Shown here piece by piece: positions 1-64,000 of a stretch of DNA of 64,000 nt; positions within the stretch are counted from its first letter, which is position 1, and every line of letters starts with the position of its first letter. The stretch comes from Paenibacillus sp. JZ16. GTDB lineage: Bacteria; Bacillota; Bacilli; Paenibacillales; Paenibacillaceae. The notes beneath the pieces were generated by a model that had not been told where the DNA came from, ran no database searches, and was given only the letters and a program-made list of their open reading frames with translations. The DNA is taken from NCBI RefSeq assembly GCF_015326965.1, contig NZ_CP017659.1, positions 7,357,844-7,421,843 on the forward strand. Reading direction: 5' to 3'. Made by a program: the position numbers and the translations under genes.

Positions 1-1
1 T

Positions 2-490
2 GTGAATTTACTTATTAAACCTAATTTGAATGATCAAGCCGAGAACCAAATTAGACGAGATATTCTGGGTCAGACAAGGGGGTTCGGTCGCAATACGGAT
101 TTGTTTGAGAATTTTCCTACAGAAGTTAAATGGTATAAAGCTTTCTTTGAGAAGCAAGATCTAAACGAAGTAATGTACATCAACTATAGTTATTGGAATG
201 AATTATCAAGTAATACTAGACTTCCTTTGCAGGCATCGAAAAATATCATGAATCAAATTGAAGTCTTTGGAATTAGTAACCAAGGATTTCTAGATATCAA
301 CTTAGCTCTCAAGAACGGTAAAGTTTTTCCAAGATTAATATTTGTGTCTATGAATGAGAATTCGCGAGTAGTTGTATTAGAAGGTCACGCGCGGTTAACG
401 GCTTATCATTTAGATAACGATTATATACCTGATGAACTTGAAGTAATTATCGGGTTCTCTGATGAGTTTAGCGTATGGGACTTATATTAA
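2..490 (+). CDS. Hypothetical protein, ParB/sulfiredoxin-like motif (possibly 5'-partial)
   Basis: The open frame begins at a GTG at the very edge of the window, so the true start may lie upstream. The C-terminal part contains VVVLEGHARLTAYHL (about residues 122-136), which resembles the nucleotide-binding motif region (G-H-x-R) of ParB/Srx-like domains seen in many small phage and bacterial proteins. No signal peptide or membrane segment is visible. It lies on the same strand as the cassette-like genes that follow, but no attC-like repeat separates it from the next gene. Function is unknown; the ParB/Srx resemblance is a short motif only. Confidence 0.6.
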   Translation: MNLLIKPNLNDQAENQIRRDILGQTRGFGRNTDLFENFPTEVKWYKAFFEKQDLNEVMYINYSYWNELSSNTRLPLQASKNIMNQIEVFGISNQGFLDINLALKNGKVFPRLIFVSMNENSRVVVLEGHARLTAYHLDNDYIPDELEVIIGFSDEFSVWDLY

Positions 491-562
491 GAACATTTTG
501 TAGGTTGTTCATAGATATTAATGCAAATCTGAATTAGAAACTATTCTGGGGAAGGTGTCTTC

Positions 563-1378
563 ATGGACAAGAAGTCTGTAAATAGAGGATCAATCCTTAT
601 TGGCGCTGGCGAAGTTGGCGTAACCATTTCGGAAAACATGGATAAGAATGTTGTTCATAAGACAAACAGGCTCTATTGGGATACAAAAGGCAATGACTTC
701 TTAAGAGCAATTTCACTTCCTTATTATGGAGGGTTTATCTCAGAAGAAAAATGCCAGCTCTTTGGCGATATCTCAGGAAAAAAACTGCTGGAGATCGGCT
801 GCGGCAACGGCCAATCCTTGCAATATCAAGGGGAACGAAACGCATCTGAACTATGGGCTGTGGATATATCGGAAAAACAAATTGAAAAGGCAACGCAGCA
901 TTTGGAATCGCTCGGTCTATCGGCAAAATTCATCTGTTCTCCCATGGAAGAAGAATGCGGCATACCGGCGGATTATTTTGACTATGTTTATTCGATTTAT
1001 GCCATCGGTTGGACAACCGACCTTGAAGGTACCTTTTGCCGTATCGCTACGTATCTTAAAAAAGATGGTGTATTTATTTTCAGTTGGTCTCATCCTATAC
1101 ACAGATGCGTTACTGATGATAATGGTAGGTTTGTTTTTAGAAAGAGTTATTTCGATGAAGCTTGGTATCCGGTAGCTGTTGATGAAGGTGAGCTATTATT
1201 AGCGGACCGTAAGCTATCAACCTATGTGAACGCTCTGGCGAAAGCGGGATTTGTAATTGAGCAATTGATTGAGCAAACTGATGATGAGATTATGCAATCG
1301 CGGGACGATAAAAGCGATTTGGCCAAGAGAGCGAGGATGCTTCCTGTAACCTTAGTGATTAAGGCAAGAAATCTATAA
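563..1378 (+). CDS. Class I SAM-dependent methyltransferase
   Basis: The 271-residue product contains the SAM-binding motif I LEIGCGNGQ at residues 76-84, an acidic strand-2 end (AVDIS) and a post-motif segment PADYFDYVYSIYAIGW typical of Rossmann-fold methyltransferases of the Methyltransf_11/25 type. The substrate cannot be told. The start at 563 has GGGGAAGG eight bases upstream; the first 25 residues are poorly conserved-looking and an internal ATG at 638 is an alternative. It is the first unit of the left cassette array and is followed 64 bases later by an attC-like repeat. A broken, diverged copy of its middle third lies in the right array at 60735-60975. Confidence 0.88.
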   Translation: MDKKSVNRGSILIGAGEVGVTISENMDKNVVHKTNRLYWDTKGNDFLRAISLPYYGGFISEEKCQLFGDISGKKLLEIGCGNGQSLQYQGERNASELWAVDISEKQIEKATQHLESLGLSAKFICSPMEEECGIPADYFDYVYSIYAIGWTTDLEGTFCRIATYLKKDGVFIFSWSHPIHRCVTDDNGRFVFRKSYFDEAWYPVAVDEGELLLADRKLSTYVNALAKAGFVIEQLIEQTDDEIMQSRDDKSDLAKRARMLPVTLVIKARNL

Positions 1379-1441
1379 TATCTGATGACAAAGCGAAGCA
1401 TGTATAAAGAACTTTAGAGGTATTGAGGAAGGCATTGACAT

Positions 1442-1506
1442 CCGATAACACTATTTTCACGCATCGGGCATACGCCCTCGGTCCGGTAGAAGATAGAACG
1501 TTAGGC
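1442..1506 (+). repeat. attC-like recombination site 1
   Basis: The 65-bp element runs from a left box CCGATAAC to a right box GTTAGGC that fits the integron R' consensus GTTRRRY, followed by GAAA. It carries the left-arm signature TTTTCACGC and a GGGC-ATAC-GCCC stem. It sits directly behind the methyltransferase gene in the orientation expected for a cassette attC site. The left box is degenerate, and the call is by resemblance to the other copies. Confidence 0.6.
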
Positions 1507-1589
1507 GAAATCCTCAAAGTATTCAGAATAGGTGGGGAAGCATTAAATTGCTTCCTAACAGTAGAACTATTTTCAGAAGGGACCTGCTG

Positions 1590-1820
1590 ATGAGAAGAAG
1601 ATATTCTATTGAAAAAGCAGAGTGGTCAGAAACAAGAGAAAAAAAGTATCAACAAGACTGTAGAGATATTGTATTTAAGTTCGATGATGAGCTTTTACAG
1701 CAAGATGACGCCGTTTATTTAAATAGAAAAGAAGGACAAACTATGGTGATAAAGCCTTTAAATCAAAAAACATTTTGGTACGAAATATGGTTAAAACTCA
1801 AAGACATCTATAATACATAA
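1590..1820 (+). CDS. Small hypothetical protein
   Basis: This is a 76-residue basic/acidic protein with many K, R, E and Q residues and a C-terminal aromatic stretch (FWYEIWLKLKDIYN). I do not recognise a family. The ATG at 1590 is preferred because AGAAGGGA lies about seven bases upstream; the frame is open from a TTG at 1548. It is a lone gene between two attC-like repeats, as expected for one cassette. Confidence 0.5.
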   Translation: MRRRYSIEKAEWSETREKKYQQDCRDIVFKFDDELLQQDDAVYLNRKEGQTMVIKPLNQKTFWYEIWLKLKDIYNT

Positions 1821-1907
1821 TGAAACATAGAATTTAAAAGACAGTTTAAAACCTAGGCAGATCTGATTGAAGATCCTTGTGAGCAACATCAGGAAGTCGA
1901 GGACTAC

Positions 1908-2003
1908 GTCTAACATAATATTCACGCTGCGGACTTTCGTCCTTGGCCCAGCATTCGCCGGGCGCTCAGCAGACGCTGAGTCGTGAATACAGAAACGTTA
2001 GAT
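1908..2003 (+). repeat. attC-like recombination site 2 (best-formed copy)
   Basis: The 96-bp element has a left box GTCTAAC (1908-1914) that fits RYYYAAC and a right box GTTAGAT (1997-2003) that fits GTTRRRY. Inner arms ATTCACG (1920-1926) and CGTGAAT (1982-1988) are perfectly inverted, and a GC-rich imperfect hairpin lies between them. GAA follows the right box. This is the architecture of an integron attC site and the clearest member of the family here. Confidence 0.72.
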
Positions 2004-2042
2004 GAATTCGCTAGAAGATAATGAAAGTAGGTGCAATCATAG

Positions 2043-2798
2043 GTGTATCTAAACCAGTTTCATGCAATGATTGGATCACTCTTTGGGGAATTACTTATTA
2101 AATTTAAAGATCAAGGGGAATATGGTTTCACCAATAAAACTCAAAGAGAATGTAAACGAATTGGCTATTCAACGAATATTACACCGGAATTGATTGAACA
2201 AGCATATGAGAAAAAGATCGATATAATGATAACTCATCATGACGCTTGGAATTTCATCTATGGAATGAAGGACGAGTGCGTGCGCAGGCTCAAAGCTTAT
2301 GATATTGCCCACTTCTTCATACATTTACCTTTGGACTATGCTAATTTTGGTACAGGACAGTCGTTATTAAATGAAATCGGTCAAATACAAATGATCCAAG
2401 GATCATACTATTTGAATGGAGAAAGTCGAATCGGGATAGGAGAATTGCTTGAGACAATTACATTCAATGAGTTAGTGACTCGATTGAAATTGCAATGCAA
2501 TGAAGAGGTAAAGGCTTGGAACTTTGGAACGCAGTCAATTCAGCGAATCGGAATCCTTACGGGAGCAGGCGATGGTACGAAACATGTAAGAGAAGCTTTG
2601 GAAGCACAGTGTGATGTCTATATAACAGGGGAGAAGACGTTATATACAATTCAGTATGCTGAATTTTCAAAGATCAATTTGATTGTAGGGAGCCACACAT
2701 TTACCGAGGTGTTTGGAGTTCGATCGCTTGCAAATAAAGTCCGAGAGTCGTTTCCGGAAATCGAAATTGTATACATTGAAGAAAAACATATGGAATAG
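2043..2798 (+). CDS. Nif3-like dinuclear metal-centre protein (DUF34/NIF3 family)
   Basis: The 251-residue protein has the family's N-terminal metal-binding motif THHDAW (His65-His66) and the C-terminal motif GSHTFTEVFGVRSLA near residue 220, both supplying ligands of the di-metal site. The length matches short Nif3 proteins. Family members are metal-dependent hydrolase-like or GTP cyclohydrolase-like proteins of unsettled function, so no reaction is assigned. The start is a GTG 40 bases after the right box of attC-like site 2, with only a weak ribosome site (AGTAGGTG) at a long distance. It is a typical single-gene cassette, followed 28 bases later by another repeat. Confidence 0.85.
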   Translation: MYLNQFHAMIGSLFGELLIKFKDQGEYGFTNKTQRECKRIGYSTNITPELIEQAYEKKIDIMITHHDAWNFIYGMKDECVRRLKAYDIAHFFIHLPLDYANFGTGQSLLNEIGQIQMIQGSYYLNGESRIGIGELLETITFNELVTRLKLQCNEEVKAWNFGTQSIQRIGILTGAGDGTKHVREALEAQCDVYITGEKTLYTIQYAEFSKINLIVGSHTFTEVFGVRSLANKVRESFPEIEIVYIEEKHME

Positions 2799-2825
2799 AT
2801 TGTGAGGGTAATTCAAAGCGACTTT

Positions 2826-2924
2826 GACTAACAGCATTCACGCATCGGCTGACGTTCTCGGCCGCAGACGTGGATTCGAGGAAGTGATTGCCGCGGCAAC
2901 TCCCTACGGGAGTTCGTGAGTGCG
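2826..2924 (+). repeat. attC-like recombination site 3 (right box lost)
   Basis: The left box GACTAAC is followed by CATTCACGCATCGGC, the family's left-arm signature, and the right arm TTCGTGAGTGCG lies about 75 bases later. The terminal GTTRRRY box is absent, so the site looks partly deleted; the adjoining sequence is a gene remnant. Confidence 0.5.
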
Positions 2925-2982
2925 AGGAAGCCAAAAGCTATTTAGACAATAAATACAAACCAGATGGATCATATCTGGACTT

Positions 2983-3102
2983 GAAATCTTTAGGATAACC
3001 CATATTCATGTAAGGCAAGCAGGTAGCTGGTCTGAACAATTCGATTTATTATTTCGAGATTACTTAAGAACTCATGAAGAATATGTAAGGGAGAACGAAA
3101 CA
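2983..3102 (+). pseudogene. GrpB-family protein remnant (C-terminal fragment)
   Basis: Translated in the frame of the following gene, this stretch gives THIHVRQAGSWSEQFDLLF then RDYLRTHEEYV. This is the signature of the GrpB/UPF0157 nucleotidyltransferase-like family, which normally has about 170 residues. Only about 40 residues remain, and an in-frame stop lies upstream (2950-2952). The remnant reads in frame straight into the ATG of the HAD gene at 3103. I infer a cassette whose front was lost together with the right end of attC-like site 3. Confidence 0.65.
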
Positions 3103-3723
3103 ATGAAAAAGTACATACTCTTCGATCATGATGGTGTTCTGGTTGATACAGAATACTGGTATTACAAAGCGGGAGAACGCGCTCTGGCTGACATTGGATT
3201 TACCTTGGATAAAGATCAATACCTCCGCGACATGACCCAGTCGCTGGGCACTTGGTCCCAAGCTAGGGCGGCAGGCATTAATGAACAGACGATAAGCAAG
3301 CAGCGTGAGGTCCGCAACGTCTATTATCAGGAATATCTAAGAACAGAAACCATAGAGATTGAAGGCGTAGTTGAAACTCTAGCCGAACTGTCAAAGTACG
3401 TCCGCATGGCCATCGTGACGACTGCAAAACGTGCGGATTTTCAACTTATTCACGAAAAGCGCCAGATTAGACAATTCATGGATTTCGTCCTTGTTCGAGA
3501 AGACTATGAGCGCACCAAGCCGCACCCGGAACCATACTTGACCGGCCTAAAGCGCTTGGGAGCTACCAAAGAAGAGACCCTGGTTGTAGAGGATTCAAAC
3601 AGAGGGTTGAACTCAGCCGTGGCGGCTGGTATCGACTGTGTTATTGTCCATAACGACTTCACCAAAACACATGACTTCTCACAGGCCAGCTATCGAATCA
3701 AGACTATTCTGAAAGTAACCTGA
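3103..3723 (+). CDS. HAD-superfamily hydrolase (beta-phosphoglucomutase-like)
   Basis: The 206-residue protein has the HAD motif I FDHDGVLVDTE with catalytic Asp8 and Asp10, motif II around Thr106-Thr107 (VTTAKR), motif III Lys139 in RTKPHPEPY, and motif IV VVEDSNRG with Asp164. A helical cap follows motif I, as in the beta-phosphoglucomutase/phosphoglycolate phosphatase subgroup. It is cytoplasmic, probably a small phosphatase or phosphomutase; the substrate is unknown. The ATG is preceded by AGGGAG at 3088-3093 and is in frame with the GrpB remnant. A degenerate attC-like repeat follows. Confidence 0.88.
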   Translation: MKKYILFDHDGVLVDTEYWYYKAGERALADIGFTLDKDQYLRDMTQSLGTWSQARAAGINEQTISKQREVRNVYYQEYLRTETIEIEGVVETLAELSKYVRMAIVTTAKRADFQLIHEKRQIRQFMDFVLVREDYERTKPHPEPYLTGLKRLGATKEETLVVEDSNRGLNSAVAAGIDCVIVHNDFTKTHDFSQASYRIKTILKVT

Positions 3724-3744
3724 GAGGGCATTCGCCAGCACGTC

Positions 3745-3881
3745 CCGTACTCACGTTTTAAATGATATAAGTGATTGGGTTTACAAGATTTCATGAACGG
3801 TCAGGAATAGATCACCTACCGCGTCACGGCCGCTCTTTGGGCTTAAGGTGATGGGACGTCGTGAACACTACAACGTTTTGT
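3745..3881 (+). repeat. attC-like recombination site 4 (degenerate)
   Basis: The right arm CGTCGTGAACACTACAACG is followed by GTTTTGTGAA, which keeps the GTT-N4-GAA pattern seen at the other sites. The left arm is reduced to GTACTCACG without the TAAC box. A further inverted pair, CACCTA with TTAAGGTG, lies in the centre. It is recognised mainly from its position behind the HAD gene and its right arm. Confidence 0.45.
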
Positions 3882-3926
3882 GAATCATAGTGTGATATTT
3901 AATGAAAGTATCTAAAGGAGTCCTGT

Positions 3927-4502
3927 ATGAAGACAATTATCTATATGGTTAGGCATGGGGAATCACCATATAATGAAGGAAATGAAAGAATAAGAGGGCT
4001 TACCCCAACAGGAAAGGCTGATATTGAAAAAGTAACGAAGTTACTTATAGGTGAAGGAATAGATAAGATTATATCAAGTCCTTATACTCGAGCAATTCTT
4101 AGTGTTGAGGGATTGGCCAAGCACTTAAAGTTAGATATTGAGGTATTTGAAAATCTTAGAGAACGTCATTTTGCATCTTATATTATTGATAATGCAGAGT
4201 TAATTTCTAGTATCAGAGAGAGTTTTAATGACCCTGATTATACCTTGCTGGGTGGAGAGTCTAATGCAGATTGTCAGAAAAGAGCAATCTCAGTTCTAAA
4301 GCTCATATTTAAAGAGCACAGAGGGAAGAGAATAGCAATTGGGACTCATGGTCTTGTAATGACTTTGATGATGAATCATTTTGATTCAGCTTTTGGCTTG
4401 GAGTTTTTGAATCAATTAAAGAAACCAGATATTTATAAAATGCAGTTTGATGACTTAGAATTAGAAGAGGTAACGAGAATGTGGAATGACCAGATTTCTT
4501 AA
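3927..4502 (+). CDS. Histidine phosphatase family protein (phosphoglycerate mutase-like)
   Basis: The 191-residue protein carries the phosphohistidine motif RHGES (residues 9-13, His10), the second basic site SPYTRA with Arg55, an acidic residue in LRER (Glu79) and the second catalytic histidine in GTHG (His141). These are the four catalytic elements of branch-1 histidine phosphatases. The substrate cannot be predicted from sequence alone. The start has a strong AAAGGAG nine bases upstream. The gene is AT-rich relative to the backbone genes and stands alone between repeats. Confidence 0.9.
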   Translation: MKTIIYMVRHGESPYNEGNERIRGLTPTGKADIEKVTKLLIGEGIDKIISSPYTRAILSVEGLAKHLKLDIEVFENLRERHFASYIIDNAELISSIRESFNDPDYTLLGGESNADCQKRAISVLKLIFKEHRGKRIAIGTHGLVMTLMMNHFDSAFGLEFLNQLKKPDIYKMQFDDLELEEVTRMWNDQIS

Positions 4503-4528
4503 GGTTTATCGAAGAGGACTGCGGTATT

Positions 4529-4562
4529 ACATAACAGAGTATTCGCTACGGGGACAAGCCCC
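4529..4562 (+). repeat. attC-like left half-site 5
   Basis: ACATAACAGAGTATTCGC followed by a GGGGACAAGCCCC hairpin matches the left arm of the family. No matching right arm or GTTRRRY box is found before the next gene, so only half of the site survives. Confidence 0.45.
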
Positions 4563-4588
4563 TTAAATATATTTTGGGAGGCGACTTC

Positions 4589-4642
4589 ATGAAGCGTTTA
4601 GAAGACCATTATAAAACCTCGATTAAAGGAATTGAAGCTTAA
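4589..4642 (+). CDS. 17-codon open frame immediately before the Nudix gene
   Basis: An ATG with a good ribosome site (GGGAGG, nine bases upstream) opens a 17-codon frame encoding MKRLEDHYKTSIKGIEA. Its TAA stop directly touches the ATG of the Nudix gene (TAAATG). It may be a remnant of another cassette gene's N-terminus or a short leader that couples translation to the Nudix gene, which has no ribosome site of its own. Whether the peptide itself matters is unknown. Confidence 0.35.
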   Translation: MKRLEDHYKTSIKGIEA

Positions 4643-5191
4643 ATGCAGTTGATTAGAAAAATTACTGATCATGAGATTCTCGGAGGCCCTATTAAATTGA
4701 TAGAGCCAGTGTCACGATTTGCTTCAAGAGGTGTGTTAATTGATGGAGCGTTGAATGTAGCCATGATGTACATGTCAAAACCTGATCTATACAAATTGCC
4801 AGGAGGAGGAATCGAAGAAAAAGAAACAAAAGAGCAGTCTTTCTTAAGGGAGATTAAAGAAGAGACTGGATATGAGGCAGAATCAACTTATGAACTGGGG
4901 TATATTGAAGAACATAAAGCAAAAAATAACTTTTTGCAGATATCTTATTGTTGGATAGCAAATGTAAGGAAAAGGATATGCAGTTTAAACCTAAGTGAAA
5001 GTGAAAAACAACTCGGTATGACGGTTAAATGGATGACATTAGATGAGGCATTAGAAGTAATGAGCGAGTCACTTATACATTGTAATGAGTACTCAACAAA
5101 ATTCATGATTATACGAGATAAGACAATCCTTGAAATTGCTTACGAAATAATAACAAAGAGTGAAAAGAATATTTGGGGTAACTCGAAGTAG
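4643..5191 (+). CDS. Nudix hydrolase
   Basis: The 182-residue protein has a complete Nudix box: Gly55, Glu61, Arg69-Glu70, Glu73-Glu74 and Gly76 fit GX5EX7REUXEEXGU. The enzyme should hydrolyse a nucleoside diphosphate linked to another moiety using a divalent metal; the substrate is unknown. The start ATG directly abuts the stop of a 17-codon frame, so it may depend on coupled translation. A long-form attC-like repeat begins 10 bases after its stop. Confidence 0.88.
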   Translation: MQLIRKITDHEILGGPIKLIEPVSRFASRGVLIDGALNVAMMYMSKPDLYKLPGGGIEEKETKEQSFLREIKEETGYEAESTYELGYIEEHKAKNNFLQISYCWIANVRKRICSLNLSESEKQLGMTVKWMTLDEALEVMSESLIHCNEYSTKFMIIRDKTILEIAYEIITKSEKNIWGNSK

Positions 5192-5200
5192 TCCTAACCT

Positions 5201-5371
5201 CCTATAACAAAGTATTCACGTAGCGGGCCGACTGACGTCGTCCCTTGGTCCGCCCGAAGCATTTCATGGAAGCTGAATCAGGCGGACAACCCTGACCGAC
5301 TAACCGCATCGCGGCCGGCTCCTCCAGAGCCTTAGTCGGTGAGGATTCGTAGATACACATAAACGTTAACT
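5201..5371 (+). repeat. attC-like recombination site 6 (long form with nested hairpin)
   Basis: The left box CTATAAC is followed by AAAGTATTCACGTAGCGGGC, and the right end is AAACGTTAACTGAAA. The roughly 170-bp centre contains a second inverted repeat, CCGACTAA (5296-5303) against TTAGTCGG (5332-5339). The same nested arrangement occurs in the right array at 61541-61689. VCR-type long attC sites are the closest known analogy. Confidence 0.6.
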
Positions 5372-5412
5372 GAAATTGCTGTCAATGTACATAAAAGAAA
5401 GGAATAAAAACA

Positions 5413-6018
5413 ATGAATAAATCTGCTTTTACAATTGCAGTAAGTGGACCATCTGGTTCAGGTAAGAGTACATTAACAAAGCAATTAAGAGATAAACTTG
5501 TTGATGCAATCTCATTCCACTTTGATGACTATGCTTCAACTAATAAATATCCAGATGATTTTGTGGAGTGGTTGGAAAAAGGTGCCGACCCTAAATTAGT
5601 TCAAAACCCAAATTTTAATAGAGACTTAAATGAGTTGGTTCAAGGCAAATCGATAAAACTACCTAACAACCAAATGGTAAAATCAGAAAAATACATTATA
5701 GTCGAAGAACCATTCGGTAGAGGTCGGGAAGGAATGGCCGAATTAATTGATTTCGTAATCTGTATTGATATTCCATTAGAGGTAGCACTGGCTCGTAGGA
5801 TTTTAAGAGGGATACAAAATGCTGAGTACTCTCCAAGTGAAACTTTAAAAAACTTCGAAGAATATTTGTCTCAGTATCTTATCGTAGTGCGAAATTTATA
5901 CCAAGCTATAAATTCAAATGTCATGGCCGATTGTGATTTAATTGTATCTGGTCTTGAACCAATGGATGTAATTACGGACAAAATAATAATAGAGCTTGAG
6001 AAACGAAGTATTATATAA
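5413..6018 (+). CDS. P-loop kinase, uridine-kinase-like
   Basis: The 201-residue protein starts with a Walker A motif GPSGSGKST (residues 12-20) and shows the acidic FHFDDY segment typical of nucleoside or uridine kinase-like P-loop proteins. The EEPFGRGR region and the arginine-rich LARRILRG probably form the lid. It should phosphorylate a small metabolite using ATP; the substrate is unknown. The ribosome site AAAGGAA lies about nine bases upstream. A second open frame, an HD-domain remnant, continues in the same frame immediately after its stop codon. Confidence 0.82.
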   Translation: MNKSAFTIAVSGPSGSGKSTLTKQLRDKLVDAISFHFDDYASTNKYPDDFVEWLEKGADPKLVQNPNFNRDLNELVQGKSIKLPNNQMVKSEKYIIVEEPFGRGREGMAELIDFVICIDIPLEVALARRILRGIQNAEYSPSETLKNFEEYLSQYLIVVRNLYQAINSNVMADCDLIVSGLEPMDVITDKIIIELEKRSII

Positions 6019-6255
6019 CTCAAAGAAGAAGAGATACTAGAAGCTATTAATTTATTTACAAGAGCTAAGGAAGACAACTATGAAGAATTCATTGATAAAA
6101 CATTAAAGAACCGAATAGCTAGAAATGTAAAGATAGCTGATATTAAAGAGAATATGAATTCATCAAGAATACAAGATCCTTCAGAACAAGATTACCTGCG
6201 ACTCGAGAAATATAAAAGAGCATTGGAAAGACTGGAAAGACAATTTGAAAGTTAA
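6019..6255 (+). pseudogene. HD-domain phosphohydrolase-like C-terminal remnant
   Basis: Seventy-eight codons without a start encode NYEEFIDKTLKNRIARNVKI then ADIKENMNSSRI and DYLRLEKYKRALERLERQF. This pattern is familiar from the C-terminal half of small bacterial HD/SpoT-hydrolase-like proteins (the 'ARxVKIADLxHNMD' motif). It begins at the base after the kinase stop and stays in the same frame, so it looks like two cassette genes joined with loss of the first half of the second one. An attC-like half-site follows within 20 bases. Confidence 0.6.
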
Positions 6256-6271
6256 TCAAGAAGAGGGTATA

Positions 6272-6300
6272 GGCGTAACACCATGTTCACGCTTCGGGCC
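6272..6300 (+). repeat. attC-like left half-site 7
   Basis: GGCGTAACACCATGTTCACG followed by CTTCGGGCC matches the left arm of the family and follows the HD remnant, as an attC should. No right arm with GTTRRRY is visible before the VOC gene. Confidence 0.5.
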
Positions 6301-6341
6301 ATTCACCCACAGAAAATTTGTACACGAGGAGAAAAAAACTA

Positions 6342-6796
6342 TGGAAAAAAATAAGTTACTAAGAATGGACAATGTCGGCATCGTTGTAGAATCCCTTGAT
6401 GACGCAATTTCTTTCTTCGAGGAGATTGGCTTGACCCTCGAAGGGCGAACGACTGTCGAAGGGGAATGGGCTGGTCGCGTAACCGGACTAGGTACTCAGT
6501 GTGTAGAGATTGCTATGATGGTTACCCCAGATGGCCACAGCCGACTTGAACTTTCGCGATTTCTCACCCCACCTACGATATCCGATCACCGGACGGCTCC
6601 TGTAAACTCCCTTGGTTATTTACGCGTCATGTTCACAGTTCAAAACATTGATGAGATGGTATCCAGACTCACTACTAAGCATGGTGCGCAACTCGTTGGC
6701 GAAATGGTTCAATACGAGGATTCGTATCGGCTCTGCTACATTCGTGGAACCGAAGGACTTCTAATCGGTTTGGCGGAACAACTCGGTAACAAATAA
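6342..6796 (+). CDS. VOC-superfamily protein (glyoxalase/bleomycin-resistance fold)
   Basis: The 151-residue protein has two repeated beta-alpha-beta-beta-beta modules: an N-terminal MDNVGIVVESLDDAISFFEE typical of VOC proteins, and a second half starting near YLRVMFTVQNIDEMVSRL. Candidate metal ligands include Glu residues at the strand ends (LELS and the C-terminal GTEGLLIGLAE). These proteins act as dioxygenases, isomerases or resistance-binding proteins; none can be chosen here. The ATG at 6342 has ACGAGGAG nine bases upstream and replaces a longer open frame that begins inside the attC-like half-site. Confidence 0.85.
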
Positions 6797-6904
6797 ATAA
6801 GTGACGTTTTTTTTGAAAAAACTCTACTGAAATATACGTTAATAGAGTAAAAAAACAAAAAAAGTAAAGCTGTGTGGAAGTATCTCGAAGAAATTGGGTG
6901 CGTC

Positions 6905-7020
6905 ATGTAACAGCGTATTCACGCATTGAGTATTCGCCAATGGTCCGGGGATGTTATTGGCTTGGAAGTATAGGCAGCGGACACTTCAATATTCGTCGGA
7001 CGTCGTGAATACTGATTACG
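6905..7020 (+). repeat. attC-like recombination site 8
   Basis: The left box ATGTAAC (6905-6911) is followed by AGCGTATTCACGCATTGAG, and the right arm CGTCGTGAATAC starts at 7001. The right box is degenerate (ATTACGG). The rest of the 6797-7127 interval shows an AT-rich stretch after the VOC gene with no recognisable gene. Confidence 0.55.
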
Positions 7021-7127
7021 GAGATCATTATAATTTAATGAATTACGCGACTACGGCCAAACTTAGTAAAAACTATGATGTATATAGATTAAAAGAAGGG
7101 TGTAATTGTAGGGGAGCGTAGCTAATT

Positions 7128-7709
7128 GTGAAGAAATCCTACTTGTTTTTACTTATTCTGGTTATTTTGTTGTTATCGGCTTGTCAATCATCAGAACAAT
7201 TAAAGCCGATAAAAGAAGAAACCATTGATTTCGACTTAAACACTGCAATAGAAATGGTTGAGAAGAAAGAGAAAATGATCATTGATTTAGCATTGAGAGA
7301 AAAGGTGTCAAAACTGGAGTATAAGGAATTAGAGAAATCTTTTACCGAAGAGTTTGGAGTCCATGCTAAGGATATTCTATCCATATTATTTATCCATAAT
7401 ATGGATTCTGATCCCGAGTCAGATATGTATGTAGAGCAGAACACATTATACCCTACACTCTTTCATAAAGGAATAACTATAACAAATGCGGTCGTTTATA
7501 AGAGTTACTTCGAGAATGAGTTTTTTAATCAAACTAGATTAAGCATTGAGGAAGAATATGTTGGTGATGATGAGAAGTTAAAGGATTGGAAAAGAGAATA
7601 CATATTTATTCCAAACAAAAATGGAGAATGGGAATTAAATGGATTTTCTGGAGTGATGAATTTCTTAGACGAAGATTATAATATGAATTATTTAGAGTTA
7701 AAGAGGTAA
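7128..7709 (+). CDS. Hypothetical lipoprotein
   Basis: The 193-residue product begins with a basic N-terminus, a hydrophobic stretch and the lipobox LLSAC with Cys19, so it should be lipid-anchored outside the membrane. The remainder is acidic and lysine-rich with no family I recognise. The GTG start has GGGGAGCG about nine bases upstream. It is AT-rich like the cassette genes and lies after attC-like site 8, but no repeat follows it, so it may be the last unit of the left array. Confidence 0.7.
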   Translation: MKKSYLFLLILVILLLSACQSSEQLKPIKEETIDFDLNTAIEMVEKKEKMIIDLALREKVSKLEYKELEKSFTEEFGVHAKDILSILFIHNMDSDPESDMYVEQNTLYPTLFHKGITITNAVVYKSYFENEFFNQTRLSIEEEYVGDDEKLKDWKREYIFIPNKNGEWELNGFSGVMNFLDEDYNMNYLELKR

Positions 7710-7712
7710 ATA

Positions 7713-7844
7713 GTTAACCATGGAAGACCATCACATGTCTTAGTGGGCCAGACCGATTATGCAAAAAAAATTCAAGTTGGCAAAGGAACTTACTTGGTTG
7801 CTTATCATAACGAGGGTTATACTATTATTAATGAGCCTATTTAG
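7713..7844 (+). pseudogene. Unrecognised coding remnant
   Basis: Forty-three open codons in the same frame as the lipoprotein, directly after its stop, encode a plausible protein segment (GQTDYAKKIQVGKGTYLVAY) ending at TAG. No start codon is convincing and I do not recognise the family. It may be a remnant of another gene or an unused tail. Confidence 0.3.
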
Positions 7845-7845
7845 G

Positions 7846-7998
7846 CTGCTGCGTTATGCCGAGTCTCATAGTCTGGTTTTAACCGGCTATTTCTACGAGG
7901 ATCTCCTTCTGGATGAATAATCTATTAAGGACTACGCACCGATTGAAGAATACGAGCAGCATGAATCGAACAAAAAAGTGGTGGTTAAATTGGGGTAA
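7846..7998 (+). pseudogene. Possible MerR-type effector-binding domain remnant
   Basis: The frame reads LLRYAESHSLVLTGYFYEDL, then an in-frame stop (7918-7920), then SIKDYAPIEEYEQHESNKKV to a TAA at 7996-7998. The pattern resembles the C-terminal effector-binding domain of MerR-type multidrug regulators. It has no start and one nonsense codon. Its end overlaps the homologous beginning of the PucR gene. The identification rests on pattern memory and is tentative. Confidence 0.35.
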
Positions 7999-8042
7999 CC
8001 GTTAAAGATTTACTGCAGCTGCCTTCATTTAGAGGAGCTCAG

Positions 8043-9572
8043 GTGGTCACTGGAACAAGCAGGCTTCATCAGACCGTGTCCTCTTTATCTGTGTTAGAGG
8101 TGGCGGATGTCAATTTCTTCTCGCAAATTATTCAAACCGTTCAAGAAGAATGGTATGCCGAAGAACTGGTCATTAGCTCTTTTTATTCCATTAAGGACAG
8201 CGTGGAGCAGCAATGCAAAACGGTTCAATATTTGCATGACCTTGGTGAAGTGGGATTGATTTTGTACTATGTTGGCATTATCATGCCAGATATAGCCGAT
8301 GAAGTGCGCGAGCTGGCCGAATCTCTGAATTTTATTATCATTTGCATGCCGAGAAACGATTACTCTCTTAGGTACAATGAAGTTATTTATGAAGTCATGG
8401 AGGCCATCGTAAGCAATCAGAATGTGAATGAGCATTTCGTGAATGAATCACTGGAAAAGGTCTCGCTGCTGCCGGAACATTTGCGGAGCGTGGAAATTAC
8501 CCTTAAACTGCTGTCGGACCGGATGAAAGCGAACATCGTTCTGACAAACAGCAGCCTGGATATCATCAATCGTGTCATGTGGCCGCGGAATTCCTCGCTC
8601 GATGTTGCGAATTTAATCCGGTCCATGGCGCCCTCCATTTTGAATGACAGAATAGGAGAAGGCGAGCTGGATTCGTCCTGCTTTGTTGAATACAAACGTG
8701 TGCATCAAAAAAACGGGGAGATCCTTTACCTGTTTCTCATTAAAGAGAATACGAAGCTGCCGCCGAAGACGATGGAGCAAGTCAGCGAGGTGGTGCAGGT
8801 GGCCATCAATTTGTGGGGAGACAAGCATAACGAGGTCAGCGAATACGCTTTGGTTAAAGCCATCGTGAATGATGAAAGCGAAAAAATGCGCAGATTGGCC
8901 AGTTTGCTCCATATTGACGTTTCCGCCATCCAAATGATGTGGCTCGTTTACATCCGGGATTTGTCGGAGGAAAGAAGGATAAGGGAAGACTTGAAAGCGC
9001 ATCTCTCGCAATATTATAAAACCGCGGTCATTCAAACGATCGATCACTGCGTTGTTGTGTTGCTGGGGAATTGCTCCTATAAATACAATGAGTTTGAAAT
9101 CGCAGTGGAATATATCGAAACCACGAGTCTCACCGCTGAAATATCAAGCATCGTTTATTCTCCGAGGATGCGGAACACCCAGGACGTACGCCGTATGTAC
9201 CAGCTCGTAAACGGAGTCTCTAAAGAGGTTCACCGCATCTATCATAACCGCAAACTATACACCGCGGCTGAAGTCCGTTCCATGAAACGGGCCATAGACC
9301 TCAGCAAACAAGGGGAAGAGATGACGGAAGAATGCTTGTCCGTTTTGGAGCCTATCATGGACGACCCTGACGCATTGAACACCCTGATGACTTTTCTTCT
9401 GGATGCGAAGGGGAATATGGATGACTGCAGCAAGCTGTTGTTCGTCCACAAAAATACGGTGAAATATCGCATTAAAAAAATTTGCGAGCTCATAGGATAT
9501 GATGTGACCATCAATTCGGAATCGTACGATGTTTATACGGCCTGCATGGTCTACCGTCACATCCATAACTAA
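8043..9572 (+). CDS. PucR-family transcriptional regulator
   Basis: The N-terminal PucR domain (LEVADVNFF onward) is followed by a long middle region and a C-terminal HTH_30 domain, KNTVKYRIKKICELIGYD (about residues 470-487). The GTG at 8043 has a strong GAGGAG six bases upstream. However, recognisable PucR sequence (TVKDLLQLPSFRGAQ) extends upstream to about 7989, where only ATT could start before an in-frame stop. The real protein may therefore use ATT or be slightly truncated. It lies directly upstream of a permease, DUF917 and hydantoinase operon and probably controls it, as PucR members do for purine and cyclic-amide catabolism. Confidence 0.88.
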   Translation: MVTGTSRLHQTVSSLSVLEVADVNFFSQIIQTVQEEWYAEELVISSFYSIKDSVEQQCKTVQYLHDLGEVGLILYYVGIIMPDIADEVRELAESLNFIIICMPRNDYSLRYNEVIYEVMEAIVSNQNVNEHFVNESLEKVSLLPEHLRSVEITLKLLSDRMKANIVLTNSSLDIINRVMWPRNSSLDVANLIRSMAPSILNDRIGEGELDSSCFVEYKRVHQKNGEILYLFLIKENTKLPPKTMEQVSEVVQVAINLWGDKHNEVSEYALVKAIVNDESEKMRRLASLLHIDVSAIQMMWLVYIRDLSEERRIREDLKAHLSQYYKTAVIQTIDHCVVVLLGNCSYKYNEFEIAVEYIETTSLTAEISSIVYSPRMRNTQDVRRMYQLVNGVSKEVHRIYHNRKLYTAAEVRSMKRAIDLSKQGEEMTEECLSVLEPIMDDPDALNTLMTFLLDAKGNMDDCSKLLFVHKNTVKYRIKKICELIGYDVTINSESYDVYTACMVYRHIHN

Positions 9573-9578
9573 AAAGTT

Positions 9579-9620
9579 CCGATGTTTTGTCCAATAAGAC
9601 AAAAACATCGGATTTTTTTT
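9579..9620 (+). terminator. Rho-independent terminator after the PucR gene
   Basis: CCGATGTTTTGTC (9579-9591) pairs with GACAAAAACATCGG (9598-9611) over a six-base loop and is followed by a run of nine T. Confidence 0.85.
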
Positions 9621-9703
9621 TGTTATCTGAAAAAGACGCTGACCTGCTTCATCTTTTACAATAAGAAACAAATATTCGAACCAACAAGATTAGGGGGGAT
9701 CAT

Positions 9704-10969
9704 ATGAAAGCCGTTAAAAAGCATCAATCCTGGTTCAGTCTCGGAATCATCTGGGCCGGCGCGGTCATTAGCATCCCGAGTTTGTTGGTAGGGAATGCGC
9801 TTGTCGCAGGAATGGGATTATCCACAGCACTGCTCGTCACGTTGGCAGGCTACGCAATCATTGTACTGCTCATGATTTTGCAGGGCATTCAAAGCACGGA
9901 CTTAGGAAAGCCGACCGTTCAGGTCGCAGCTCAGGTATTCGGCAAAACAGGGTCTCGTACGATTCTGTCGATTATCCTCGCGATTGCGTGTCTTGGCTGG
10001 TTCGGGATCCAGGCGAATGTGTGCGGCGCAGCCTTGGCAGACCTGCTAGCCAAAACCGGAGTGAACATGCCGGTGCCATTGGCATCTCTTATATGCGGTT
10101 TCGTGATGGTGATATCGGCCGTCTATGGCGTTAAAGTGCTGCGGGTGATCAGTTATATCGCCGTTCCTTTATTGGTGGGAATCAGCATATTTGGTCTTAT
10201 CGAAGCCTTGACCGGTGACTCCCTGCAGATCATTCAGCATTATAAGCCTGAGGGAGCGATGAGCTTTACGGACGGGCTGGCGGTAACGCTGGGTTCATTT
10301 GCCCTGGGTGCAGTCATCGCGGGAGATTATTCGCAATTTTCTGGAAAACGGTCCGATGTCCTGAAAGCGGCTCTAATCGGGATTGTTCCGGCAGGCTTGC
10401 TGATGATCGGTGCAGGGGCTGTCCTGACGATTGCTTACCAAGCCAGCGATATTACAGCAACCTTTTTGAGCATTACGACTCCGTTTGTTGGCGGCGTGGT
10501 GTTGATCCTGGCTACGTGGAAGACCAACCTCGTGAACGCGATTTCAGGCGGATTTGCCTTCATTAACGTGTTCAACGTATCGAAGGAAAAAGAAAAATGG
10601 GCCGTCGGCATCGCGGGAACCATTGGGACCGTATTGGCCGTCGTCGGTATACTGAACTATTTCACTCCGATCATGTCCATCCTGTCGGCTATGGTTCCAC
10701 CGGTTGCAGGCGTGATGATCGCATCTTACTGGATGCTTGGAAGAGGGGATAAGAGCCGCTGGCATGAGGTCGAAGGCGTGAATACACTGGGCGTCGTTTC
10801 CTGGCTGTTGGGTGCGGTGATTGCTAGTACCCCTGTTGTGTTATCCTTGTTCCCAAGCTTGCCGCAAGTACCGAATCAGCCGTTGATCGGGATTGTTATT
10901 TCTTTTGTCGTGTATTATGCAGGCTATCGTTTATCGGCTCAGAAAACCGTTATATTGGAGGAATCATGA
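9704..10969 (+). CDS. NCS1-family permease (cytosine permease/CodB-like)
   Basis: The 421-residue protein is almost entirely hydrophobic, with about 12 membrane segments, and has an NCS1-like N-terminal segment (FSLGIIWAGAVISIPSLLVG). The motif GDYSQFSGKRSD matches the CodB branch. It should import a nucleobase, hydantoin or similar cyclic amide by sodium or proton symport. GGGGGG lies seven bases before the ATG. Its stop directly precedes the DUF917 start, and the operon context argues for a hydantoin-like substrate rather than cytosine. Confidence 0.87.
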   Translation: MKAVKKHQSWFSLGIIWAGAVISIPSLLVGNALVAGMGLSTALLVTLAGYAIIVLLMILQGIQSTDLGKPTVQVAAQVFGKTGSRTILSIILAIACLGWFGIQANVCGAALADLLAKTGVNMPVPLASLICGFVMVISAVYGVKVLRVISYIAVPLLVGISIFGLIEALTGDSLQIIQHYKPEGAMSFTDGLAVTLGSFALGAVIAGDYSQFSGKRSDVLKAALIGIVPAGLLMIGAGAVLTIAYQASDITATFLSITTPFVGGVVLILATWKTNLVNAISGGFAFINVFNVSKEKEKWAVGIAGTIGTVLAVVGILNYFTPIMSILSAMVPPVAGVMIASYWMLGRGDKSRWHEVEGVNTLGVVSWLLGAVIASTPVVLSLFPSLPQVPNQPLIGIVISFVVYYAGYRLSAQKTVILEES

Positions 10970-12073
10970 ATGAGATATTTAGATAAAGCAGCTGTTGAAA
11001 ACATCGCCGTTGGCGCAGCATTTCTGGGAACCGGCGGAGGGGGAGACCCTTACATCGGTAAATTGATGGCTCTCTCGGCCATTGAGAAGTTTGGTCCTGT
11101 AAAACTATGCTCAGTCGATGAGATTGAGGATGAGGACTTTTTCATTCCGGCCGCGATGATGGGGGCGCCATCCGTATTAGTGGAGAAATTCCCCAGAGGG
11201 GACGAGTTTGTTAAGGTTTTTCAAAAATTAGCAAATTACTTGGGAGAAGAACAGATCGCCGGCACGTTTCCGATGGAAGCGGGAGGCGTCAATTCCATGA
11301 TTCCCATCGTTGTTGCGGCGCAGCTGGGATTGCCTCTGATCGACTGTGACGGTATGGGGCGGGCGTTCCCGGAGCTGCAGATGGTGACGTTTAACCTGGA
11401 CGGCATTCCGGCGACACCGATGGCGATTACGGATGAAAAAGGGAATATCGGCATCTTTGAGACCATTGATAATAAGTGGACGGAACGGCTCGCCAGAGCG
11501 GCCACGGTTGAAATGGGCGCCAGTGCTTTAGTAAGTCTGTACCCGGCAACGGGTGCTCAAATGAAGCAAAGCGGCGTTCATCATATCGTGACCCTCTCCG
11601 AACAGATTGGAGAAATCATTACATCGAAGAATCGGGACGCAGGCGATAAGCTTCAAGAGCTGCTGAACCTTGTGTCCGGCTATGAGCTTTTCCAAGGTAA
11701 AATCGTGGATGTCATCCGGGAAACCAAGGGCGGTTTTAACCTCGGTCAAATGCATCTCGATGGAATCGAGGCACATAAAGACGGAGTGATGAAGGTTCAT
11801 TTCCAAAATGAAAACCTGGTTGCCGAAAAGAACGGTCAAGTTATAGCGATGACCCCCGATTTGATCTGTCTGGTTGATTACGAAACCTTGTCGCCTGTAA
11901 CTACGGAGAGCCTGAAATACGGTAAACGCGTACGGGTTATTGGACTGCCCGCTCATGATAAGTGGAGAACGGAAAAAGGAATCCAGACGGCAGGACCAAG
12001 ATACTTCGGATATGATTACGATTATGTTCCTATTGAGGAAATGGTGAAAAAGGCGGTGGCTGAGAATGTATAG
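10970..12073 (+). CDS. DUF917-domain protein
   Basis: The 367-residue protein has the DUF917 features FLGTGGGGDPYIGK (residues 18-31), the GAPSVLVEK segment and the N-terminal-domain motif MEAGGVNSMIPI. In many genomes this family is adjacent to hydantoinase/oxoprolinase genes and has been linked to hydantoin or thiohydantoin metabolism. Here it begins immediately after the permease stop and its end overlaps the hydantoinase start by eight bases, so the three are translated as one operon. The exact reaction is not settled from sequence. Confidence 0.88.
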   Translation: MRYLDKAAVENIAVGAAFLGTGGGGDPYIGKLMALSAIEKFGPVKLCSVDEIEDEDFFIPAAMMGAPSVLVEKFPRGDEFVKVFQKLANYLGEEQIAGTFPMEAGGVNSMIPIVVAAQLGLPLIDCDGMGRAFPELQMVTFNLDGIPATPMAITDEKGNIGIFETIDNKWTERLARAATVEMGASALVSLYPATGAQMKQSGVHHIVTLSEQIGEIITSKNRDAGDKLQELLNLVSGYELFQGKIVDVIRETKGGFNLGQMHLDGIEAHKDGVMKVHFQNENLVAEKNGQVIAMTPDLICLVDYETLSPVTTESLKYGKRVRVIGLPAHDKWRTEKGIQTAGPRYFGYDYDYVPIEEMVKKAVAENV

Positions 12074-13616
12074 AATCGGGATCGATGTAGGCGGCACCAA
12101 CACAGACGCCATCATTTTGGATGAGAATTATCATCTGGTTCATGCGGTGAAATCACCAACAAGTCTAGATATTAGAACGGGTATTGAAACCTCGCTCCGG
12201 AATTTGCTGCAGGAATCGAATATGGATAAAACCCAAATCACGCATGCCATGTTAGGTACAACCCAGTGCACGAATGCCATTGTTGAGCGCAAAAAGCTGG
12301 CCCAAGTCGGCGTCATTCGTCTGGGTTACCCGGCAACGGCTTCCGTTGCGCCGTACACGTCCTGGCCTGAGGATATGGTTCGGAAGCTGTCGGGTAAATA
12401 TGCACTCGTTCATGGCGGATATGAATATGACGGCCAAGTGCTTGGAGAAGTCGACGAAGCTGAAATTATAGCTCTTTTAGAGGAATGGGGGAGCAGTGTC
12501 GAGTCCATCGCGGTCATTGGTGTGTTTTCATCCATTAAAAATGATCAGGAGCTACAGGTTCGAGATCTCATCCATCAAGTGTATGGACCGGAATTCCCTG
12601 TTTCCTGTTCTTCCCTGATCGGTTCGGTCGGTTTAATCGAGAGGGAAAATGCGACCATACTGAATGCAGCATTGTGCAAGGTTATTGAAACGACAACCCA
12701 AGGATTTGTGCAGGCGTTAGAAGAAGAAGGCATTACAGACGCAGCGGTGTTTTTATGCCAGAATGACGGTACCTTAATGTCGATCGATTACGCTAAACAA
12801 TTTCCGATCCTAACCATTGCATGCGGGCCAACGAACAGCATACGCGGTGCCTCTTATTTGGCGAAGATCAAAGATACGATGGTTCTCGATGTGGGAGGGA
12901 CTACATCGGACATTGGGGTTTTGCAGGACGGGTTCCCAAGAGAATCCTCGGTTGCAGTCGAGGTTGGCGATATCCGCACGAATTTCCGCATGCCGGATAT
13001 TATCTCCGTTGGGCTGGGAGGCGGAAGTATTGTGCGTTCGGAGAAAGGTAAAATTACGGTGGGACCTGACAGCGTAGGATACAAGATTGGACAGGAAGCG
13101 CTGGTCTTTGGCGGACATACGCTGACTACAACAGACATTGCCGTACGACTTGGTCTCGCGGACGTCGGGGATAAGAGCTTGGTAGCGCATCTGGATGAAG
13201 ACTTCGCTAAAAAGGTGCAAGCTGAAATTGCAACCATCATTGAGCAGGCCATTGATAAAATGAAGACATCCTCGGGAGATGTTGAGCTTGTATTGGTAGG
13301 CGGCGGCAGTGTCGTTATACCGGATACGATTCGCGGGGTATCTCATATGATTAAGCCTGAGAACGGGGGCGTAGCCAACGCCATTGGCGCGTGTATTGCT
13401 CAAATCAGTGGACAATATGAACAAATTTATATCTATTCTACTGAGCCACGTGAGGATTCATTAAAAGATGCGCAAGAAAAAGCCGTGCAGCAGGCGGTGC
13501 TGGCTGGCGCTGATCCGGCTACGGTGGAGCTCGTGGAAGTGGAAGAAACCCCGCTGGCTTATCATCCGGGAAATGCGACGAGACTGAGAGTGAAAGTCGT
13601 AGGAAACATGAAGTAG
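12066..13616 (+). CDS. Hydantoinase/oxoprolinase family protein (HyuA-like)
   Basis: The 516-residue product starts with the ASKHA-type phosphate-binding motif RIGIDVGGTNTDAIILDE, has an internal MLGTTQCTNAIVERK segment, and the second nucleotide motif MVLDVGGTTSDIGVLQDG near residue 275. These identify the HyuA subunit of ATP-dependent hydantoinases or oxoprolinases, which opens a cyclic amide ring. No separate HyuB is present in this window; the DUF917 partner takes its place. The start overlaps the end of the DUF917 gene by eight bases. Confidence 0.9.
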   Translation: MYRIGIDVGGTNTDAIILDENYHLVHAVKSPTSLDIRTGIETSLRNLLQESNMDKTQITHAMLGTTQCTNAIVERKKLAQVGVIRLGYPATASVAPYTSWPEDMVRKLSGKYALVHGGYEYDGQVLGEVDEAEIIALLEEWGSSVESIAVIGVFSSIKNDQELQVRDLIHQVYGPEFPVSCSSLIGSVGLIERENATILNAALCKVIETTTQGFVQALEEEGITDAAVFLCQNDGTLMSIDYAKQFPILTIACGPTNSIRGASYLAKIKDTMVLDVGGTTSDIGVLQDGFPRESSVAVEVGDIRTNFRMPDIISVGLGGGSIVRSEKGKITVGPDSVGYKIGQEALVFGGHTLTTTDIAVRLGLADVGDKSLVAHLDEDFAKKVQAEIATIIEQAIDKMKTSSGDVELVLVGGGSVVIPDTIRGVSHMIKPENGGVANAIGACIAQISGQYEQIYIYSTEPREDSLKDAQEKAVQQAVLAGADPATVELVEVEETPLAYHPGNATRLRVKVVGNMK

Positions 13617-13620
13617 AAGG

Positions 13621-13664
13621 GAGGCTTCACATAAATTTATACAACTTGTGTGAGGCTCTTTTTT
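13621..13664 (+). terminator. Terminator of the hydantoinase operon
   Basis: GAGGCTTCACA (13621-13631) pairs imperfectly with TGTGTGAGGCTC (13647-13658) and is followed by six T. Confidence 0.7.
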
Positions 13665-13767
13665 GTACTTAAAGATATGATGGCAGAGGCACTTACAAAG
13701 CGAGACAACTGGCAACCTTTCAGACAAGGGATTGGGTGTATGATGAACTGCAGTTTACTTTCAAATC

Positions 13768-13929
13768 ATGCGGACTTGTGATGTTCAGGGCGAGGCTAAT
13801 AATGGTCAGGAAGCATTGGAACTGCTGGGTTCAATCAACCCGGATGTCATTTTGATGGATTTGAATATGCCGGTCATGGGCGGACTTGAAGCGATTCAAG
13901 CTTTGGAACGCGGAATATTAAAAATGTAG
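13768..13929 (+). pseudogene. Response-regulator receiver domain remnant
   Basis: The frame reads GEANNGQEALELLGSINPDV and ILMDLNMPVMGGLEAIQALE before a TAG. This is the central part of a NarL/LuxR-type receiver domain including the phospho-acceptor Asp (LMDLNMP). The N-terminus, the rest of the receiver and the DNA-binding domain are absent. It is one of several broken genes in this stretch. Confidence 0.75.
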
Positions 13930-13933
13930 ATTT

Positions 13934-13970
13934 AAAAGCATGCGAGAGCAATCATTCGCATGCTTTTTTT
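13934..13970 (+). terminator. Terminator after the receiver remnant
   Basis: AAAAGCATGCGA pairs with TCGCATGCTTTTTTT over a ten-base loop. Confidence 0.85.
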
Positions 13971-13980
13971 GCGCCTATGT

Positions 13981-14050
13981 TGCCCGAAGGGGCAGAGTTA
14001 TCCTTTCCCTTTTGGACGATGCTGCAGAAGCCTCCCCAGTGTAAGATAGG
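13981..14050 (+). promoter_or_regulatory. Duplicated 70-bp upstream module, copy 1
   Basis: A TGCCCGAAGGGGCA hairpin, the box CCCTTTTGGACGATGC (14008-14022 region) and GTAAGATAGGG (14041-14051) occur in this order 49-118 bases before the sulfatase gene. The same three elements with the same 30-base step recur at 15972-16040 before the glycosyltransferase. The 24-base gap between TTGGAC and TAAGAT is too long for a normal sigma-A promoter, so a regulator-dependent promoter or operator is inferred. Confidence 0.6.
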
Positions 14051-14098
14051 GGCTAGTGGCCGGCACACCAAATCTGAACAACTGAGGAACGGAGAGAA

Positions 14099-15963
14099 AT
14101 GCAAAAAATAATGAATGCAAGAGGAAGACTTCTTGTTGTCTTTAGTGTAGTTCTGCTGTTGAAAAGCATGGTCGCCTGGTACGTCGTATTTAACGAAGGG
14201 CCGGGTTGGGGCACGGTGATTACGGAATTTCCGTTTTTTCTGATCGTGTTCAGTTTGATTGAATGGTTCGCCGCAAAACGAAAGATGTTGTATTACATGC
14301 TGTCTAACTTCCTGATGTCATTAATCTATTTTGCCATATTGATGTATTACAAATATTATGGTGTGATCCCTACTTATCATCATTTGCAACAAGCCCAAAA
14401 AATCACGCATGTGGGAGAAAGTACGTACTCCCTGATTGCACCGTACTATTTATTTGTTTTTTTGGATGTCGTTCTCTTCATCTTCTTCATGTTTCGATCA
14501 AAGTATATTGCAAAATGGAAGCAATGGGGCATGCAACCGCTCAGTAAAAAGGCTCTCGCTTGCACGTTTTCCGTCTCGCTCGGACTCTGTGTTTTTAATG
14601 TCTGGTCTAATCAGGCCAATATGAATGAAATCAAAAAGGCAGGGAGCATGGGGATTCTAAATTATGAAGTCTATACCTTACTTGCCGATGCTTTCGATGA
14701 AGAAGAAATGATAGACTCCAAAGACATTACGCAGCAGAGGCTACATTCGATAAAAGGTGTCACAATGCCGACGGTATCGAAATATTTTGGCCTTGATCAA
14801 GGGAAAAATTTGATTATCGTACAGCTGGAATCGTTTCAGAACTTTCTCATCGGTTTAACTTTGGACGGTCATGAGATTACCCCGAATCTAAATCGACTGG
14901 CTCGGGAGAACACGTATTTTCATAACTTCTATGCGAATACCGGACAAGGAACGACGTCGGATGCCGAATTCGTGGTGAATACTTCTTTCTATGTCCCCCA
15001 AACGAGCCTGCTACCTCTTCGGATTACATGGAGAAGGAATTGCCGAGTTTGCCCCGGCTTCTAAATCAATACCAGTATTATACAGCCACTTTCCATACGA
15101 ACCGTGTTGATTTTTGGAACCGGAACGATTTGTATAAAGCGGTCGGCTTTAAAACTTATTATGATCAGGCTTTCTTCGGCAAGGACGATTATATCGCCTT
15201 CGGCTCCTCCGATGAGGTGCTTTACGAGAAAACGCTGCCGGAGTTAGTCCGTTTGGATGCGAATTCGCAGCCTTTTTATGCCATGGTGATTTCCATGAGC
15301 GCACATCATCCTTATCATATTCCGGAGGAAAAGTATAGAATGACCCTGCCAGAGGAATACGAGGGTACCCTTTTGGGAGACTACCTTCGCGCGCAAAATT
15401 ATGCGGACGATGCGATGGGGCAATTTCTGGAGGGTTTGAAGAAAAGCGGATTATGGGATGATTCCCTCCTTGTTTTTTATGGCGACCATCAAGGTTTGCC
15501 GATGTACACACTGGACCGCAAGGAGAAAGAACTTCTGAAATCTTTGATCGGACATAAGTACGATTACGTCGATATGTTCAACGTTCCACTAATTATACAC
15601 TCGCCGGGCGGGCAGCTGCCGAAGGTGATGGCCGGCACGGGCGGACAAATCGATATACTTCCAACGGTGGCTAATTTGCTGGGTTTACCGCTGAAGGATC
15701 AGCTGTATTTTGGCCAGGACTTGTTCAACCAGAGCAGTAATCTGATACCGCTGAGGCATTTTCTGCCGACCGGATCGTTTCTTAACGACACGAGTATTTA
15801 TGTGACTGGCAACGATTATGAGGATGGAAGCAATTACAGTTTAGAAGATAATCGCCTCATTCAGAACGGTTCCACAAAGAACCAATTCGAAGCGGGGCAA
15901 CTGCTCCTGAATCTGTCCAACAGCTATCTTCGGCAACTGCCGAACCGGGATGATTCTCGGTGA
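14099..15963 (+). pseudogene. LTA-synthase-like sulfatase, interrupted by a frameshift
   Basis: The first part (14099 to about 15000) encodes several N-terminal membrane segments and the start of an extracellular sulfatase domain with the LtaS-type catalytic motif GQGTTSDAEF (Thr285/286). The second part continues in another frame from TSSDYMEKELPSLPRLL and contains the metal-ligand motif FYGDHQG. Adding one C to the run of five C at 14995-14999 restores a single frame of about 622 codons. Intact proteins of this family polymerise or modify lipoteichoic acid at the membrane surface with phosphatidylglycerol as donor. It may be a true pseudogene or a sequencing error in the homopolymer. Copy 1 of a shared upstream module precedes it. 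Confidence 0.82.
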
Positions 15964-15971
15964 GGAGGGGC

Positions 15972-16040
15972 TGCCCGAAAGGGCAACCGACCGGAGCCCT
16001 TTTGGACGATGCGGCTTGCTCTTTCCAACTGTAAGATAGG
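15972..16040 (+). promoter_or_regulatory. Duplicated 70-bp upstream module, copy 2
   Basis: CTGCCCGAAAGGGCA, CCCTTTTGGACGATGCGG and GTAAGATAGGG occur here in the same order and spacing as at 13981-14050. The module begins nine bases after the sulfatase stop codon and ends 46 bases before the glycosyltransferase start. Confidence 0.6.
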
Positions 16041-16085
16041 GTCATGTTAGAAGTTAAGCTCACTTGAACGAGGAGGTGACGTGAT

Positions 16086-16808
16086 ATGGCTCGACTTTCA
16101 GTGATTGCGACGATCTATAACGAAGGGCGAAATATAAACGATCTTTACTTGGACATTATTGAAGCGATGAGAGACCAACTTGAAAACTATGAAATTGTGT
16201 TTGTGAATGACGGCAGTCGTGATGGCAGTTCGCGGCAATTAAATGAGATCGCTCAATACGATCGGCGGGTAAAGGTCATTCATTTGGCTCGAAATTATGG
16301 TCCGGCAGCAGCAATTTGGGCTGGAATCCGACACTCCGATGGAGATCTCATTGCATTAATGGATGCCGGCCTTCAGACAGATCCTCGGGATATATTCAGA
16401 ATGATGCCTTTCATTGAAAGAATGGATTGTGTCAATGGCAGATGGAGAGATATTCCGGAGTCATGGATCCAAAGGTTGTCTTACCGAACCGGAAATCACA
16501 TTCGCAGATGGATCACCCGCGGGAAGCTTCAGGATTCGGCTTGTCCCCTGAAGCTTTTCAGAAGGGAAGTAGCGGATAGCTTGTATTTTTTCAAGGGGAT
16601 GCACCGCTTTATATCGACAATGGCGCAGATGAACGGATTTTCAGTCATTGAGGTGTCAGTCAGCTACCGAAAACGAAGAAACGGCGGACCTGGCCCCCAT
16701 GCTCTGAAAAATATTTTTGCGGGATGTATGGATGCCATGGTGGTTCGCTGCCTTAGCAAGCGAATGGTCCGTTACAAAATCAGGAAAGTGCAGCAGTTTT
16801 CAAACTGA
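16086..16808 (+). CDS. Glycosyltransferase family 2 (dolichol-phosphate-mannose-synthase-like)
   Basis: The 240-residue GT-A domain begins with LSVIATIYNEGRNINDLYLD, contains the nucleotide-binding segment IVFVNDGSRDGS and the DxD-like LMDAGLQTDP, and an acceptor-side RGKLQDSACPLKLFRREV. Unlike ArnC or CsbB types it lacks C-terminal membrane segments, so it is either a soluble transferase or a shortened member. It should transfer a sugar to a lipid carrier. Start ATG is preceded by GAGGAGGTG. It shares its upstream module with the sulfatase gene, which suggests a common envelope-related role. Confidence 0.82.
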   Translation: MARLSVIATIYNEGRNINDLYLDIIEAMRDQLENYEIVFVNDGSRDGSSRQLNEIAQYDRRVKVIHLARNYGPAAAIWAGIRHSDGDLIALMDAGLQTDPRDIFRMMPFIERMDCVNGRWRDIPESWIQRLSYRTGNHIRRWITRGKLQDSACPLKLFRREVADSLYFFKGMHRFISTMAQMNGFSVIEVSVSYRKRRNGGPGPHALKNIFAGCMDAMVVRCLSKRMVRYKIRKVQQFSN

Positions 16809-16834
16809 GTGTCGACAGCTGGATTCCGATAGGA

Positions 16835-18463
16835 ATGCGAGGAGAGAGAAAAGTGGCAAAATGGTTGTTTAAGCTCGGAAGTTGGACGGGTTCAAATAGT
16901 AAAAAGGTGATTACGGCTTTTATATTGCTCATGGCCCTATTGGGCGCACTGATCCTGAGTATGGGCACGGCGTTAAGTGAGGATGTTTCCATACCGGGGA
17001 CCGAATCGGAAAAGGCCATGACTATTTTGCAGGAACAATTTACAGGCGGCGAACAGAAAGGGCAAGTCAACATTGTTTTTAAAGCTCCCGCAAATGAAAC
17101 TTTGGATTCGGGAAAAAACAAAGCGGTGATTAGCGACCTGCTTGCAAAGATCCAGGGAGATCAGGCGATTATTTCCGTCGCAACGCCGTATGAGCTTGGG
17201 AATATTAACCTGGATAGACACATTGGTTATTTCTGTCGTTATGTATAATTCTTCCGCGGATCACGTGTCTCAAGCGTCCAAAGACAGGGTGGAAGACAGC
17301 TTGAAGCTGACAAGGGAACAAGGCATGGAGACAGGGTTAGGCGGGACTGTGAAATTTCAACAAACCAAAGCAGGCGGAGGACCGGGAGAAGTTTTGGGCA
17401 TAGCCATAGCTTATGTGATATTGGCGTTTACTTTTGCTTCCTTGCTTGTGGCGGGAATGCCCATACTTATCGCACTACCCGTTCTTCCATTTGAATCTCG
17501 GACTCCCTGACGATGGGAATAAGCCGTATGAAACGGCGGAGAGACAAGGGTACGATTTGCTAACGGAAGCGTATGGAGCCGGATTTCATTTTACATTAGT
17601 CGTGATTGCGGATCCTGCCAATCAGGAGGCTGCCGCTCCGGACAAGTTGAAGGCCCTGTCGGAACAAATTAGCGGATTGGATCACGTAAAAAGCGCTACG
17701 CCTGCGATGCCTAACCCAAATGGCGATATGCTCTTAATGAGTGTCACCCCGGAGGATGGGCCAAACGCTCCGGAAACCAAAGACCTCGTAAATGAGATCA
17801 GGGCTCTGTCCGATGAGGGGAGCGTAGAGTTGTTGGTTACAGGAGCTACGGCCATTAATATAGATATCACCGAACAAATCATGAGCGCTTTACCGACCTT
17901 TGCCATTCTCATTGTTGCTTTCGCTTTTGTACTCATGATGGTCGTTTTCAGATCCTTGCTTGTCCCGTTAAAAGCGGTTCTCGGTTTTGTTCTTTCCATT
18001 GGCGCAACTTTAGGATTTACGGTATTCATTGTGCAGGACGGCAATTTCCTTGATCTGTTCGGCTTCCCCGGGGAGAGCGCGATCCTGTTCCTCTTGCCGG
18101 TGCTGTGTATCGGCATCCTGTTTGGTTTATCCATGGATTATGAGGTCTTCCTCGTAAGCAGAATGCGCGAAGAATTTGCGCATACCGGCGATGCGAAAAA
18201 AGCGATTCATCTCCCATGATCCTACGATCAAGCAAATGGGACTGGCCCTGGCAGTCGGCGTTTTGTTCGATGCCTTTGTCGTGAGATTGGCGATTGTACC
18301 CGCCGTGATGACTTTACTGGGCAAATCCGCTTGGTACTTCCCTAAATGGTTAGATAAAATACTCCCTAACTTCGATATTGAAGGGGAGACGATCATGAAA
18401 GACTATTCCGAAAAGGGCAAAGAGCCAAAGTCCTATGCCGGGCAAGTCCGGTTGAATGAATGA
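16835..18463 (+). pseudogene. MMPL/RND-type transporter, internally deleted and frameshifted
   Basis: Four frame pieces belong to one MMPL transporter: an N-terminus with the first membrane segment and porter domain (16853 onward, probably GTG start), a piece around MYNSSADHVSQASKDRVEDS, a long piece from LGLPDDGNKPYETAERQGYD through the second membrane domain (LSMDYEVFLVSRMREEF), and a C-terminus SHDPTIKQMGLALAVGVLFD. The first four-helix bundle is almost wholly missing between 'ALPVLPF' and 'LGLPDDG', and about 25 residues are missing around 18215. MMPL proteins export lipids or drugs; this copy should be inactive. Confidence 0.85.
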
Positions 18464-18569
18464 TAATAAGGATTAGCATTTCTTTAACATTTTTGAAGCA
18501 ATTCATAAACAACACATAGGTAAGGTAGAGACATGCCATTTAACTACGAGATAGGAGAGGAGATTTACA

Positions 18570-19577
18570 ATGATGAAAGAGACAATTTATTTGCTAACGG
18601 GTGCCGCCGGATTTTTGGGCAACAACATTTCCCACAAGCTGGTTTCTGAAGGGAAAAAAGTGCGTGCGCTGGTATTGAACGGCGATCCGGCGGTGAAATA
18701 TGTACCGAGCGAGGCGGAGGTTGTGTTTGGCGATCTGACGGATATGAGGTCGTTGGAGGCTTTCTTTGAAGTACCTGAACATCATGAAGTCATTGTGATT
18801 CATTGCGCCAGCCTCGTGACAACGTCTCCCGAACCAAGCCAAAAGGTTTACGACGTCAATGTAACCGGGACTCAAAATGTAGTAGATCTGTGCGTGGCCA
18901 AGCGGGTGAAAAAGTTGGTGCATGTGAGTTCTACCGGGGCCATTCTTGAAGAGCCGCATGGACAAGTGATCAAAGAGCCGGAACAGTTTTACCCGGATCG
19001 GGTAGTCGGCTATTATGCAAAAACCAAAGCCATCGCGACGCAATATGTTTTGGAGGCGGTGCGAAATAAAGGTCTGGATGCCTCGATCATCTATCCGTCA
19101 GGAATAGCGGGACCAAACGATAGTGCTTTTGGTCCGTTGGTGAGTTTTGTGATTCGCTATTGCCTGGGAGAAATTCGCGTAGGAGTTGACGGGTCTTTCA
19201 ATGCTGTAGATGTTCGCGATCTTGCGGACGGCATCATGGCATGCACCGAGCAAGGACGGCAGGGAGAAGGGTACATTTTGAGCAATGAGATGGTGCCGAT
19301 GCGGAAGATGTTTGATCTGATCAGCGAAGCCAGCGGCGCCAAACAGGTCGAAACCATTCTGACCCCGGAGCAGATGCAGGCCATGTCGCAAGGAAGTATG
19401 GTCGAATCCGAAGGTGGATCCAATCCGGAAGCTTTAAAATTTGAAATCTATAACTTAACCCGGAATAATCAGTTCTCATCCGAGAAGGCGGAGAGTGAGC
19501 TCGGCTTCCGCACGAGACCGTTTCAGGAAACAATCGCGGACACGGTAGCATGGCTCCGCAGCGAGGGGATCCTCTAA
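18570..19577 (+). CDS. NAD-dependent epimerase/dehydratase family protein
   Basis: The 335-residue extended short-chain dehydrogenase has the nucleotide motif TGAAGFLG (Gly11, Gly14, Gly17), the active-site pair Tyr149 and Lys153 in YYAKTK, the serine segment HVSSTGAI near residue 120, and a substrate-side YPSGIAGP. It resembles the dihydroflavonol-reductase/3-beta-HSD-like group. The substrate is unknown. The ATG has GGAGAGGAG upstream. A faint resemblance to the duplicated upstream module of the sulfatase and GT2 genes (GTAAGGTAGAGACATG at 18520) suggests possible co-regulation. Confidence 0.85.
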   Translation: MMKETIYLLTGAAGFLGNNISHKLVSEGKKVRALVLNGDPAVKYVPSEAEVVFGDLTDMRSLEAFFEVPEHHEVIVIHCASLVTTSPEPSQKVYDVNVTGTQNVVDLCVAKRVKKLVHVSSTGAILEEPHGQVIKEPEQFYPDRVVGYYAKTKAIATQYVLEAVRNKGLDASIIYPSGIAGPNDSAFGPLVSFVIRYCLGEIRVGVDGSFNAVDVRDLADGIMACTEQGRQGEGYILSNEMVPMRKMFDLISEASGAKQVETILTPEQMQAMSQGSMVESEGGSNPEALKFEIYNLTRNNQFSSEKAESELGFRTRPFQETIADTVAWLRSEGIL

Positions 19578-19683
19578 CCTTTACTCCAATTTTTCATAAA
19601 AAAATGATGACCAGGGTCTGCCAAGAGATAAAAGATATCAATGTATAGCAGCTCCGGGGAAGGAGACGTCGTGAAGCGAACAG

Positions 19684-19719
19684 GCAGAAAAGGCCGCAAA
19701 CATATGCGGCTTTTTCTGC
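19684..19719 (+). terminator. Hairpin terminator
   Basis: GCAGAAAAGGCCGCA (19684-19698) pairs with TGCGGCTTTTTCTGC (19705-19719); the T-rich arm can act as the tail in both directions. Confidence 0.65.
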
Positions 19720-19823
19720 TGTTGAGCGTTCAACGTCGTTTTTTTTCTTTATTTTGCTTTGCATTGTGAACCTCGTGAATCCGCTCATGAAGTACACAAG
19801 CTTGATCGAGCAACCCCAATTGG

Positions 19824-20230
19824 ATGTTCCTTATGATTGGTACGGTTTCCGAATTCAGAGCAGCCAAGCCATTCTTCTGGAGGAAAAAGAAAAGCTGGCA
19901 GCCGAAGGTGTTAAAACAGCTGAGCAAATGGAAGTCGGTATCATGGTGGAAATCCCGTCTACGGCCGTACTGGCCGATCAATTTGCCCAAGAAGTCGACT
20001 TCTTCAGCATAGGCACCAATGATCTAATCCAATATACGATGGCCGCCGATCCGTTGGGGGCCGTTCCGATCTTGCTCGGGCTGGGGCTCGACGAGTTCTC
20101 CATGAGCGCAACATCCATCCTTCCGACACGCGCGCAAATTAAAGATCTGAACAGTCAGGAGCTTTTTCGATCCTATGGGATAGATAGACGAGCCTTTGTT
20201 TGTTACAGACATGATCTTTTGTATCATTGA
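19824..20230 (+). pseudogene. ptsI: ptsI (PTS enzyme I) C-terminal remnant
   Basis: The segment encodes [16 protein letters not shown] in one frame and, after a frameshift near 19870, [16 protein letters not shown] and then [37 protein letters not shown] and [17 protein letters not shown]. These are hallmark segments of the PEP-binding domain of enzyme I. About 40 residues around the catalytic Cys loop are deleted between 'MAAD' and 'IPILLGLG'. The N-terminal HPr-binding and swivelling domains are absent. It is a clear non-functional fragment; the functional copy must lie elsewhere. Confidence 0.85.
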
Positions 20231-20294
20231 ACCAAGTAGCTTGAGACAACAAGGCGGAAGAAAAATGATCCGGATACCCGTGAATTGTCTGCTA

Positions 20295-20333
20295 TTATCA
20301 TACGCCGGCTGCTCATGTGCTTACGTATGATAA
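20295..20333. other. Perfect 10-bp inverted repeat
   Basis: TTATCATACG (20295-20304) and CGTATGATAA (20324-20333) flank a 19-base centre in the otherwise featureless 20231-20484 interval between the ptsI remnant and the AraC gene. There is no T-run, so an operator or structural element is as likely as a terminator. Confidence 0.4.
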
Positions 20334-20484
20334 CGATTAATCCCACGATCCGTATCAGGGGATTCCCGTCCAGCAGGCTTTGTCGCCAGATAATGTGTTT
20401 CCTTATTGAGCAAATTGGTGTGTTCTGATCTGGTTTTCGATCTAGAAATCATAAGTATCAGGCTATAGCAAAGTTGAGTCCACA

Positions 20485-21378
20485 TTATTTCAGACTTTGG
20501 CGGTACTTCAACGGTGTCGTGCCAATCACCTTTTTGAATAGACGGATGAAATAAGACGGATTGGAGATACCGACGTTATGGCCTATTTGTTCGATGGACA
20601 GCGAAGTCGTTTGAAGGAGCCGGCAAGCGATTTTTATTCTCCTTGCGGTGAGATATTGGGAAATACTGCTGCCCGTTTCATTTTGAAACAAACGGGATAG
20701 GTAAAACTTCGATAAATGCATGGCCTCTGCTATATCGTCCAGCTTAACATCTTCGTGATAATGGGATTCGATCCACTGCATCATCTGCTCGGCATAACCC
20801 ATTTGGCGCAGATTGAGAGCACGGGTGCCTTCTGGTTGATTCCGTTGAAGCAAGAAAGATAGGGCATTAAGAATTTGCAAAATAAGCATTAGCGAATACT
20901 CAAAACCGGTCTCCCCTGTTGAGCTGCTGATTTGAGTATTCTTTTCATGTACGGCGAAAACGTGCTCTAAATAATCAAATGTGTCGCTGAGATTAACAGC
21001 CGGCAAGGCGTGGTCTCCCTGCCATAATTCAACGAAAGTGGAATGAAGCGACCGAAACGGGCGGAGTTTCTCTTCAAATGCGTAAGGGTCGAAATGAATT
21101 TTGGAGCGAATATAAGGCTGCTCCGGGCTGATATTGGCATAAACCTTGTGCAACTGAAACGGCTGAAAGAAAAAGAGCATATTGCGTCGGATCTCGTATG
21201 TTTTCTGATTCACGATGATTGTTCCGTTTCCTTCGTGAACGACGAGGATCTCGCAGCATTGATGCCAATGATAGAAGCCGGAGAATGGACCTGTTGATAC
21301 ACTGCGGTGATCCCATATCAGCGTCTTATCGTTTAGTGGAACCCGTTCGAATAAATAACGCACGTTTATCGCTCCCAC
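20485..21378 (-). CDS. AraC-family transcriptional regulator
   Basis: The 297-residue protein has an N-terminal cupin-type sensing domain (HWHQCCEILVVHEGNGTIIV) and a C-terminal double helix-turn-helix: HYHEDVKLDDIAEAMHLSKF and the second helix pair ending GTTPLKYRQSLK. It is transcribed away from the GH88 gene with a 135-bp shared region between the starts. It probably activates the GH88 gene and perhaps the downstream polysaccharide genes when a sugar is bound. Confidence 0.92.
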   Translation of the reverse strand: MGAINVRYLFERVPLNDKTLIWDHRSVSTGPFSGFYHWHQCCEILVVHEGNGTIIVNQKTYEIRRNMLFFFQPFQLHKVYANISPEQPYIRSKIHFDPYAFEEKLRPFRSLHSTFVELWQGDHALPAVNLSDTFDYLEHVFAVHEKNTQISSSTGETGFEYSLMLILQILNALSFLLQRNQPEGTRALNLRQMGYAEQMMQWIESHYHEDVKLDDIAEAMHLSKFYLSRLFQNETGSSISQYLTARRIKIACRLLQTTSLSIEQIGHNVGISNPSYFIRLFKKVIGTTPLKYRQSLK

Positions 21379-21513
21379 TCCTCATTTATGGTTCAAGTAT
21401 AGCGCGATCATGGCAAGATTTGAATATTTTTCAACTAAGACTGAAAACAATTGTTAGATGACCGGCGGTATACTTTAAGCGTATAAGGCAAATGGAGGAA
21501 GGAAGAGAACCCG
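21379..21513. promoter_or_regulatory. Divergent regulatory region between araC-type gene and GH88 gene
   Basis: The interval contains TTGAATATTTTTCAA (five-base arms) near 21419, a TATACT box at about 21471-21476 without a good -35 at proper spacing, and GGAGGAAGG before the GH88 ATG. The weak -35 fits activation by the adjacent AraC regulator. The operator itself is not identified. Confidence 0.4.
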
Positions 21514-22665
21514 ATGTTAAACGTGAATGAACTTAATTGGATTAACGAGGTAATGAACAAAGTGAAGTTGAAAATGGAGCGGGTGAGCGAGAAATCACGC
21601 GACAAAATTCCGTACACCACGCTGCAAGGGGTACACGACGACCGATCGGTACATAACCCCTCCAATACCGTCGCAGATGGCATCAATTGGTGGACGAACG
21701 GTTACTGGGCGGGCATGATGTGGCTTATGTATCATGAAACTGGCGATGATAAGTACAAGGATATCGCTGCCGTTTCAGAGAAGAAACTGGACCAATGCTT
21801 TGCCGATTATTACGGGCTGCATCATGATGTGGGCTTTATGTGGCTTCCGACCAGCGTGGCAAGTTATAAGGTTACGAAAAATGCGGAGTCCCGTAAGCGA
21901 GCGTTGCATGCGGCAAATTTATTGGCAGGCCGGTTCAATTTGGCCGGCGGATATATACGGGCATGGAATGATCTGGATGAAGGGGATACCCGGGGATGGG
22001 CAATCATTGACTGTATGCTGAATATTCCCCTTCTATATTGGGCCTCTGAAGAGACGGGGGATCCCCGGTTCGCTCAAATTGCTGTAAAGCATGCTGACAC
22101 AACTATGCAGGCATTTGTGAGGCGGGACGGCTCCGTGAATCATATCGTTGAATTTGATCCTGCTAACGGTGGGGTTATTCGAACATACGGCGGACAGGGT
22201 TACGAGGAAGGATCCTCCTGGACGAGAGGCCAAGCCTGGGGACTATATGGGTTTATCATGAGTTATCGGCATACGGGAAAGCGAGAATATTTAGATACAG
22301 CCAAGCGAATTGCCCACTATTTCATCGCAAATATACCGGAGGACGGAATCATTCCGGTCGATTTTAGGCAACCTCCAGAACCGAAGCTAGAGGACGACAC
22401 CGCCGCCGCCATTGCAGCTTGTGGATTGATTGAAATCGCAAAGTCGGTTGGCGCGTATGAGCAGGAACTTTATCTGAAGTCGGCAATTAAACTGCTCAAA
22501 ACTTTGGATTTGCGCTGTGATTGGACGGATCGCACCGATGCGCTTGTCCAATACGGTTCGGCTTCATACCACGCGCAACACCATCACCATCCGATCATAT
22601 ACGGTGATTTTTATTTCATGGAGGCGATATTTAAATTGAAAAGACACGATTTCTATTTGTGGTAG
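21514..22665 (+). CDS. GH88 unsaturated glucuronyl/galacturonyl hydrolase
   Basis: The 383-residue protein follows the UGL pattern: WWTNGYWAGMMWLMYHETGD, GLHHDVGFMW with Asp105, RGWAIIDCMLNIPLLYWA with Asp166, and GQGYEEGSSWTRGQAWGLYG. The 61-residue spacing of the two Asp matches the catalytic pair of characterised UGLs. The enzyme removes the unsaturated uronic acid that polysaccharide lyases leave on oligosaccharides. No signal peptide is present, so it acts on imported fragments. It stands alone after the divergent promoter and is followed by the two-component system genes. Confidence 0.92.
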   Translation: MLNVNELNWINEVMNKVKLKMERVSEKSRDKIPYTTLQGVHDDRSVHNPSNTVADGINWWTNGYWAGMMWLMYHETGDDKYKDIAAVSEKKLDQCFADYYGLHHDVGFMWLPTSVASYKVTKNAESRKRALHAANLLAGRFNLAGGYIRAWNDLDEGDTRGWAIIDCMLNIPLLYWASEETGDPRFAQIAVKHADTTMQAFVRRDGSVNHIVEFDPANGGVIRTYGGQGYEEGSSWTRGQAWGLYGFIMSYRHTGKREYLDTAKRIAHYFIANIPEDGIIPVDFRQPPEPKLEDDTAAAIAACGLIEIAKSVGAYEQELYLKSAIKLLKTLDLRCDWTDRTDALVQYGSASYHAQHHHHPIIYGDFYFMEAIFKLKRHDFYLW

Positions 22666-22784
22666 TCCAAACGTCCATTTGTGAAAAAGCGATATCTCAC
22701 TGAAACGGGTTTTAGAAACTATGTTAAAATGAGATTGAATTGACGGGTGCATGATATTTTCACTGAATTCAAGGAGATATCCCC

Positions 22785-24572
22785 ATGAGAAGTATGAACT
22801 TTCGGCTGATGGTGTTCTTTTGCAGCCTGCTTATTCCGACGCTTGTGATGATGGGGATCTATTCGTACCGTCTGGCATCTTCCGTAGTAGAAGAGAAGAC
22901 CAGCGCCGCCGTTTTGAACTCACTGGAACAGAAAGCGAAAAATTTGGAAGTTAAAATGCAAGCCTATAAAAAATACATGGATTTGGTCATCTATACGCCG
23001 GAATTCTTGAATGTTGTCAAATCCAACAGCTTCGATAAAACGTCCTATAGTACAACCCGCGCCTACCGGGAATTGAAAGAGATCCTTGATGCTATATTTT
23101 TCGAGGACGACATGGTGAAAGCGTTTGCGGTGTATAAAAATGAAGAACTGGTCTATAAGTACGGCAATGACATTGTGGACGAAGAGAAATTCAAGCAAAA
23201 TCCCATCTATACTCAGACCAAAGCCGCCAACGGTGCCCTATATTTCGGAGGCACGCTGAAGTTGGGACTCCAGCACGGTGAGGAAAACCTGTATATCGGT
23301 TACGGCCGGGAGCTTATCGATTATAATTCGGTTGACAATACGGACTTGGGAAGTGTGTTTTTGTTCATGGATATTCGAAGCTTCTCCGTCCTTATCGACG
23401 ATATCCACGAAATGTCGTTCATTACGGATAACGAAGGTCATGTGCTCGCATCGCCGGACTCATCCCAAATATTCACCAACATCAAGGATAGGCCAAAATA
23501 CAGGAAGGCGTATGAGAGCAATGCAAGCGGGTATTATGTGGACGGATCGGATAGCGGCAACTTCGTCATCACTTATTATACGTTGCCGAATTGGAATTTA
23601 AAAATTGTGCAAGTCATGCTGCGCAAAGAAATCATCGGAGAAACGAGCAATATTCTGTTTGCGACGATGAGCGTTTCCTTGCTGATCTTTGTACTTCTCG
23701 TCATCACCGCGTTACTTCTGTCCAGAAATGTCTCCAAGCCCGTCAAACAAATCAAAGAGGCCATGAAAAAAATTCAGGCCGGCGACTTTGATACGAGGCT
23801 GGACGTGAAATCCCGGGACGAATTCGGCAGCATTGCAGTAAGCTTGAATTTCATGGCCGTTCAGCTCAAGGGACTGCTGGACAAGCTGATCCAAGAGGAA
23901 AGAAGAAGAAGCGAAACCGAGTTCAGTATGCTGCAATATCAGATCAACCCCCATTTTCTGCATAATGTATTAGCGACGATAAGGCTGTCCGCGGTATCGA
24001 ATCACGATCCGGACACGGCGGAGATGCTGCAGAAACTGTCAAGGCTTTTAAGACGTACGCTGGCCAACGCAGGGAGGATGGTTACCCTGGAAACGGAGCT
24101 GTGTAATATTCGGGATTTCGTAGACATTCAGAAGGTGCTGTCTAACGAAAATATCAGAATGGTTTATGAGATCGTTGAGCCTTCAGTCAACTGCTTGATC
24201 CCGAACATGCTGCTTCAACCGCTAGTTGAGAACACAATCATTCACGGCTTTGGAGAAGGGATGAGCGCCCCCGAGATTCGAATCTCTTCGCATCTGGATC
24301 ACGATGGGCTTCAACTAATTGTTGAGGACAACGGAATAGGGATGACCGAAGAAACGATGAAAAGGCTTCAAGAAAATAAACATCAGAATGGGATGTCCTA
24401 TAACAGTATTGGGATCATGAATGTGAACAGGCGGATCAAGCTCTACTTTGGCGACGACAGCGGCTTGTTTTTCGAGAGAGCGGAAGGAAGGGGCACCAAG
24501 GCTATCATCGTTTTGAAGACTTCCACAGACGGCGGAGGAACACGCTATGAAAAAAATTCTGCTGGTAGATGA
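22785..24572 (+). CDS. YesM-type sensor histidine kinase
   Basis: The 595-residue membrane kinase has an N-terminal membrane helix, an extracellular sensing region (about 35-285), a second membrane helix (LLIFVLLVITALLLSRNV), a HAMP domain, the His_kinase motif YQINPHFLHNVLATIRL with the phospho-accepting His near 390, and an ATPase domain (IVEDNGIGM). It should sense extracellular oligosaccharides or binding-protein complexes. Its 3' end overlaps the response regulator gene by 26 bases, and both lie just upstream of a sugar ABC importer, the usual YesMN arrangement. Confidence 0.93.
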   Translation: MRSMNFRLMVFFCSLLIPTLVMMGIYSYRLASSVVEEKTSAAVLNSLEQKAKNLEVKMQAYKKYMDLVIYTPEFLNVVKSNSFDKTSYSTTRAYRELKEILDAIFFEDDMVKAFAVYKNEELVYKYGNDIVDEEKFKQNPIYTQTKAANGALYFGGTLKLGLQHGEENLYIGYGRELIDYNSVDNTDLGSVFLFMDIRSFSVLIDDIHEMSFITDNEGHVLASPDSSQIFTNIKDRPKYRKAYESNASGYYVDGSDSGNFVITYYTLPNWNLKIVQVMLRKEIIGETSNILFATMSVSLLIFVLLVITALLLSRNVSKPVKQIKEAMKKIQAGDFDTRLDVKSRDEFGSIAVSLNFMAVQLKGLLDKLIQEERRRSETEFSMLQYQINPHFLHNVLATIRLSAVSNHDPDTAEMLQKLSRLLRRTLANAGRMVTLETELCNIRDFVDIQKVLSNENIRMVYEIVEPSVNCLIPNMLLQPLVENTIIHGFGEGMSAPEIRISSHLDHDGLQLIVEDNGIGMTEETMKRLQENKHQNGMSYNSIGIMNVNRRIKLYFGDDSGLFFERAEGRGTKAIIVLKTSTDGGGTRYEKNSAGR

Positions 24573-26187
24573 CAATAAGAAAATACTGGAACTGCTCCGC
24601 TCAATCATCCCTTGGCAAGAATCCGGTTTCTGTCTGGCCGGACTGGCTGCGGACGGAAGCGAAGCGCTCAAGCTGGCGAAAGATGCGAACATCGACATCC
24701 TCATTACGGATTTGCGGATGCCCGTCATGGACGGAATCGAGCTGATCCGCCGCTTCCGGGAGTTATGTCCGCATGCAAAGATTCTCGTGCTCAGTTCGTA
24801 TAACGAGTTCAATATGGTTAGAGAAGCCTTCAAGCTGGGCTCCAACGAATATATCTTAAAGACCGAGTTGAATCCGGAAGTGTTCATCCAACTGCTGAAT
24901 CAGTTTGCGGAAGAGATCGATTCGGACAAAGAAGAGAGAACATTCGGCAAACCGGCGGACAAGGTCGCCCGTCACGGCCGGACGGACGACAGCCGTCGGG
25001 AGTTGTACGTAAACAGGCATTATATAAAGGGTAGCTTGTTGAATCAACTCGTGCGTGGATATGTAAAGGATGAAGATCTGTTGCATAAGGACTTGATCTC
25101 TCTGGATATCCAAATGACCATAGGATGCTGCAGAGTCATGCAGATTAGTGCGGATAATTTCAACAGCTTGATGAAGAACGTATGGAATGGGGATGAACAA
25201 TTTTTTTCGTTTGCGGTCCTGAACATTATGGACGAGGTGATTCGCGCTTTTTATACGGCAGACTGTTTCTATACCTCGTCCGGGGAGTTTGTCGTCGTTT
25301 GTTATGCGCCGCAACCGGAGTCGCTATCCGGCTCTAACCTGTTCGAGACTGTTTTTGTTCAATTGAAGAAAGCCTTGTCGAATTATTTGAAGGTCAAAAT
25401 ATCGGGGGGGTTGTGCCTGATGCCCGGGGATACGTCCAGCTTGAAAAAGCTGTACGAAGATGCCTGCTCCGCGTGCCGGTCCAAGTTTATTTATGGACAG
25501 GGAAAGCTGCTTTGCGGTGTAAACGTAAACGTTTGCTCCAAGTCCCGCAGTCGCTCGATGCGAATCGCGGAAAGGGTCGAATATCTTCGGAGCGCGTTGA
25601 AGAGCATGAATTCGGGTCTTTTGCGCAATGCGTATGAGATTTTGTGTTTGGAGGAATCGGAAGTTGATATCCAGGAGTACGGAGAGGTTACCAGACTTTT
25701 CGAGAAGTATTTAATCGTGATCGACGAGTTCGCAGAAGTCAATGGCATGTCGCAGGTTTGTGGCACCTATCTCTCCAGCTTTGACGATAACAATTACGAC
25801 ACCTGGTCGGTTGAGCAGTTGAACCAATGGCTCAAGAGCTTGTTGAACGTAATCGCCGGCCAGTTCGTCACCTATAATGATACCGTCTCCAGGGTCATTG
25901 TGTATGTCAGGGATCACTACGCTCAGAATATTTCTCTTCAATCGGTTGCCGAGGAGGTAGGGATGAACCGGTCCCAACTGAGCAAGCTTATCAAAAAGGA
26001 ACTTGGGGTCACTTTTCCCGAGTACTTGAATAGCATCCGACTGGACAAAGCCAAGGAATTGATCGCCGGAAGCCGATACAAACTGTATGAAATCGCAGAA
26101 AAGTGCGGCTACAGCAACTTTGAGCATTTCAGTCGGGTGTTCAAGAAGGTGACGGGAAGTTCGCCGAAGGAATGGGTACGAGGGTAG
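24547..26187 (+). CDS. YesN-type response regulator with AraC DNA-binding domain
   Basis: The 546-residue protein begins with a receiver domain (Asp55 in ITDLRMPVMDG), has a long middle region, and ends with an AraC helix-turn-helix (NISLQSVAEEVGMNRSQLSK and the final YKLYEIAEKCGYSNFEHFSR). It is the cognate partner of the overlapping sensor kinase and probably activates the ABC importer and enzyme genes that follow. A strong terminator follows, so the importer needs its own promoter. Confidence 0.94.
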   Translation: MKKILLVDDNKKILELLRSIIPWQESGFCLAGLAADGSEALKLAKDANIDILITDLRMPVMDGIELIRRFRELCPHAKILVLSSYNEFNMVREAFKLGSNEYILKTELNPEVFIQLLNQFAEEIDSDKEERTFGKPADKVARHGRTDDSRRELYVNRHYIKGSLLNQLVRGYVKDEDLLHKDLISLDIQMTIGCCRVMQISADNFNSLMKNVWNGDEQFFSFAVLNIMDEVIRAFYTADCFYTSSGEFVVVCYAPQPESLSGSNLFETVFVQLKKALSNYLKVKISGGLCLMPGDTSSLKKLYEDACSACRSKFIYGQGKLLCGVNVNVCSKSRSRSMRIAERVEYLRSALKSMNSGLLRNAYEILCLEESEVDIQEYGEVTRLFEKYLIVIDEFAEVNGMSQVCGTYLSSFDDNNYDTWSVEQLNQWLKSLLNVIAGQFVTYNDTVSRVIVYVRDHYAQNISLQSVAEEVGMNRSQLSKLIKKELGVTFPEYLNSIRLDKAKELIAGSRYKLYEIAEKCGYSNFEHFSRVFKKVTGSSPKEWVRG

Positions 26188-26226
26188 AGTGATGAAACAA
26201 ACCTCATCATAAAGCGGTCGGAAGCA

Positions 26227-26258
26227 CCACTCCCACTATAGTTAAGGGAGTGGTTTTT
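26227..26258 (+). terminator. Terminator after the two-component genes
   Basis: CCACTCCC (26227-26234) pairs with GGGAGTGG (26246-26253) and is followed by TTTTT. Confidence 0.85.
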
Positions 26259-26379
26259 GCGTTCAGCGGCGGCTCTTATTTGGTCTCGGAGTCACAAAAC
26301 ATCAAGAAAACCACCACAAAATATCATTCAATTGCGCCCGGCACCTTGTTACACTTATCCCACAAGGAGTTGATAGAGA

Positions 26380-27336
26380 ATGAAAGCGAGAGAAATGACA
26401 ACAGGCGCAGTCAAGCGGCAAGGCCCGACCCTTCCGGCACCTATCGCGAAAATCGTAAAGCAAAAGTACCTCTTCCTGTTGCTTTTGCCGGGCTTGGTTT
26501 ACTTTTTTATTTTTAAATATTACCCGATGTATGGGGTAACCATTGCGTTCAAGGAATATGATCCGAACCTTGGCATCATCAACAGTCCCTGGGCAGGGCT
26601 AAAGTACTTCCAACGGCTGTTCGAGACGCCCTATATCCTCACTTTGGTCGAAAACACATTAAAAATCAGTCTTCTGAAGATCATACTTGGTTTTCCGGCC
26701 CCGATCCTATTCGCTTTATTATTAAACGAAATCACGCACACTTTATTTAAAAGAACGCTGCAAACGATCTCTTATCTCCCCCACTTTCTGTCCTGGGTCG
26801 TTGTGGCGGGGGTCGCGTTTCAAATTTTTTCTCCCAGTTATGGACTTTATGGGTATATATACAATTTGTTCGGATGGGAAACGGGGGTTCCGCTGGCGGA
26901 TACAGACACCTTCATCCCGATTCTGATCGGTACGGATATTTGGAAAGAAATCGGATATGGCAGCATTATTTATTTGGCTGCGCTCGCGGGTATCGGGAGC
27001 GAGATGTATGAAGCGGCAAGGATTGACGGTGCGGGTCGGTTTAAGCAATGCCTGTACATCACGCTGCCGAGCCTGATTCCCATTATCTCGATGATGTTTA
27101 TCCTCCGGCTGGGAAATATTTTGGACGGCGGCTTCGATCAGATCTTTAATTTGTATTCGCCAGCCGTATATGGCGTATCGGATATTATCGACACGTATGT
27201 CTATCGGATTGGCTTGGAAAATTTCGAATATAGCTTCTCGACAGCCGTAGGCTTGTGCAAGTCGGTCATCGGGGCCGTATTGGTGGTCTCAGCCAACTGG
27301 GTGGTCGGCAAATTTACGGAACGCAGTATTTGGTAA
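26380..27336 (+). CDS. Sugar ABC transporter permease (LplB/YtcP family)
   Basis: The 318-residue protein has six membrane segments and the LplB-type N-terminal pattern LPGLVYFFIFKYYPMYGVTI. The EAA loop motif EMYEAARIDGAGRFKQCLYI contacts the shared ATPase. It is the first gene of an importer operon with a second permease 12 bases downstream and a lipoprotein after that. No ATPase gene is present, which is usual because such systems use a general MsmX-type ATPase encoded elsewhere. CACAAGGAG precedes the start. Confidence 0.93.
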   Translation: MKAREMTTGAVKRQGPTLPAPIAKIVKQKYLFLLLLPGLVYFFIFKYYPMYGVTIAFKEYDPNLGIINSPWAGLKYFQRLFETPYILTLVENTLKISLLKIILGFPAPILFALLLNEITHTLFKRTLQTISYLPHFLSWVVVAGVAFQIFSPSYGLYGYIYNLFGWETGVPLADTDTFIPILIGTDIWKEIGYGSIIYLAALAGIGSEMYEAARIDGAGRFKQCLYITLPSLIPIISMMFILRLGNILDGGFDQIFNLYSPAVYGVSDIIDTYVYRIGLENFEYSFSTAVGLCKSVIGAVLVVSANWVVGKFTERSIW

Positions 27337-27348
27337 GGGGATATTCAG

Positions 27349-28236
27349 ATGAAAATTAGAAAAAGTTTGTCCGAGAAAACCTTTGATCTGTTCAACGCCG
27401 TGTTCATGATTGCCTTATGCCTTACGATTGTATTCCCTTTCTGGCAACAGATCGTCATCTCCTTTAGCCCGCCGGGTGAAGCAAATAGTATCGGTCTGCA
27501 TCTGTATCCGGAAAACCCGACAATGGATGCGTATAAACGGATTTTTGCCGGCGGCACCATTTTGAAAGCGTATTTTTGGACGATTTTGAGGACGGTGCTG
27601 GGAACGTTATTGACGTTATTGGTAACGGCCATGATGGCTTATCCGCTCTCCAAAAAATGGTTTTATGGGCGTCCTTTATGGATGGGGCTTGTCGTATTCA
27701 CGATGTTTTTTAGCGGAGGATTGGTTCCGACCTTCTTGCTGGTGCGGGATCTTCATATGATCAATACGATTTGGGCCTTGGTTCTTCCGGGTTTATGCAG
27801 TGCTTGGAACATTCTGATCATTCGAAACTTTTTTGTATCGATCCCGGAGGAAGTAGAGGAGAGCGCAAAGATCGATGGAGCGAATGATTTGTATGTCTTT
27901 TACAAAATTATTATACCTCTGTCAACTCCAGTCTTGGCAACCGTAGCCTTGTGGACGATGGTCTTCCATTGGAACTCATGGTTCGATGCCTTGATCTACA
28001 ATACTAACGGACAGATTAAGGTGCTGCAGATGCTGCTGAGGGAAGTCCTGCAGGATGCAAATATGATGACGGATGCAAGCATGCTGATGGATCCGGCGTC
28101 GGAAGGCAGTCATTATACGCCGGAATCGGTCAAGGCTGCGATCTTAATGCTCGTTGTTACTCCGATCCTGTGCGTATATCCCTTCTTGCAGAAATATTTT
28201 GTGAAGGGCATCATGATCGGGGCCGTAAAGGGATAA
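27349..28236 (+). CDS. Sugar ABC transporter permease (YtcP/LplC family)
   Basis: The 295-residue second permease has the family features FPFWQQIVISFSPPGEA, LYPENPTMDAYKRIF and the EAA loop EESAKIDGANDLYVFYKII, and ends KYFVKGIMIGAVKG. It pairs with the preceding permease to form the channel. The ribosome site AGGGGATA lies just after the previous stop. Confidence 0.93.
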   Translation: MKIRKSLSEKTFDLFNAVFMIALCLTIVFPFWQQIVISFSPPGEANSIGLHLYPENPTMDAYKRIFAGGTILKAYFWTILRTVLGTLLTLLVTAMMAYPLSKKWFYGRPLWMGLVVFTMFFSGGLVPTFLLVRDLHMINTIWALVLPGLCSAWNILIIRNFFVSIPEEVEESAKIDGANDLYVFYKIIIPLSTPVLATVALWTMVFHWNSWFDALIYNTNGQIKVLQMLLREVLQDANMMTDASMLMDPASEGSHYTPESVKAAILMLVVTPILCVYPFLQKYFVKGIMIGAVKG

Positions 28237-28284
28237 TACCGAACATGAATAGAATTCGGATTCTCTGTTTTCTCAAACCGTTTA

Positions 28285-28333
28285 TAGCGACAATGTCGTT
28301 ATAATAGATTAATTATCAGAATTAAAGGGGGTA
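28285..28333 (+). promoter_or_regulatory. Possible promoter with palindrome before the lipoprotein gene
   Basis: A perfect TATAAT (28300-28305) is preceded by the palindrome CGAC-AAT-GTCG (28288-28298) lying in the spacer. The -35 position is weak. AAAGGGGG before the ATG is the ribosome site. An extra internal promoter would explain higher expression of the binding protein. Confidence 0.4.
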
Positions 28334-29956
28334 ATGCGTTTGTTAATCAAAAGGATGATTGTCGCATCTCTTGCGGCAGTAATGTTGGTGGGTACGCTGG
28401 CCGGCTGCTCGGGTAAGGACAACGAATCTTCGGCATCCGGTTCTTCGACAACGCCAATGAGTAAGAATTACAACTTCAAGATGCTCGGAATGCGCCTCAC
28501 GCCAAATAAGGATTCTGAGATCATGAAGAAGTTTAACGAGAATCTGGGGGGGCATACGCTGGAGGTGACGGGGGTTCCCGACCCGGATTATCTCGCCAAA
28601 ATTCAATTGCTGCTGTCGGCTCAGGATTTGCCGGATATCTTCTTGACCTGGAGCAATCAAATCGTGTTGGAAAAGGCAACGGCAAGATTTACGGAAGACG
28701 AGTTCAAGCAGTACATGCCGGATGTGTATAACCTGGCACTTAAAAACTTCGAAAACAACGGGTACTCAAAGGAAAGTATGTTCTCGCGAATGATGGTGGA
28801 CGGCAAATTCGCCGGAGTGGGCGTAGGGCAGCAACTCTTGCAGACGCCATACGGAATGATTGTTCGCACCGACATGTTGGATTCTCTCGGAAAGCCGATG
28901 CCGCAGACGATTGCGGATTGGGATGACGTGTTCAAGGCCTATAAAGAGAAATATCCGGACAAATATCCCCTTGCGGCCAGAGGCAAGGACTGGATCGTCG
29001 GGGCGTTCCGATGGCAGATGGGAGCATACGGCGTGTCCGTGGACGGCTGGCATCTTAAAGACGGAAAACTGATGTATGGTCCCTTTATGACCGAAATGAG
29101 AGAGGCTCTGGCCCAATTACAGCAATGGTATAAAGAGGGGTATATCAATCCCGAATGGGTGACGATGGACTCCAACACGTATAATAATGAATTTTACAAT
29201 GGCAATACCTTATTCATGCAAGTGGCCAGTACGACGGGGAATGTTGTGAAACCGCCGTATATTCCGGGCTCTCCGCCCGACCTGGCAGCTGCGAAAATCC
29301 CGGGAATTCAGCTTGAGTGGGGGCCATATCCGACATTAGGCCAGGGGGAAAAGCCCATTTATGTCGCGTCCGATTTGTTGAACGGGACCAATTTCCTGGC
29401 GTTCGGAAGCCATTTAGAAAAGGATCGGGACAAACTGCATGCTGCCATGGAAGTCGTCAATCAAACGTTGGGCAAAGATATGATCATCCTGCGGAATTAT
29501 GGAATCGAAGGGAAAACGTTCGATTATGTCGATGGTGCCCCGGTGATCAAGGCGGAACTGAACAATGACGATGCCAAGCAGAAAGAAGGCTTCGGTTGGA
29601 TGGGAGCCTTGTCCCAGCTTGGAAACGACTGGGACCTGGCAAAGGATTTCATGCCGAAAGCCGTCAAAGATCAGTTGGCCACATTGATTGAAGATCCGAA
29701 TGGCGTTTACGGGGCGAATAACCTGGCGGTAACGGTAACCACTCCTCCGGGGCCGATTACCTCGCCATCGGGCGAAGATCTGAACGTTATGAACAAAGCG
29801 ATGTTCGACCAGTGGATGACATTGTACACCCAGATCATCGCGGGCAAGAAGTCGCTGGAAGACTACGACGCATTTGTCGAGCAATGGAAAAAGCAAGGCG
29901 GCGATGATATGACGGAAGCCGTAAATCGGCTCTATCTGAAGGATTGGAAGCAATGA
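28334..29956 (+). CDS. Extracellular solute-binding lipoprotein (LplA type)
   Basis: The 540-residue product has a basic N-terminus, a hydrophobic core and lipobox LAGC with Cys25, followed by a Ser/Gly-rich linker. The mature part has the family-1 binding-protein pattern (PDIFLTWSNQIVLEKATARF, NLYPLAARGKDW-like regions and RMMVDGKFAGVGVGQQLLQT). It should capture oligosaccharides for the two preceding permeases. It is the last gene of this importer operon and is followed by a hairpin terminator. Confidence 0.93.
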   Translation: MRLLIKRMIVASLAAVMLVGTLAGCSGKDNESSASGSSTTPMSKNYNFKMLGMRLTPNKDSEIMKKFNENLGGHTLEVTGVPDPDYLAKIQLLLSAQDLPDIFLTWSNQIVLEKATARFTEDEFKQYMPDVYNLALKNFENNGYSKESMFSRMMVDGKFAGVGVGQQLLQTPYGMIVRTDMLDSLGKPMPQTIADWDDVFKAYKEKYPDKYPLAARGKDWIVGAFRWQMGAYGVSVDGWHLKDGKLMYGPFMTEMREALAQLQQWYKEGYINPEWVTMDSNTYNNEFYNGNTLFMQVASTTGNVVKPPYIPGSPPDLAAAKIPGIQLEWGPYPTLGQGEKPIYVASDLLNGTNFLAFGSHLEKDRDKLHAAMEVVNQTLGKDMIILRNYGIEGKTFDYVDGAPVIKAELNNDDAKQKEGFGWMGALSQLGNDWDLAKDFMPKAVKDQLATLIEDPNGVYGANNLAVTVTTPPGPITSPSGEDLNVMNKAMFDQWMTLYTQIIAGKKSLEDYDAFVEQWKKQGGDDMTEAVNRLYLKDWKQ

Positions 29957-30000
29957 TAGGCTCGCAAGGCCGCTGATTTGATGTTGTGATTTAATCTATT

Positions 30001-30056
30001 AGGCAGGAGGAGAAGTCAAGCGCGGTTTGACAACTTCTTCTGCCTATAAAATTTTT
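30001..30056 (+). terminator. Terminator after the first binding lipoprotein
   Basis: AGGCAGGAGGAGAAGT (30001-30016) pairs imperfectly with ACTTCTTCTGCCT (30033-30045), followed by an A/T-rich tail with TTTTTT. Confidence 0.75.
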
Positions 30057-30098
30057 TCATAGAAAGAGTTATTACTCAATATGGAGAGAGGGTACATC

Positions 30099-31949
30099 AT
30101 GATAGAAGCAAAGCATGGAGTGAATAGCATTGAACTGGATGTGGACGAGAGGGGACAGATATGGTACACCGTTAAGCGCCATGGGTCTGCGGTGGTAGTG
30201 CCTTCAAGACTGGGGCTTCGCTTGGCCAAGGACCTTCCATTAACCGATGGTTTTAAAATAAGGAGCGTAACCAAAACCAATATGGAGGGCTCATGGGCCC
30301 CTTTATATGGGGAGCGCGCAGAGATTGACGACTCTTATGAAGAGGCTGTCGTCTGCTTGGAGGATGGTTCCGGGAGATTTATGGAAGTTCATATGCGGGC
30401 CTATTCGGAGGGAACCGCTTTTCAATACGTGATACCGGAGCAGGAGCTCATCAAGGAATTTACACTGGTTGAAGAAGAGACCCGCTTTACATTCCCGCAA
30501 GGAAGCCTAGCTTGGGAAGAGCATGGGGTGGAAGGGAAATACTTCGTCAAGCCGGTCGGCGATGTGAACGGATATTGTGAACGTCCATTCGCCGTGCGGT
30601 TGCCCGAAGGCGGCTATGTCCTCGTTCATGAAGCCGGGTTAAGCGATTATGCCAGAATGCTCATGGTTCGGGACGAGCAGGCGGACAACACCTTAAAAGT
30701 GCATCTGTCCGGACATTTGTGCGGACTTTACAGCGCGGAGGATTATGTAGGTTACGGCTTCACCTTAAATGAGGACGAAGAGGACAGCATGGAGTCCCAA
30801 GTCGCAGGACGCACGCCCTTTGCGACACCTTGGCGTATGTTTATCCTTGCGGATCATGCGGCGGAATTGTTGGGCCGGAGCAACCTCGTTCTAAATCTGA
30901 GCGAGCCGGTCAATAACGAAGCGTTCCCTTATGTCAAGCCAGGGAAGGCATTGCGGGATATACAGCTGTCTACTTCGAGCGCATTCCAATGCATCGATTT
31001 TTGTGCGGATCATGGTCTTCAATATGTTTTATTTGACGGGGGCTGGTATGGCTCGCTTGATTCGCTGGAGAATAAGGCAATCGATCCGAGAAGGGAAGAT
31101 CCCGAGCGCGATCTCGATCTGAAGAAAGTCATAGCTTACGGCAAAGAGAGAGGGATTGGCGTATTCCTGTATGTGGATAGAACCGCTGCCGAGCCGTATC
31201 TGGATGTCGCCCTGCCGATCTGGAAGGAGTGGGGAATTGCGGGGATCAAATTAGGCTTTGTGAAAGTTGGGCCCCAGGAATGGACGCGCTGGCTTGTGGA
31301 GGCAGTCAGGAAATGCCATGAATACGGCTTGATGGTCAACGTTCATGACGCCTACCGCCCGACAGGCCTTTCGCGGACTTACCCCAACCTGCTTACGCAG
31401 GAAGGGATTCGCGGCAACGAGCATTTTCCTACCGCCGGGCATAACGCAACCTTGCCGTTTGTGCGGTTCCCGGCCGGTGCCGGCGATTATACGCTTTGCT
31501 ATTTTGACCAACGATTGAAGGTAACCCACGCGCATATGTTGGCGATGGGGGTTATCGTCTATAGCCCGATGCAAATGATGTTTTGGTATGATAAGCCATC
31601 GGATTGGAACGGGGAGCCGGAGATCGAATTCTGGGAGAAGCTGCCGGTCACCTGGGACGAGACCGTCGGACTTGCCGGCGAGATTGGGGAGTATGCCGCG
31701 ATGGCCCGACGCAAGAACGAGGAATGGTTCATCGGCTGCATTAACAATGAGAACCCCCGCACGCTGCACATTCCGCTTTCCTTTCTGCAAGCCGGAGTGA
31801 AGTACGCCGTGCGAATCTATGAAGACCGGCCGGAGCTGGATACCCGCACGAAGGTTGGCATTCGTTCCGCGGAAGCCGTTAAGGAATCGATGCTCGAATT
31901 GAAGCTGATGGGTTCCGGAGGAGTTGCGCTGTACTTAAAACCCTTGTAG
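30099..31949 (+). CDS. Glycoside hydrolase family 97 protein
   Basis: The protein (616 residues from the preferred ATG at 30099, which has GGAGAGAGGG upstream; a longer frame starts at 30081) shows the GH97 order: N-terminal beta-sandwich, (beta/alpha)8 barrel (YVLFDGGWYGSL), the GLMVNVHDAYRPTGLSRTYP and QEGIRGNEHFP motifs, and a C-terminal beta domain. The position that holds the nucleophile Asp in retaining members (GIKVDF) reads GIKLGF here, as in inverting SusB-type enzymes. There is no signal peptide, so it should act on imported oligosaccharides as an alpha-glucosidase or alpha-galactosidase type enzyme. Confidence 0.85.
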   Translation: MIEAKHGVNSIELDVDERGQIWYTVKRHGSAVVVPSRLGLRLAKDLPLTDGFKIRSVTKTNMEGSWAPLYGERAEIDDSYEEAVVCLEDGSGRFMEVHMRAYSEGTAFQYVIPEQELIKEFTLVEEETRFTFPQGSLAWEEHGVEGKYFVKPVGDVNGYCERPFAVRLPEGGYVLVHEAGLSDYARMLMVRDEQADNTLKVHLSGHLCGLYSAEDYVGYGFTLNEDEEDSMESQVAGRTPFATPWRMFILADHAAELLGRSNLVLNLSEPVNNEAFPYVKPGKALRDIQLSTSSAFQCIDFCADHGLQYVLFDGGWYGSLDSLENKAIDPRREDPERDLDLKKVIAYGKERGIGVFLYVDRTAAEPYLDVALPIWKEWGIAGIKLGFVKVGPQEWTRWLVEAVRKCHEYGLMVNVHDAYRPTGLSRTYPNLLTQEGIRGNEHFPTAGHNATLPFVRFPAGAGDYTLCYFDQRLKVTHAHMLAMGVIVYSPMQMMFWYDKPSDWNGEPEIEFWEKLPVTWDETVGLAGEIGEYAAMARRKNEEWFIGCINNENPRTLHIPLSFLQAGVKYAVRIYEDRPELDTRTKVGIRSAEAVKESMLELKLMGSGGVALYLKPL

Positions 31950-31992
31950 AGGTTGTTCGGTCCTGAAAACCCGACTTTTTGAACTCGCACTT
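31948..31992 (-). repeat. Truncated copy of an intergenic inverted-repeat element
   Basis: GAGGTTGTTC is joined to GGTCCTGAAAACCCGACTTT and TTTGAACTCGCACTT. Both ends match, in opposite orientation, the complete element at 43068-43250, with the interior deleted. Confidence 0.65.
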
Positions 31993-32035
31993 GGAACGGT
32001 TGTCGAGCAACACAAATTTGTTTGGAGGAAGATAA

Positions 32036-35000
32036 ATGAGTAGGACCGTCGTATATCCGGCGCCGGCCGGCGCACCAGGCAAGGACGATTTTGCCGTCCG
32101 GGTAAGAGTGCCCGATGGAGAATGGCAAGAGCTGTTCGTTTATTGTGTAAAGGTAGACATGCATGAGATACGGGAAGCCTCGATGGTTTATTTCGATATG
32201 GAGGGGGAAGTGGAGGTTGAGGTCACCAGCCTTCGGGCAGATATTCACGAAGCCGTCATTCGCCCCCGGTCCACCGGAATCACATACGAGCTGCTGGGGA
32301 ATACCCTGGTATTCCGATTGGATAATCCGCGTAAGTTATCCATTGAAGTGAACGGTGATCGATTCCATAATCTGCATTTGTTCGCTAATCCGTTGGAGAC
32401 GGATGCGCCGGACCCGTCCGGAGAGAATGTGGATGTCATAGAGCCGGGCATTCATCGCAAGGAGCATCTGAAAGCTTTGGCCCAGCGTGAAAACAGAATG
32501 TTAAGCGCGCCGAACGTCATCTATTTCGCTCCGGGAATGCATTGGATTGAGGAAACGCTTCTGCACATCCCGTCCGATACTACGGTCTATCTCGCCGGAG
32601 GAGCGGTATTGATGGGTTCCCTCGTCTGTACGCATGCAGAAAATGTGACGATTTGCGGTCGAGGCATCATCTATTTGGAACCTTTTCACCGTTTCTCGGC
32701 CTTTCGAGCGATACGGCTGCAGTACTCGCGCAATGTCCTTGTCGAAGGGGTTATCGCGGTGGACCCCCCGCATTACAGCATTTACATCGGGCAGTCGGAG
32801 AACATCACGATCCGGAACTTCAAAGCCTTCAGCACCCGCGGTTGGTCCGACGGGATTGACGTCATGGCCAGTTCCCGCATTGAGATCGACGACATCTTCA
32901 TGCGCAATTCCGATGATTGCATCGCGATCTACGGAAGTCGGTGGCAATACGAGGGTAACTCGAGCCATATCAGGGTCCGGAATGCTATCTTGTGGGCGGA
33001 TGTCGCCCATGCCTTGAACATGGGGGGCCACGGGAACCACCTGGAGAATGGAGATACGATTCACGATATCCGGTTTGAGAACATCGATGTACTGGAGCAT
33101 CATGAGCCGCAGCCCGGTTATCGAGGAGCCCTGTCGATTAATGCGGGCGACAACAATGTCGTAAGGGATATCGTTTATGAGAATATTCGAGTGGAGGACA
33201 TCGAGACGTGTCAATTATTCGATATTCGGGTGCTCTGGAACGAGAAGTATAACCCCGTGCCGGGCAAGGCGATTGAGAATGTTGTCTTTAGGAATATCAC
33301 TTATGACGGAAAAAAGACATATCCGTCCCGGATACACGGGTATGACGCGGAACGGGGAGTGACCGGCGTTCGGTTTATTGATGTGCGGATCAATGGATCC
33401 TACCTGAGTGATCTTGATCTGGATCATTTCGACGTTAATGAGCATGCAACTCGCATATCTCTCGAACGGTCAGGTCAAATGGTTCGAGAGGAGTTGCAAG
33501 TGCTGGTCGACCGGGCCGAGCGATTGCTCGAAGAGAACGGGTGCTATTATACGGAAGGAGCTAAGCTGGCACTCTTGGATATGCTCCGCCCTGCCAAAGC
33601 GGCTTTGGCTGGCCACGCCCCACTCCCATTCATCCGAAATCGGGAATTTTTCCTGCCCCGGGAGGAAGAGGCGGCTCAGTTTGCCTTGGAGCGGTATACC
33701 ATGGTGCCTCCGTTCAGGGACAGGGGGAGCGTATACAGCCGTTATGGGCTCAAAGCGGCTTTGGAATGGTTTGAAGGCCAGGATCTTCGCAACGGCGGAC
33801 TCGATGCATTGCGGGAGAGGATCGCGCTAGTCGTAAGCAAAGCTAGGGAACTGCTTAGTCAGTCCCGTCTAGGAAAGGCGCCGGGTTGTTACAGCCGGGA
33901 AGCGGCTGTGCGCTTGGAAGAAGCGGTACGCAAGGTTGAGGAAGCGATGCTCGCTAACCTTCAACCGGAATGCGGCAACCTCGCTGCGCTGGCGAAAGCG
34001 GCTGCAGCTTGCTTCGACCGTCTCCGTGAATTCCGCCATTCCCGGGTGCTGCGAACCGATATCGATTTGACAGCCTCCCTATATCTGACCCAAGAGGGCC
34101 TGGAGCGGGTGAAGACCAACATCGCTGCCGATCCTCTGCTTAAGGGACAATATGAACAGATTGCCCGGATCTCGGATCTGTATAGCCCGGAGGACATCGA
34201 ACGTGTCATGTCTCTCGTCATGAGCGGGGAAGACCGGTATCAGGAGATGAACCAACACTTTTATTTGTGGAGTTCGACAGATAAACTCATCAACTTCAAA
34301 ACGCCGGCCGGAGCGGCGAAAGCAACCGTTTCGTTCGTACTGCCGGCTGAGGAGAACGAACAAGAAGGATTGGGCCATGTCTGGATCGACAATGTAGCGA
34401 TTCTGTCGGCGAACGGCGAGAATCTGAACATTCCCAACGGCGGTTTCGACGAAGGAGAGGGGGAGCCCTTCGCTTGGCGCCCCCAGTCTATGAGGGGCAA
34501 TCCTGTTATGGAATGGGAGAGCCGGTACCCCTTCTGCGGCGGCGGGGACCGGAAGCGGCCAGGGGTGTCCAATCCGTCTTCGCAGGTCTGCGTTTCAAGC
34601 CCGAAAGTGGGAGCTAATCGTTCGCTTTATATCTGTAACCCGACCGGACAAGACGAAGGGGCATGGGTCTGTACGCAGGATGTTGCGGTAGACGGCGAGG
34701 GGATGTACACACTGACTTTCCAGGCCAAGCTGGACGGGAAGCTTAAGCGGGGGCTGAAGGCGGTCATCACATTCAAGAATCGGACTGACCAGGTTATCGG
34801 CACCTACAGCTGTTACTTCAATCGCAAGTCTTCGTTGCCCGGGGGAGGCTTCTTGCTTCCCATGCAGTGCGACGCCATTCAATACGCGCTGACAGGGGAT
34901 TTAACGTTGGCTCACAAGGTCAAGAACCAACTCCTGTACATTTTCCATGATTTTTGTCAGGGAGCGGAGCATTGGATGGTCACAAACCTGCGCCCGGAGG

Positions 35001-36637
35001 GCAGCGACAGCTACGGCGCCGTTCAAGGCGGGAGAGTGCTGTGCGCGGCAGCGGTAAGCTATTCCTTGATTCGCAATGCCGATGTCTTTGCCGAAGAGGA
35101 GAAAGCGCGCTTCTATGCGTTGACGGAATATATGCTGCGGTACATGCTGGACCTGCGGGACCGGACCGAATGGACCCCGTTCGAAGCTCAGGAGGGCTGC
35201 AACAACTGGCAGACGGACATGTGCGCGGGCACCGCGTATATGATGATGGCCCTGCCGGACTTCCCCAACCGGCAAACCTGGTTGAACAATGCCCATTTTA
35301 TGCTGAAAGCCCAATTGGAGTTGAATGTGAACCCGGATTCGTCATGGCCTGAATCCATCCGCTACCATCACGCGGCGTTAGAACGCTTTGCCGGCTATGC
35401 CAAAGTTGCGGACAACGTATTGAGCGAGAACTGGTTCGCCGATACACCTTTGCTGCGCATGTTCGGCTTCAGCGTCGACGTGCAAACGCCTGGGTATGCG
35501 TACTTTGACGGGCGAATCGGAACGCCGCCCTTCGGCGACCATGCTTTGGGCGGCGGTGCGGAGTTCGGCATGATGGCCACGTATCTGCCTGCCGCGGTTA
35601 AGCTGGACCGAGAGCTGGCCGACAGGATGTACCATACGTGGAAGGCGGCCGGCAAACCTTTTAAGAGATTGTGGGGAGAAAGCATCGCCTTGGAGAACCT
35701 TCTGGGCGAAGGGGATGCTTATAAGCCCTCCTCTTCCCTGTCGCTTGGGTCTACAGGCGATTATCCCGATGCGGGCATTACCGTTTTTCGCAAGGGCTTC
35801 GGCAGCGGAAGGGAGAGCTACTTTGCCATCATGTCAAGCCCCAAGCGAATCGGGCATGGGCATCTGGATCAAGGGTCCTTCATGCTGTACAAGAACTCGA
35901 TTCCCTTGGTGATGGATTCGGGAATCGAAGGGTACTTCGACAGCAGCACGCCATGGCATATCAGCTCCTATTCGCACGCCTGCCTGCAGTTTGCAACCCG
36001 AAGAACCGACAGGCCAACTGCCGCCGGGGGTTCTATCAATTTGTCCGCCGGAACGTACAGTCTTGAGCGGGGATGGGTGGATGTGCCGCCGACGAGCAAA
36101 GTGCTGGAACGGTCTCTCGGCAATGCTGTGGAGAGTATCACAATCGAGATAGCCAATCCGGAAGGCCCAGGCCGGCATATCCGGCATGTCATGTATATTC
36201 GGGAGTCTGATCTATATCTCATTCGGGATACATTGGAGAACTTTGACGGTCCGGTGCTATTCAGCCTTCCTGTTGCCGCCGAGCAGGCGAGCGTTGAAGG
36301 GAATCGGGTGGATTCGCGCGGGGGTTACGGGGTGGATCTGGAGACCGTATTTCTCACTCCGGTGACATCCATCCGATTGGAGCAAGGGCGATCCACACCG
36401 TTCTTCGGCAGCCGAGACAGCAGCTTTTCCATGATGAGCTATATCCGGGCGGTAGCAGAAGCAAGCCAGGGATTTCTGACCGTGCTGTATCCGAAGGAGC
36501 GCGGCGCATCGGCATTGCGTACCGAAACCGGAACCGGGACAGGGGCCTATATTCTTCATACTGATCAGCATCGGATCCTATTGGAGGCGGTTCCCGGCGC
36601 CTACGGAATGAAGTTGCTCGAAATCGAACGATTGTAA
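32036..36637 (+). CDS. Fusion of GH28/GH49-like beta-helix hydrolase with heparinase II/III-like lyase
   Basis: The 1533-residue protein joins: an N-terminal beta-sandwich (1-115); a right-handed beta-helix (about 140-480) with polygalacturonase-like sites SDGID (near 270), NSDDCIAI (near 291) and GGHGNH (near 330); a helical FIVAR-like linker (490-690); a carbohydrate-binding-like sandwich; and a C-terminal alpha/alpha-toroid plus beta-sandwich of the heparinase II/III class with RIGHGHLDQGSFMLYKNS near 1272. No signal peptide is seen, so the whole polypeptide should be cytoplasmic and act on imported acidic oligosaccharides. The N-terminal half is a paralogue of the stand-alone protein at 44939-46363. 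GGAGGA precedes the ATG. The substrate is not known. Confidence 0.85.
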   Translation: MSRTVVYPAPAGAPGKDDFAVRVRVPDGEWQELFVYCVKVDMHEIREASMVYFDMEGEVEVEVTSLRADIHEAVIRPRSTGITYELLGNTLVFRLDNPRKLSIEVNGDRFHNLHLFANPLETDAPDPSGENVDVIEPGIHRKEHLKALAQRENRMLSAPNVIYFAPGMHWIEETLLHIPSDTTVYLAGGAVLMGSLVCTHAENVTICGRGIIYLEPFHRFSAFRAIRLQYSRNVLVEGVIAVDPPHYSIYIGQSENITIRNFKAFSTRGWSDGIDVMASSRIEIDDIFMRNSDDCIAIYGSRWQYEGNSSHIRVRNAILWADVAHALNMGGHGNHLENGDTIHDIRFENIDVLEHHEPQPGYRGALSINAGDNNVVRDIVYENIRVEDIETCQLFDIRVLWNEKYNPVPGKAIENVVFRNITYDGKKTYPSRIHGYDAERGVTGVRFIDVRINGSYLSDLDLDHFDVNEHATRISLERSGQMVREELQVLVDRAERLLEENGCYYTEGAKLALLDMLRPAKAALAGHAPLPFIRNREFFLPREEEAAQFALERYTMVPPFRDRGSVYSRYGLKAALEWFEGQDLRNGGLDALRERIALVVSKARELLSQSRLGKAPGCYSREAAVRLEEAVRKVEEAMLANLQPECGNLAALAKAAAACFDRLREFRHSRVLRTDIDLTASLYLTQEGLERVKTNIAADPLLKGQYEQIARISDLYSPEDIERVMSLVMSGEDRYQEMNQHFYLWSSTDKLINFKTPAGAAKATVSFVLPAEENEQEGLGHVWIDNVAILSANGENLNIPNGGFDEGEGEPFAWRPQSMRGNPVMEWESRYPFCGGGDRKRPGVSNPSSQVCVSSPKVGANRSLYICNPTGQDEGAWVCTQDVAVDGEGMYTLTFQAKLDGKLKRGLKAVITFKNRTDQVIGTYSCYFNRKSSLPGGGFLLPMQCDAIQYALTGDLTLAHKVKNQLLYIFHDFCQGAEHWMVTNLRPEGSDSYGAVQGGRVLCAAAVSYSLIRNADVFAEEEKARFYALTEYMLRYMLDLRDRTEWTPFEAQEGCNNWQTDMCAGTAYMMMALPDFPNRQTWLNNAHFMLKAQLELNVNPDSSWPESIRYHHAALERFAGYAKVADNVLSENWFADTPLLRMFGFSVDVQTPGYAYFDGRIGTPPFGDHALGGGAEFGMMATYLPAAVKLDRELADRMYHTWKAAGKPFKRLWGESIALENLLGEGDAYKPSSSLSLGSTGDYPDAGITVFRKGFGSGRESYFAIMSSPKRIGHGHLDQGSFMLYKNSIPLVMDSGIEGYFDSSTPWHISSYSHACLQFATRRTDRPTAAGGSINLSAGTYSLERGWVDVPPTSKVLERSLGNAVESITIEIANPEGPGRHIRHVMYIRESDLYLIRDTLENFDGPVLFSLPVAAEQASVEGNRVDSRGGYGVDLETVFLTPVTSIRLEQGRSTPFFGSRDSSFSMMSYIRAVAEASQGFLTVLYPKERGASALRTETGTGTGAYILHTDQHRILLEAVPGAYGMKLLEIERL

Positions 36638-36670
36638 GAATCTGTTGAATATTTACTAATTAAGAAAAAA

Positions 36671-36711
36671 GGTACAGTTCTTCGAGATAGTAGAAGCAGC
36701 TGTACCTTTAT
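36671..36711 (+). terminator. Hairpin terminator after the fusion gene
   Basis: GGTACAG (36671-36677) pairs with CTGTACC (36700-36706), extended by TTCTTC against GAAG, with A-rich and T-rich flanks on either side. Confidence 0.65.
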
Positions 36712-36935
36712 ATCTTATAGTGGACTTATAAAGAAAGCTTAGTCGCGGGTATGATGCAGTTCCATCCTCGGGTTTATTTGGCATGCCATTGCAAGGGGCC
36801 ATCGGGAGTTCTATTATGCTTCTTTTATGTGAAATTTGATATAAATTTTTGGTTTTAATTGCTTTAAATCCACCTAAGAGAGAAAAAACAATGTTTTTTG
36901 AAAGAATCAATAATAAATTTAATGATTTTAAAATA

Positions 36936-36950
36936 GAAAAAGCGCTTTCA
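36936..36950 (+). promoter_or_regulatory. CcpA cre-like site upstream of the second importer
   Basis: GAAAAAGCGCTTTCA matches 12 of 14 positions of the cre consensus TGNAANCGNTNNCA. It lies 51 bases before the permease start, close to a possible TACAAT box at 36956. The remaining part of the 36712-36935 interval is AT-rich and holds no gene that I can see. Carbon catabolite repression is inferred. Confidence 0.6.
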
Positions 36951-37000
36951 CAGCTCTACAATGTGAGACATAACCAGTCTCGCTGAAAGGAGTTTAATAC

Positions 37001-37996
37001 ATGAACACAACCAATGCCCCTGACACTGGCGGCATAGGAAGCCCCCATAAGAAGTTGAAAAAGTCGTCCGGGACATGGGGCGGCCATGTTAAGCAAATCG
37101 GGAGGGATTATCTAAAGAACAGATACTTGCTATTGATGCTTTTTCCCGTTTTGGTCTGGTATGGCATATTCGCTTACGGTCCCATGTACGGGGTTCAATT
37201 AGCTTTCAAAGACTTTTCCATTAAAGAAGGCATTTGGGGCAGCCCGTGGGTAGGATTGAAGCACTTTGAATATTTATTCACTGCTTCGCCGCAATTTCCG
37301 CAGATCATGAAGAACACAATCATCATCAGCTTTTATCAAATCATTTTCGGATTTCCGGCCCCGATCATTCTGGCGCTTTTGTTCAATGAAATCCGGGTTT
37401 CGTTTTTCAAGAAAGTTGCCCAAACGCTCTCTTATTTGCCGCATTTCTTGTCTTGGATCGTCCTAGGTGGAATTCTGATGACGCTTTTATCGCCATCCAC
37501 CGGTGTCGTCAACCACATTTTGGGGGTGTTCGGTTTTGAACCGATCTATTTCCTCGGATCTGAAAAATATTTCCGCTTTACGCTCGTAGTATCAGCCTTA
37601 TGGAAGGAAGTCGGGTGGGGGACCATTATTTACCTGGCGGCCCTATCCAGTATTGATTCGCAAATGTATGAAGCGGCCGTCATCGACGGAGCGAGCCGTT
37701 GGAAGCAAACGATCTATATTACACTTCCTGCTCTCATGCCGGTCATTGCCATATTGCTCATTTTACGGGTTGGCAATGTGCTCGATGCCGGATTCGACCA
37801 AATTTTCAACTTGTATTCCCCTGCCGTTTACGGTGTCGCCGACATACTCGACACTTATGTTTACCGAATAGGCTTGCAGGAATTCCAATTCAGCTTGACT
37901 ACGGCTGTTGGTTTGTTCAAGAACGTTGTCGGGTTAATGCTGGTAATGACATCAAATTACTTTATCAAAAAGATGGGGCAGGAAGGCCTCTATTAA
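37001..37996 (+). CDS. Sugar ABC transporter permease (LplB family), second system
   Basis: The 331-residue permease has a cytoplasmic N-terminal extension of about 40 residues, then LLMLFPVLVWYGIFAYGPMY, six membrane segments and the EAA loop QMYEAAVIDGASRWKQTIYI. It is closely similar to the permease at 26380 and again lacks a partner ATPase. GAAAGGAG precedes the start. With the next gene it forms the channel of the second importer. Confidence 0.93.
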   Translation: MNTTNAPDTGGIGSPHKKLKKSSGTWGGHVKQIGRDYLKNRYLLLMLFPVLVWYGIFAYGPMYGVQLAFKDFSIKEGIWGSPWVGLKHFEYLFTASPQFPQIMKNTIIISFYQIIFGFPAPIILALLFNEIRVSFFKKVAQTLSYLPHFLSWIVLGGILMTLLSPSTGVVNHILGVFGFEPIYFLGSEKYFRFTLVVSALWKEVGWGTIIYLAALSSIDSQMYEAAVIDGASRWKQTIYITLPALMPVIAILLILRVGNVLDAGFDQIFNLYSPAVYGVADILDTYVYRIGLQEFQFSLTTAVGLFKNVVGLMLVMTSNYFIKKMGQEGLY

Positions 37997-38028
37997 GTTA
38001 AACCAGATTTGAGAGGTGTGAGAACAAC

Positions 38029-38892
38029 TTGCTTCTAACCAAAGGTGAAAAAATCTTTCAGGGGTTTCTCATTGTCGGCATCATGCTGTTATGTCTCGTC
38101 ATGGTCTATCCGTTCTTGCATGTGCTATCCATTTCGCTCAGTACTCCCGCGGAAGCGCTGCGTCCGGGCATTCATCTCTATCCCAAGGAAATCTCTCTGT
38201 TTGCCTGGAAGCGCGTATTGACGACGGACAGTATATGGGGGGCGTTTGGGATTACCGTTTTCAGGACGGTAGTGGGCACCCTGCTTTCTCTGGTATTTAT
38301 GTGCATGGCTGCCTACCCGCTGTCCCGTAAATATTTGCCCCATCGCGGGTTTTACACAACGTTTATTATTATCACCATGTTCTTTAGCGGCGGTCTGATT
38401 CCGACGTATTTGCTGATTAAATCGCTGGGCTTGATCAATTCGGTGTGGGTCTATATTATACCTGGACTAGTCAGCACCTTTTCCTTGATTATCCTTCGCA
38501 ACTTTTTCATGACGATTCCGAATGAACTGGAGGATTCGGCGAAGATGGATGGCGCGAATGACATTCGCATTCTAGTTCAGATTGTTGTGCCGTTGTCAGC
38601 CCCCGTGCTAGCAACGCTCGCGCTTTGGGCTGCGGTAGCGCATTGGAATAATTGGTTCGATGCGATGTTGTATATGCAAGATAAAACTAAGATTACACTG
38701 CAGTTACTATTGAGAAGGCTTGTGATCGCCAATATGGCTGATCCGATGATGCCTGTGCCGACGGAGGAGGAAGATCCCGAAATGGTGAAAGCGGCAATTA
38801 TCATGTTTACCGCCTTGCCCATATTGGTTGTTTACCCGTTCTTGCAACGATATTTTGTTAAAGGCGTTATGGTAGGGTCGATCAAAGGATAG
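38029..38892 (+). CDS. Sugar ABC transporter permease (LplC/YtcP family), second system
   Basis: The 287-residue permease starts at a TTG with GAGAGGTGTGAG upstream. It shows the family pattern LSISLSTPAEALRPGIHLYP, the EAA loop EDSAKMDGANDIRILVQIVV, and the C-terminal RYFVKGVMVGSIKG. It is the partner of the preceding permease, 32 bases away. Confidence 0.92.
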   Translation: MLLTKGEKIFQGFLIVGIMLLCLVMVYPFLHVLSISLSTPAEALRPGIHLYPKEISLFAWKRVLTTDSIWGAFGITVFRTVVGTLLSLVFMCMAAYPLSRKYLPHRGFYTTFIIITMFFSGGLIPTYLLIKSLGLINSVWVYIIPGLVSTFSLIILRNFFMTIPNELEDSAKMDGANDIRILVQIVVPLSAPVLATLALWAAVAHWNNWFDAMLYMQDKTKITLQLLLRRLVIANMADPMMPVPTEEEDPEMVKAAIIMFTALPILVVYPFLQRYFVKGVMVGSIKG

Positions 38893-38928
38893 TAGCGACT
38901 TCAGTAGAGGTTGTTCAGTACCACTTGG

Positions 38929-38968
38929 TTTAAACAGCAGCCGTCCTATCGCGTGTTTGCTGTTTAAA
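38929..38968 (+). other. Strong stem-loop between permease and binding-protein genes
   Basis: TTTAAACAGCA (38929-38939) and TGCTGTTTAAA (38958-38968) are perfectly complementary over 11 bases with an 18-base loop and no T-run. In such operons this kind of element often protects the binding-protein message. A short remnant of the intergenic element (AGAGGTTGTTCAG, 38906-38918) lies just upstream. Confidence 0.55.
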
Positions 38969-39003
38969 TAGATGAACTAAAAGATAAAGGGAGGCACACA
39001 TCA

Positions 39004-40599
39004 ATGAAACACAGTAAAATGAACTGGAGGATCTTAACAACCCTCCTGCTGTCTCTGGCGCTTGTTCTAAGCGCTTGCAGCGGAAGTGGGAACTCGAACA
39101 GTTCAGAGGGCGGCAACAACGTCAGTAACCATACGGGAAATGAGAAGGAGGCGCCTCAAGAGGAACCGATCGAGATTGTGTGGGCGAACAACTTTAGCGC
39201 GCCTGAAGCAGATGGTAACTATGTGCAGACTGAAATCGAAAAGAAATTCAATGTAAAGATTAAAAATATTAAGCTGGAAAGATGGGGCTGGAAGGAGCAA
39301 TTTTCCGTCTACCTGGCATCCGATGAAATTCCGGATATCTTCCCGATCGACGCTAATGAAACAGACATGGCGACGTGGGCGAAGCAGGGGATCCTCGCCC
39401 GTCTTGATCGAGCCGAGATCGAAGCCAACATGCCGAATTATGCCGCAGCACTCCATGAGTACGATCCTGATGCTTGGATCGTAGGCATGATTGACGGAGA
39501 AAATTGGGGCATTCCTAAATATTGGCCGCCGGGCAATGACGGTTTCATTCCGGGTTATAATAAGACCTGGCTGGAAAACATCGGCTATAGCGAACCACCG
39601 AAGACACTCGAGGAATTTGAAGATGTGCTGACAAAATTCACGAAGAACGATCCGGACAAAAATGGCAAGAACGACACTTATGGGATGTCGGCTAGGGGCA
39701 AACTGCCCATCCAGATGTTCACTTCCGTATTCAGTGCCCATGCCGTGAGCCCATACCAGTTCAAGCTGGATGCCGAAGGCAAGGTTACCTGGGGAGCCCT
39801 GACGGAAGAGACGCGAACAGCGTTAAAACTTCTCAACAAATGGTATCAGGATGGATTGATCGATCCGGAGTTTATTACGAACGATAATAATGAAATTCAA
39901 GAGAAGTTTGTGAATCAGAAAATCGGGGTTGTAGACAATGCGGGATGGGTCAACTTCAATCCAGATTCAGGATACGTGACAAAGGCCGCGCTTGAGGTCG
40001 GAATAATCAATACGCCGGGCGTGTCGCTTGTCGGTCCGAACGGCGATGCATTCGCATTCGCATACGGAGCTCGCCAGGCGCCAGTATTGCTGGGCGCACA
40101 AGTTGAAACAGATGAACAGAAACGTAAGAAAATCTATGAAATTCTAGATTGGGTATCGACAAGTGAAGAAGGCTGGTTGTTAACCGTTAAAGGACAAGAA
40201 GGTGTGAGCTACAATTTCGACGAGAACGGATATCCTGTGATGAGTACGGATGAAAATGTTGCGGCGGAAAAATTGGGTTATAACAGCTTCTATAACCCGC
40301 TAACTCACATTGACATCAGCAAGCAGAAGTACAGCTATGATTCTGCAATGATAGAACTGAGGGACCAGATTATGCCGGGAGTTGTACCATTGCTGGATGT
40401 ATTGGGTCCTACGCATATGGAAAGTAAAGCTGAATATTGGAGTAATCTGTTAACGCTGCAGGACACGTTTATCATTAAAGCGATTTACGGAGAAGCCAAC
40501 ACGGACGATGACTTTGATAAGTTCAAAGCGGACTGGCTGCGTTCCGGCGGACAAGCGGTGCTTGATGAAGCCAATAAAATTTATCAGGAGCGCAAGTAA
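39004..40599 (+). CDS. Extracellular solute-binding lipoprotein, second system
   Basis: The 531-residue product has lipobox LSAC with Cys25 and a Ser/Asn/Gly-rich linker, followed by the binding-protein fold (IEKKFNVKIKNIKLERWGWK, DEIPDIFPIDANETDMATWA, GMSARGKLPIQMFTSVFSAH). It should bind the substrate of the two preceding permeases. The protein at 43311 is a close paralogue, so the system may have two binding proteins of different specificity. GGGAGGC precedes the start. Confidence 0.93.
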   Translation: MKHSKMNWRILTTLLLSLALVLSACSGSGNSNSSEGGNNVSNHTGNEKEAPQEEPIEIVWANNFSAPEADGNYVQTEIEKKFNVKIKNIKLERWGWKEQFSVYLASDEIPDIFPIDANETDMATWAKQGILARLDRAEIEANMPNYAAALHEYDPDAWIVGMIDGENWGIPKYWPPGNDGFIPGYNKTWLENIGYSEPPKTLEEFEDVLTKFTKNDPDKNGKNDTYGMSARGKLPIQMFTSVFSAHAVSPYQFKLDAEGKVTWGALTEETRTALKLLNKWYQDGLIDPEFITNDNNEIQEKFVNQKIGVVDNAGWVNFNPDSGYVTKAALEVGIINTPGVSLVGPNGDAFAFAYGARQAPVLLGAQVETDEQKRKKIYEILDWVSTSEEGWLLTVKGQEGVSYNFDENGYPVMSTDENVAAEKLGYNSFYNPLTHIDISKQKYSYDSAMIELRDQIMPGVVPLLDVLGPTHMESKAEYWSNLLTLQDTFIIKAIYGEANTDDDFDKFKADWLRSGGQAVLDEANKIYQERK

Positions 40600-40610
40600 T
40601 AAGGATAAGG

Positions 40611-40638
40611 CCGGCTTGTAAGATGCAAGTCGGTTTTT
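40611..40638 (+). terminator. Terminator after the second binding lipoprotein
   Basis: CCGGCTTG (40611-40618) pairs with CAAGTCGG (40626-40633) through one G-U pair, followed by TTTTT. Confidence 0.75.
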
Positions 40639-40697
40639 CTTTCACAGCTCGAGCTCGAATGTTGTTGTGTAGAGGGAATGCACTCGGGGGGAATATT

Positions 40698-42911
40698 TTG
40701 TTGAAAAAAGTGCTGCCTTTCTATAGAGATACCTTATTCAACCGTCTCATCTTGTCGTATACGGCATTGGCTGTCGTCCTGCTTGGTCTGGCAGGAGGTT
40801 ACATGTATACCCAGGCCAATCAAATGATGGTGAGGGAAATCGCAAGTGACAGTCAAAGCCGGCTCATCAGTGTGAAGGATTATATGGAAGGTTCGTTGCT
40901 CGAGAAATATGAAGCCGATCATTTGAATAAAGTACTGTCGACCATCTTTGCGCGAAACCATTCGAACTTGAATTATTTATTGAAGGACAGTTGGGAAGAA
41001 AATCTCGGCCGTATTATTATTTTTCAAAAAGATCTTGTGATGTATAAACAAGTCCTTGATGGCGTATATAATTTGACGGTTTATTTTCGCACGGGCGACT
41101 ACATCGTAGACAGCAATTCTTTCTATATGAAACCGGATCATTCCAGCGATGTCGACTTTATAAACGGCCTGCAAAATACCGTTTATAACCGCTGGATGCA
41201 CCGGACGTTATCCAATGACAAGCAGGTGATGACGTATGTGGTCAAGCTCCCGTATGAGACATCGCCAGAACCGCAAGGCTATCTCTTCGTCGATGTCGAT
41301 CTGGACTATCTGAATCAGAATACGACAGAAATTTATGGTTCCACCGATGATCGGTTCTATATTTTCGATGCAACTGGGAACCTGCTCTTGCAGACTGCCG
41401 AGGCCGGTTCGGAGGAAATGCGGCTGCTCCAGCATACCATTGCTTCCGGGGAATCCGTCAAAGAAATCAGTGACGATGAACACGGTACCGTTGTAGTGTC
41501 CTATCTCGACAGCTCGAATTCGAAGAACAGTTGGACCTATGTGATGATTCGTCCTGTGAGCTCGTTCGTACTCGCTTCCAAACAATTAAAGACAAATATA
41601 TTTGTAGGCTGCAGCCTTGTGCTTTTGTTCGGACTGGTGGTCTCCTACATGATCTCCAAGCGTTTCTATATCCCGATGAAAAGGCTGATCCAACATATTC
41701 GTAATCTGTATCATCCGGCCATGTCCCAGAATCAGGCGAACGAATACACCATCATCGGCAACACGCTTCATTATATGGGCCGGAAAATCGAGGTTCTGGA
41801 AACGCAAGCTCAGAAGAACGAAATGATTAATCTGGTTTTGGGGGCTAGTCTCGGTCTGGAGCATTTGGATACCCTGCCAAGAGGGTGTCGCTATCAATTA
41901 ATGCATATCCGCTTTATCAAAGGCGACAGTGAGACTTTCAAGGAACAATTCGCGGCACTCGACCATCAGGTGAGCTACGAACTGGTTTGCTTAACCGCGC
42001 AGGAAGCGGCCGTCATCTTCATTACACATGCAAGTGAAGGGACGGACGAAGAGGCCAATCTTGCGGAGCTGGAAAGAGCGAAACAGGTATTGGGCGACGC
42101 GTTTCGTTATGGTGCGGGTATGGGCGTGCCGGTGCAATCCCCCGAAGAGATTCCGATCTCCTATCGCTCGGCTCAGCAGGCTTATCGCTATTGCTTCATA
42201 TTCGGACGGGAAGCGATGATCGCCCAATCGACGATTTCGGCTCTAAAGCCTAAATCCCATTTGCTTTCTCTTGATATTTTTCAAAATGCGCTTAAAGCCG
42301 GAGAAGTTGGAGAGGTGAATCGATTCATCGACGAGTTTATGTCGGTTCTGAAGGAACGGAACCTGCAGCTTGAATCTGTTGAATTAGCGCTGCTCCAATT
42401 CGTTTCCGCTTTGTATGAAACGGTGATTGAGTTAAAGATGCAGGAGCTCGTTTCCCCCTCGAATCTGTTCGATGAACTGAGGAAAGAGACGTTGGAGGAA
42501 ACGGTCAGCTCGATTCGCAACCTGGCCGAACGGATCGCGATTCACATGCGGGATTCGGGCAATCGTGGGCGGACGGAAGTCGTTTATAAGCTGAAAACGT
42601 ATATCAATGAGCATCTGCAAGACGATTTGTCGCTTAATGTGCTGTCCGAAGTGGCATCGCTTGGTCCTGCATATGTATCCACTTTATTCGGTGAAGTCAT
42701 GAACGAATCGTTCACCGAATATGTGACCCGTACAAGACTGGAGAAAGCGGCCGATTTGCTGAGAGCGGACGACAAGCTGTCCGTCAAAGAAATTGCGGCA
42801 CTTGTTGGTTACCGCAACCATCAATACTTTCATGTTAAGTTCAAAGAGCGTTTCGGCGTTACGCCGGTTCAGTATAGACAAACGAAACTGAAGTCCGGCT
42901 TAGCTGAATAG
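40698..42911 (+). CDS. Membrane-anchored AraC-family transcriptional regulator
   Basis: The roughly 737-residue protein has an N-terminal membrane helix (LILSYTALAVVLLGLAGGYM), an extracellular Cache-like sensing region, a second membrane helix (IFVGCSLVLLFGLVVSYMIS), a cytoplasmic middle region and a C-terminal AraC helix-turn-helix (LSLNVLSEVASLGPAYVSTL, KEIAALVGYRNHQYFHVKFK). It thus combines sensing and DNA binding in one chain. The start is placed at TTG 40698 (or 40701) because GGGGGG lies just upstream; the longer frame begins inside the preceding terminator. It probably controls the second importer and the lyase genes that follow. Confidence 0.9.
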   Translation: MLKKVLPFYRDTLFNRLILSYTALAVVLLGLAGGYMYTQANQMMVREIASDSQSRLISVKDYMEGSLLEKYEADHLNKVLSTIFARNHSNLNYLLKDSWEENLGRIIIFQKDLVMYKQVLDGVYNLTVYFRTGDYIVDSNSFYMKPDHSSDVDFINGLQNTVYNRWMHRTLSNDKQVMTYVVKLPYETSPEPQGYLFVDVDLDYLNQNTTEIYGSTDDRFYIFDATGNLLLQTAEAGSEEMRLLQHTIASGESVKEISDDEHGTVVVSYLDSSNSKNSWTYVMIRPVSSFVLASKQLKTNIFVGCSLVLLFGLVVSYMISKRFYIPMKRLIQHIRNLYHPAMSQNQANEYTIIGNTLHYMGRKIEVLETQAQKNEMINLVLGASLGLEHLDTLPRGCRYQLMHIRFIKGDSETFKEQFAALDHQVSYELVCLTAQEAAVIFITHASEGTDEEANLAELERAKQVLGDAFRYGAGMGVPVQSPEEIPISYRSAQQAYRYCFIFGREAMIAQSTISALKPKSHLLSLDIFQNALKAGEVGEVNRFIDEFMSVLKERNLQLESVELALLQFVSALYETVIELKMQELVSPSNLFDELRKETLEETVSSIRNLAERIAIHMRDSGNRGRTEVVYKLKTYINEHLQDDLSLNVLSEVASLGPAYVSTLFGEVMNESFTEYVTRTRLEKAADLLRADDKLSVKEIAALVGYRNHQYFHVKFKERFGVTPVQYRQTKLKSGLAE

Positions 42912-42933
42912 CGCGCAGCTAATCCAAATCCCT

Positions 42934-42975
42934 AACAAACAGTCTGATTACGGGCTGTTTGTTTCTCATTTTTGA
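42934..42975 (+). terminator. Terminator after the membrane AraC regulator
   Basis: AACAAACAG (42934-42942) pairs with CTGTTTGTT (42955-42963), followed by a T-rich tail ending ATTTTT. Confidence 0.7.
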
Positions 42976-43019
42976 TTGAAATTGAAAGAATTAAAAACAA
43001 TCGAAAGATTTTGAAATAG

Positions 43020-43034
43020 AAAAAAGCGCTTACA
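43020..43034 (+). promoter_or_regulatory. CcpA cre-like site upstream of the lyase operon
   Basis: AAAAAAGCGCTTACA matches the cre consensus at the same positions as the site at 36936. The preceding bases (TTTTGAAATAGAAAAA) also resemble the bases before that site (TTTTAAAATAGAAAAA). It lies about 275 bases before the binding-protein gene, with a mobile-type repeat inserted between. Confidence 0.6.
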
Positions 43035-43067
43035 ATCGTTAAAATCAATTCATGCAATCCTCGCTTT

Positions 43068-43250
43068 AAGTGCGAGTTCAAAAAGTCGGGTTTCTAGGAC
43101 CGAGAAGGTTGGATGAAGCTAGGGACTGAGTAGCGGAGCGTAGACAGATCTACGTGAGCAACGGAAGGCCCGGCTGAATTCAAGATTCGACGTCGATTCC
43201 GCTCCCTGTACTACCTCGTCATGGGAAGACGACTTTTTGAACAACCTCTT
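43068..43250. mobile_element. MITE-like intergenic inverted-repeat element
   Basis: A roughly 180-bp element is bounded by GTTCAAAAAGTCG (43076-43088) and its complement CGACTTTTTGAAC (43230-43242), extending outward as TGCGA and AACCTC. It has no coding capacity. Truncated copies lie at 31948-31992 and 38906-38918. The size, terminal inverted repeats and copy pattern fit a miniature inverted-repeat element; no target duplication was identified. It sits in the leader between the cre-like site and the binding-protein gene. Confidence 0.65.
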
Positions 43251-43310
43251 TAACGGAAAGGCAGTGTGCCGGTATAAATAGAAAAACAAAAAAAGGGGTG
43301 GCTACAAACA

Positions 43311-44915
43311 ATGAAACACAGCAAGAAGAGTTGGTTGGGATTCTTGAGCATTATCCTGATGGTTGCGTTTACCGCAGCCGGATGCAGCCATGCAAGCGGA
43401 GCGGCAACGAAACCGCCGACTTCCACTGACAAGCAGGAAGACAGCCACAATTCGGAGAAAACGGAAGCGCCGATCGTGATCACCTGGGCGAACGGCATTA
43501 ACCCTCCCGAGAATGACAACAACGATGTGCAACAACAAATCGAAAAAAAGTTCAACGTCAAAATCAAAAATATCAGACTGGAGCGTTCCACTTGGAAAGA
43601 AAAGTTCAACGTTCTGCTAGCTTCCGGCCAAATTCCTGACATTTTTCCGGTTGACGGGGACATGACGGATATGGCTACCTGGGCAGATCAAGGTCTTATT
43701 GCCTCCATCTCCAGGGAAGAAATTGAAAAACTCATGCCGAATTATGCTAAACATCTGAATGCCGAAGACCCTGAAGCATGGGAAGTCGGCCTCTACAACG
43801 GAAAGTACTGGGGGATTCCCAAAGAATGGCCGCTAGGCAATGACGGGCTTCTTCCCGGATACAATGAAAACTGGCTGAAGGCGATCGGTTACAGTGAGCC
43901 TCCTAGAACACTCGACCAGCTGCATGATGTGCTTACCAAATTCGTCAATGACGATCCTGACGGTAACGGCAGGAAAGATACATACGGCATGACGGCCCGC
44001 GGCAAACTGCCGGTTCAGATGTTCACCTCCATATTCTCGGCTTACGGCGTGTCGCCCTATTTATTTATAAACAATGATGACGGCAGCGGGATTGTGTACG
44101 GCGGGATAACGGAGCAAACAAGGTCCGCTCTCAAGACGCTAAATCAGTGGTACAAGGAGGGATTGATCGATCCAGAATTCATTACAGCGGATAATCTGCA
44201 GATTAACGAAAAGTTCGTGAACCGGAAGATCGGCTACGTGGATAACATGGGATGGAGCGGCTACTACAAGGAATCTGGGTATATTACAAGACCCGCGCTG
44301 GAAAAAGGGATTCAGGTCGTTGCCGGAACGCCGCTTATCGGACCGGCGGGCAAACCGTACGCATTCTCTTACGGTTCTCGTCAAGCCCCACTTATGCTGG
44401 GCGTCCATCTGGAGGAGGACGGCAAAAAACGGCAGAAGATACAGCAAATTCTCGAGTGGGTGTCGACCGACCCGGAAGGGTGGCTGCTGACCACACAGGG
44501 GGTAGAGGGCGTTAACTACGATATGGTAGACGGAAAAGCCGTCGCACGGACGGGTACGGAAGCGGAAACGAACAAAACAGGTGCGGGCAGCTTCTACAAT
44601 CCGCTCGCCTGGGTAAATCAGGAGTTTACCGCCAAATACAGCACCAAGCAAGATGCGTTGGAATTAGAGGAGAAGATCAACCGAGGGTATATCCCGTTGA
44701 GAGACGTTTTGCAAGCAGCCGTTCTGGAATCCAAAACGCAATATTGGCCGCATCTTCAGAGCATGCAGGACACTTATCTGATCAAAGCGATCATCGGCGA
44801 AGAGAATACGGATTCCGATTTTGACACATTCAAGGCGCAATGGCTGAAATCAGGCGGCCAAGCTCTAACGGACGAAGTCAATCAGGTATACAAGGAGCGC
44901 AGCGCTCAAAATTAG
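43311..44915 (+). CDS. Extracellular solute-binding lipoprotein, third copy
   Basis: The 534-residue lipoprotein (lipobox TAAGC, Cys25) is a close paralogue of the one at 39004: IEKKFNVKIKNIRLERSTWK, IPDIFPVDGDMTDMATWADQ and GMTARGKLPVQMFTSIFSAY align directly. It has no permease genes of its own, so it most likely feeds the permeases at 37001-38892. It heads the operon that contains the beta-helix hydrolase and the two secreted lyases, 23 bases before the next gene. Confidence 0.92.
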   Translation: MKHSKKSWLGFLSIILMVAFTAAGCSHASGAATKPPTSTDKQEDSHNSEKTEAPIVITWANGINPPENDNNDVQQQIEKKFNVKIKNIRLERSTWKEKFNVLLASGQIPDIFPVDGDMTDMATWADQGLIASISREEIEKLMPNYAKHLNAEDPEAWEVGLYNGKYWGIPKEWPLGNDGLLPGYNENWLKAIGYSEPPRTLDQLHDVLTKFVNDDPDGNGRKDTYGMTARGKLPVQMFTSIFSAYGVSPYLFINNDDGSGIVYGGITEQTRSALKTLNQWYKEGLIDPEFITADNLQINEKFVNRKIGYVDNMGWSGYYKESGYITRPALEKGIQVVAGTPLIGPAGKPYAFSYGSRQAPLMLGVHLEEDGKKRQKIQQILEWVSTDPEGWLLTTQGVEGVNYDMVDGKAVARTGTEAETNKTGAGSFYNPLAWVNQEFTAKYSTKQDALELEEKINRGYIPLRDVLQAAVLESKTQYWPHLQSMQDTYLIKAIIGEENTDSDFDTFKAQWLKSGGQALTDEVNQVYKERSAQN

Positions 44916-44938
44916 ATTAAGAAAAGGATGAGACATTC

Positions 44939-46363
44939 ATGACATATGAGTCGAATCGATTAATCACCTACGTCGCCCCCGCGGGAGCGGTAGGAAACTC
45001 GGATTTTACGGTGCGCGTCCGGCAGGGACAAGGGGAATGGCGGCAGCTGTTCAGCTATAACGTTAAGGTGGATATGCATGATGTGCGGAACGCCTCTATG
45101 GTCTATTTCGATTGCGACGGGGAGGTTGAAGTCGAAGTGATCAAGAATGAAGGAGAAATTCGCGACGCGGCGATCCGACCCGTTGCATGGGGGATTGACA
45201 GCGTTATTAACGAAAACCGGGTTACATTTACGATGGACGGACCTCGCAAATTATCGCTTGAAGTGAATGGGGAACGCTTTCACAATCTGCATATTTTCGC
45301 TAATCCGGTCGAAGATGGTTCGCCGATGCAGGACGATCCTGGCGTCCTGGTCATTGCTCCGGGCAAACATCAGACCGAAGACCTTCAACGTCTGATCACG
45401 CCGGAAGTATCGGTCATCTACTTCGATGCCGGCATACATGTTCTGGACCAGCCGCAATTCCGCTTGCCTTCCGGAATGACGGTCTACGTCGCCGGAGGAG
45501 CGGTCGTCTATGGGGCGTTCATCTGCGATCATGTAAGGGATGTGACGATCAGAGGCCGCGGGATCGTCTATATGTCCGACTTCGAGAAGACGACATATTA
45601 CCGTGCTGTTGAAATCACATTCTCCGAGCATGTAACCGTTGAAGGAATCATTGTCATCGATCCGCCTCATTATACCGTTCTGATCGGGAGTTCCAGGCAT
45701 ATCGCGATCCGCAACATTAAATCGTTCAGTACCCGCGGGTGGTCGGACGGCATCGATATGATGGCAAGTGCTCATGTGGACATTGACGATGTGTTTCTGC
45801 GGACGTCCGACGATTGCATCGCAATCTATGGCAGCCGCTGGAACTATCAAGGGGACACAAGGGATATCATCATCCGTAATTCCGTCTTATGGGCGGACGT
45901 AGCCCATCCGATGAATGTCGGCGGACACGGCAATCACGAAAAAGGGGACATCGTCGAAAACATCCTCTTCGAAAATATCGATGTGCTGGAGCATCATGAG
46001 CCGCAGCCTTACTACTGGGGCTGTATGTCGATTAATTGTGGCGACAACAATACCGTTCGGAATGTGACCTATCGGAATATCCGGATCGAACCGTTCGAGC
46101 TCGGGCAACTGATCGACATCCGCGTGCTCTTTAATCCCAAATATAATCCATGTCCCGGCTTCCGGATAGAAAATATTTATTTCGACGAGATCACTTTCAA
46201 CGGAACTTGCGATAACCCGTCCTGTATTGCAGGCTTCGATGAGTCCAGATACGTAAAGGGGGTGAAGTTCCGAAATTTGCGAATCAATCATCGGCATATC
46301 CTGAGTCCGGCTTCCGGAAATATTCGGATTGGCGAGTTCGCACATGACATCAAGTTTACGTAA
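44939..46363 (+). CDS. Beta-helix glycoside hydrolase-like protein (GH28/GH49-like)
   Basis: The 474-residue protein has an N-terminal beta-sandwich ([20 protein letters not shown]) followed by a right-handed beta-helix with SDGID (near 269), TSDDCIAI and GGHGNH. These correspond to the acidic catalytic elements of polygalacturonase-type enzymes. It is a paralogue of the N-terminal half of the 1533-residue fusion. No signal peptide is present, so it acts in the cytoplasm. GAAAAGGATGAG precedes the start. Substrate is unknown; an acidic or arabinose-containing oligosaccharide is likely from context. Confidence 0.85.
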
Positions 46364-46400
46364 TTCAAAGCGTATGATAATCGAAATGGAGGCGTGCAGC

Positions 46401-49400
46401 GTGAAGGGCAACAGAAGATCAGGTGAAGTGTTGAAAAAGTGTCTAACGTTACTCATTTTCGTCAGCATGACCGCCATGTTCCTGCCCTTGACAGCAGGAA
46501 CTGCGGCGGCGGAAACACCCCCGAATTCACTCATAACAGAATATTTGCCTACAATTCACGAGGTCATTGATGAAAGCGGATTCAAACATCCGGGTATCGG
46601 ACTGACCAAGGAAATACTCGTGAATTTGCAAACGCAGGTCCGGGCGCAAAAAGAACCTTGGAAAACCTATTTCGACCAGTTGGTCGCGTCGACTGATCCA
46701 TGGGGAACTCCGCTTGCGACCCGGACGATAACATCCAGATATTCAGACGGCTGTTTTTGCAACCAGGGCTTTAATGAAAAATTCGTATGGGACGGTCTAA
46801 CCGCTTATACACAGGCTCTTATGTATGTAATTACGGGCGATGAGGTCTATCGGGCCAACACGATGCACATTATCCGCAACTGGGAGCAGATGGACCCAGC
46901 GAATTATGCGTACTTCGTCGATTCGCATATTCATACGGGTATTCCTCTCTACCGTATGGTTTCCGCCGCAGAGATTATGAGGTATACCAGCACGCAGACG
47001 CCGGAACTGGAATGGACAGACCAAGATACGGCCAATTTCACGAATAATGTGATCGTTCCGGTCACCGATACCTTTAATCATACGAACAGCCGTTTTATGA
47101 ACCAGCATCTGTATCCGCTGATCGGATCCATATCCGGATATATCTTCACCGGCAATATCGAGCGATATCGTGAGGCAGTCGAGTGGTTTACGGTGAACAA
47201 GACGGCTGAGGATCAGCACATAAACGGTTCCATCCAAAGATTGTTTCGTTTGGTCGATACGAATGCAGTGACGGGAGAGAAGGTGGAGGTTCCGCAGGTG
47301 CAGATTGTGGAGATGGGCAGAGACCAGGCCCACAGCACCGGGGACGTCATCAATGTCTCCATTATATCGCGTCTGTTGCAGGCCCAGGGAACCAAGGTAG
47401 ACCCGGTAGACGGCACGGTTTCTACAGCGGAGGATGCCGTTACCACATATGATTTTCTGGACAAACGTATTCTGGCAGGCGCCGACTATTTTGCCCGGTA
47501 TATGAACGGCTATGATACGCCTTGGATCCCGACAGAGGCGCGTATGCGGGAGGATGGCAATCCGGTCATTTACCAAGTATTGAGTACCGAATATCATGGT
47601 AGAATTGGCGGCAATGCCTATGATCTCTACTATTACTACAAATATGAGCAAGGCCTGGACATGGAGCAAGTTGCTCCGTACTTCACCGAGATGTTTAAGA
47701 AGAGGACGAATTACCATTGGGCATCCCGCGATTCCGGAGGGGAATATTGGCTGTATATCCCCAAGGAAGCTGAGGTTGAGGGAGCAACAACTCTCCCGAA
47801 GGTTGACCCGAACCCGAATTGGAAGGAGATCGAGGATCGGTTCACCAGCTTGGATGGCAACTCGACTGTCATGCAAGAGGACGATGTTTCCTTCGTCCGC
47901 ATCATGGCCACGGAATCCGGCAGCAAAATTGCTTTGGTTCAATCCGACAGCGATACGAGATCGATCGGATACAAGATTCGAACCAATGGAGAGGCGAAGC
48001 TGGAAGCCTTCGGCGAAGCAATCACGTTGCCGGATACGGAGGGGCAATGGAGATATATCTACTATAATCTCCCGAAAGACCAGGGGCTCCGGACTATGAA
48101 TTATTTCACGATAATAGGCAACGGAACGACGGTCGACATCGACCATCTCAACGTTAATGCAGCCAATGAGCTGACGCCGCCGATGTTTCAAGCGGGAGAT
48201 ACCGCTCTGAATTTATTTGGCTATGAAGGGGCAGAGGCGACGCTTCACTATGATTTCTCGGCAACGGATGCGGATCCGTCCGAGGTTGTGACCTATCGGA
48301 TTGCGGATGCCCCTGAAGGCGCTGTGTTTGATACCGGCACCGGTGCATTTGATTGGAAGCCTGCACAAGCCGGAACTTATGCTTTCGTCGTGGAAGCCTC
48401 CGATGGCACAACGATATCTGTCAAGGATGTTACAGTGACTGTCTCTGAGGATCGTCAGTCTGTCGTGAATGTGATCATTGCACCTTATGACGACGATACG
48501 GATTATATTTGGGCAACGTTCGATACGTATAAACAAGTATACGAGGATACGATGAGCGTCATAGACACGGCAACGGACGCCGACTTCTATGAGAAGGTGG
48601 CGACCCTGCGTGATGCGGTGCAAGGACTCCAGTTAACAACGCCGTTGCATACCGACGGCAGCATCAATTATATGAATATGTTCTTGTCTTCCGGCTTTAA
48701 TCCGACGGTTTTTTTGGATGGTGTCCCGAGTACGTTTGGGAATACAACGATTAATATGGGCATTCATATGGACATGGGGCCTGATTTCCGGGTTTCGGCC
48801 AGTAGCTTCGGGATTCAGGCACGGGCAGGCTTTCCTGAACGCGGCGGCGGCATGACGATGTACGGGTCCAATGACAATGAAAACTGGACGCGATTGACGC
48901 CGGGGGAGACCGTCGTGACACCAGCTATGCAAACATTGACGGTGTCGCCAGAGCTCCAGAATGCGCAATTCCGTTTTCTGAAAATCCAAATGATTCAACA
49001 ACCGTACGATGCTCCCTTTCCAGAATTGTCCGAGTTTCGGATTTTCGGTAAGCGACACGAGGTCATCAACAAGATCTCATCGGTCTCCATCGGTTCGGAT
49101 CAGGCTTTTGGTGGGCGGATTGTCAGGGGAGACACGGTGAAATTGTCTTTCCAATCGACGGAAGCTATTCAGAATGTGAAGGTTACACTTCAAGGGATAG
49201 ATGCGAACGTCCATTCGGCGGATGGCCTGAATTGGACGGCCGAGGCGGTCATGGGACCGGATGCGGAGCCCGGCACGGTGTTGTTTAAACTCAACTATCG
49301 AACGACGGAAGGCATCGATGCCCCGGAAACCTTGTTTGTAACCGACGGCTCACGCTTGATACTGGTGGATGAATCGGACGTGATCAACGATGTGACGTCC

Positions 49401-51158
49401 ATTGCTGAAGTGAGCGATTCCTACGGCAGATCGCCGGCTGACGCGATGGCAATGGCGAATCATTTGTTCGATGGAAATCCGAATACGGCGACCGATTACC
49501 GCTTGAACGGAAGCGGTGCCGGAGCATGGGTACAATTTGACTTCGGTGAAGGCGGATCTGTGCAATTGTCCTATGTGGAGCTGCTGGCAAGGCAAGACGG
49601 GTACTATGGCAGAATTAACGGCACGGTTATTCAGGGCTCCAACGACAATGCGACATGGACGACCCTATCCACGGGAGCGATCCCTACGCGGGATTGGCAG
49701 ATCTTGTCGGTTAGCGACAATACGCCTTACCGGTATATTCGCATTATCAATGGGAACGCCTGGTTCGGAAACATGTCCGAAGTGAGATTCCACGGAACGT
49801 CCAAAGTGTTGAAGAAGCTCAGTTCGGTGACCATCAGCTCGGATCAAGGCATAGTCAACCGAATTAAAACCGGGGATACGGTGAAACTGGCCTTCACTGC
49901 GATGGAACCGATCCAGATGGTCGACGTGAAGATTCAAGGCCAAGTTGCGACGGTCTCGTCGGATGACAATATCAACTGGACGGCGGAAGCGGTCATGGGT
50001 GTCCATGCAACGCCGGGACCCGTAGATTTCAGCATCCATTACCAAACGTCCGAAGGATTGGATACGCCGGCAAAAACATCAACTACAGATGGATCTTCCT
50101 TAACCTTGGCCGATGAATCGGAATTGATAGGCGGCGTGACATCCATTGCGGATGTGACGGATTCCTATGGCAGATCGCCGGCTGATGCGATTGCAATGGC
50201 AAATCATTTGTTCGATGGAAATCCGAATACGGCGACTGATTACCGTCTGAACGGAAGCGGTGCCGGAGCATGGGTTCAATTTGACTTTCGAGAAGCTAAA
50301 GTGAAATTAAAGGTTGTGGAACTGCTGGCAAGGCAAGATGGATACTACACCAGGATCAAAGGCACAGTCATTCAGGGCTCCAATGACCATTCGAACTGGA
50401 CGACGATCTCACCGTTAGCGGCATCTACGAAGGACTGGCAGAGCTTAATCATTAATGACGATACCGCCTATCGGTATATCCGCATTATGAATGGGAACGC
50501 CTGGTTCGGAAACATGTCCGAAGTAAGATTCCACGGCGATCTGGATTATGATGCAGACGAAACGCCGCTTGCCGACGGAGTTCCGGGGAAACCGGTTCTA
50601 TCCGACGATAACGGACATGACGCAGGCCTGAAGGACGGCAGCTATACCGTCACGATGAACCTGTGGTGGGGGAATAACGGCACCGAATTCAGGCTGTACG
50701 AGAACGGCAATCTTATTCGTACGCAGATGCTGACGGACAACTCGCCTCAAGAGCAAACCGTGAAGACGGATGTTGAGGGCAAGCCGAACGGTTCGTACAC
50801 GTACACATGCGAACTGATGAACGTATTTGGCGCAACGGCTTGCGACCCTCTTGTTGTCAACGTCACCGACGCGGCTCCAGGCAAACCGGTATTGTCCCAT
50901 AACAACTGGGACGGAGACGGGAATTACGATGTTGCCATGAACATGTGGTGGGGAACGAACGGCACCGAATACTGCCTGTACGAGAACGGTGAGTTGATCG
51001 ATACGCAGACGCTGAGCGAAGCTACGCCGAACGCCCAGAAAGCGGTAACGAATATTTTCGGCAGGGAGCCGGGCGTATACGAGTATCGAGCCGAACTGGT
51101 CAATGCCGCAGGGGAGACGTCCAGCGAGACGATTACGATTATCCTCAAGCAGCAATAA
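46401..51158 (+). CDS. Secreted multidomain alginate-lyase-family protein with discoidin-type modules
   Basis: From GTG 46401 (GGAGG eight bases upstream) the protein has 1585 residues; the open frame itself starts at 46329 inside the previous gene. A signal peptide ([17 protein letters not shown], then AAAE) is followed by an alginate-lyase-type alpha/alpha domain (about 45-440, motif [10 protein letters not shown] near 302-311), a linker, an Ig-like He_PIG domain (595-683), a discoidin-like domain (747-883), two near-identical units of Ig-like plus F5/8C modules (887-1133 and 1135-1380), and two WWGxNGTE modules (1393-1585) like chitinase N-terminal domains. It should be exported and cleave a uronic-acid polysaccharide, with the C-terminal modules binding it. 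No sortase motif or SLH domain is seen. Confidence 0.88.
49063..50536 (+). repeat. In-gene tandem duplication (two units of about 740 bp)
   Basis: The units 49063-49800 and 49806-50536 encode the same module order. Stretches such as [20 protein letters not shown] and [20 protein letters not shown], and [14 protein letters not shown], are almost identical, and the DNA is also highly similar in the F5/8C half but diverged in the Ig-like half. Confidence 0.85.
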
Positions 51159-51217
51159 GGATGTGGTATTGGGGGCTAGGCACCGGAATATCAAAGACGG
51201 TAAAGGAGGCGAATAGG

Positions 51218-53353
51218 ATGGTATTTTTAAAATTGAGAAGTCGTTTTCCCAAGGTTCTCTCAAAAATGCTGTGCTTTGCATTGGTCTTGGCTAGCTTTGC
51301 CGCGCTTGTAAGCAACGAGACAGCGGAAGCGGCAGTTTCACCGCTGATTACTTCTTACAAGCCACAGGTGCAAAATGTGGATACAAATGTTTCCTATACC
51401 CATTCATCGGGGAATACGGTCTCGGGCGTCATTCATCATCCGGGCATTGCAGTGAGACAGATGGACTTAGACAACATGCGCGATCACGTAAGAGCGGGGG
51501 ATGAGCCTTGGAATGCGGCGTTTCAAGCTTTTGCCGCCGACTCGCAATCCAGTAAATCGCCAAGAATCTATTATGAAGATAATTATATGTTCAAGCACTT
51601 TCAAGGACCTTGGGGGTTTACAAACCCTGAGACGGGAGTTTATTACAATAATCCCGCCGAATATGTAGGAATGCGGGCCAATACCGACTCTGAGACCGCT
51701 TTTATGCAGGCGATTATGTGGTATATTACCGGCGATGAAACGTATCGCGCCAATGCCATGAAAATCATCAGAAGTTATTCTTCCGCAGAGGATTGCGTTA
51801 CCCATACGAACTTCCGTTTTGCAACAATGAGTTATCTTCTCTCGGCAGCAGCCGAAATCTTGCGTTATTCCGATACGCCTACGGCAAGTCTGAAATGGAC
51901 GAATGCGGATACGGCGAATCTTACTCACCTCATGGACATCGTTTCCGTTACTTATAACGCGCATACCTTCTTTATGAATCAGCACCAGTTTACGGTGATG
52001 GGAACAATGGGTAGAGCGATCTTCACCAATGATCTTCAGCTTTACGATGAGGCGGTAGAAGCCGCGACAGTAAATGCCGCAGGCGATCAAGGGGGGAGAA
52101 ACGGTTCCATTAAGCATCAGATGCGGTGGATGACGGCAAATGAGCGAACGGGAGCGCCGTTAGCCCCGGCGGACTACCATGTGCAGGCCATCGAAATGGG
52201 GCGCGATGCAGGACATTCTTACGCGAATATCGCCGGATTGTCAACATTGGCGCAGACCATCTACGCCCAAGGCACCAAGGTTGACCCGGTCACCGGAGCG
52301 AGGTCTACAGCCTCCAATGCGGTCAATGTGTTCAACTTCCTGGACGACCGGCTGCTTGCAGGAACCACTTATCTGCTTAAATATCACTTGGGTTATGATG
52401 TATTATGGACTCCCGCTCGGGCAAACCAAAGCAGTTCGATTGTATATTTTGATACGATTAACCCGGACGGAAGAGGCAGAATCGATCCTTTCCACAGTGT
52501 TTTGTATAATTATTACAAATATATTGAAAATCGGGATATGACCGGGGAGAAGTACAAATATTTGGCTTATGCCTATGAAACGAGAATGCCGGAGGTGGCG
52601 TTTAAGGATTACCCGCTTTTCACGTTGCTGTACACGCCCGATGCGGCCAAGACGGTCGGCCTGGGCAACAAGATCACGTTAGGATCGATAACAGGATTGA
52701 CGGCAACGGCGGCGGGTGCGAATACGATCTACTTAAGCTGGACAGGTGTGCCGAAGGCGTTGGGGTATAATATCTACCGGTCCACAGATTCGAATGGGAA
52801 TTTTGTTAAAATCAGCAGCGCCCCCACTGCAGCGACATTATATCGTGATACCAACTTAACCCCTGATACGACCTACTATTATCAGGTAGAAGTAGCCGGA
52901 GGATCGAAATCCTCCGCCGTAGCTGCAACTACTGGAGGAGCTTCGGGGACGGCTTCGATCAGATTCAAGAACGCCGCCACCGGCTTGTATATCGATGGGA
53001 TGGGCCGCACGGAGAGCGGCTCCGCTGCCGCGCAATGGAGCTCCAGCACCAGCAATAATCAGCGGTGGATTGAGGAAATTAGCGGGAGCTATGTGCGATT
53101 TAAGAATGTCGCAACCGGACTATACCTGGATGGGATGGGCCGTACGGCGAACGGCTCCGCTGCCGGACAATGGAGCGGCAGCAACAGCAATAGACAGCAA
53201 TGGGCGGTTTCGATCGACGGCAACACCGTACGGCTGCAAAATCGCGAAACGGCGTTATATTTGGACGGGATTGGCCGCACAACCAACGGCGATGATCTGG
53301 GCCAATGGAGTGGAGGCGGCAGCGCCAACCAAAGATGGCAGATTGTAAACTAA
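51218..53353 (+). CDS. Secreted alginate-lyase-family protein with FN3 and ricin-type lectin domain
   Basis: The ATG at 51218 has AAAGGAGG nine bases upstream and gives 711 residues with a signal peptide (FALVLASFAALVSNETAEA). An alginate-lyase-like domain (about 65-400) carries EMGRDAGHSYANI near 327, matching the [10 protein letters not shown] site of the preceding protein. A fibronectin type III domain (about 492-575) is followed by a beta-trefoil (580-711) made of three repeats, each with YxDGxGRT and QW/RW. It is secreted and probably acts with its neighbour on the same polymer, the lectin domain holding it to the substrate. It ends the operon. Confidence 0.88.
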   Translation: MVFLKLRSRFPKVLSKMLCFALVLASFAALVSNETAEAAVSPLITSYKPQVQNVDTNVSYTHSSGNTVSGVIHHPGIAVRQMDLDNMRDHVRAGDEPWNAAFQAFAADSQSSKSPRIYYEDNYMFKHFQGPWGFTNPETGVYYNNPAEYVGMRANTDSETAFMQAIMWYITGDETYRANAMKIIRSYSSAEDCVTHTNFRFATMSYLLSAAAEILRYSDTPTASLKWTNADTANLTHLMDIVSVTYNAHTFFMNQHQFTVMGTMGRAIFTNDLQLYDEAVEAATVNAAGDQGGRNGSIKHQMRWMTANERTGAPLAPADYHVQAIEMGRDAGHSYANIAGLSTLAQTIYAQGTKVDPVTGARSTASNAVNVFNFLDDRLLAGTTYLLKYHLGYDVLWTPARANQSSSIVYFDTINPDGRGRIDPFHSVLYNYYKYIENRDMTGEKYKYLAYAYETRMPEVAFKDYPLFTLLYTPDAAKTVGLGNKITLGSITGLTATAAGANTIYLSWTGVPKALGYNIYRSTDSNGNFVKISSAPTAATLYRDTNLTPDTTYYYQVEVAGGSKSSAVAATTGGASGTASIRFKNAATGLYIDGMGRTESGSAAAQWSSSTSNNQRWIEEISGSYVRFKNVATGLYLDGMGRTANGSAAGQWSGSNSNRQQWAVSIDGNTVRLQNRETALYLDGIGRTTNGDDLGQWSGGGSANQRWQIVN

Positions 53354-53372
53354 ATTGAGTTGCTGCGTAAAA

Positions 53373-53414
53373 ACATAAGCCACCAATACCGAATCGGAAT
53401 TGAGTGGCTTATGT
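53373..53414. terminator. Bidirectional hairpin between convergent genes
   Basis: ACATAAGCCAC (53373-53383) pairs perfectly with GTGGCTTATGT (53404-53414), and lies between the + strand lyase and the - strand GH51 gene. Confidence 0.75.
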
Positions 53415-53460
53415 TCTTATGGCATAGCTTAGATGTAACTTGCCTCATACCCTTGTCTCA

Positions 53461-54996
<1,536 letters not shown>

Positions 54997-55114
54997 TTAT
55001 AAGCGAAATCAAAAATACGTTGAAATCCTATTATATTCGTAACATAATGGAATTACCCTGACAACTATAAGTTACAGGATTCGTATAAAACAAAATTCTT
55101 AATGAGGTGATGGT

Positions 55115-56023
55115 GTGTTGATTTCCACTGATTTGGATTCGCTTCGCGTGTATGAAGCGTTAGCCAGCGAAGTGCGATTAAAAATCATCGAAAAATTGTT
55201 TGAGAAAGAGAGACATGTGAAAGAGCTGGCAGCGGAGTTGTTCCTGAGTAACGCGGTCGTCAGCGGGCATATTCGTAAACTTGAAGAGGCCGGCATTGTC
55301 GGCAGTAAAATGAAGAGAATAGACGGAGGAACATACAAGGTTTGTTTTGTGAAGTTGGAGTTTCTGCAAATTAAGCTATCTCCAGATGCTCCTGCATCCC
55401 TAAGCTTCCACGAGTTATCCCTGCCCATCGGACATTATACGGATTACGAAGTCTGGCCGACCTGCGGCATCGCGACCACGGAGAAGCTTATCGGCCAATA
55501 TGATAATCCGGCCTGTTTCATCGAGCCGGAGAGAGTGAACGCGGGCATTTTGTGGACCGCCAAAGGCTGGGTGGAATATAAAATTCCGAATTATTTGCAT
55601 AAGGATCAGCGGCTATATGAGATTGAAATATCGCTGGAGATCGGTTCAGAAGCGCCGCGCGTGAATGAGAATTGGCCTTCAGACATTTGCTTTTTTCTCA
55701 ATGAGAAGCCTTTAGGGGTATGGAGGAGCCCGGGTGACTTCGGGAAGACGCGGGGACGATTGACGCCGGAATGGTGGCATTCGGACGTGAATCAATACGG
55801 TTTATTGAAGGTGCTTCGAATCAAGGAGACAGGCACCTATATCGATGGGCAGAGAATTTCCGACATCGGTCTCTGTGATATTGAGACAAACGCGATGAAT
55901 TGGACATTTCGAATTGCCGCGGAAGATACGGGACGGGGGCGAGGAGGCCTTACTCTCTATGGCAAAGGCTTCGGCAACTACAATCAAGATATCATCGTTA
56001 GAAGCTTTTATACTTACCGATAA
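55115..56023 (+). CDS. ArsR-type winged-helix regulator with C-terminal sensing domain
   Basis: The 302-residue protein has an N-terminal winged helix (YEALASEVRLKIIEKLFEKE, then VKELAAELFLSNAVVSGHIR) and a C-terminal beta-rich domain of about 200 residues (about 100-302) of unknown family that may bind a sugar. Small ArsR proteins of about 100 residues lack this second part. The TTG start has GAGGTGATGG just upstream. Divergence from the GH51 gene suggests that it controls arabinofuranosidase expression. A terminator follows immediately. Confidence 0.8.
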   Translation: MLISTDLDSLRVYEALASEVRLKIIEKLFEKERHVKELAAELFLSNAVVSGHIRKLEEAGIVGSKMKRIDGGTYKVCFVKLEFLQIKLSPDAPASLSFHELSLPIGHYTDYEVWPTCGIATTEKLIGQYDNPACFIEPERVNAGILWTAKGWVEYKIPNYLHKDQRLYEIEISLEIGSEAPRVNENWPSDICFFLNEKPLGVWRSPGDFGKTRGRLTPEWWHSDVNQYGLLKVLRIKETGTYIDGQRISDIGLCDIETNAMNWTFRIAAEDTGRGRGGLTLYGKGFGNYNQDIIVRSFYTYR

Positions 56024-56025
56024 AA

Positions 56026-56062
56026 AGACGGCGTCTCCATGAAAAACACGGAAACGCCGTCT
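56026..56062. terminator. Bidirectional terminator between convergent genes
   Basis: AGACGGCGT (56026-56034) pairs with ACGCCGTCT (56054-56062); an A-run before and a T-containing flank after fit termination in both directions. Confidence 0.75.
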
Positions 56063-56064
56063 CC

Positions 56065-56445
56065 TCAATTTTCACCCATCAGCTCTTGGCTAAGCCGCAT
56101 AATCTCCGGTGCCAGCTTCTCGCGTTGTTTTTTCGTGATGGAAATGAACAACGGATAGGCCAGCGCTATTCCCACGATACCCATAACCCCAAATACGATG
56201 CCCGGGAGCATCAGCGTGTCTTCCCAAACCATCGTACAGCTCATTCCAAGGCCAAGAAGCAGCGCGCCGACCGTACCGACCAGAATCGAAATAAAGGTTC
56301 CGCGCGATTCGGCGCTTTGATCCAGCCTGCGCAACTGTTCCATTTTGTCTTCTTCTTTGGGGATATACTTCTGGAGGATGCTTTTGACTTCCTCCTGTTG
56401 TTTTGCGGAATACATGTAGGTGAAGGTTTTGTTATTATCTTTCAT
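56065..56445 (-). CDS. Small membrane protein of unknown function
   Basis: The 126-residue protein has a charged N-terminal region (about 1-45), two membrane helices (ILVGTVGALLLGLGMSCTMV and PGIVFGVMGIVGIALAYPLF) and a charged C-terminal helix. I do not recognise a family. The ATG is preceded on the minus strand by AAAGGAGG. It is the last gene of a four-gene minus-strand set with another membrane protein and a two-component system. Confidence 0.75.
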   Translation of the reverse strand: MKDNNKTFTYMYSAKQQEEVKSILQKYIPKEEDKMEQLRRLDQSAESRGTFISILVGTVGALLLGLGMSCTMVWEDTLMLPGIVFGVMGIVGIALAYPLFISITKKQREKLAPEIMRLSQELMGEN

Positions 56446-56485
56446 GTCTAAGGCCTCCTTTAGGAGTGTGAATTTATTATAGAAA

Positions 56486-57409
56486 TCAGTCGTTATCGTA
56501 ATGATGACGTTTTGTTTCAGAATGATTAAAATGAAGCTTCTTTAACGCCTGATTGGCGCGAATCACCATAAATACCGCCATAGCGATTACCATTAGGCTG
56601 ACGCCTGTGCCGGTTATGCTATTCATGTATCGGCGCAACAAAGGGTCCTCGCTGAACTGGGACACCATGGCCGACTGCAGAGCCAGAATGGACATCAATG
56701 CCCCCGCAACGCTTAGCATTTTGGCTGCGGACAAAATAGGGCGATCCATTTTGCGGAATTTTACCATATTGATGATGGCCACGGTTAAATTGTAAAAGGT
56801 ATACAAGGCAAAGGCGTAGATAGCCAGGCCCAGGGAATGAATTCCCTTGTTTTTCTCGATCATCTGAACCATCATACCGACCATGGCGATATTCAGGGCA
56901 AACAGCAACCGGCCTGTCAGCCGATACCGTCGCAGCTCGTGCGCTATTTTCTCCTCATCCGTTTCCAGCCTTGACCTCATCTGTTCGCTGCGCAGCAGTA
57001 GGAAGCGCATGACACTCAAGATAATATGGTAGCTCGCCACGGCGGCAAACCAGAGAGAGGTATAAATCCAGCTCGCCAGAACATGGAAAACGGCAAACAG
57101 CGAATTGATGAACAGCCCTTGATACAGGGAGATTCTCGCCCGAAGTCTGGCGTCGTTCAAGTAGCGTGAGATCAGCGGATTTTGGCGGATGATGAAGCTC
57201 ATCTTTCGTCCTCCGTCTGTGGCAGCCACGATAAGGACGGTCAGAGCGTAAGCGGAAATTCCGTAGGAAATGTAAGTCAAGGCAGGATCATTCTGCTCCC
57301 ATGAAAGGGTGAAAACGGTCAGTCCGATCGCCAATATCACGAGGATCATCGACCACACCTTACCGGGTCGAGTCCATCGGGACAAGTTGTCTTTAATTCG
57401 TTTCATCAC
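56486..57409 (-). CDS. Polytopic membrane protein of unknown function
   Basis: The 307-residue protein has about eight hydrophobic segments and no catalytic motif that I recognise. Its start overlaps the end of the histidine kinase gene by 17 bases, so it is translated with the two-component system and may be its target or sensor partner. Confidence 0.75.
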   Translation of the reverse strand: MMKRIKDNLSRWTRPGKVWSMILVILAIGLTVFTLSWEQNDPALTYISYGISAYALTVLIVAATDGGRKMSFIIRQNPLISRYLNDARLRARISLYQGLFINSLFAVFHVLASWIYTSLWFAAVASYHIILSVMRFLLLRSEQMRSRLETDEEKIAHELRRYRLTGRLLFALNIAMVGMMVQMIEKNKGIHSLGLAIYAFALYTFYNLTVAIINMVKFRKMDRPILSAAKMLSVAGALMSILALQSAMVSQFSEDPLLRRYMNSITGTGVSLMVIAMAVFMVIRANQALKKLHFNHSETKRHHYDND

Positions 57410-58457
57410 CGATTCTCCTTAGCTTCACAAGAAATGTGCTTCCTTTTCCCGCTTCGCTCTCCACCCTAATCTCACCGCCGACAATATCAATCACCCGCTT
57501 GACCAGCGCAAGCCCAAGGCCGTTGCCCTGCGTCGTATGCGATGTATCGCCTTGATAGAATTTCTCAAAGATATGCTTTCCTACCTCCGGGCTCATCCCG
57601 CAGCCTGTATCCGAGACCTTAACCACAACCCCATCCTCATCCGCCGTCAAACGGACGGTAATTTTACCATGCGGTTCGGTAAATTTCAGGGCATTGGAAA
57701 AAAGGTTGTTCCATACCAGCGACAAAAGCTCGGCATCCGCTTCGATCATGATATCTTCTTCAAGGTCGGTATCGATTTCCAGCTCTTTCTCTTCCCAGAT
57801 GTTTTCAAACCCCAACAGGCATTCGGAAAGCTGCTCGCCGAGATTGAATTTTTGGACCTCCGGGAAAATCTCTTGATTCTCCAGCTTGTTCAACTTCAAA
57901 ATGTTGGTGATCAAATCCGACAGCCGGCGGGAAGCCGAGGTGAGCGTCTTGGCGTACTCAATTCTTTTCGCTTCTGACAATGCGGGGGCTTGAAGCAGAG
58001 TTGAATAATTTTGGATTACCGCCAGCGGCGTCTTCAGTTCGTGGGAGATATTCGCGATGAAGTCTGTACGCAATGTCTCGATCCCGGAGAGTTCTTTCGC
58101 CATCCGATTTAAATTTTCGATGATCATATCGAATTCATTTCTGCTGCCCGGTCCATGAATCGTCTGGATTCGCGCTTTGAAATCGCCCTGCGTGATGCGG
58201 CGCGTGGCTTCCAGAATACGTTTGACGGGAAGCTCTACGGTATATTTTCGGCGAATCCCGTCAAGCAAGCCAAAAAGCAAGCTCAGGAAAATCACATTCC
58301 CGAAGGTCCTTAGCGCGTTTAGCCGGACTTCCGCCTCCGAAATATCCATTCCGGCAAAAAACAGCAGGAAACTGCAACTGACCACAAAGGAAATCACCAG
58401 GAAAAAGATCAGATAATTCCACCAGGAAAACAGACTGCGGGTCGTTAGTTTGTTCAT
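57393..58457 (-). CDS. Sensor histidine kinase (HisKA type)
   Basis: From ATG 58457 (AAGGGAAGGA directly upstream; the open frame extends to 58529 inside the regulator gene) the 354-residue kinase has two membrane helices (10-35 and 52-67), a very short outer loop, a HAMP region, the phospho-acceptor motif ISHELKTPLAV with His139, and an ATPase domain with VSDTGCGM and QGNGLGLALVKRVIDIVGG. The short extracellular loop fits intramembrane-sensing kinases that respond to envelope stress or a partner membrane protein. It follows its response regulator by about 11 bases. Confidence 0.92.
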   Translation of the reverse strand: MNKLTTRSLFSWWNYLIFFLVISFVVSCSFLLFFAGMDISEAEVRLNALRTFGNVIFLSLLFGLLDGIRRKYTVELPVKRILEATRRITQGDFKARIQTIHGPGSRNEFDMIIENLNRMAKELSGIETLRTDFIANISHELKTPLAVIQNYSTLLQAPALSEAKRIEYAKTLTSASRRLSDLITNILKLNKLENQEIFPEVQKFNLGEQLSECLLGFENIWEEKELEIDTDLEEDIMIEADAELLSLVWNNLFSNALKFTEPHGKITVRLTADEDGVVVKVSDTGCGMSPEVGKHIFEKFYQGDTSHTTQGNGLGLALVKRVIDIVGGEIRVESEAGKGSTFLVKLRRIGDETN

Positions 58458-58468
58458 TTCCTTCCCTT

Positions 58469-59140
58469 TCACTTCAACACCGCCTTGTATCCCAATCCAT
58501 GCACGGTGACGATTTCGAACTCGCTGCATTCGGAAAACTTGTCCCGCAATTTTGTCATATACACATCCACGGTTCTGGGGCTGGAGGAGGTCTCGGAATC
58601 CCAGAACTCGTCCATTAACTGGAGACGGGTAAAGGTTTTCTTCGGATAAGCCAGCAGCTTATACAACAGGTTGAACTCCCGAACGGTCAAGGGAATCTCC
58701 TCTTCCTTTAAATAGGCCGTATGCTCTTCGGCATCGAGGATCAGATTTCCGATTTCGATCCGTTTGCTGGAAGCGATCTTCGCTCTGCGCAGCAAAGCGC
58801 CAATGCGCAGTAGCAATTCATCCAAATCGATCGGTTTTACCATGTAGTCGTCGATTCCCGCGCGAAATCCCCGTTGTTTGGAGGCGAAATCATCTCGCGC
58901 CGTTATAAAAAGGATCGGGATCTCTTGATTCAGCCCCCGGATCGTTTCGGCAAATTCAAAGCCGTCGACCTCGGGCATCATGATGTCGGAGACGATCAGA
59001 TCGAACAGATTGCCATACATGGTGTCGTAGGCTTCATTTGCGTTCAGGCACCCAACAGCCTGATAACCGTTTTGATTTAAATAAGAGCAGATGGCGTGAT
59101 TCAACTCTCTGTTATCTTCGGTGACCAATATGTTAAACAT
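58469..59140 (-). CDS. OmpR/PhoB-type response regulator
   Basis: The 223-residue protein has a receiver domain with Asp52 (IVSDIMMPEVDGFEF), the conserved Lys in DDYMVKPIDLDELL, and a C-terminal winged helix (REFNLLYKLLAYPKKTFTRL, TVDVYMTKLRDKFSE). It is the first gene of the minus-strand set and partners the following kinase. Confidence 0.94.
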   Translation of the reverse strand: MFNILVTEDNRELNHAICSYLNQNGYQAVGCLNANEAYDTMYGNLFDLIVSDIMMPEVDGFEFAETIRGLNQEIPILFITARDDFASKQRGFRAGIDDYMVKPIDLDELLLRIGALLRRAKIASSKRIEIGNLILDAEEHTAYLKEEEIPLTVREFNLLYKLLAYPKKTFTRLQLMDEFWDSETSSSPRTVDVYMTKLRDKFSECSEFEIVTVHGLGYKAVLK

Positions 59141-59267
59141 AGGATCCCCCCTATGATTTTTATATTTATTATAACGGAGAGTTGTTAACGATATGTTTGC
59201 GGGCTACGCGAAAAAAGCACCGATTAACCTAACAATGAACAAGCCTATCTTACGAGGAAGAATATTC

Positions 59268-59334
59268 TGACAACACACGACCCGGCCTAAGATATCTATG
59301 GCCGGGTCACGTCGTACATGCGAGAACGTTAGAC
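59268..59334 (+). repeat. attC-like recombination site 9 (first site of the right array)
   Basis: CTGACAAC is followed by a GACCCGGCC (59279-59287) and GGCCGGGTC (59300-59308) hairpin, then CGTCGTACATGCGAGAAC and the right box GTTAGAC (59328-59334), which fits GTTRRRY. The rest of 59141-59480 shows no clear gene; a 13-codon frame at about 59374 is probably a remnant. Confidence 0.55.
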
Positions 59335-59480
59335 GACAGACCGAAGAAAAAATATATAAAGGCTGATGACAGTATGAAACTAAAGCAACGAATGTGTGAG
59401 CTTCTGGGACAGTAAAGGTTTACGAATACAACAAAAAAGAGTATATGTACATTAAACCCATGCAGAGGAGGTTGAGAAAT

Positions 59481-60032
59481 TTGGATAAAGGGAGAATTAT
59501 ATATTTGAATGGCGTTACAAGTTCAGGTAAAACTTCAATAGTAGAAGCTATGCAATCTTACTCGAATCCATTTTTTTATGTAGTTGCCAATGATCTTTTT
59601 GAAAATACGATTGGTGATAAACATCTACAGACAGATTACTGGAAGTATTTAAGTGAAGTAATAATTGTAATGTACCATACAGCAAAGTTATTTTCGGATA
59701 GTGGCAAGCATGTAATAATCGATGGGATACTTGTTGAAAGGCCTGAGTTAAAGCCACATTATGAAAAAGTCAAAGAGATTTTTAATGGGTATCCTTTGGA
59801 GATAGTCGAGGTGTACTGTCCTCTAGATCTTTGTCGTAAGCGAAATATAGAGCGTGGTGATAGAAGAGAAGAACAATCAGATGAGCAAAATAAAATAATG
59901 TCGCAAAACATTCGTTATAGCTGCTCAGTGGACACGAGTTTGAATACACCAGAAGAATGTGCAGAAATTATTATTACATCATTATTCAAAAAGAATGATA
60001 ACAGTGTAAACACATCGATTCCCCTAAGATAA
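59481..60032 (+). CDS. Chloramphenicol-phosphotransferase-like P-loop kinase
   Basis: The 183-residue protein starts GRIIYLNGVTSSGKTSIVEA with a Walker A motif (residues 11-19) and has the segment HVIIDGILVERPE. This is the pattern of the CPT family, whose founder phosphorylates chloramphenicol. Resistance cannot be claimed from sequence. The TTG start at 59481 is chosen because GAGGAGG lies about nine bases upstream; the longer frame begins at 59445. It is the first intact gene of the right array and is followed two bases later by a short attC-like site. Confidence 0.78.
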   Translation: MDKGRIIYLNGVTSSGKTSIVEAMQSYSNPFFYVVANDLFENTIGDKHLQTDYWKYLSEVIIVMYHTAKLFSDSGKHVIIDGILVERPELKPHYEKVKEIFNGYPLEIVEVYCPLDLCRKRNIERGDRREEQSDEQNKIMSQNIRYSCSVDTSLNTPEECAEIIITSLFKKNDNSVNTSIPLR

Positions 60033-60033
60033 A

Positions 60034-60078
60034 AGCTAACTAAGGTGAACCGACGTCAGGAACACAAGAATGTTAGAT
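60034..60078 (+). repeat. attC-like recombination site 10 (short)
   Basis: AGCTAAC (60034-60040) and GTTAGAT (60072-60078) enclose GACGTCAGGAACACAAGAAT. The right box fits GTTRRRY and is followed by GAAA. Most of the central stem is missing. Confidence 0.5.
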
Positions 60079-60116
60079 GAAATATCAGCAGTAATAAATT
60101 TTTAAGGACGGATACG

Positions 60117-60593
60117 ATGGAAATATCAAACAAAAAAATCAATGAAATTCTTAACAAAGAGCATAGTCCTAAATATCATGATAAATCAGAACTAATTGAT
60201 GTAGCGTGGCCAGACTTGGTGGAAGTAGAAGGTTGCATTTTAATGAAGAAATACACTGAAGATAATATAAAAATTAATATTAGACATATTATTCATCAGT
60301 TTGGAGATCGAACTGGATTTGAAGCAAGTGAAAACCATGTTCATATGATAGATATATCAAAAACCTTTAAAAAACATCCTTTAGAAGGGTTGAGGTTTGC
60401 AAAGAAGCTATTAGAAATATGGTCTCTTAAACTGAAAATTGATTTTCCAGATTATGAATTTATACTTATCTTAACTTATCATGATGATGACACAATTTTA
60501 CGGTTTCATAGATTAAGAGAATCAGAAGAGACTTGGATAAACATTAATGATATAGAGGATTTTGAAGAAGGGATTATGATTAGGAAAGTGTAG
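60117..60593 (+). CDS. Hypothetical protein
   Basis: The 158-residue AT-rich gene has an ATG with AAGGACGG upstream. The protein shows mixed alpha/beta character, a conserved-looking CDS-internal ILTYHDDDTILRFHRLRE and no membrane segment. I do not recognise the family. It is a single-gene unit between attC-like repeats. Confidence 0.6.
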   Translation: MEISNKKINEILNKEHSPKYHDKSELIDVAWPDLVEVEGCILMKKYTEDNIKINIRHIIHQFGDRTGFEASENHVHMIDISKTFKKHPLEGLRFAKKLLEIWSLKLKIDFPDYEFILILTYHDDDTILRFHRLRESEETWININDIEDFEEGIMIRKV

Positions 60594-60613
60594 TCGTAGA
60601 GGGCAGATACCTC

Positions 60614-60640
60614 ACCTAACCTAGTATCTACTCTCTGGCT
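60614..60640 (+). repeat. attC-like left half-site 11
   Basis: ACCTAAC (60614-60620) fits RYYYAAC exactly and is followed by CTAGTATCTACTCTCTGGCT, the TATCTAC variant of the left arm seen in the right array. The right half is not recognisable in the decayed sequence up to 60735. Confidence 0.45.
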
Positions 60641-60734
60641 TTGACCTTGGTTTGCAAGGGGGATTAAGCAAAGGGGGGACTCAAGCGAACAACCTTGAGA
60701 GGCTAAGTCTGTCGGATCCAGCCGCTACGCTCCT

Positions 60735-60975
60735 TTTATGGGGTATAAATATATCAGAATAACAATTAGAAAAGGCAACATTTGAAGGCGTGCGGTCTTT
60801 AGGAAAAATTGATCTGTTCTCCTACTTAAGAAGAATGTGACATACCCGTAGATTATTTTGACTCTGTTTATTCGATTTACCACATAGGCTGGACAACTGA
60901 CCTTGAAGGAACCTTTTATCGGGTCGCTTCTTATTTAGAAAAAGGACGGCGTATTTATCTTCAGTTGGTCTCAAG
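60735..60975 (+). pseudogene. Methyltransferase remnant, homologous to the gene at 563-1378
   Basis: DNA from about 60735 (TATATCAGAATAACAATTAG) to TTCAGTTGGTCTCA at about 60973 aligns with positions about 851-1096 of the intact methyltransferase, including GATTATTTTGACT(A/C)TGTTTA and GACCTTGAAGG(T/A)ACC. Several small insertions, deletions and a stop break the frame. It is a piece of a related cassette gene left in the right array. Confidence 0.8.
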
Positions 60976-60985
60976 CGCTAGCATC

Positions 60986-61029
60986 AGATAACAATATATT
61001 AACGCATCCTGAACACGAGAACGTCAACT
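60986..61029 (+). repeat. attC-like recombination site 12 (compact)
   Basis: AGATAAC (60986-60992) is followed by AATATATTAACGCATCC, and the right end is GAGAACGTCAACTGAAA, resembling AAACGTTAACTGAAA of site 6 with GTT changed to GTC. It follows the methyltransferase remnant as an attC would. Confidence 0.45.
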
Positions 61030-61036
61030 GAAACCT

Positions 61037-61507
61037 GTGAGAAAGGAAATAAACCAGAATATGTATAAGAAGTATGAAATTAAGTATCCTAGATCAGAGT
61101 ATGTCCAAGTGATTATTTCTATTTTAATTACTTCAATACTAATACAAGTGCTTCGAATAGATAATTTATTATCTGTTATTTGTGTGGTTATATTATTATT
61201 AGGTAACATAGTCCGAGTAGTAATGCTATTGAAGAGGATATTAAGAAAAAATAGTGAGCTGGAAATTACAGAAAATACAATTAGGCTTAATCAAGCTAAA
61301 GTATCAGTACAACAAATCGAAAAGATTATAATAGAAGGTTATTTTGTACAGAGTATCGGTATCAAGTTATACGGAAGAAAATTAGTTTCAATGGATTTTC
61401 ATTTTAGATTTAAGAATAACGAGGAAATAAATATTGAAGAATTAAAGCAATGGGCAAATAGGAACAGGATAAAAGTAACTAGTGGAAGAATATTCAGATG
61501 GATATAG
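61037..61507 (+). CDS. Small membrane protein, hypothetical
   Basis: The 156-residue protein has two membrane helices (VIISILITSILIQVL and LLSVICVVILLLGNIVRVVM) and a soluble C-terminal domain of about 85 residues with a PH-like pattern of short strands. The GTG at 61037 opens the frame; an ATG at 61061 with AGAAAGGA upstream is an alternative. Family not recognised. It lies between two attC-like repeats. Confidence 0.6.
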   Translation: MRKEINQNMYKKYEIKYPRSEYVQVIISILITSILIQVLRIDNLLSVICVVILLLGNIVRVVMLLKRILRKNSELEITENTIRLNQAKVSVQQIEKIIIEGYFVQSIGIKLYGRKLVSMDFHFRFKNNEEINIEELKQWANRNRIKVTSGRIFRWI

Positions 61508-61540
61508 ATATCCTGAAAGTAATTAAGGGTGTCCTGCCAT

Positions 61541-61689
61541 CCGGTAACCACGTATCTACTCTTCGGGCGTACGCCCATTGCGGTACGATGAATTTCATAG
61601 AAGCGGAAGACCACCATTCGCCGACTAACCGTAACAGCAGTCCTCCGGACTTAAGTTGGTGAAGGTTCGCAGTTACAAGAGCGTTAGTG
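61541..61689 (+). repeat. attC-like recombination site 13 (long form)
   Basis: CCGGTAAC is followed by CACGTATCTACTCTTCGGGC, and the right end is AAGAGCGTTAGTGGAAA. The centre has the same nested inverted motif as site 6 (CCGACTAACCG near 61621 and TTAAGTTGGTGAAGG near 61651) and shares AATTTCATAGAAGCGGA with it. Confidence 0.6.
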
Positions 61690-61718
61690 GAAATTATTTT
61701 AATAACCAGGAGAACAAA

Positions 61719-62237
61719 ATGAAAAGAATCATGATAATTGGATCTGGAGGATCAGGGAAATCTACATTCTCAAGTAAACTCTCTGAAGTCTTAGGCTTAC
61801 CATTGTATCATTTAGATGCGTATTATTGGAAACCTGGATGGGTTGCAACCCCTAATCACGAATGGGATGAATTTCAAAGAGAGCTTATACAAAATGATGA
61901 ATGGATTATTGATGGAAATTATAATCGAACAATAGATATTAGAATTTCTAGAGCAGATACAATAATTTTCTTTGATTTACCTCCGTGGATAACTACGTAT
62001 AGAGTCATTAAACGAAGAATTATATACCATGGAAGAACAAGACCAGATCTGAATGAGGGATGTCCTGAGCAATTAGATTGGGAATTCATGAAGTGGGTAT
62101 GGAATTTTAGAAAATATAAAAGACCAGGAATACTCGAAAAGTTAAAAAAATATGAAAAAGAAAAAAATATAATAATACTTAAAACACCAAGGGAAGTAAC
62201 TAATCTAATAGACAAATTAAATAATAAATATGAATAA
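61719..62237 (+). CDS. P-loop kinase, FlaR/adenylate-kinase-like
   Basis: The 172-residue protein begins MKRIMIIGSGGSGKSTFSSK (Walker A at 8-16) and has LPLYHLDAYYWKPGW and DEWIIDGNYNRTIDIRISRA. These are characteristic of the family often annotated as DNA topology modulation protein or adenylate-kinase-like. Real function is probably small-molecule kinase activity. ATG 61719 has CCAGGAG eight bases upstream; the longer frame starts inside attC-like site 13. Confidence 0.85.
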   Translation: MKRIMIIGSGGSGKSTFSSKLSEVLGLPLYHLDAYYWKPGWVATPNHEWDEFQRELIQNDEWIIDGNYNRTIDIRISRADTIIFFDLPPWITTYRVIKRRIIYHGRTRPDLNEGCPEQLDWEFMKWVWNFRKYKRPGILEKLKKYEKEKNIIILKTPREVTNLIDKLNNKYE

Positions 62238-62305
62238 AGGCAATCGCTCCGGGGCTGGTGCCTGGTGGTCTGCATGGGGGATCTCGGAAAAGCATATTCA
62301 GCAGA

Positions 62306-62474
62306 ATGAAAATTACAAAAAGAACCAATTATATCATAGTCATCATCATTGTGTTAGTAACCATTTCTTATTATACTTTTCTCCGACTACAGTGCACAAG
62401 GGATCGTAGATGATGATCTTTCATATGATGTTGAACTTTATTACGATGGAGGGAAATTATTTGGGTCAAAATAA
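62306..62474 (+). pseudogene. Short membrane peptide gene, frameshifted
   Basis: An ATG opens 35 codons with one membrane helix (NYIIVIIIVLVTISYYTFL). A neighbouring frame then continues with DDDLSYDVELYYDGGKLFGS to a TAA at about 62472. A single-base shift near 62385 joins them into one protein of about 56 residues. No attC-like site is found between this and the flanking genes. Confidence 0.4.
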
Positions 62475-62502
62475 ATAAAGTCTAAAATAATGGAGGTTCT
62501 TT

Positions 62503-63261
62503 ATGGATTCCGCTAACAAATGCACCATTTTGTTACTAGGTACATATCATATGGGCAATCCTGGACTAGATATGCACAATGTTAAGTCTGATGACGTCTT
62601 GGCACTAAAAAGACAAAAGGAGATTTATGAGGTTGTCGATAGACTTAAACGATTTAATCCAACGAAAATCGCAATTGAAGCTCTCGCTGATGAACATGAG
62701 GCATATAATAATCAGTATCTCTCATATTTGTCAGGTGAATTTACTCTCGGGGCAAATGAAATTCATCAATTAGGTTTCCGTACTGCGGCTGATCTTGGTC
62801 ATGATAGAATTTACCCTATCGATTGGAATGAATGGTATGGAGGGGTTGCACTAGGACATGTTTATGAATATGCACAATCAAACATGCCTGAGCTCTATCA
62901 ACGGTTAAATTCTAATAACCAGGAAAAAGCAGAGGCTCTTCAAAAGTCAATGAAAGAAAAAACAGTAAGGGAACTTCTGATGACAGGTAATACTCCTAGT
63001 GCAATACAAGGGGACCATGAAACGTATATGACTGTTGCGCGAGTTGGAGATGGTAAAAACAATATAGGAATTGATTGGCTCTGTAATTACTGGTATCGTC
63101 GAAATTTAATTATCTATTCTAATATTTCACGAATTTCATCCCATCAAGATAGAATTCTTGTGATTTATGGCTCCGGACATATCCACTTACTCACCCAATT
63201 TATTAAAGAGAGTGGTCTTTTTTTACTTGAATCTGTAGAAAAATATCTAGGAGACCGTTAG
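62503..63261 (+). CDS. DUF5694-like protein
   Basis: The 252-residue protein begins ILLLGTYHMGNPGLDMHN, has FNPTKIAIEALADEH and ends with VIYGSGHIHLLTQFIKESG. This is the GTYHM and GxGH pattern of the DUF5694/TraB-GumN-like group, whose two conserved histidine clusters suggest a metal-dependent hydrolase. Function is unproven. The ATG has TGGAGG upstream. An attC-like site follows about 80 bases downstream. Confidence 0.75.
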   Translation: MDSANKCTILLLGTYHMGNPGLDMHNVKSDDVLALKRQKEIYEVVDRLKRFNPTKIAIEALADEHEAYNNQYLSYLSGEFTLGANEIHQLGFRTAADLGHDRIYPIDWNEWYGGVALGHVYEYAQSNMPELYQRLNSNNQEKAEALQKSMKEKTVRELLMTGNTPSAIQGDHETYMTVARVGDGKNNIGIDWLCNYWYRRNLIIYSNISRISSHQDRILVIYGSGHIHLLTQFIKESGLFLLESVEKYLGDR

Positions 63262-63338
63262 ATAACAGACCTTAACTAAAGTAAGACAATACTTGAAATA
63301 GCCGACGATTTATGTGTCTCGTAGAAGCTTCTGATGTC

Positions 63339-63457
63339 TTATAACATAGTATCTACGCTGTGGGTTTTGGTCCGTCGAACCCAGTCGCTGGCGCTATAAG
63401 TCTCTCGAGTTCGTGAAGAAAGCTCCTGGCCCTCTAGCCAATTTTCAAGTGTTGGGC
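63339..63457 (+). repeat. attC-like recombination site 14
   Basis: CTTATAAC is followed by ATAGTATCTACGCTGTGGG, an inner right arm GTTCGTGAAG lies near 63409, and the right box GTTGGGC (63451-63457) fits GTTRRRY and is followed by GAA. Confidence 0.55.
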
Positions 63458-63827
63458 GAAGTAATCAAAAACTTCAAGAGCAATGGAAAAAGTTGTGGAA
63501 TCAAAGCATTTATAAAAATGGGCTTCTGAAAAGGAGTAACCAGAGATATTTAGTTTTAGATCCCCCTGATTTTACAATGATTAGAGAAGAAGACCTACAG
63601 GATATGCTGATAAACATGTGGCCGGCATTTATAAACTGGTGGCTGTGAAAGAATTCGAAAATCAAGCCGGAAGAGAGATAAAACCATTTAAGTTACATGT
63701 CGATTTAGTATATACAGGATTGAAAGAACCAATTGAAGTGAATAACCAATTCATAATAATGCCCATTAAAGCTGAGTATTTATTGAAGAAAAATTGGTGG
63801 ATTAAGAGGTTTAAAGAGCATTATTGA
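63454..63827 (+). pseudogene. Hypothetical gene split by a frameshift, no clear start
   Basis: One frame encodes EQWKKLWNQSIYKNGLLKRS then RYLVLDPPDFTMIREEDLQ up to a TGA at 63646. The next frame encodes GYADKHVAGIYKLVAVKEFE and continues to 63827. Joining them near 63600 gives one plausible protein of about 125 residues. No standard start is visible behind attC-like site 14. The family is not recognised. Confidence 0.45.
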
Positions 63828-63844
63828 GTGTAAGAAGAGCAGGT

Positions 63845-63870
63845 CGTGTAACAATATTCACGCTGGGGCC
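63845..63870 (+). repeat. attC-like left half-site 15
   Basis: CGTGTAACAATATTCACGCT followed by GGGGCC matches the left arm of the family, here with the TATTCAC variant. The right end may lie in or beyond the remaining 130 bases, where I see no gene. Confidence 0.5.
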
Positions 63871-64000
63871 TTTGTCTCGTTAAAAGTCATTGATAAATGA
63901 CGCAGCGCTTTAGGTTGTCAGCCAGGGTATTTGCTAGAGCATATAGCTGAGAAAATAAGTGAAAGGAATAAAGAGAAAGGTCCGGCCAATAGGAATGTGG

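Follow-up and report, generated by a model that had tools for sequence, protein, structure and literature searches.

What is the row of attC-like repeats in the chromosome of Paenibacillus sp. JZ16, and which recombinase could have moved its units? IntI is the mark by which integrons are recognised. That they are nearly absent from Firmicutes has been called intriguing, and a few Firmicutes genera have been reported to carry CALINs, attC clusters without an integron integrase (both in PMC9024848). We analysed a stretch of 64,000 nucleotides (NZ_CP017659.1, positions 7,357,844 to 7,421,843; hereafter the window). Judged from its sequence, the beginning of the window is very probably the distal part of a 35-kb array of cassettes with attC-like sites. 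These cassettes likely moved as circles via a crossover at G^TT, and the most likely catalyst is a tyrosine recombinase of HARP type, of which a broken gene remains, together with an attI-like site, where the array begins.

The eight complete or partial repeats claimed in the earlier note (at 1446, 1911, 2829, ~3722-3880, 4532, 5205, 6276 and 6908) are present, all on the + strand and behind small + strand genes. The row enters the window with a cassette gene of 162 aa without Pfam match (2..490, +), the DNA of which is 89.2% identical over 692 nt to an array stretch of genome G070, followed by a class I methyltransferase gene (563..1378, +; PF08241, 1.1e-16). The site behind it (1443..1506, +) has lost its centre and retains R'' CGATAAC (1443-1449), TTTTCACG and R' GTTAGGC (1500-1506). 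A small gene of 75 aa, also without Pfam match (1593..1820, +), precedes a complete site at 1908..2003 (+) with R'' GTCTAAC, L'' TATTCACG, L' CGTGAATA and R' GTTAGAT. Behind the genes of a DUF34/NIF3 protein (2043..2798, +; PF01784, 4.4e-32) and a HAD hydrolase (3103..3723, +; PF13419, 1.5e-33) lie decayed sites, both recognised partly by eye, at 2826..2934 (+; GACTAACAGCATTCACG ... TTCGTGAGTGC, with the GTT of R' lost) and 3722..3880 (+; right half GACGTCGTGAACACTACAACGTTTT readable). Left halves are found at 4529..4560 (+; ACATAACAGAGTATTCGC), following a histidine phosphatase gene (3927..4502, +; PF00300, 8.5e-26), and at 6273..6306 (+; GCGTAACACCATGTTCACG), following the gene of a uridine kinase-like P-loop kinase (5413..6018, +; PF00485, 1.6e-9). 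Between them, a NUDIX hydrolase gene (4643..5191, +; PF00293, 1.3e-10) is followed by a complete long site (5202..5371, +; R'' CTATAAC, R' GTTAACT). The row closes with a gene of the glyoxalase/VOC family (6341..6796, +; PF13669, 4.2e-7) and the array's last site (6905..7020, +), in which the L arms are readable and R' is damaged, GTTA having become ATTA. Two sites, 1908-2003 and 5202-5371, are complete with both core boxes. The boxes RYYYAAC and GTTRRRY, proposed as the consensus, are indeed both complete at 1908-2003, but most copies deviate from them; the letters found most often are NNATAAC (R'') and GTTATNN (R').

The row of gene cassettes is of integron-like build and starts ~27.6 kb before the window, which holds its distal end. 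Exact copies of TAACNNNNTATTCACG number 17 in the 7.42-Mb genome, 11 of them on the + strand within 7,330,196-7,364,751, and a filter for both arms was passed by 27 sites of the array, three of which lie inside the window. A whole-genome pattern search also returned single copies of the site pattern at other places. When the window was searched by itself, a loose pattern (up to 3 mismatches) gave 60 matches versus 51.4 expected, with 19 of 100 shuffles as high and hence no excess, and Rfam at gathering scores gave no match. Across 100 genomes of the same genus, TAACANNRTATTCACGC with at most one mismatch matched 968 times, versus 89 for the reversed pattern. In one Paenibacillus-type genus, arrays of integron type are frequent. 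The earlier note was right to read this locus of a Paenibacillus-type chromosome as a cassette array of that type, in which the sites are oriented like attC and the cassettes are bounded at G/TT.

The suggestion that the array is possibly integrase-less has to be revised. At its start, outside the window, lie the remnant of a tyrosine recombinase with a broken gene (7,328,624-7,329,596) and, behind it, an attI-like site (G at 7,329,691). Several relatives in the same clade are also broken. Since the integrase is broken and its own genome has no second copy at E <= 1e-40, the array has probably become static, with decay under way in its distal sites. Intact relatives of the recombinase stand ahead of similar arrays in Paenibacillus, Cohnella and Saccharibacillus. 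In all nine other integrase-bearing genomes inspected, the sites follow on the integrase strand (in one of them, G088, the contig ends there and only a single site is present), and seven of the nine have an attI-like word within 2 substitutions; the order integrase - attI - cassettes keeps a single direction throughout. Among the 100 genomes of the same genus, at least five pattern matches were found in 26/26 genomes with an integrase match (E <= 1e-10) versus 27/74 others (Fisher 2.5e-9). Some of these 27 genomes contain integrase pieces, others none. In 25 loci, the head of the first cassette behind attI agreed at 68 of 75 outer bases and was perfect in 20 loci, a count without shuffle control. 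As an exact 7-mer just behind the integrase, the expected head was present in 20 of 24 Paenibacillaceae loci (permutations: mean 2.5, maximum 8) and in 22 of 26 other loci (mean 2.3, maximum 7), and absent in 4/24 and 4/26, respectively; attI was without a match in 5 of 33 loci. A LexA-like box before the integrase was seen in 0/21 loci versus 7/1050 control windows.

The local recombinase is not IntI. The search for an IntI-type enzyme that the earlier note recommended returned no match over the cut-off of the IntI model TIGR02249 in the own genome, nor in any of the 100 genomes of the same genus, and the sub-threshold matches listed break near profile positions 180 and 234. The IntI-specific region is missing: the alignment to IntI4 leaves 26 query residues versus 68 of IntI4 between the blocks, and the distance from KG.KDR to H.LRH is 67-73 residues in 66 of 80 loci, those in which both motifs were found, 14 being not measurable. 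IntI is described as having an additional domain of ~30 residues (PMC7784347), and the additional region of VchIntIA as positions 186-245 (PMC3108266). Among 31 N-terminal segments, 16 matched PF07443 (HARP) at E <= 1, with a best value of 6.4e-5, and 15, the first one included, had no match at that threshold; the N-terminal profile of the family matches SMARCAL1 4o66 at E 4.7e-5. From these matches, the N-terminal part of the family appears to be HARP-like, recognisably so in about half of the members scanned. Two intact relatives score 227.6 and 225.3 bits with NF040815 (XerA; cut-off 220), and IntI4 is the best PDB sequence match of the recombinase. The predicted structure of an intact relative (pLDDT 87.0, pTM 0.60) has IntI4 as its top match in Foldseek and an archaeal Xer in VIA-align; HARP structures are absent among the matches listed by the two programs, lists that barely test residues before 97. 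In a tree of 41 recombinases, for which the program warns of long branches, IntI forms a separate clade (98/87), its long branch lying among the sequences of the HARP family; the branch order decides neither for nor against an origin of IntI from this family. Of the 341 plasmid records matched at E <= 1e-40, 11 spanned 80% of the query, all below 60% identity; a phage collection gave 13 records at E <= 1e-30, none covering 80%.

Did the cassettes move as circles? R'' and the head of its own cassette are complementary in sequence, and the two can pair only when the cassette is circular. Over ten arrays, R'' matched the cassette's own head in 225/300 and its own neighbouring R' in 138/300 (2000 within-array shuffles: mean 128, maximum 159); the corresponding values were 271/342 versus 139 in 20 Paenibacillaceae loci (shuffles: mean 152, maximum 186) and 24/24 versus 8/24 in the canonical Vibrio control. 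The match was weaker in the own array (55/81 versus 38/81) than elsewhere, as would be expected if decayed sites were missed in between. In other taxa the successive-site statistic lay only modestly above the shuffle mean (65/102; shuffles: mean 54.0, maximum 68); support there is carried by the first-cassette test. The proposed comparison of units between genomes for breakpoints at GTT gave 8 homologous pairs among 104 units; homology began at base 1, the G of GTT, in 7 of the 8, and the neighbours of the shared cassettes were homologous in 0/8 cases on the left and 0/8 on the right.

The sites have the attC-like layout R'', L'', L', R', and their sequences indicate a crossover point at G^TT. 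In canonical attC, folding of the bottom strand leaves an extrahelical base in the L arm (PMC3053210). This structure, which the earlier note suggested looking for, is absent: the L arms are gapless palindromes, and allowing a bulge of one base gives a better L arm in 4 of 107 sites versus 9 of 9 Vibrio control sites. A 3-base surplus in one R-L spacer is found in 99/107 sites. A gapless attC detector found one site per strand in the Vibrio region, because canonical sites carry the bulge. L'' and L', which lie far apart within the site, covary in 53/104 sites (shuffles: mean 10.2, maximum 19). The bottom strand folds more stably than the top in 92/107 sites, which is only suggestive as a sign of bottom-strand recombination.

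These observations bear on three other explanations. It is hardly credible that dispersed palindromic repeats or terminators of the REP or MITE type lie behind these genes by chance; the sites are hairpins behind genes and occur as single copies elsewhere in the genome, but repeats leave unexplained the clustering on one strand behind one recombinase family and the exchange of units ending at GTT, and the head-R'' pairing is likewise unexplained and speaks against them, with the canonical control behaving as expected. A canonical IntI integron, or a CALIN left by one, beside which the local recombinase is a bystander, would account for the integron-like site layout and the circular-cassette signature, as well as for IntI4 being the closest match in PDB sequences and in Foldseek. 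It is nevertheless very unlikely, given that TIGR02249 stays below its cut-off in all genomes searched, that the canonical bulge is absent and that the local recombinase stands directly ahead of attI in locus after locus.

An exchange of integron-like cassettes between double-stranded sites, carried out by the HARP recombinase or the host XerC/XerD without single-strand folding, also seems rather unlikely to us. Gapless palindromic L arms without the extrahelical base that IntI reads would suit such sites, and the catalytic half scores as XerA; however, the distant L'' and L' covary, although one half would suffice for a site used as a duplex, and R'' follows the R' with which it would pair in the circle. 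For the reading that we prefer, the movement of circular cassettes by a HARP-type recombinase, we infer the chemistry, the choice of strand and the role of the HARP part. An intact recombinase of the family would bind the folded bottom strand of the circular cassette's attC, cut at G^TT and join attC to a double-stranded attI. HARP in SMARCAL1 serves annealing and branch migration; the HARP part here may hold the hairpin, the job done in IntI by the extra domain, and the 3-base surplus of the R-L spacer could distinguish the strands in place of the extrahelical base.

In many bacteria and some archaea, the family likely operates a second type of integron that has been overlooked. We lean towards the broader view that HARP integrons form a second integron lineage, present in at least eight bacterial and archaeal phyla, whose HARP domain takes over the function of the extra domain of IntI and whose attC sites changed along with the recombinase, as a lock with its key; on this view they are the missing platforms behind many 'integrase-less' attC clusters. 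Lock and key differ together, with neither extra domain nor extrahelical base, and through this paired difference the needs of the recombinase for a folded single-strand substrate become directly testable. This suggests that a large class of gene-capture platforms, some of which carry defence-like cargo, escapes integron surveys keyed to IntI. The system is not described in the available portions of the literature found (PMC9668308, PMC9024848, PMC8618304, PMC8352920, PMC8946536, PMC7784347, PMC3053210, PMC3108266, PMC8371274, PMC4035279), most subscription papers and all bioRxiv preprints being outside the scope of the search.

Among known systems, the sedentary chromosomal integron of Vibrio type (IntI) shares with the present one the succession of integrase, attI and cassette array, the AAC/GTT boxes, the head-R'' pairing of circular cassettes and a long array of accessory genes. 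It differs in that the integrase here combines a HARP-like N-terminal part with the lack of the IntI-specific region, that integrase and cassettes run in the same direction, whereas they are divergent in the Vibrio control region, that the L arm has no extrahelical base, the sites showing a 3-base spacer surplus instead, and that the loci examined have no LexA-like box ahead of the integrase (0/21). As in CALINs, a cluster of attC-like sites occurs without an IntI match over the cut-off; unlike in CALINs, the array starts with a recombinase from a different family, here broken, and with an attI-like site. The XerA-type tyrosine recombinases are represented by NF040815, listed in NCBIfam as 'site-specific tyrosine recombinase/integron integrase'; the family described here differs from them in its HARP-like N-terminal part and in its association with a cassette array, whereas the role of XerA is the resolution of chromosome dimers (PMC8371274). 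The HARP of SMARCAL1 (PF07443, PDB 4o66) resembles the N-terminal part by the profile match to 4o66, but is fused to an SNF2 ATPase, whereas the HARP-like part here is fused to a recombinase.

The earlier note had proposed, from the sequence alone, an integron-like cassette array with attC-type repeats at 1442..7020, possibly lacking an integrase. The eight repeats claimed are indeed present, all on the + strand and each 3' of a small + strand gene. Only two of the eight, at 1908-2003 and 5202-5371 (both +), are complete attC-like sites with both core boxes; the site at 6905-7020 (+) has lost the GTT of its outer box R', that at 1443-1506 (+) its centre, and the other four are half sites or decayed. 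The array genes of the window encode everyday single enzymes (methyltransferase, NIF3, HAD hydrolase, histidine phosphatase, NUDIX, kinase and glyoxalase), with Pfam matches in 7 of 10 proteins scanned. According to a pattern search of the 7.42-Mb genome, the attC-like sites of this array extend on the + strand from 7,330,196 to 7,364,751, and the window contains only its distal end. Of the 44 left-box candidates detected in the region examined, 27 passed a both-arm filter.

Directly 5' of the first array site, we found the remnant of a tyrosine recombinase gene (7,328,624-7,329,596) with an interrupted reading frame and without the start of its N-terminal part. An attI-like site lies between this remnant and the first array site, with G^TT at 7,329,691. 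No second recombinase copy was detected in this genome at E <= 1e-40 with a profile of five relatives. Apart from the main array, attI-like words occur at 525,466 (1 mismatch), 720,689 and 775,350 (stretches L042 and L041), the last followed by - strand genes with two full attC-like sites; these may be secondary insertions or leftovers of other platforms. Upstream of the window (stretches L039 and L040), the cargo includes proteins with the Pfam domains SIR2_2, TIR_2, HNH and Hypoth_Ymh, which suggests a stock of phage-defence genes. At E <= 1e-4, 5 of 10 chosen cargo proteins matched models of phage defence, either established or candidate.

Among 100 same-genus genomes, the N-terminal recombinase piece was matched in 26 (own genome included; E <= 1e-10) and the five-sequence profile in 31 (E <= 1e-40). 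All 26 genomes with the N-terminal match had at least five site-pattern matches, versus 27 of the 74 others (Fisher 2.5e-9). Nine further genomes, picked from the recombinase matches, were examined at locus level: left boxes of attC type lie 3' of the integrase, on its strand, in all nine, and the attI-like word (up to 2 substitutions) is present in seven, while it was not found within that limit in G049 and G014. In genome G088, a single left box stands behind the integrase, where the contig ends. Listing the best 80 loci of a named-genome scan placed Paenibacillus, Cohnella and Saccharibacillus at the top, followed by other Bacillota, Spirochaetota, Nitrospirota, Bacteroidota and archaeal bins. 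In 16 of these loci the contig continues for no more than 300 bases beyond the recombinase match, as would be expected if a repeat array breaks draft assemblies. In several same-genus genomes (G000, G007, G010, G016, G024, G069 and G079) the integrase gene carries stops or is split and the arrays are still there, so that array and integrase seem to degenerate at unequal rates. One genome has, at several places (G013, contig C1, 4,596,750 and others; stretch L076), a related recombinase of some 290 residues that lacks the HARP part.

While a cassette is a free circle, its R'' pairs with the bases that follow G^TT at its own head; once the cassette is integrated, that head adjoins the previous site. 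We scored the three outer R'' bases of 100 sites having a predecessor, in ten arrays, against the cassette head and against the neighbouring R' of the same site. Agreement was 225/300 with the head versus 138/300 with the own R' (2000 shuffles within arrays: mean 128, maximum 159), and was perfect over three bases in 55 versus 12 of the 100 sites. Twenty Paenibacillaceae loci from the best 80, which may partly repeat genomes of the ten arrays, gave 271/342 versus 139 (shuffles: mean 152, maximum 186), and a canonical Vibrio integron, used as control, 24/24 versus 8. The JZ16 array was weaker (55/81 versus 38), which would fit overlooked decayed sites in between. In other taxa the successive-site statistic was modest (65/102; shuffles: mean 54.0, maximum 68), with 15/15 in Brucepastera.

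The head of the first cassette, predicted from R'' of the first site, was sought as an exact 7-mer behind the integrase in the 50 of the best 80 loci with enough DNA and a detected site. It was found in 20 of 24 Paenibacillaceae loci and in 22 of 26 loci of other taxa, against means of 2.5 and 2.3 (maxima 8 and 7) upon permutation of R''. The 22 include Bacillota, Nitrospirota, Nitrospinota, Atribacteria, Bacteroidota and Spirochaetota, as well as bins labelled Micrarchaeota and Altarchaeum; the majority come from metagenome binning by others, on which their taxon names depend. Judged by these sequence matches, the first cassette marks attI.

Exchange of cassettes is likewise indicated by sequence comparison. 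A comparison of 104 units, across the ten arrays and inside each of them, gave 8 homologous pairs. In 7 of these, homology begins with base 1 of the unit, which is the G of GTT, and none of the 8 has homologous neighbours on the left or on the right. In ungapped comparison, identity 5' of this G is at the level of random pairs, and it climbs to 0.91 at +4 to +20. The DNA upstream of the integrase is common to genomes G000, G069 and G070 (92.6-93.8% in the longest pieces), and only 2 of 26 G000 units have a counterpart in G070 and none among the 9 G069 units compared. The platform thus appears constant while the cassette contents turn over.

Across 107 sites, L-arm pairing is gapless, at 8/8 bases in 63 and 7/8 in 37, and in 99 of them the spacer between R' and L' exceeds that between R'' and L'' by 3 bases. 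Departures from the L-arm consensus are mirrored in the partner arm in 53 of 104 cases (shuffles: maximum 19). AAC and GTT were collection criteria, so their invariance carries no evidential weight. A one-base bulge, which corresponds to the extrahelical base of IntI sites, improves the L arm in 9/9 sites of the Vibrio control but in only 4 of these 107 sites. An intact relative aligns with IntI4 in two blocks, separated by 26 residues versus 68 in IntI4, and this gap spans the IntI-specific stretch, located at 186-245 in PMC3108266. The IntI model cut-off was reached in none of the 100 same-genus genomes, and the sub-cut-off matches listed are interrupted near profile positions 180 and 234. 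The extra helix of IntI contacts an extrahelical base (PMC3053210), so lock and key are both altered here: the sites are without the canonical bulge, the recombinase without the IntI-specific region. HARP (PF07443) was matched at the N terminus by 16 of 31 family members at E <= 1 (best 6.4e-5), with no match at this threshold in the other 15, and the family profile matched the HARP domain of SMARCAL1 (4o66; E 4.7e-5). HARP domains are required for annealing helicase activity and transfer it to other SNF2 proteins, as stated in PMC4035279; the HARP part may have taken over the hairpin.

Our literature searches found no description of HARP recombinases paired with cassette arrays. For Firmicutes, the IntegronFinder 2.0 account in PMC9024848 mentions one complete integron (Limnochorda pilosa) and a few CALIN, and the NCBI name of the broad XerA model already includes 'integron integrase'. 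In our tree the HARP-family recombinases are closer to IntI than to the host XerD, with an unsettled branching order and long branches flagged. The HARP-family system differs from an IntI integron in two defining tests, and yet, by all appearances, it behaves like an integron.
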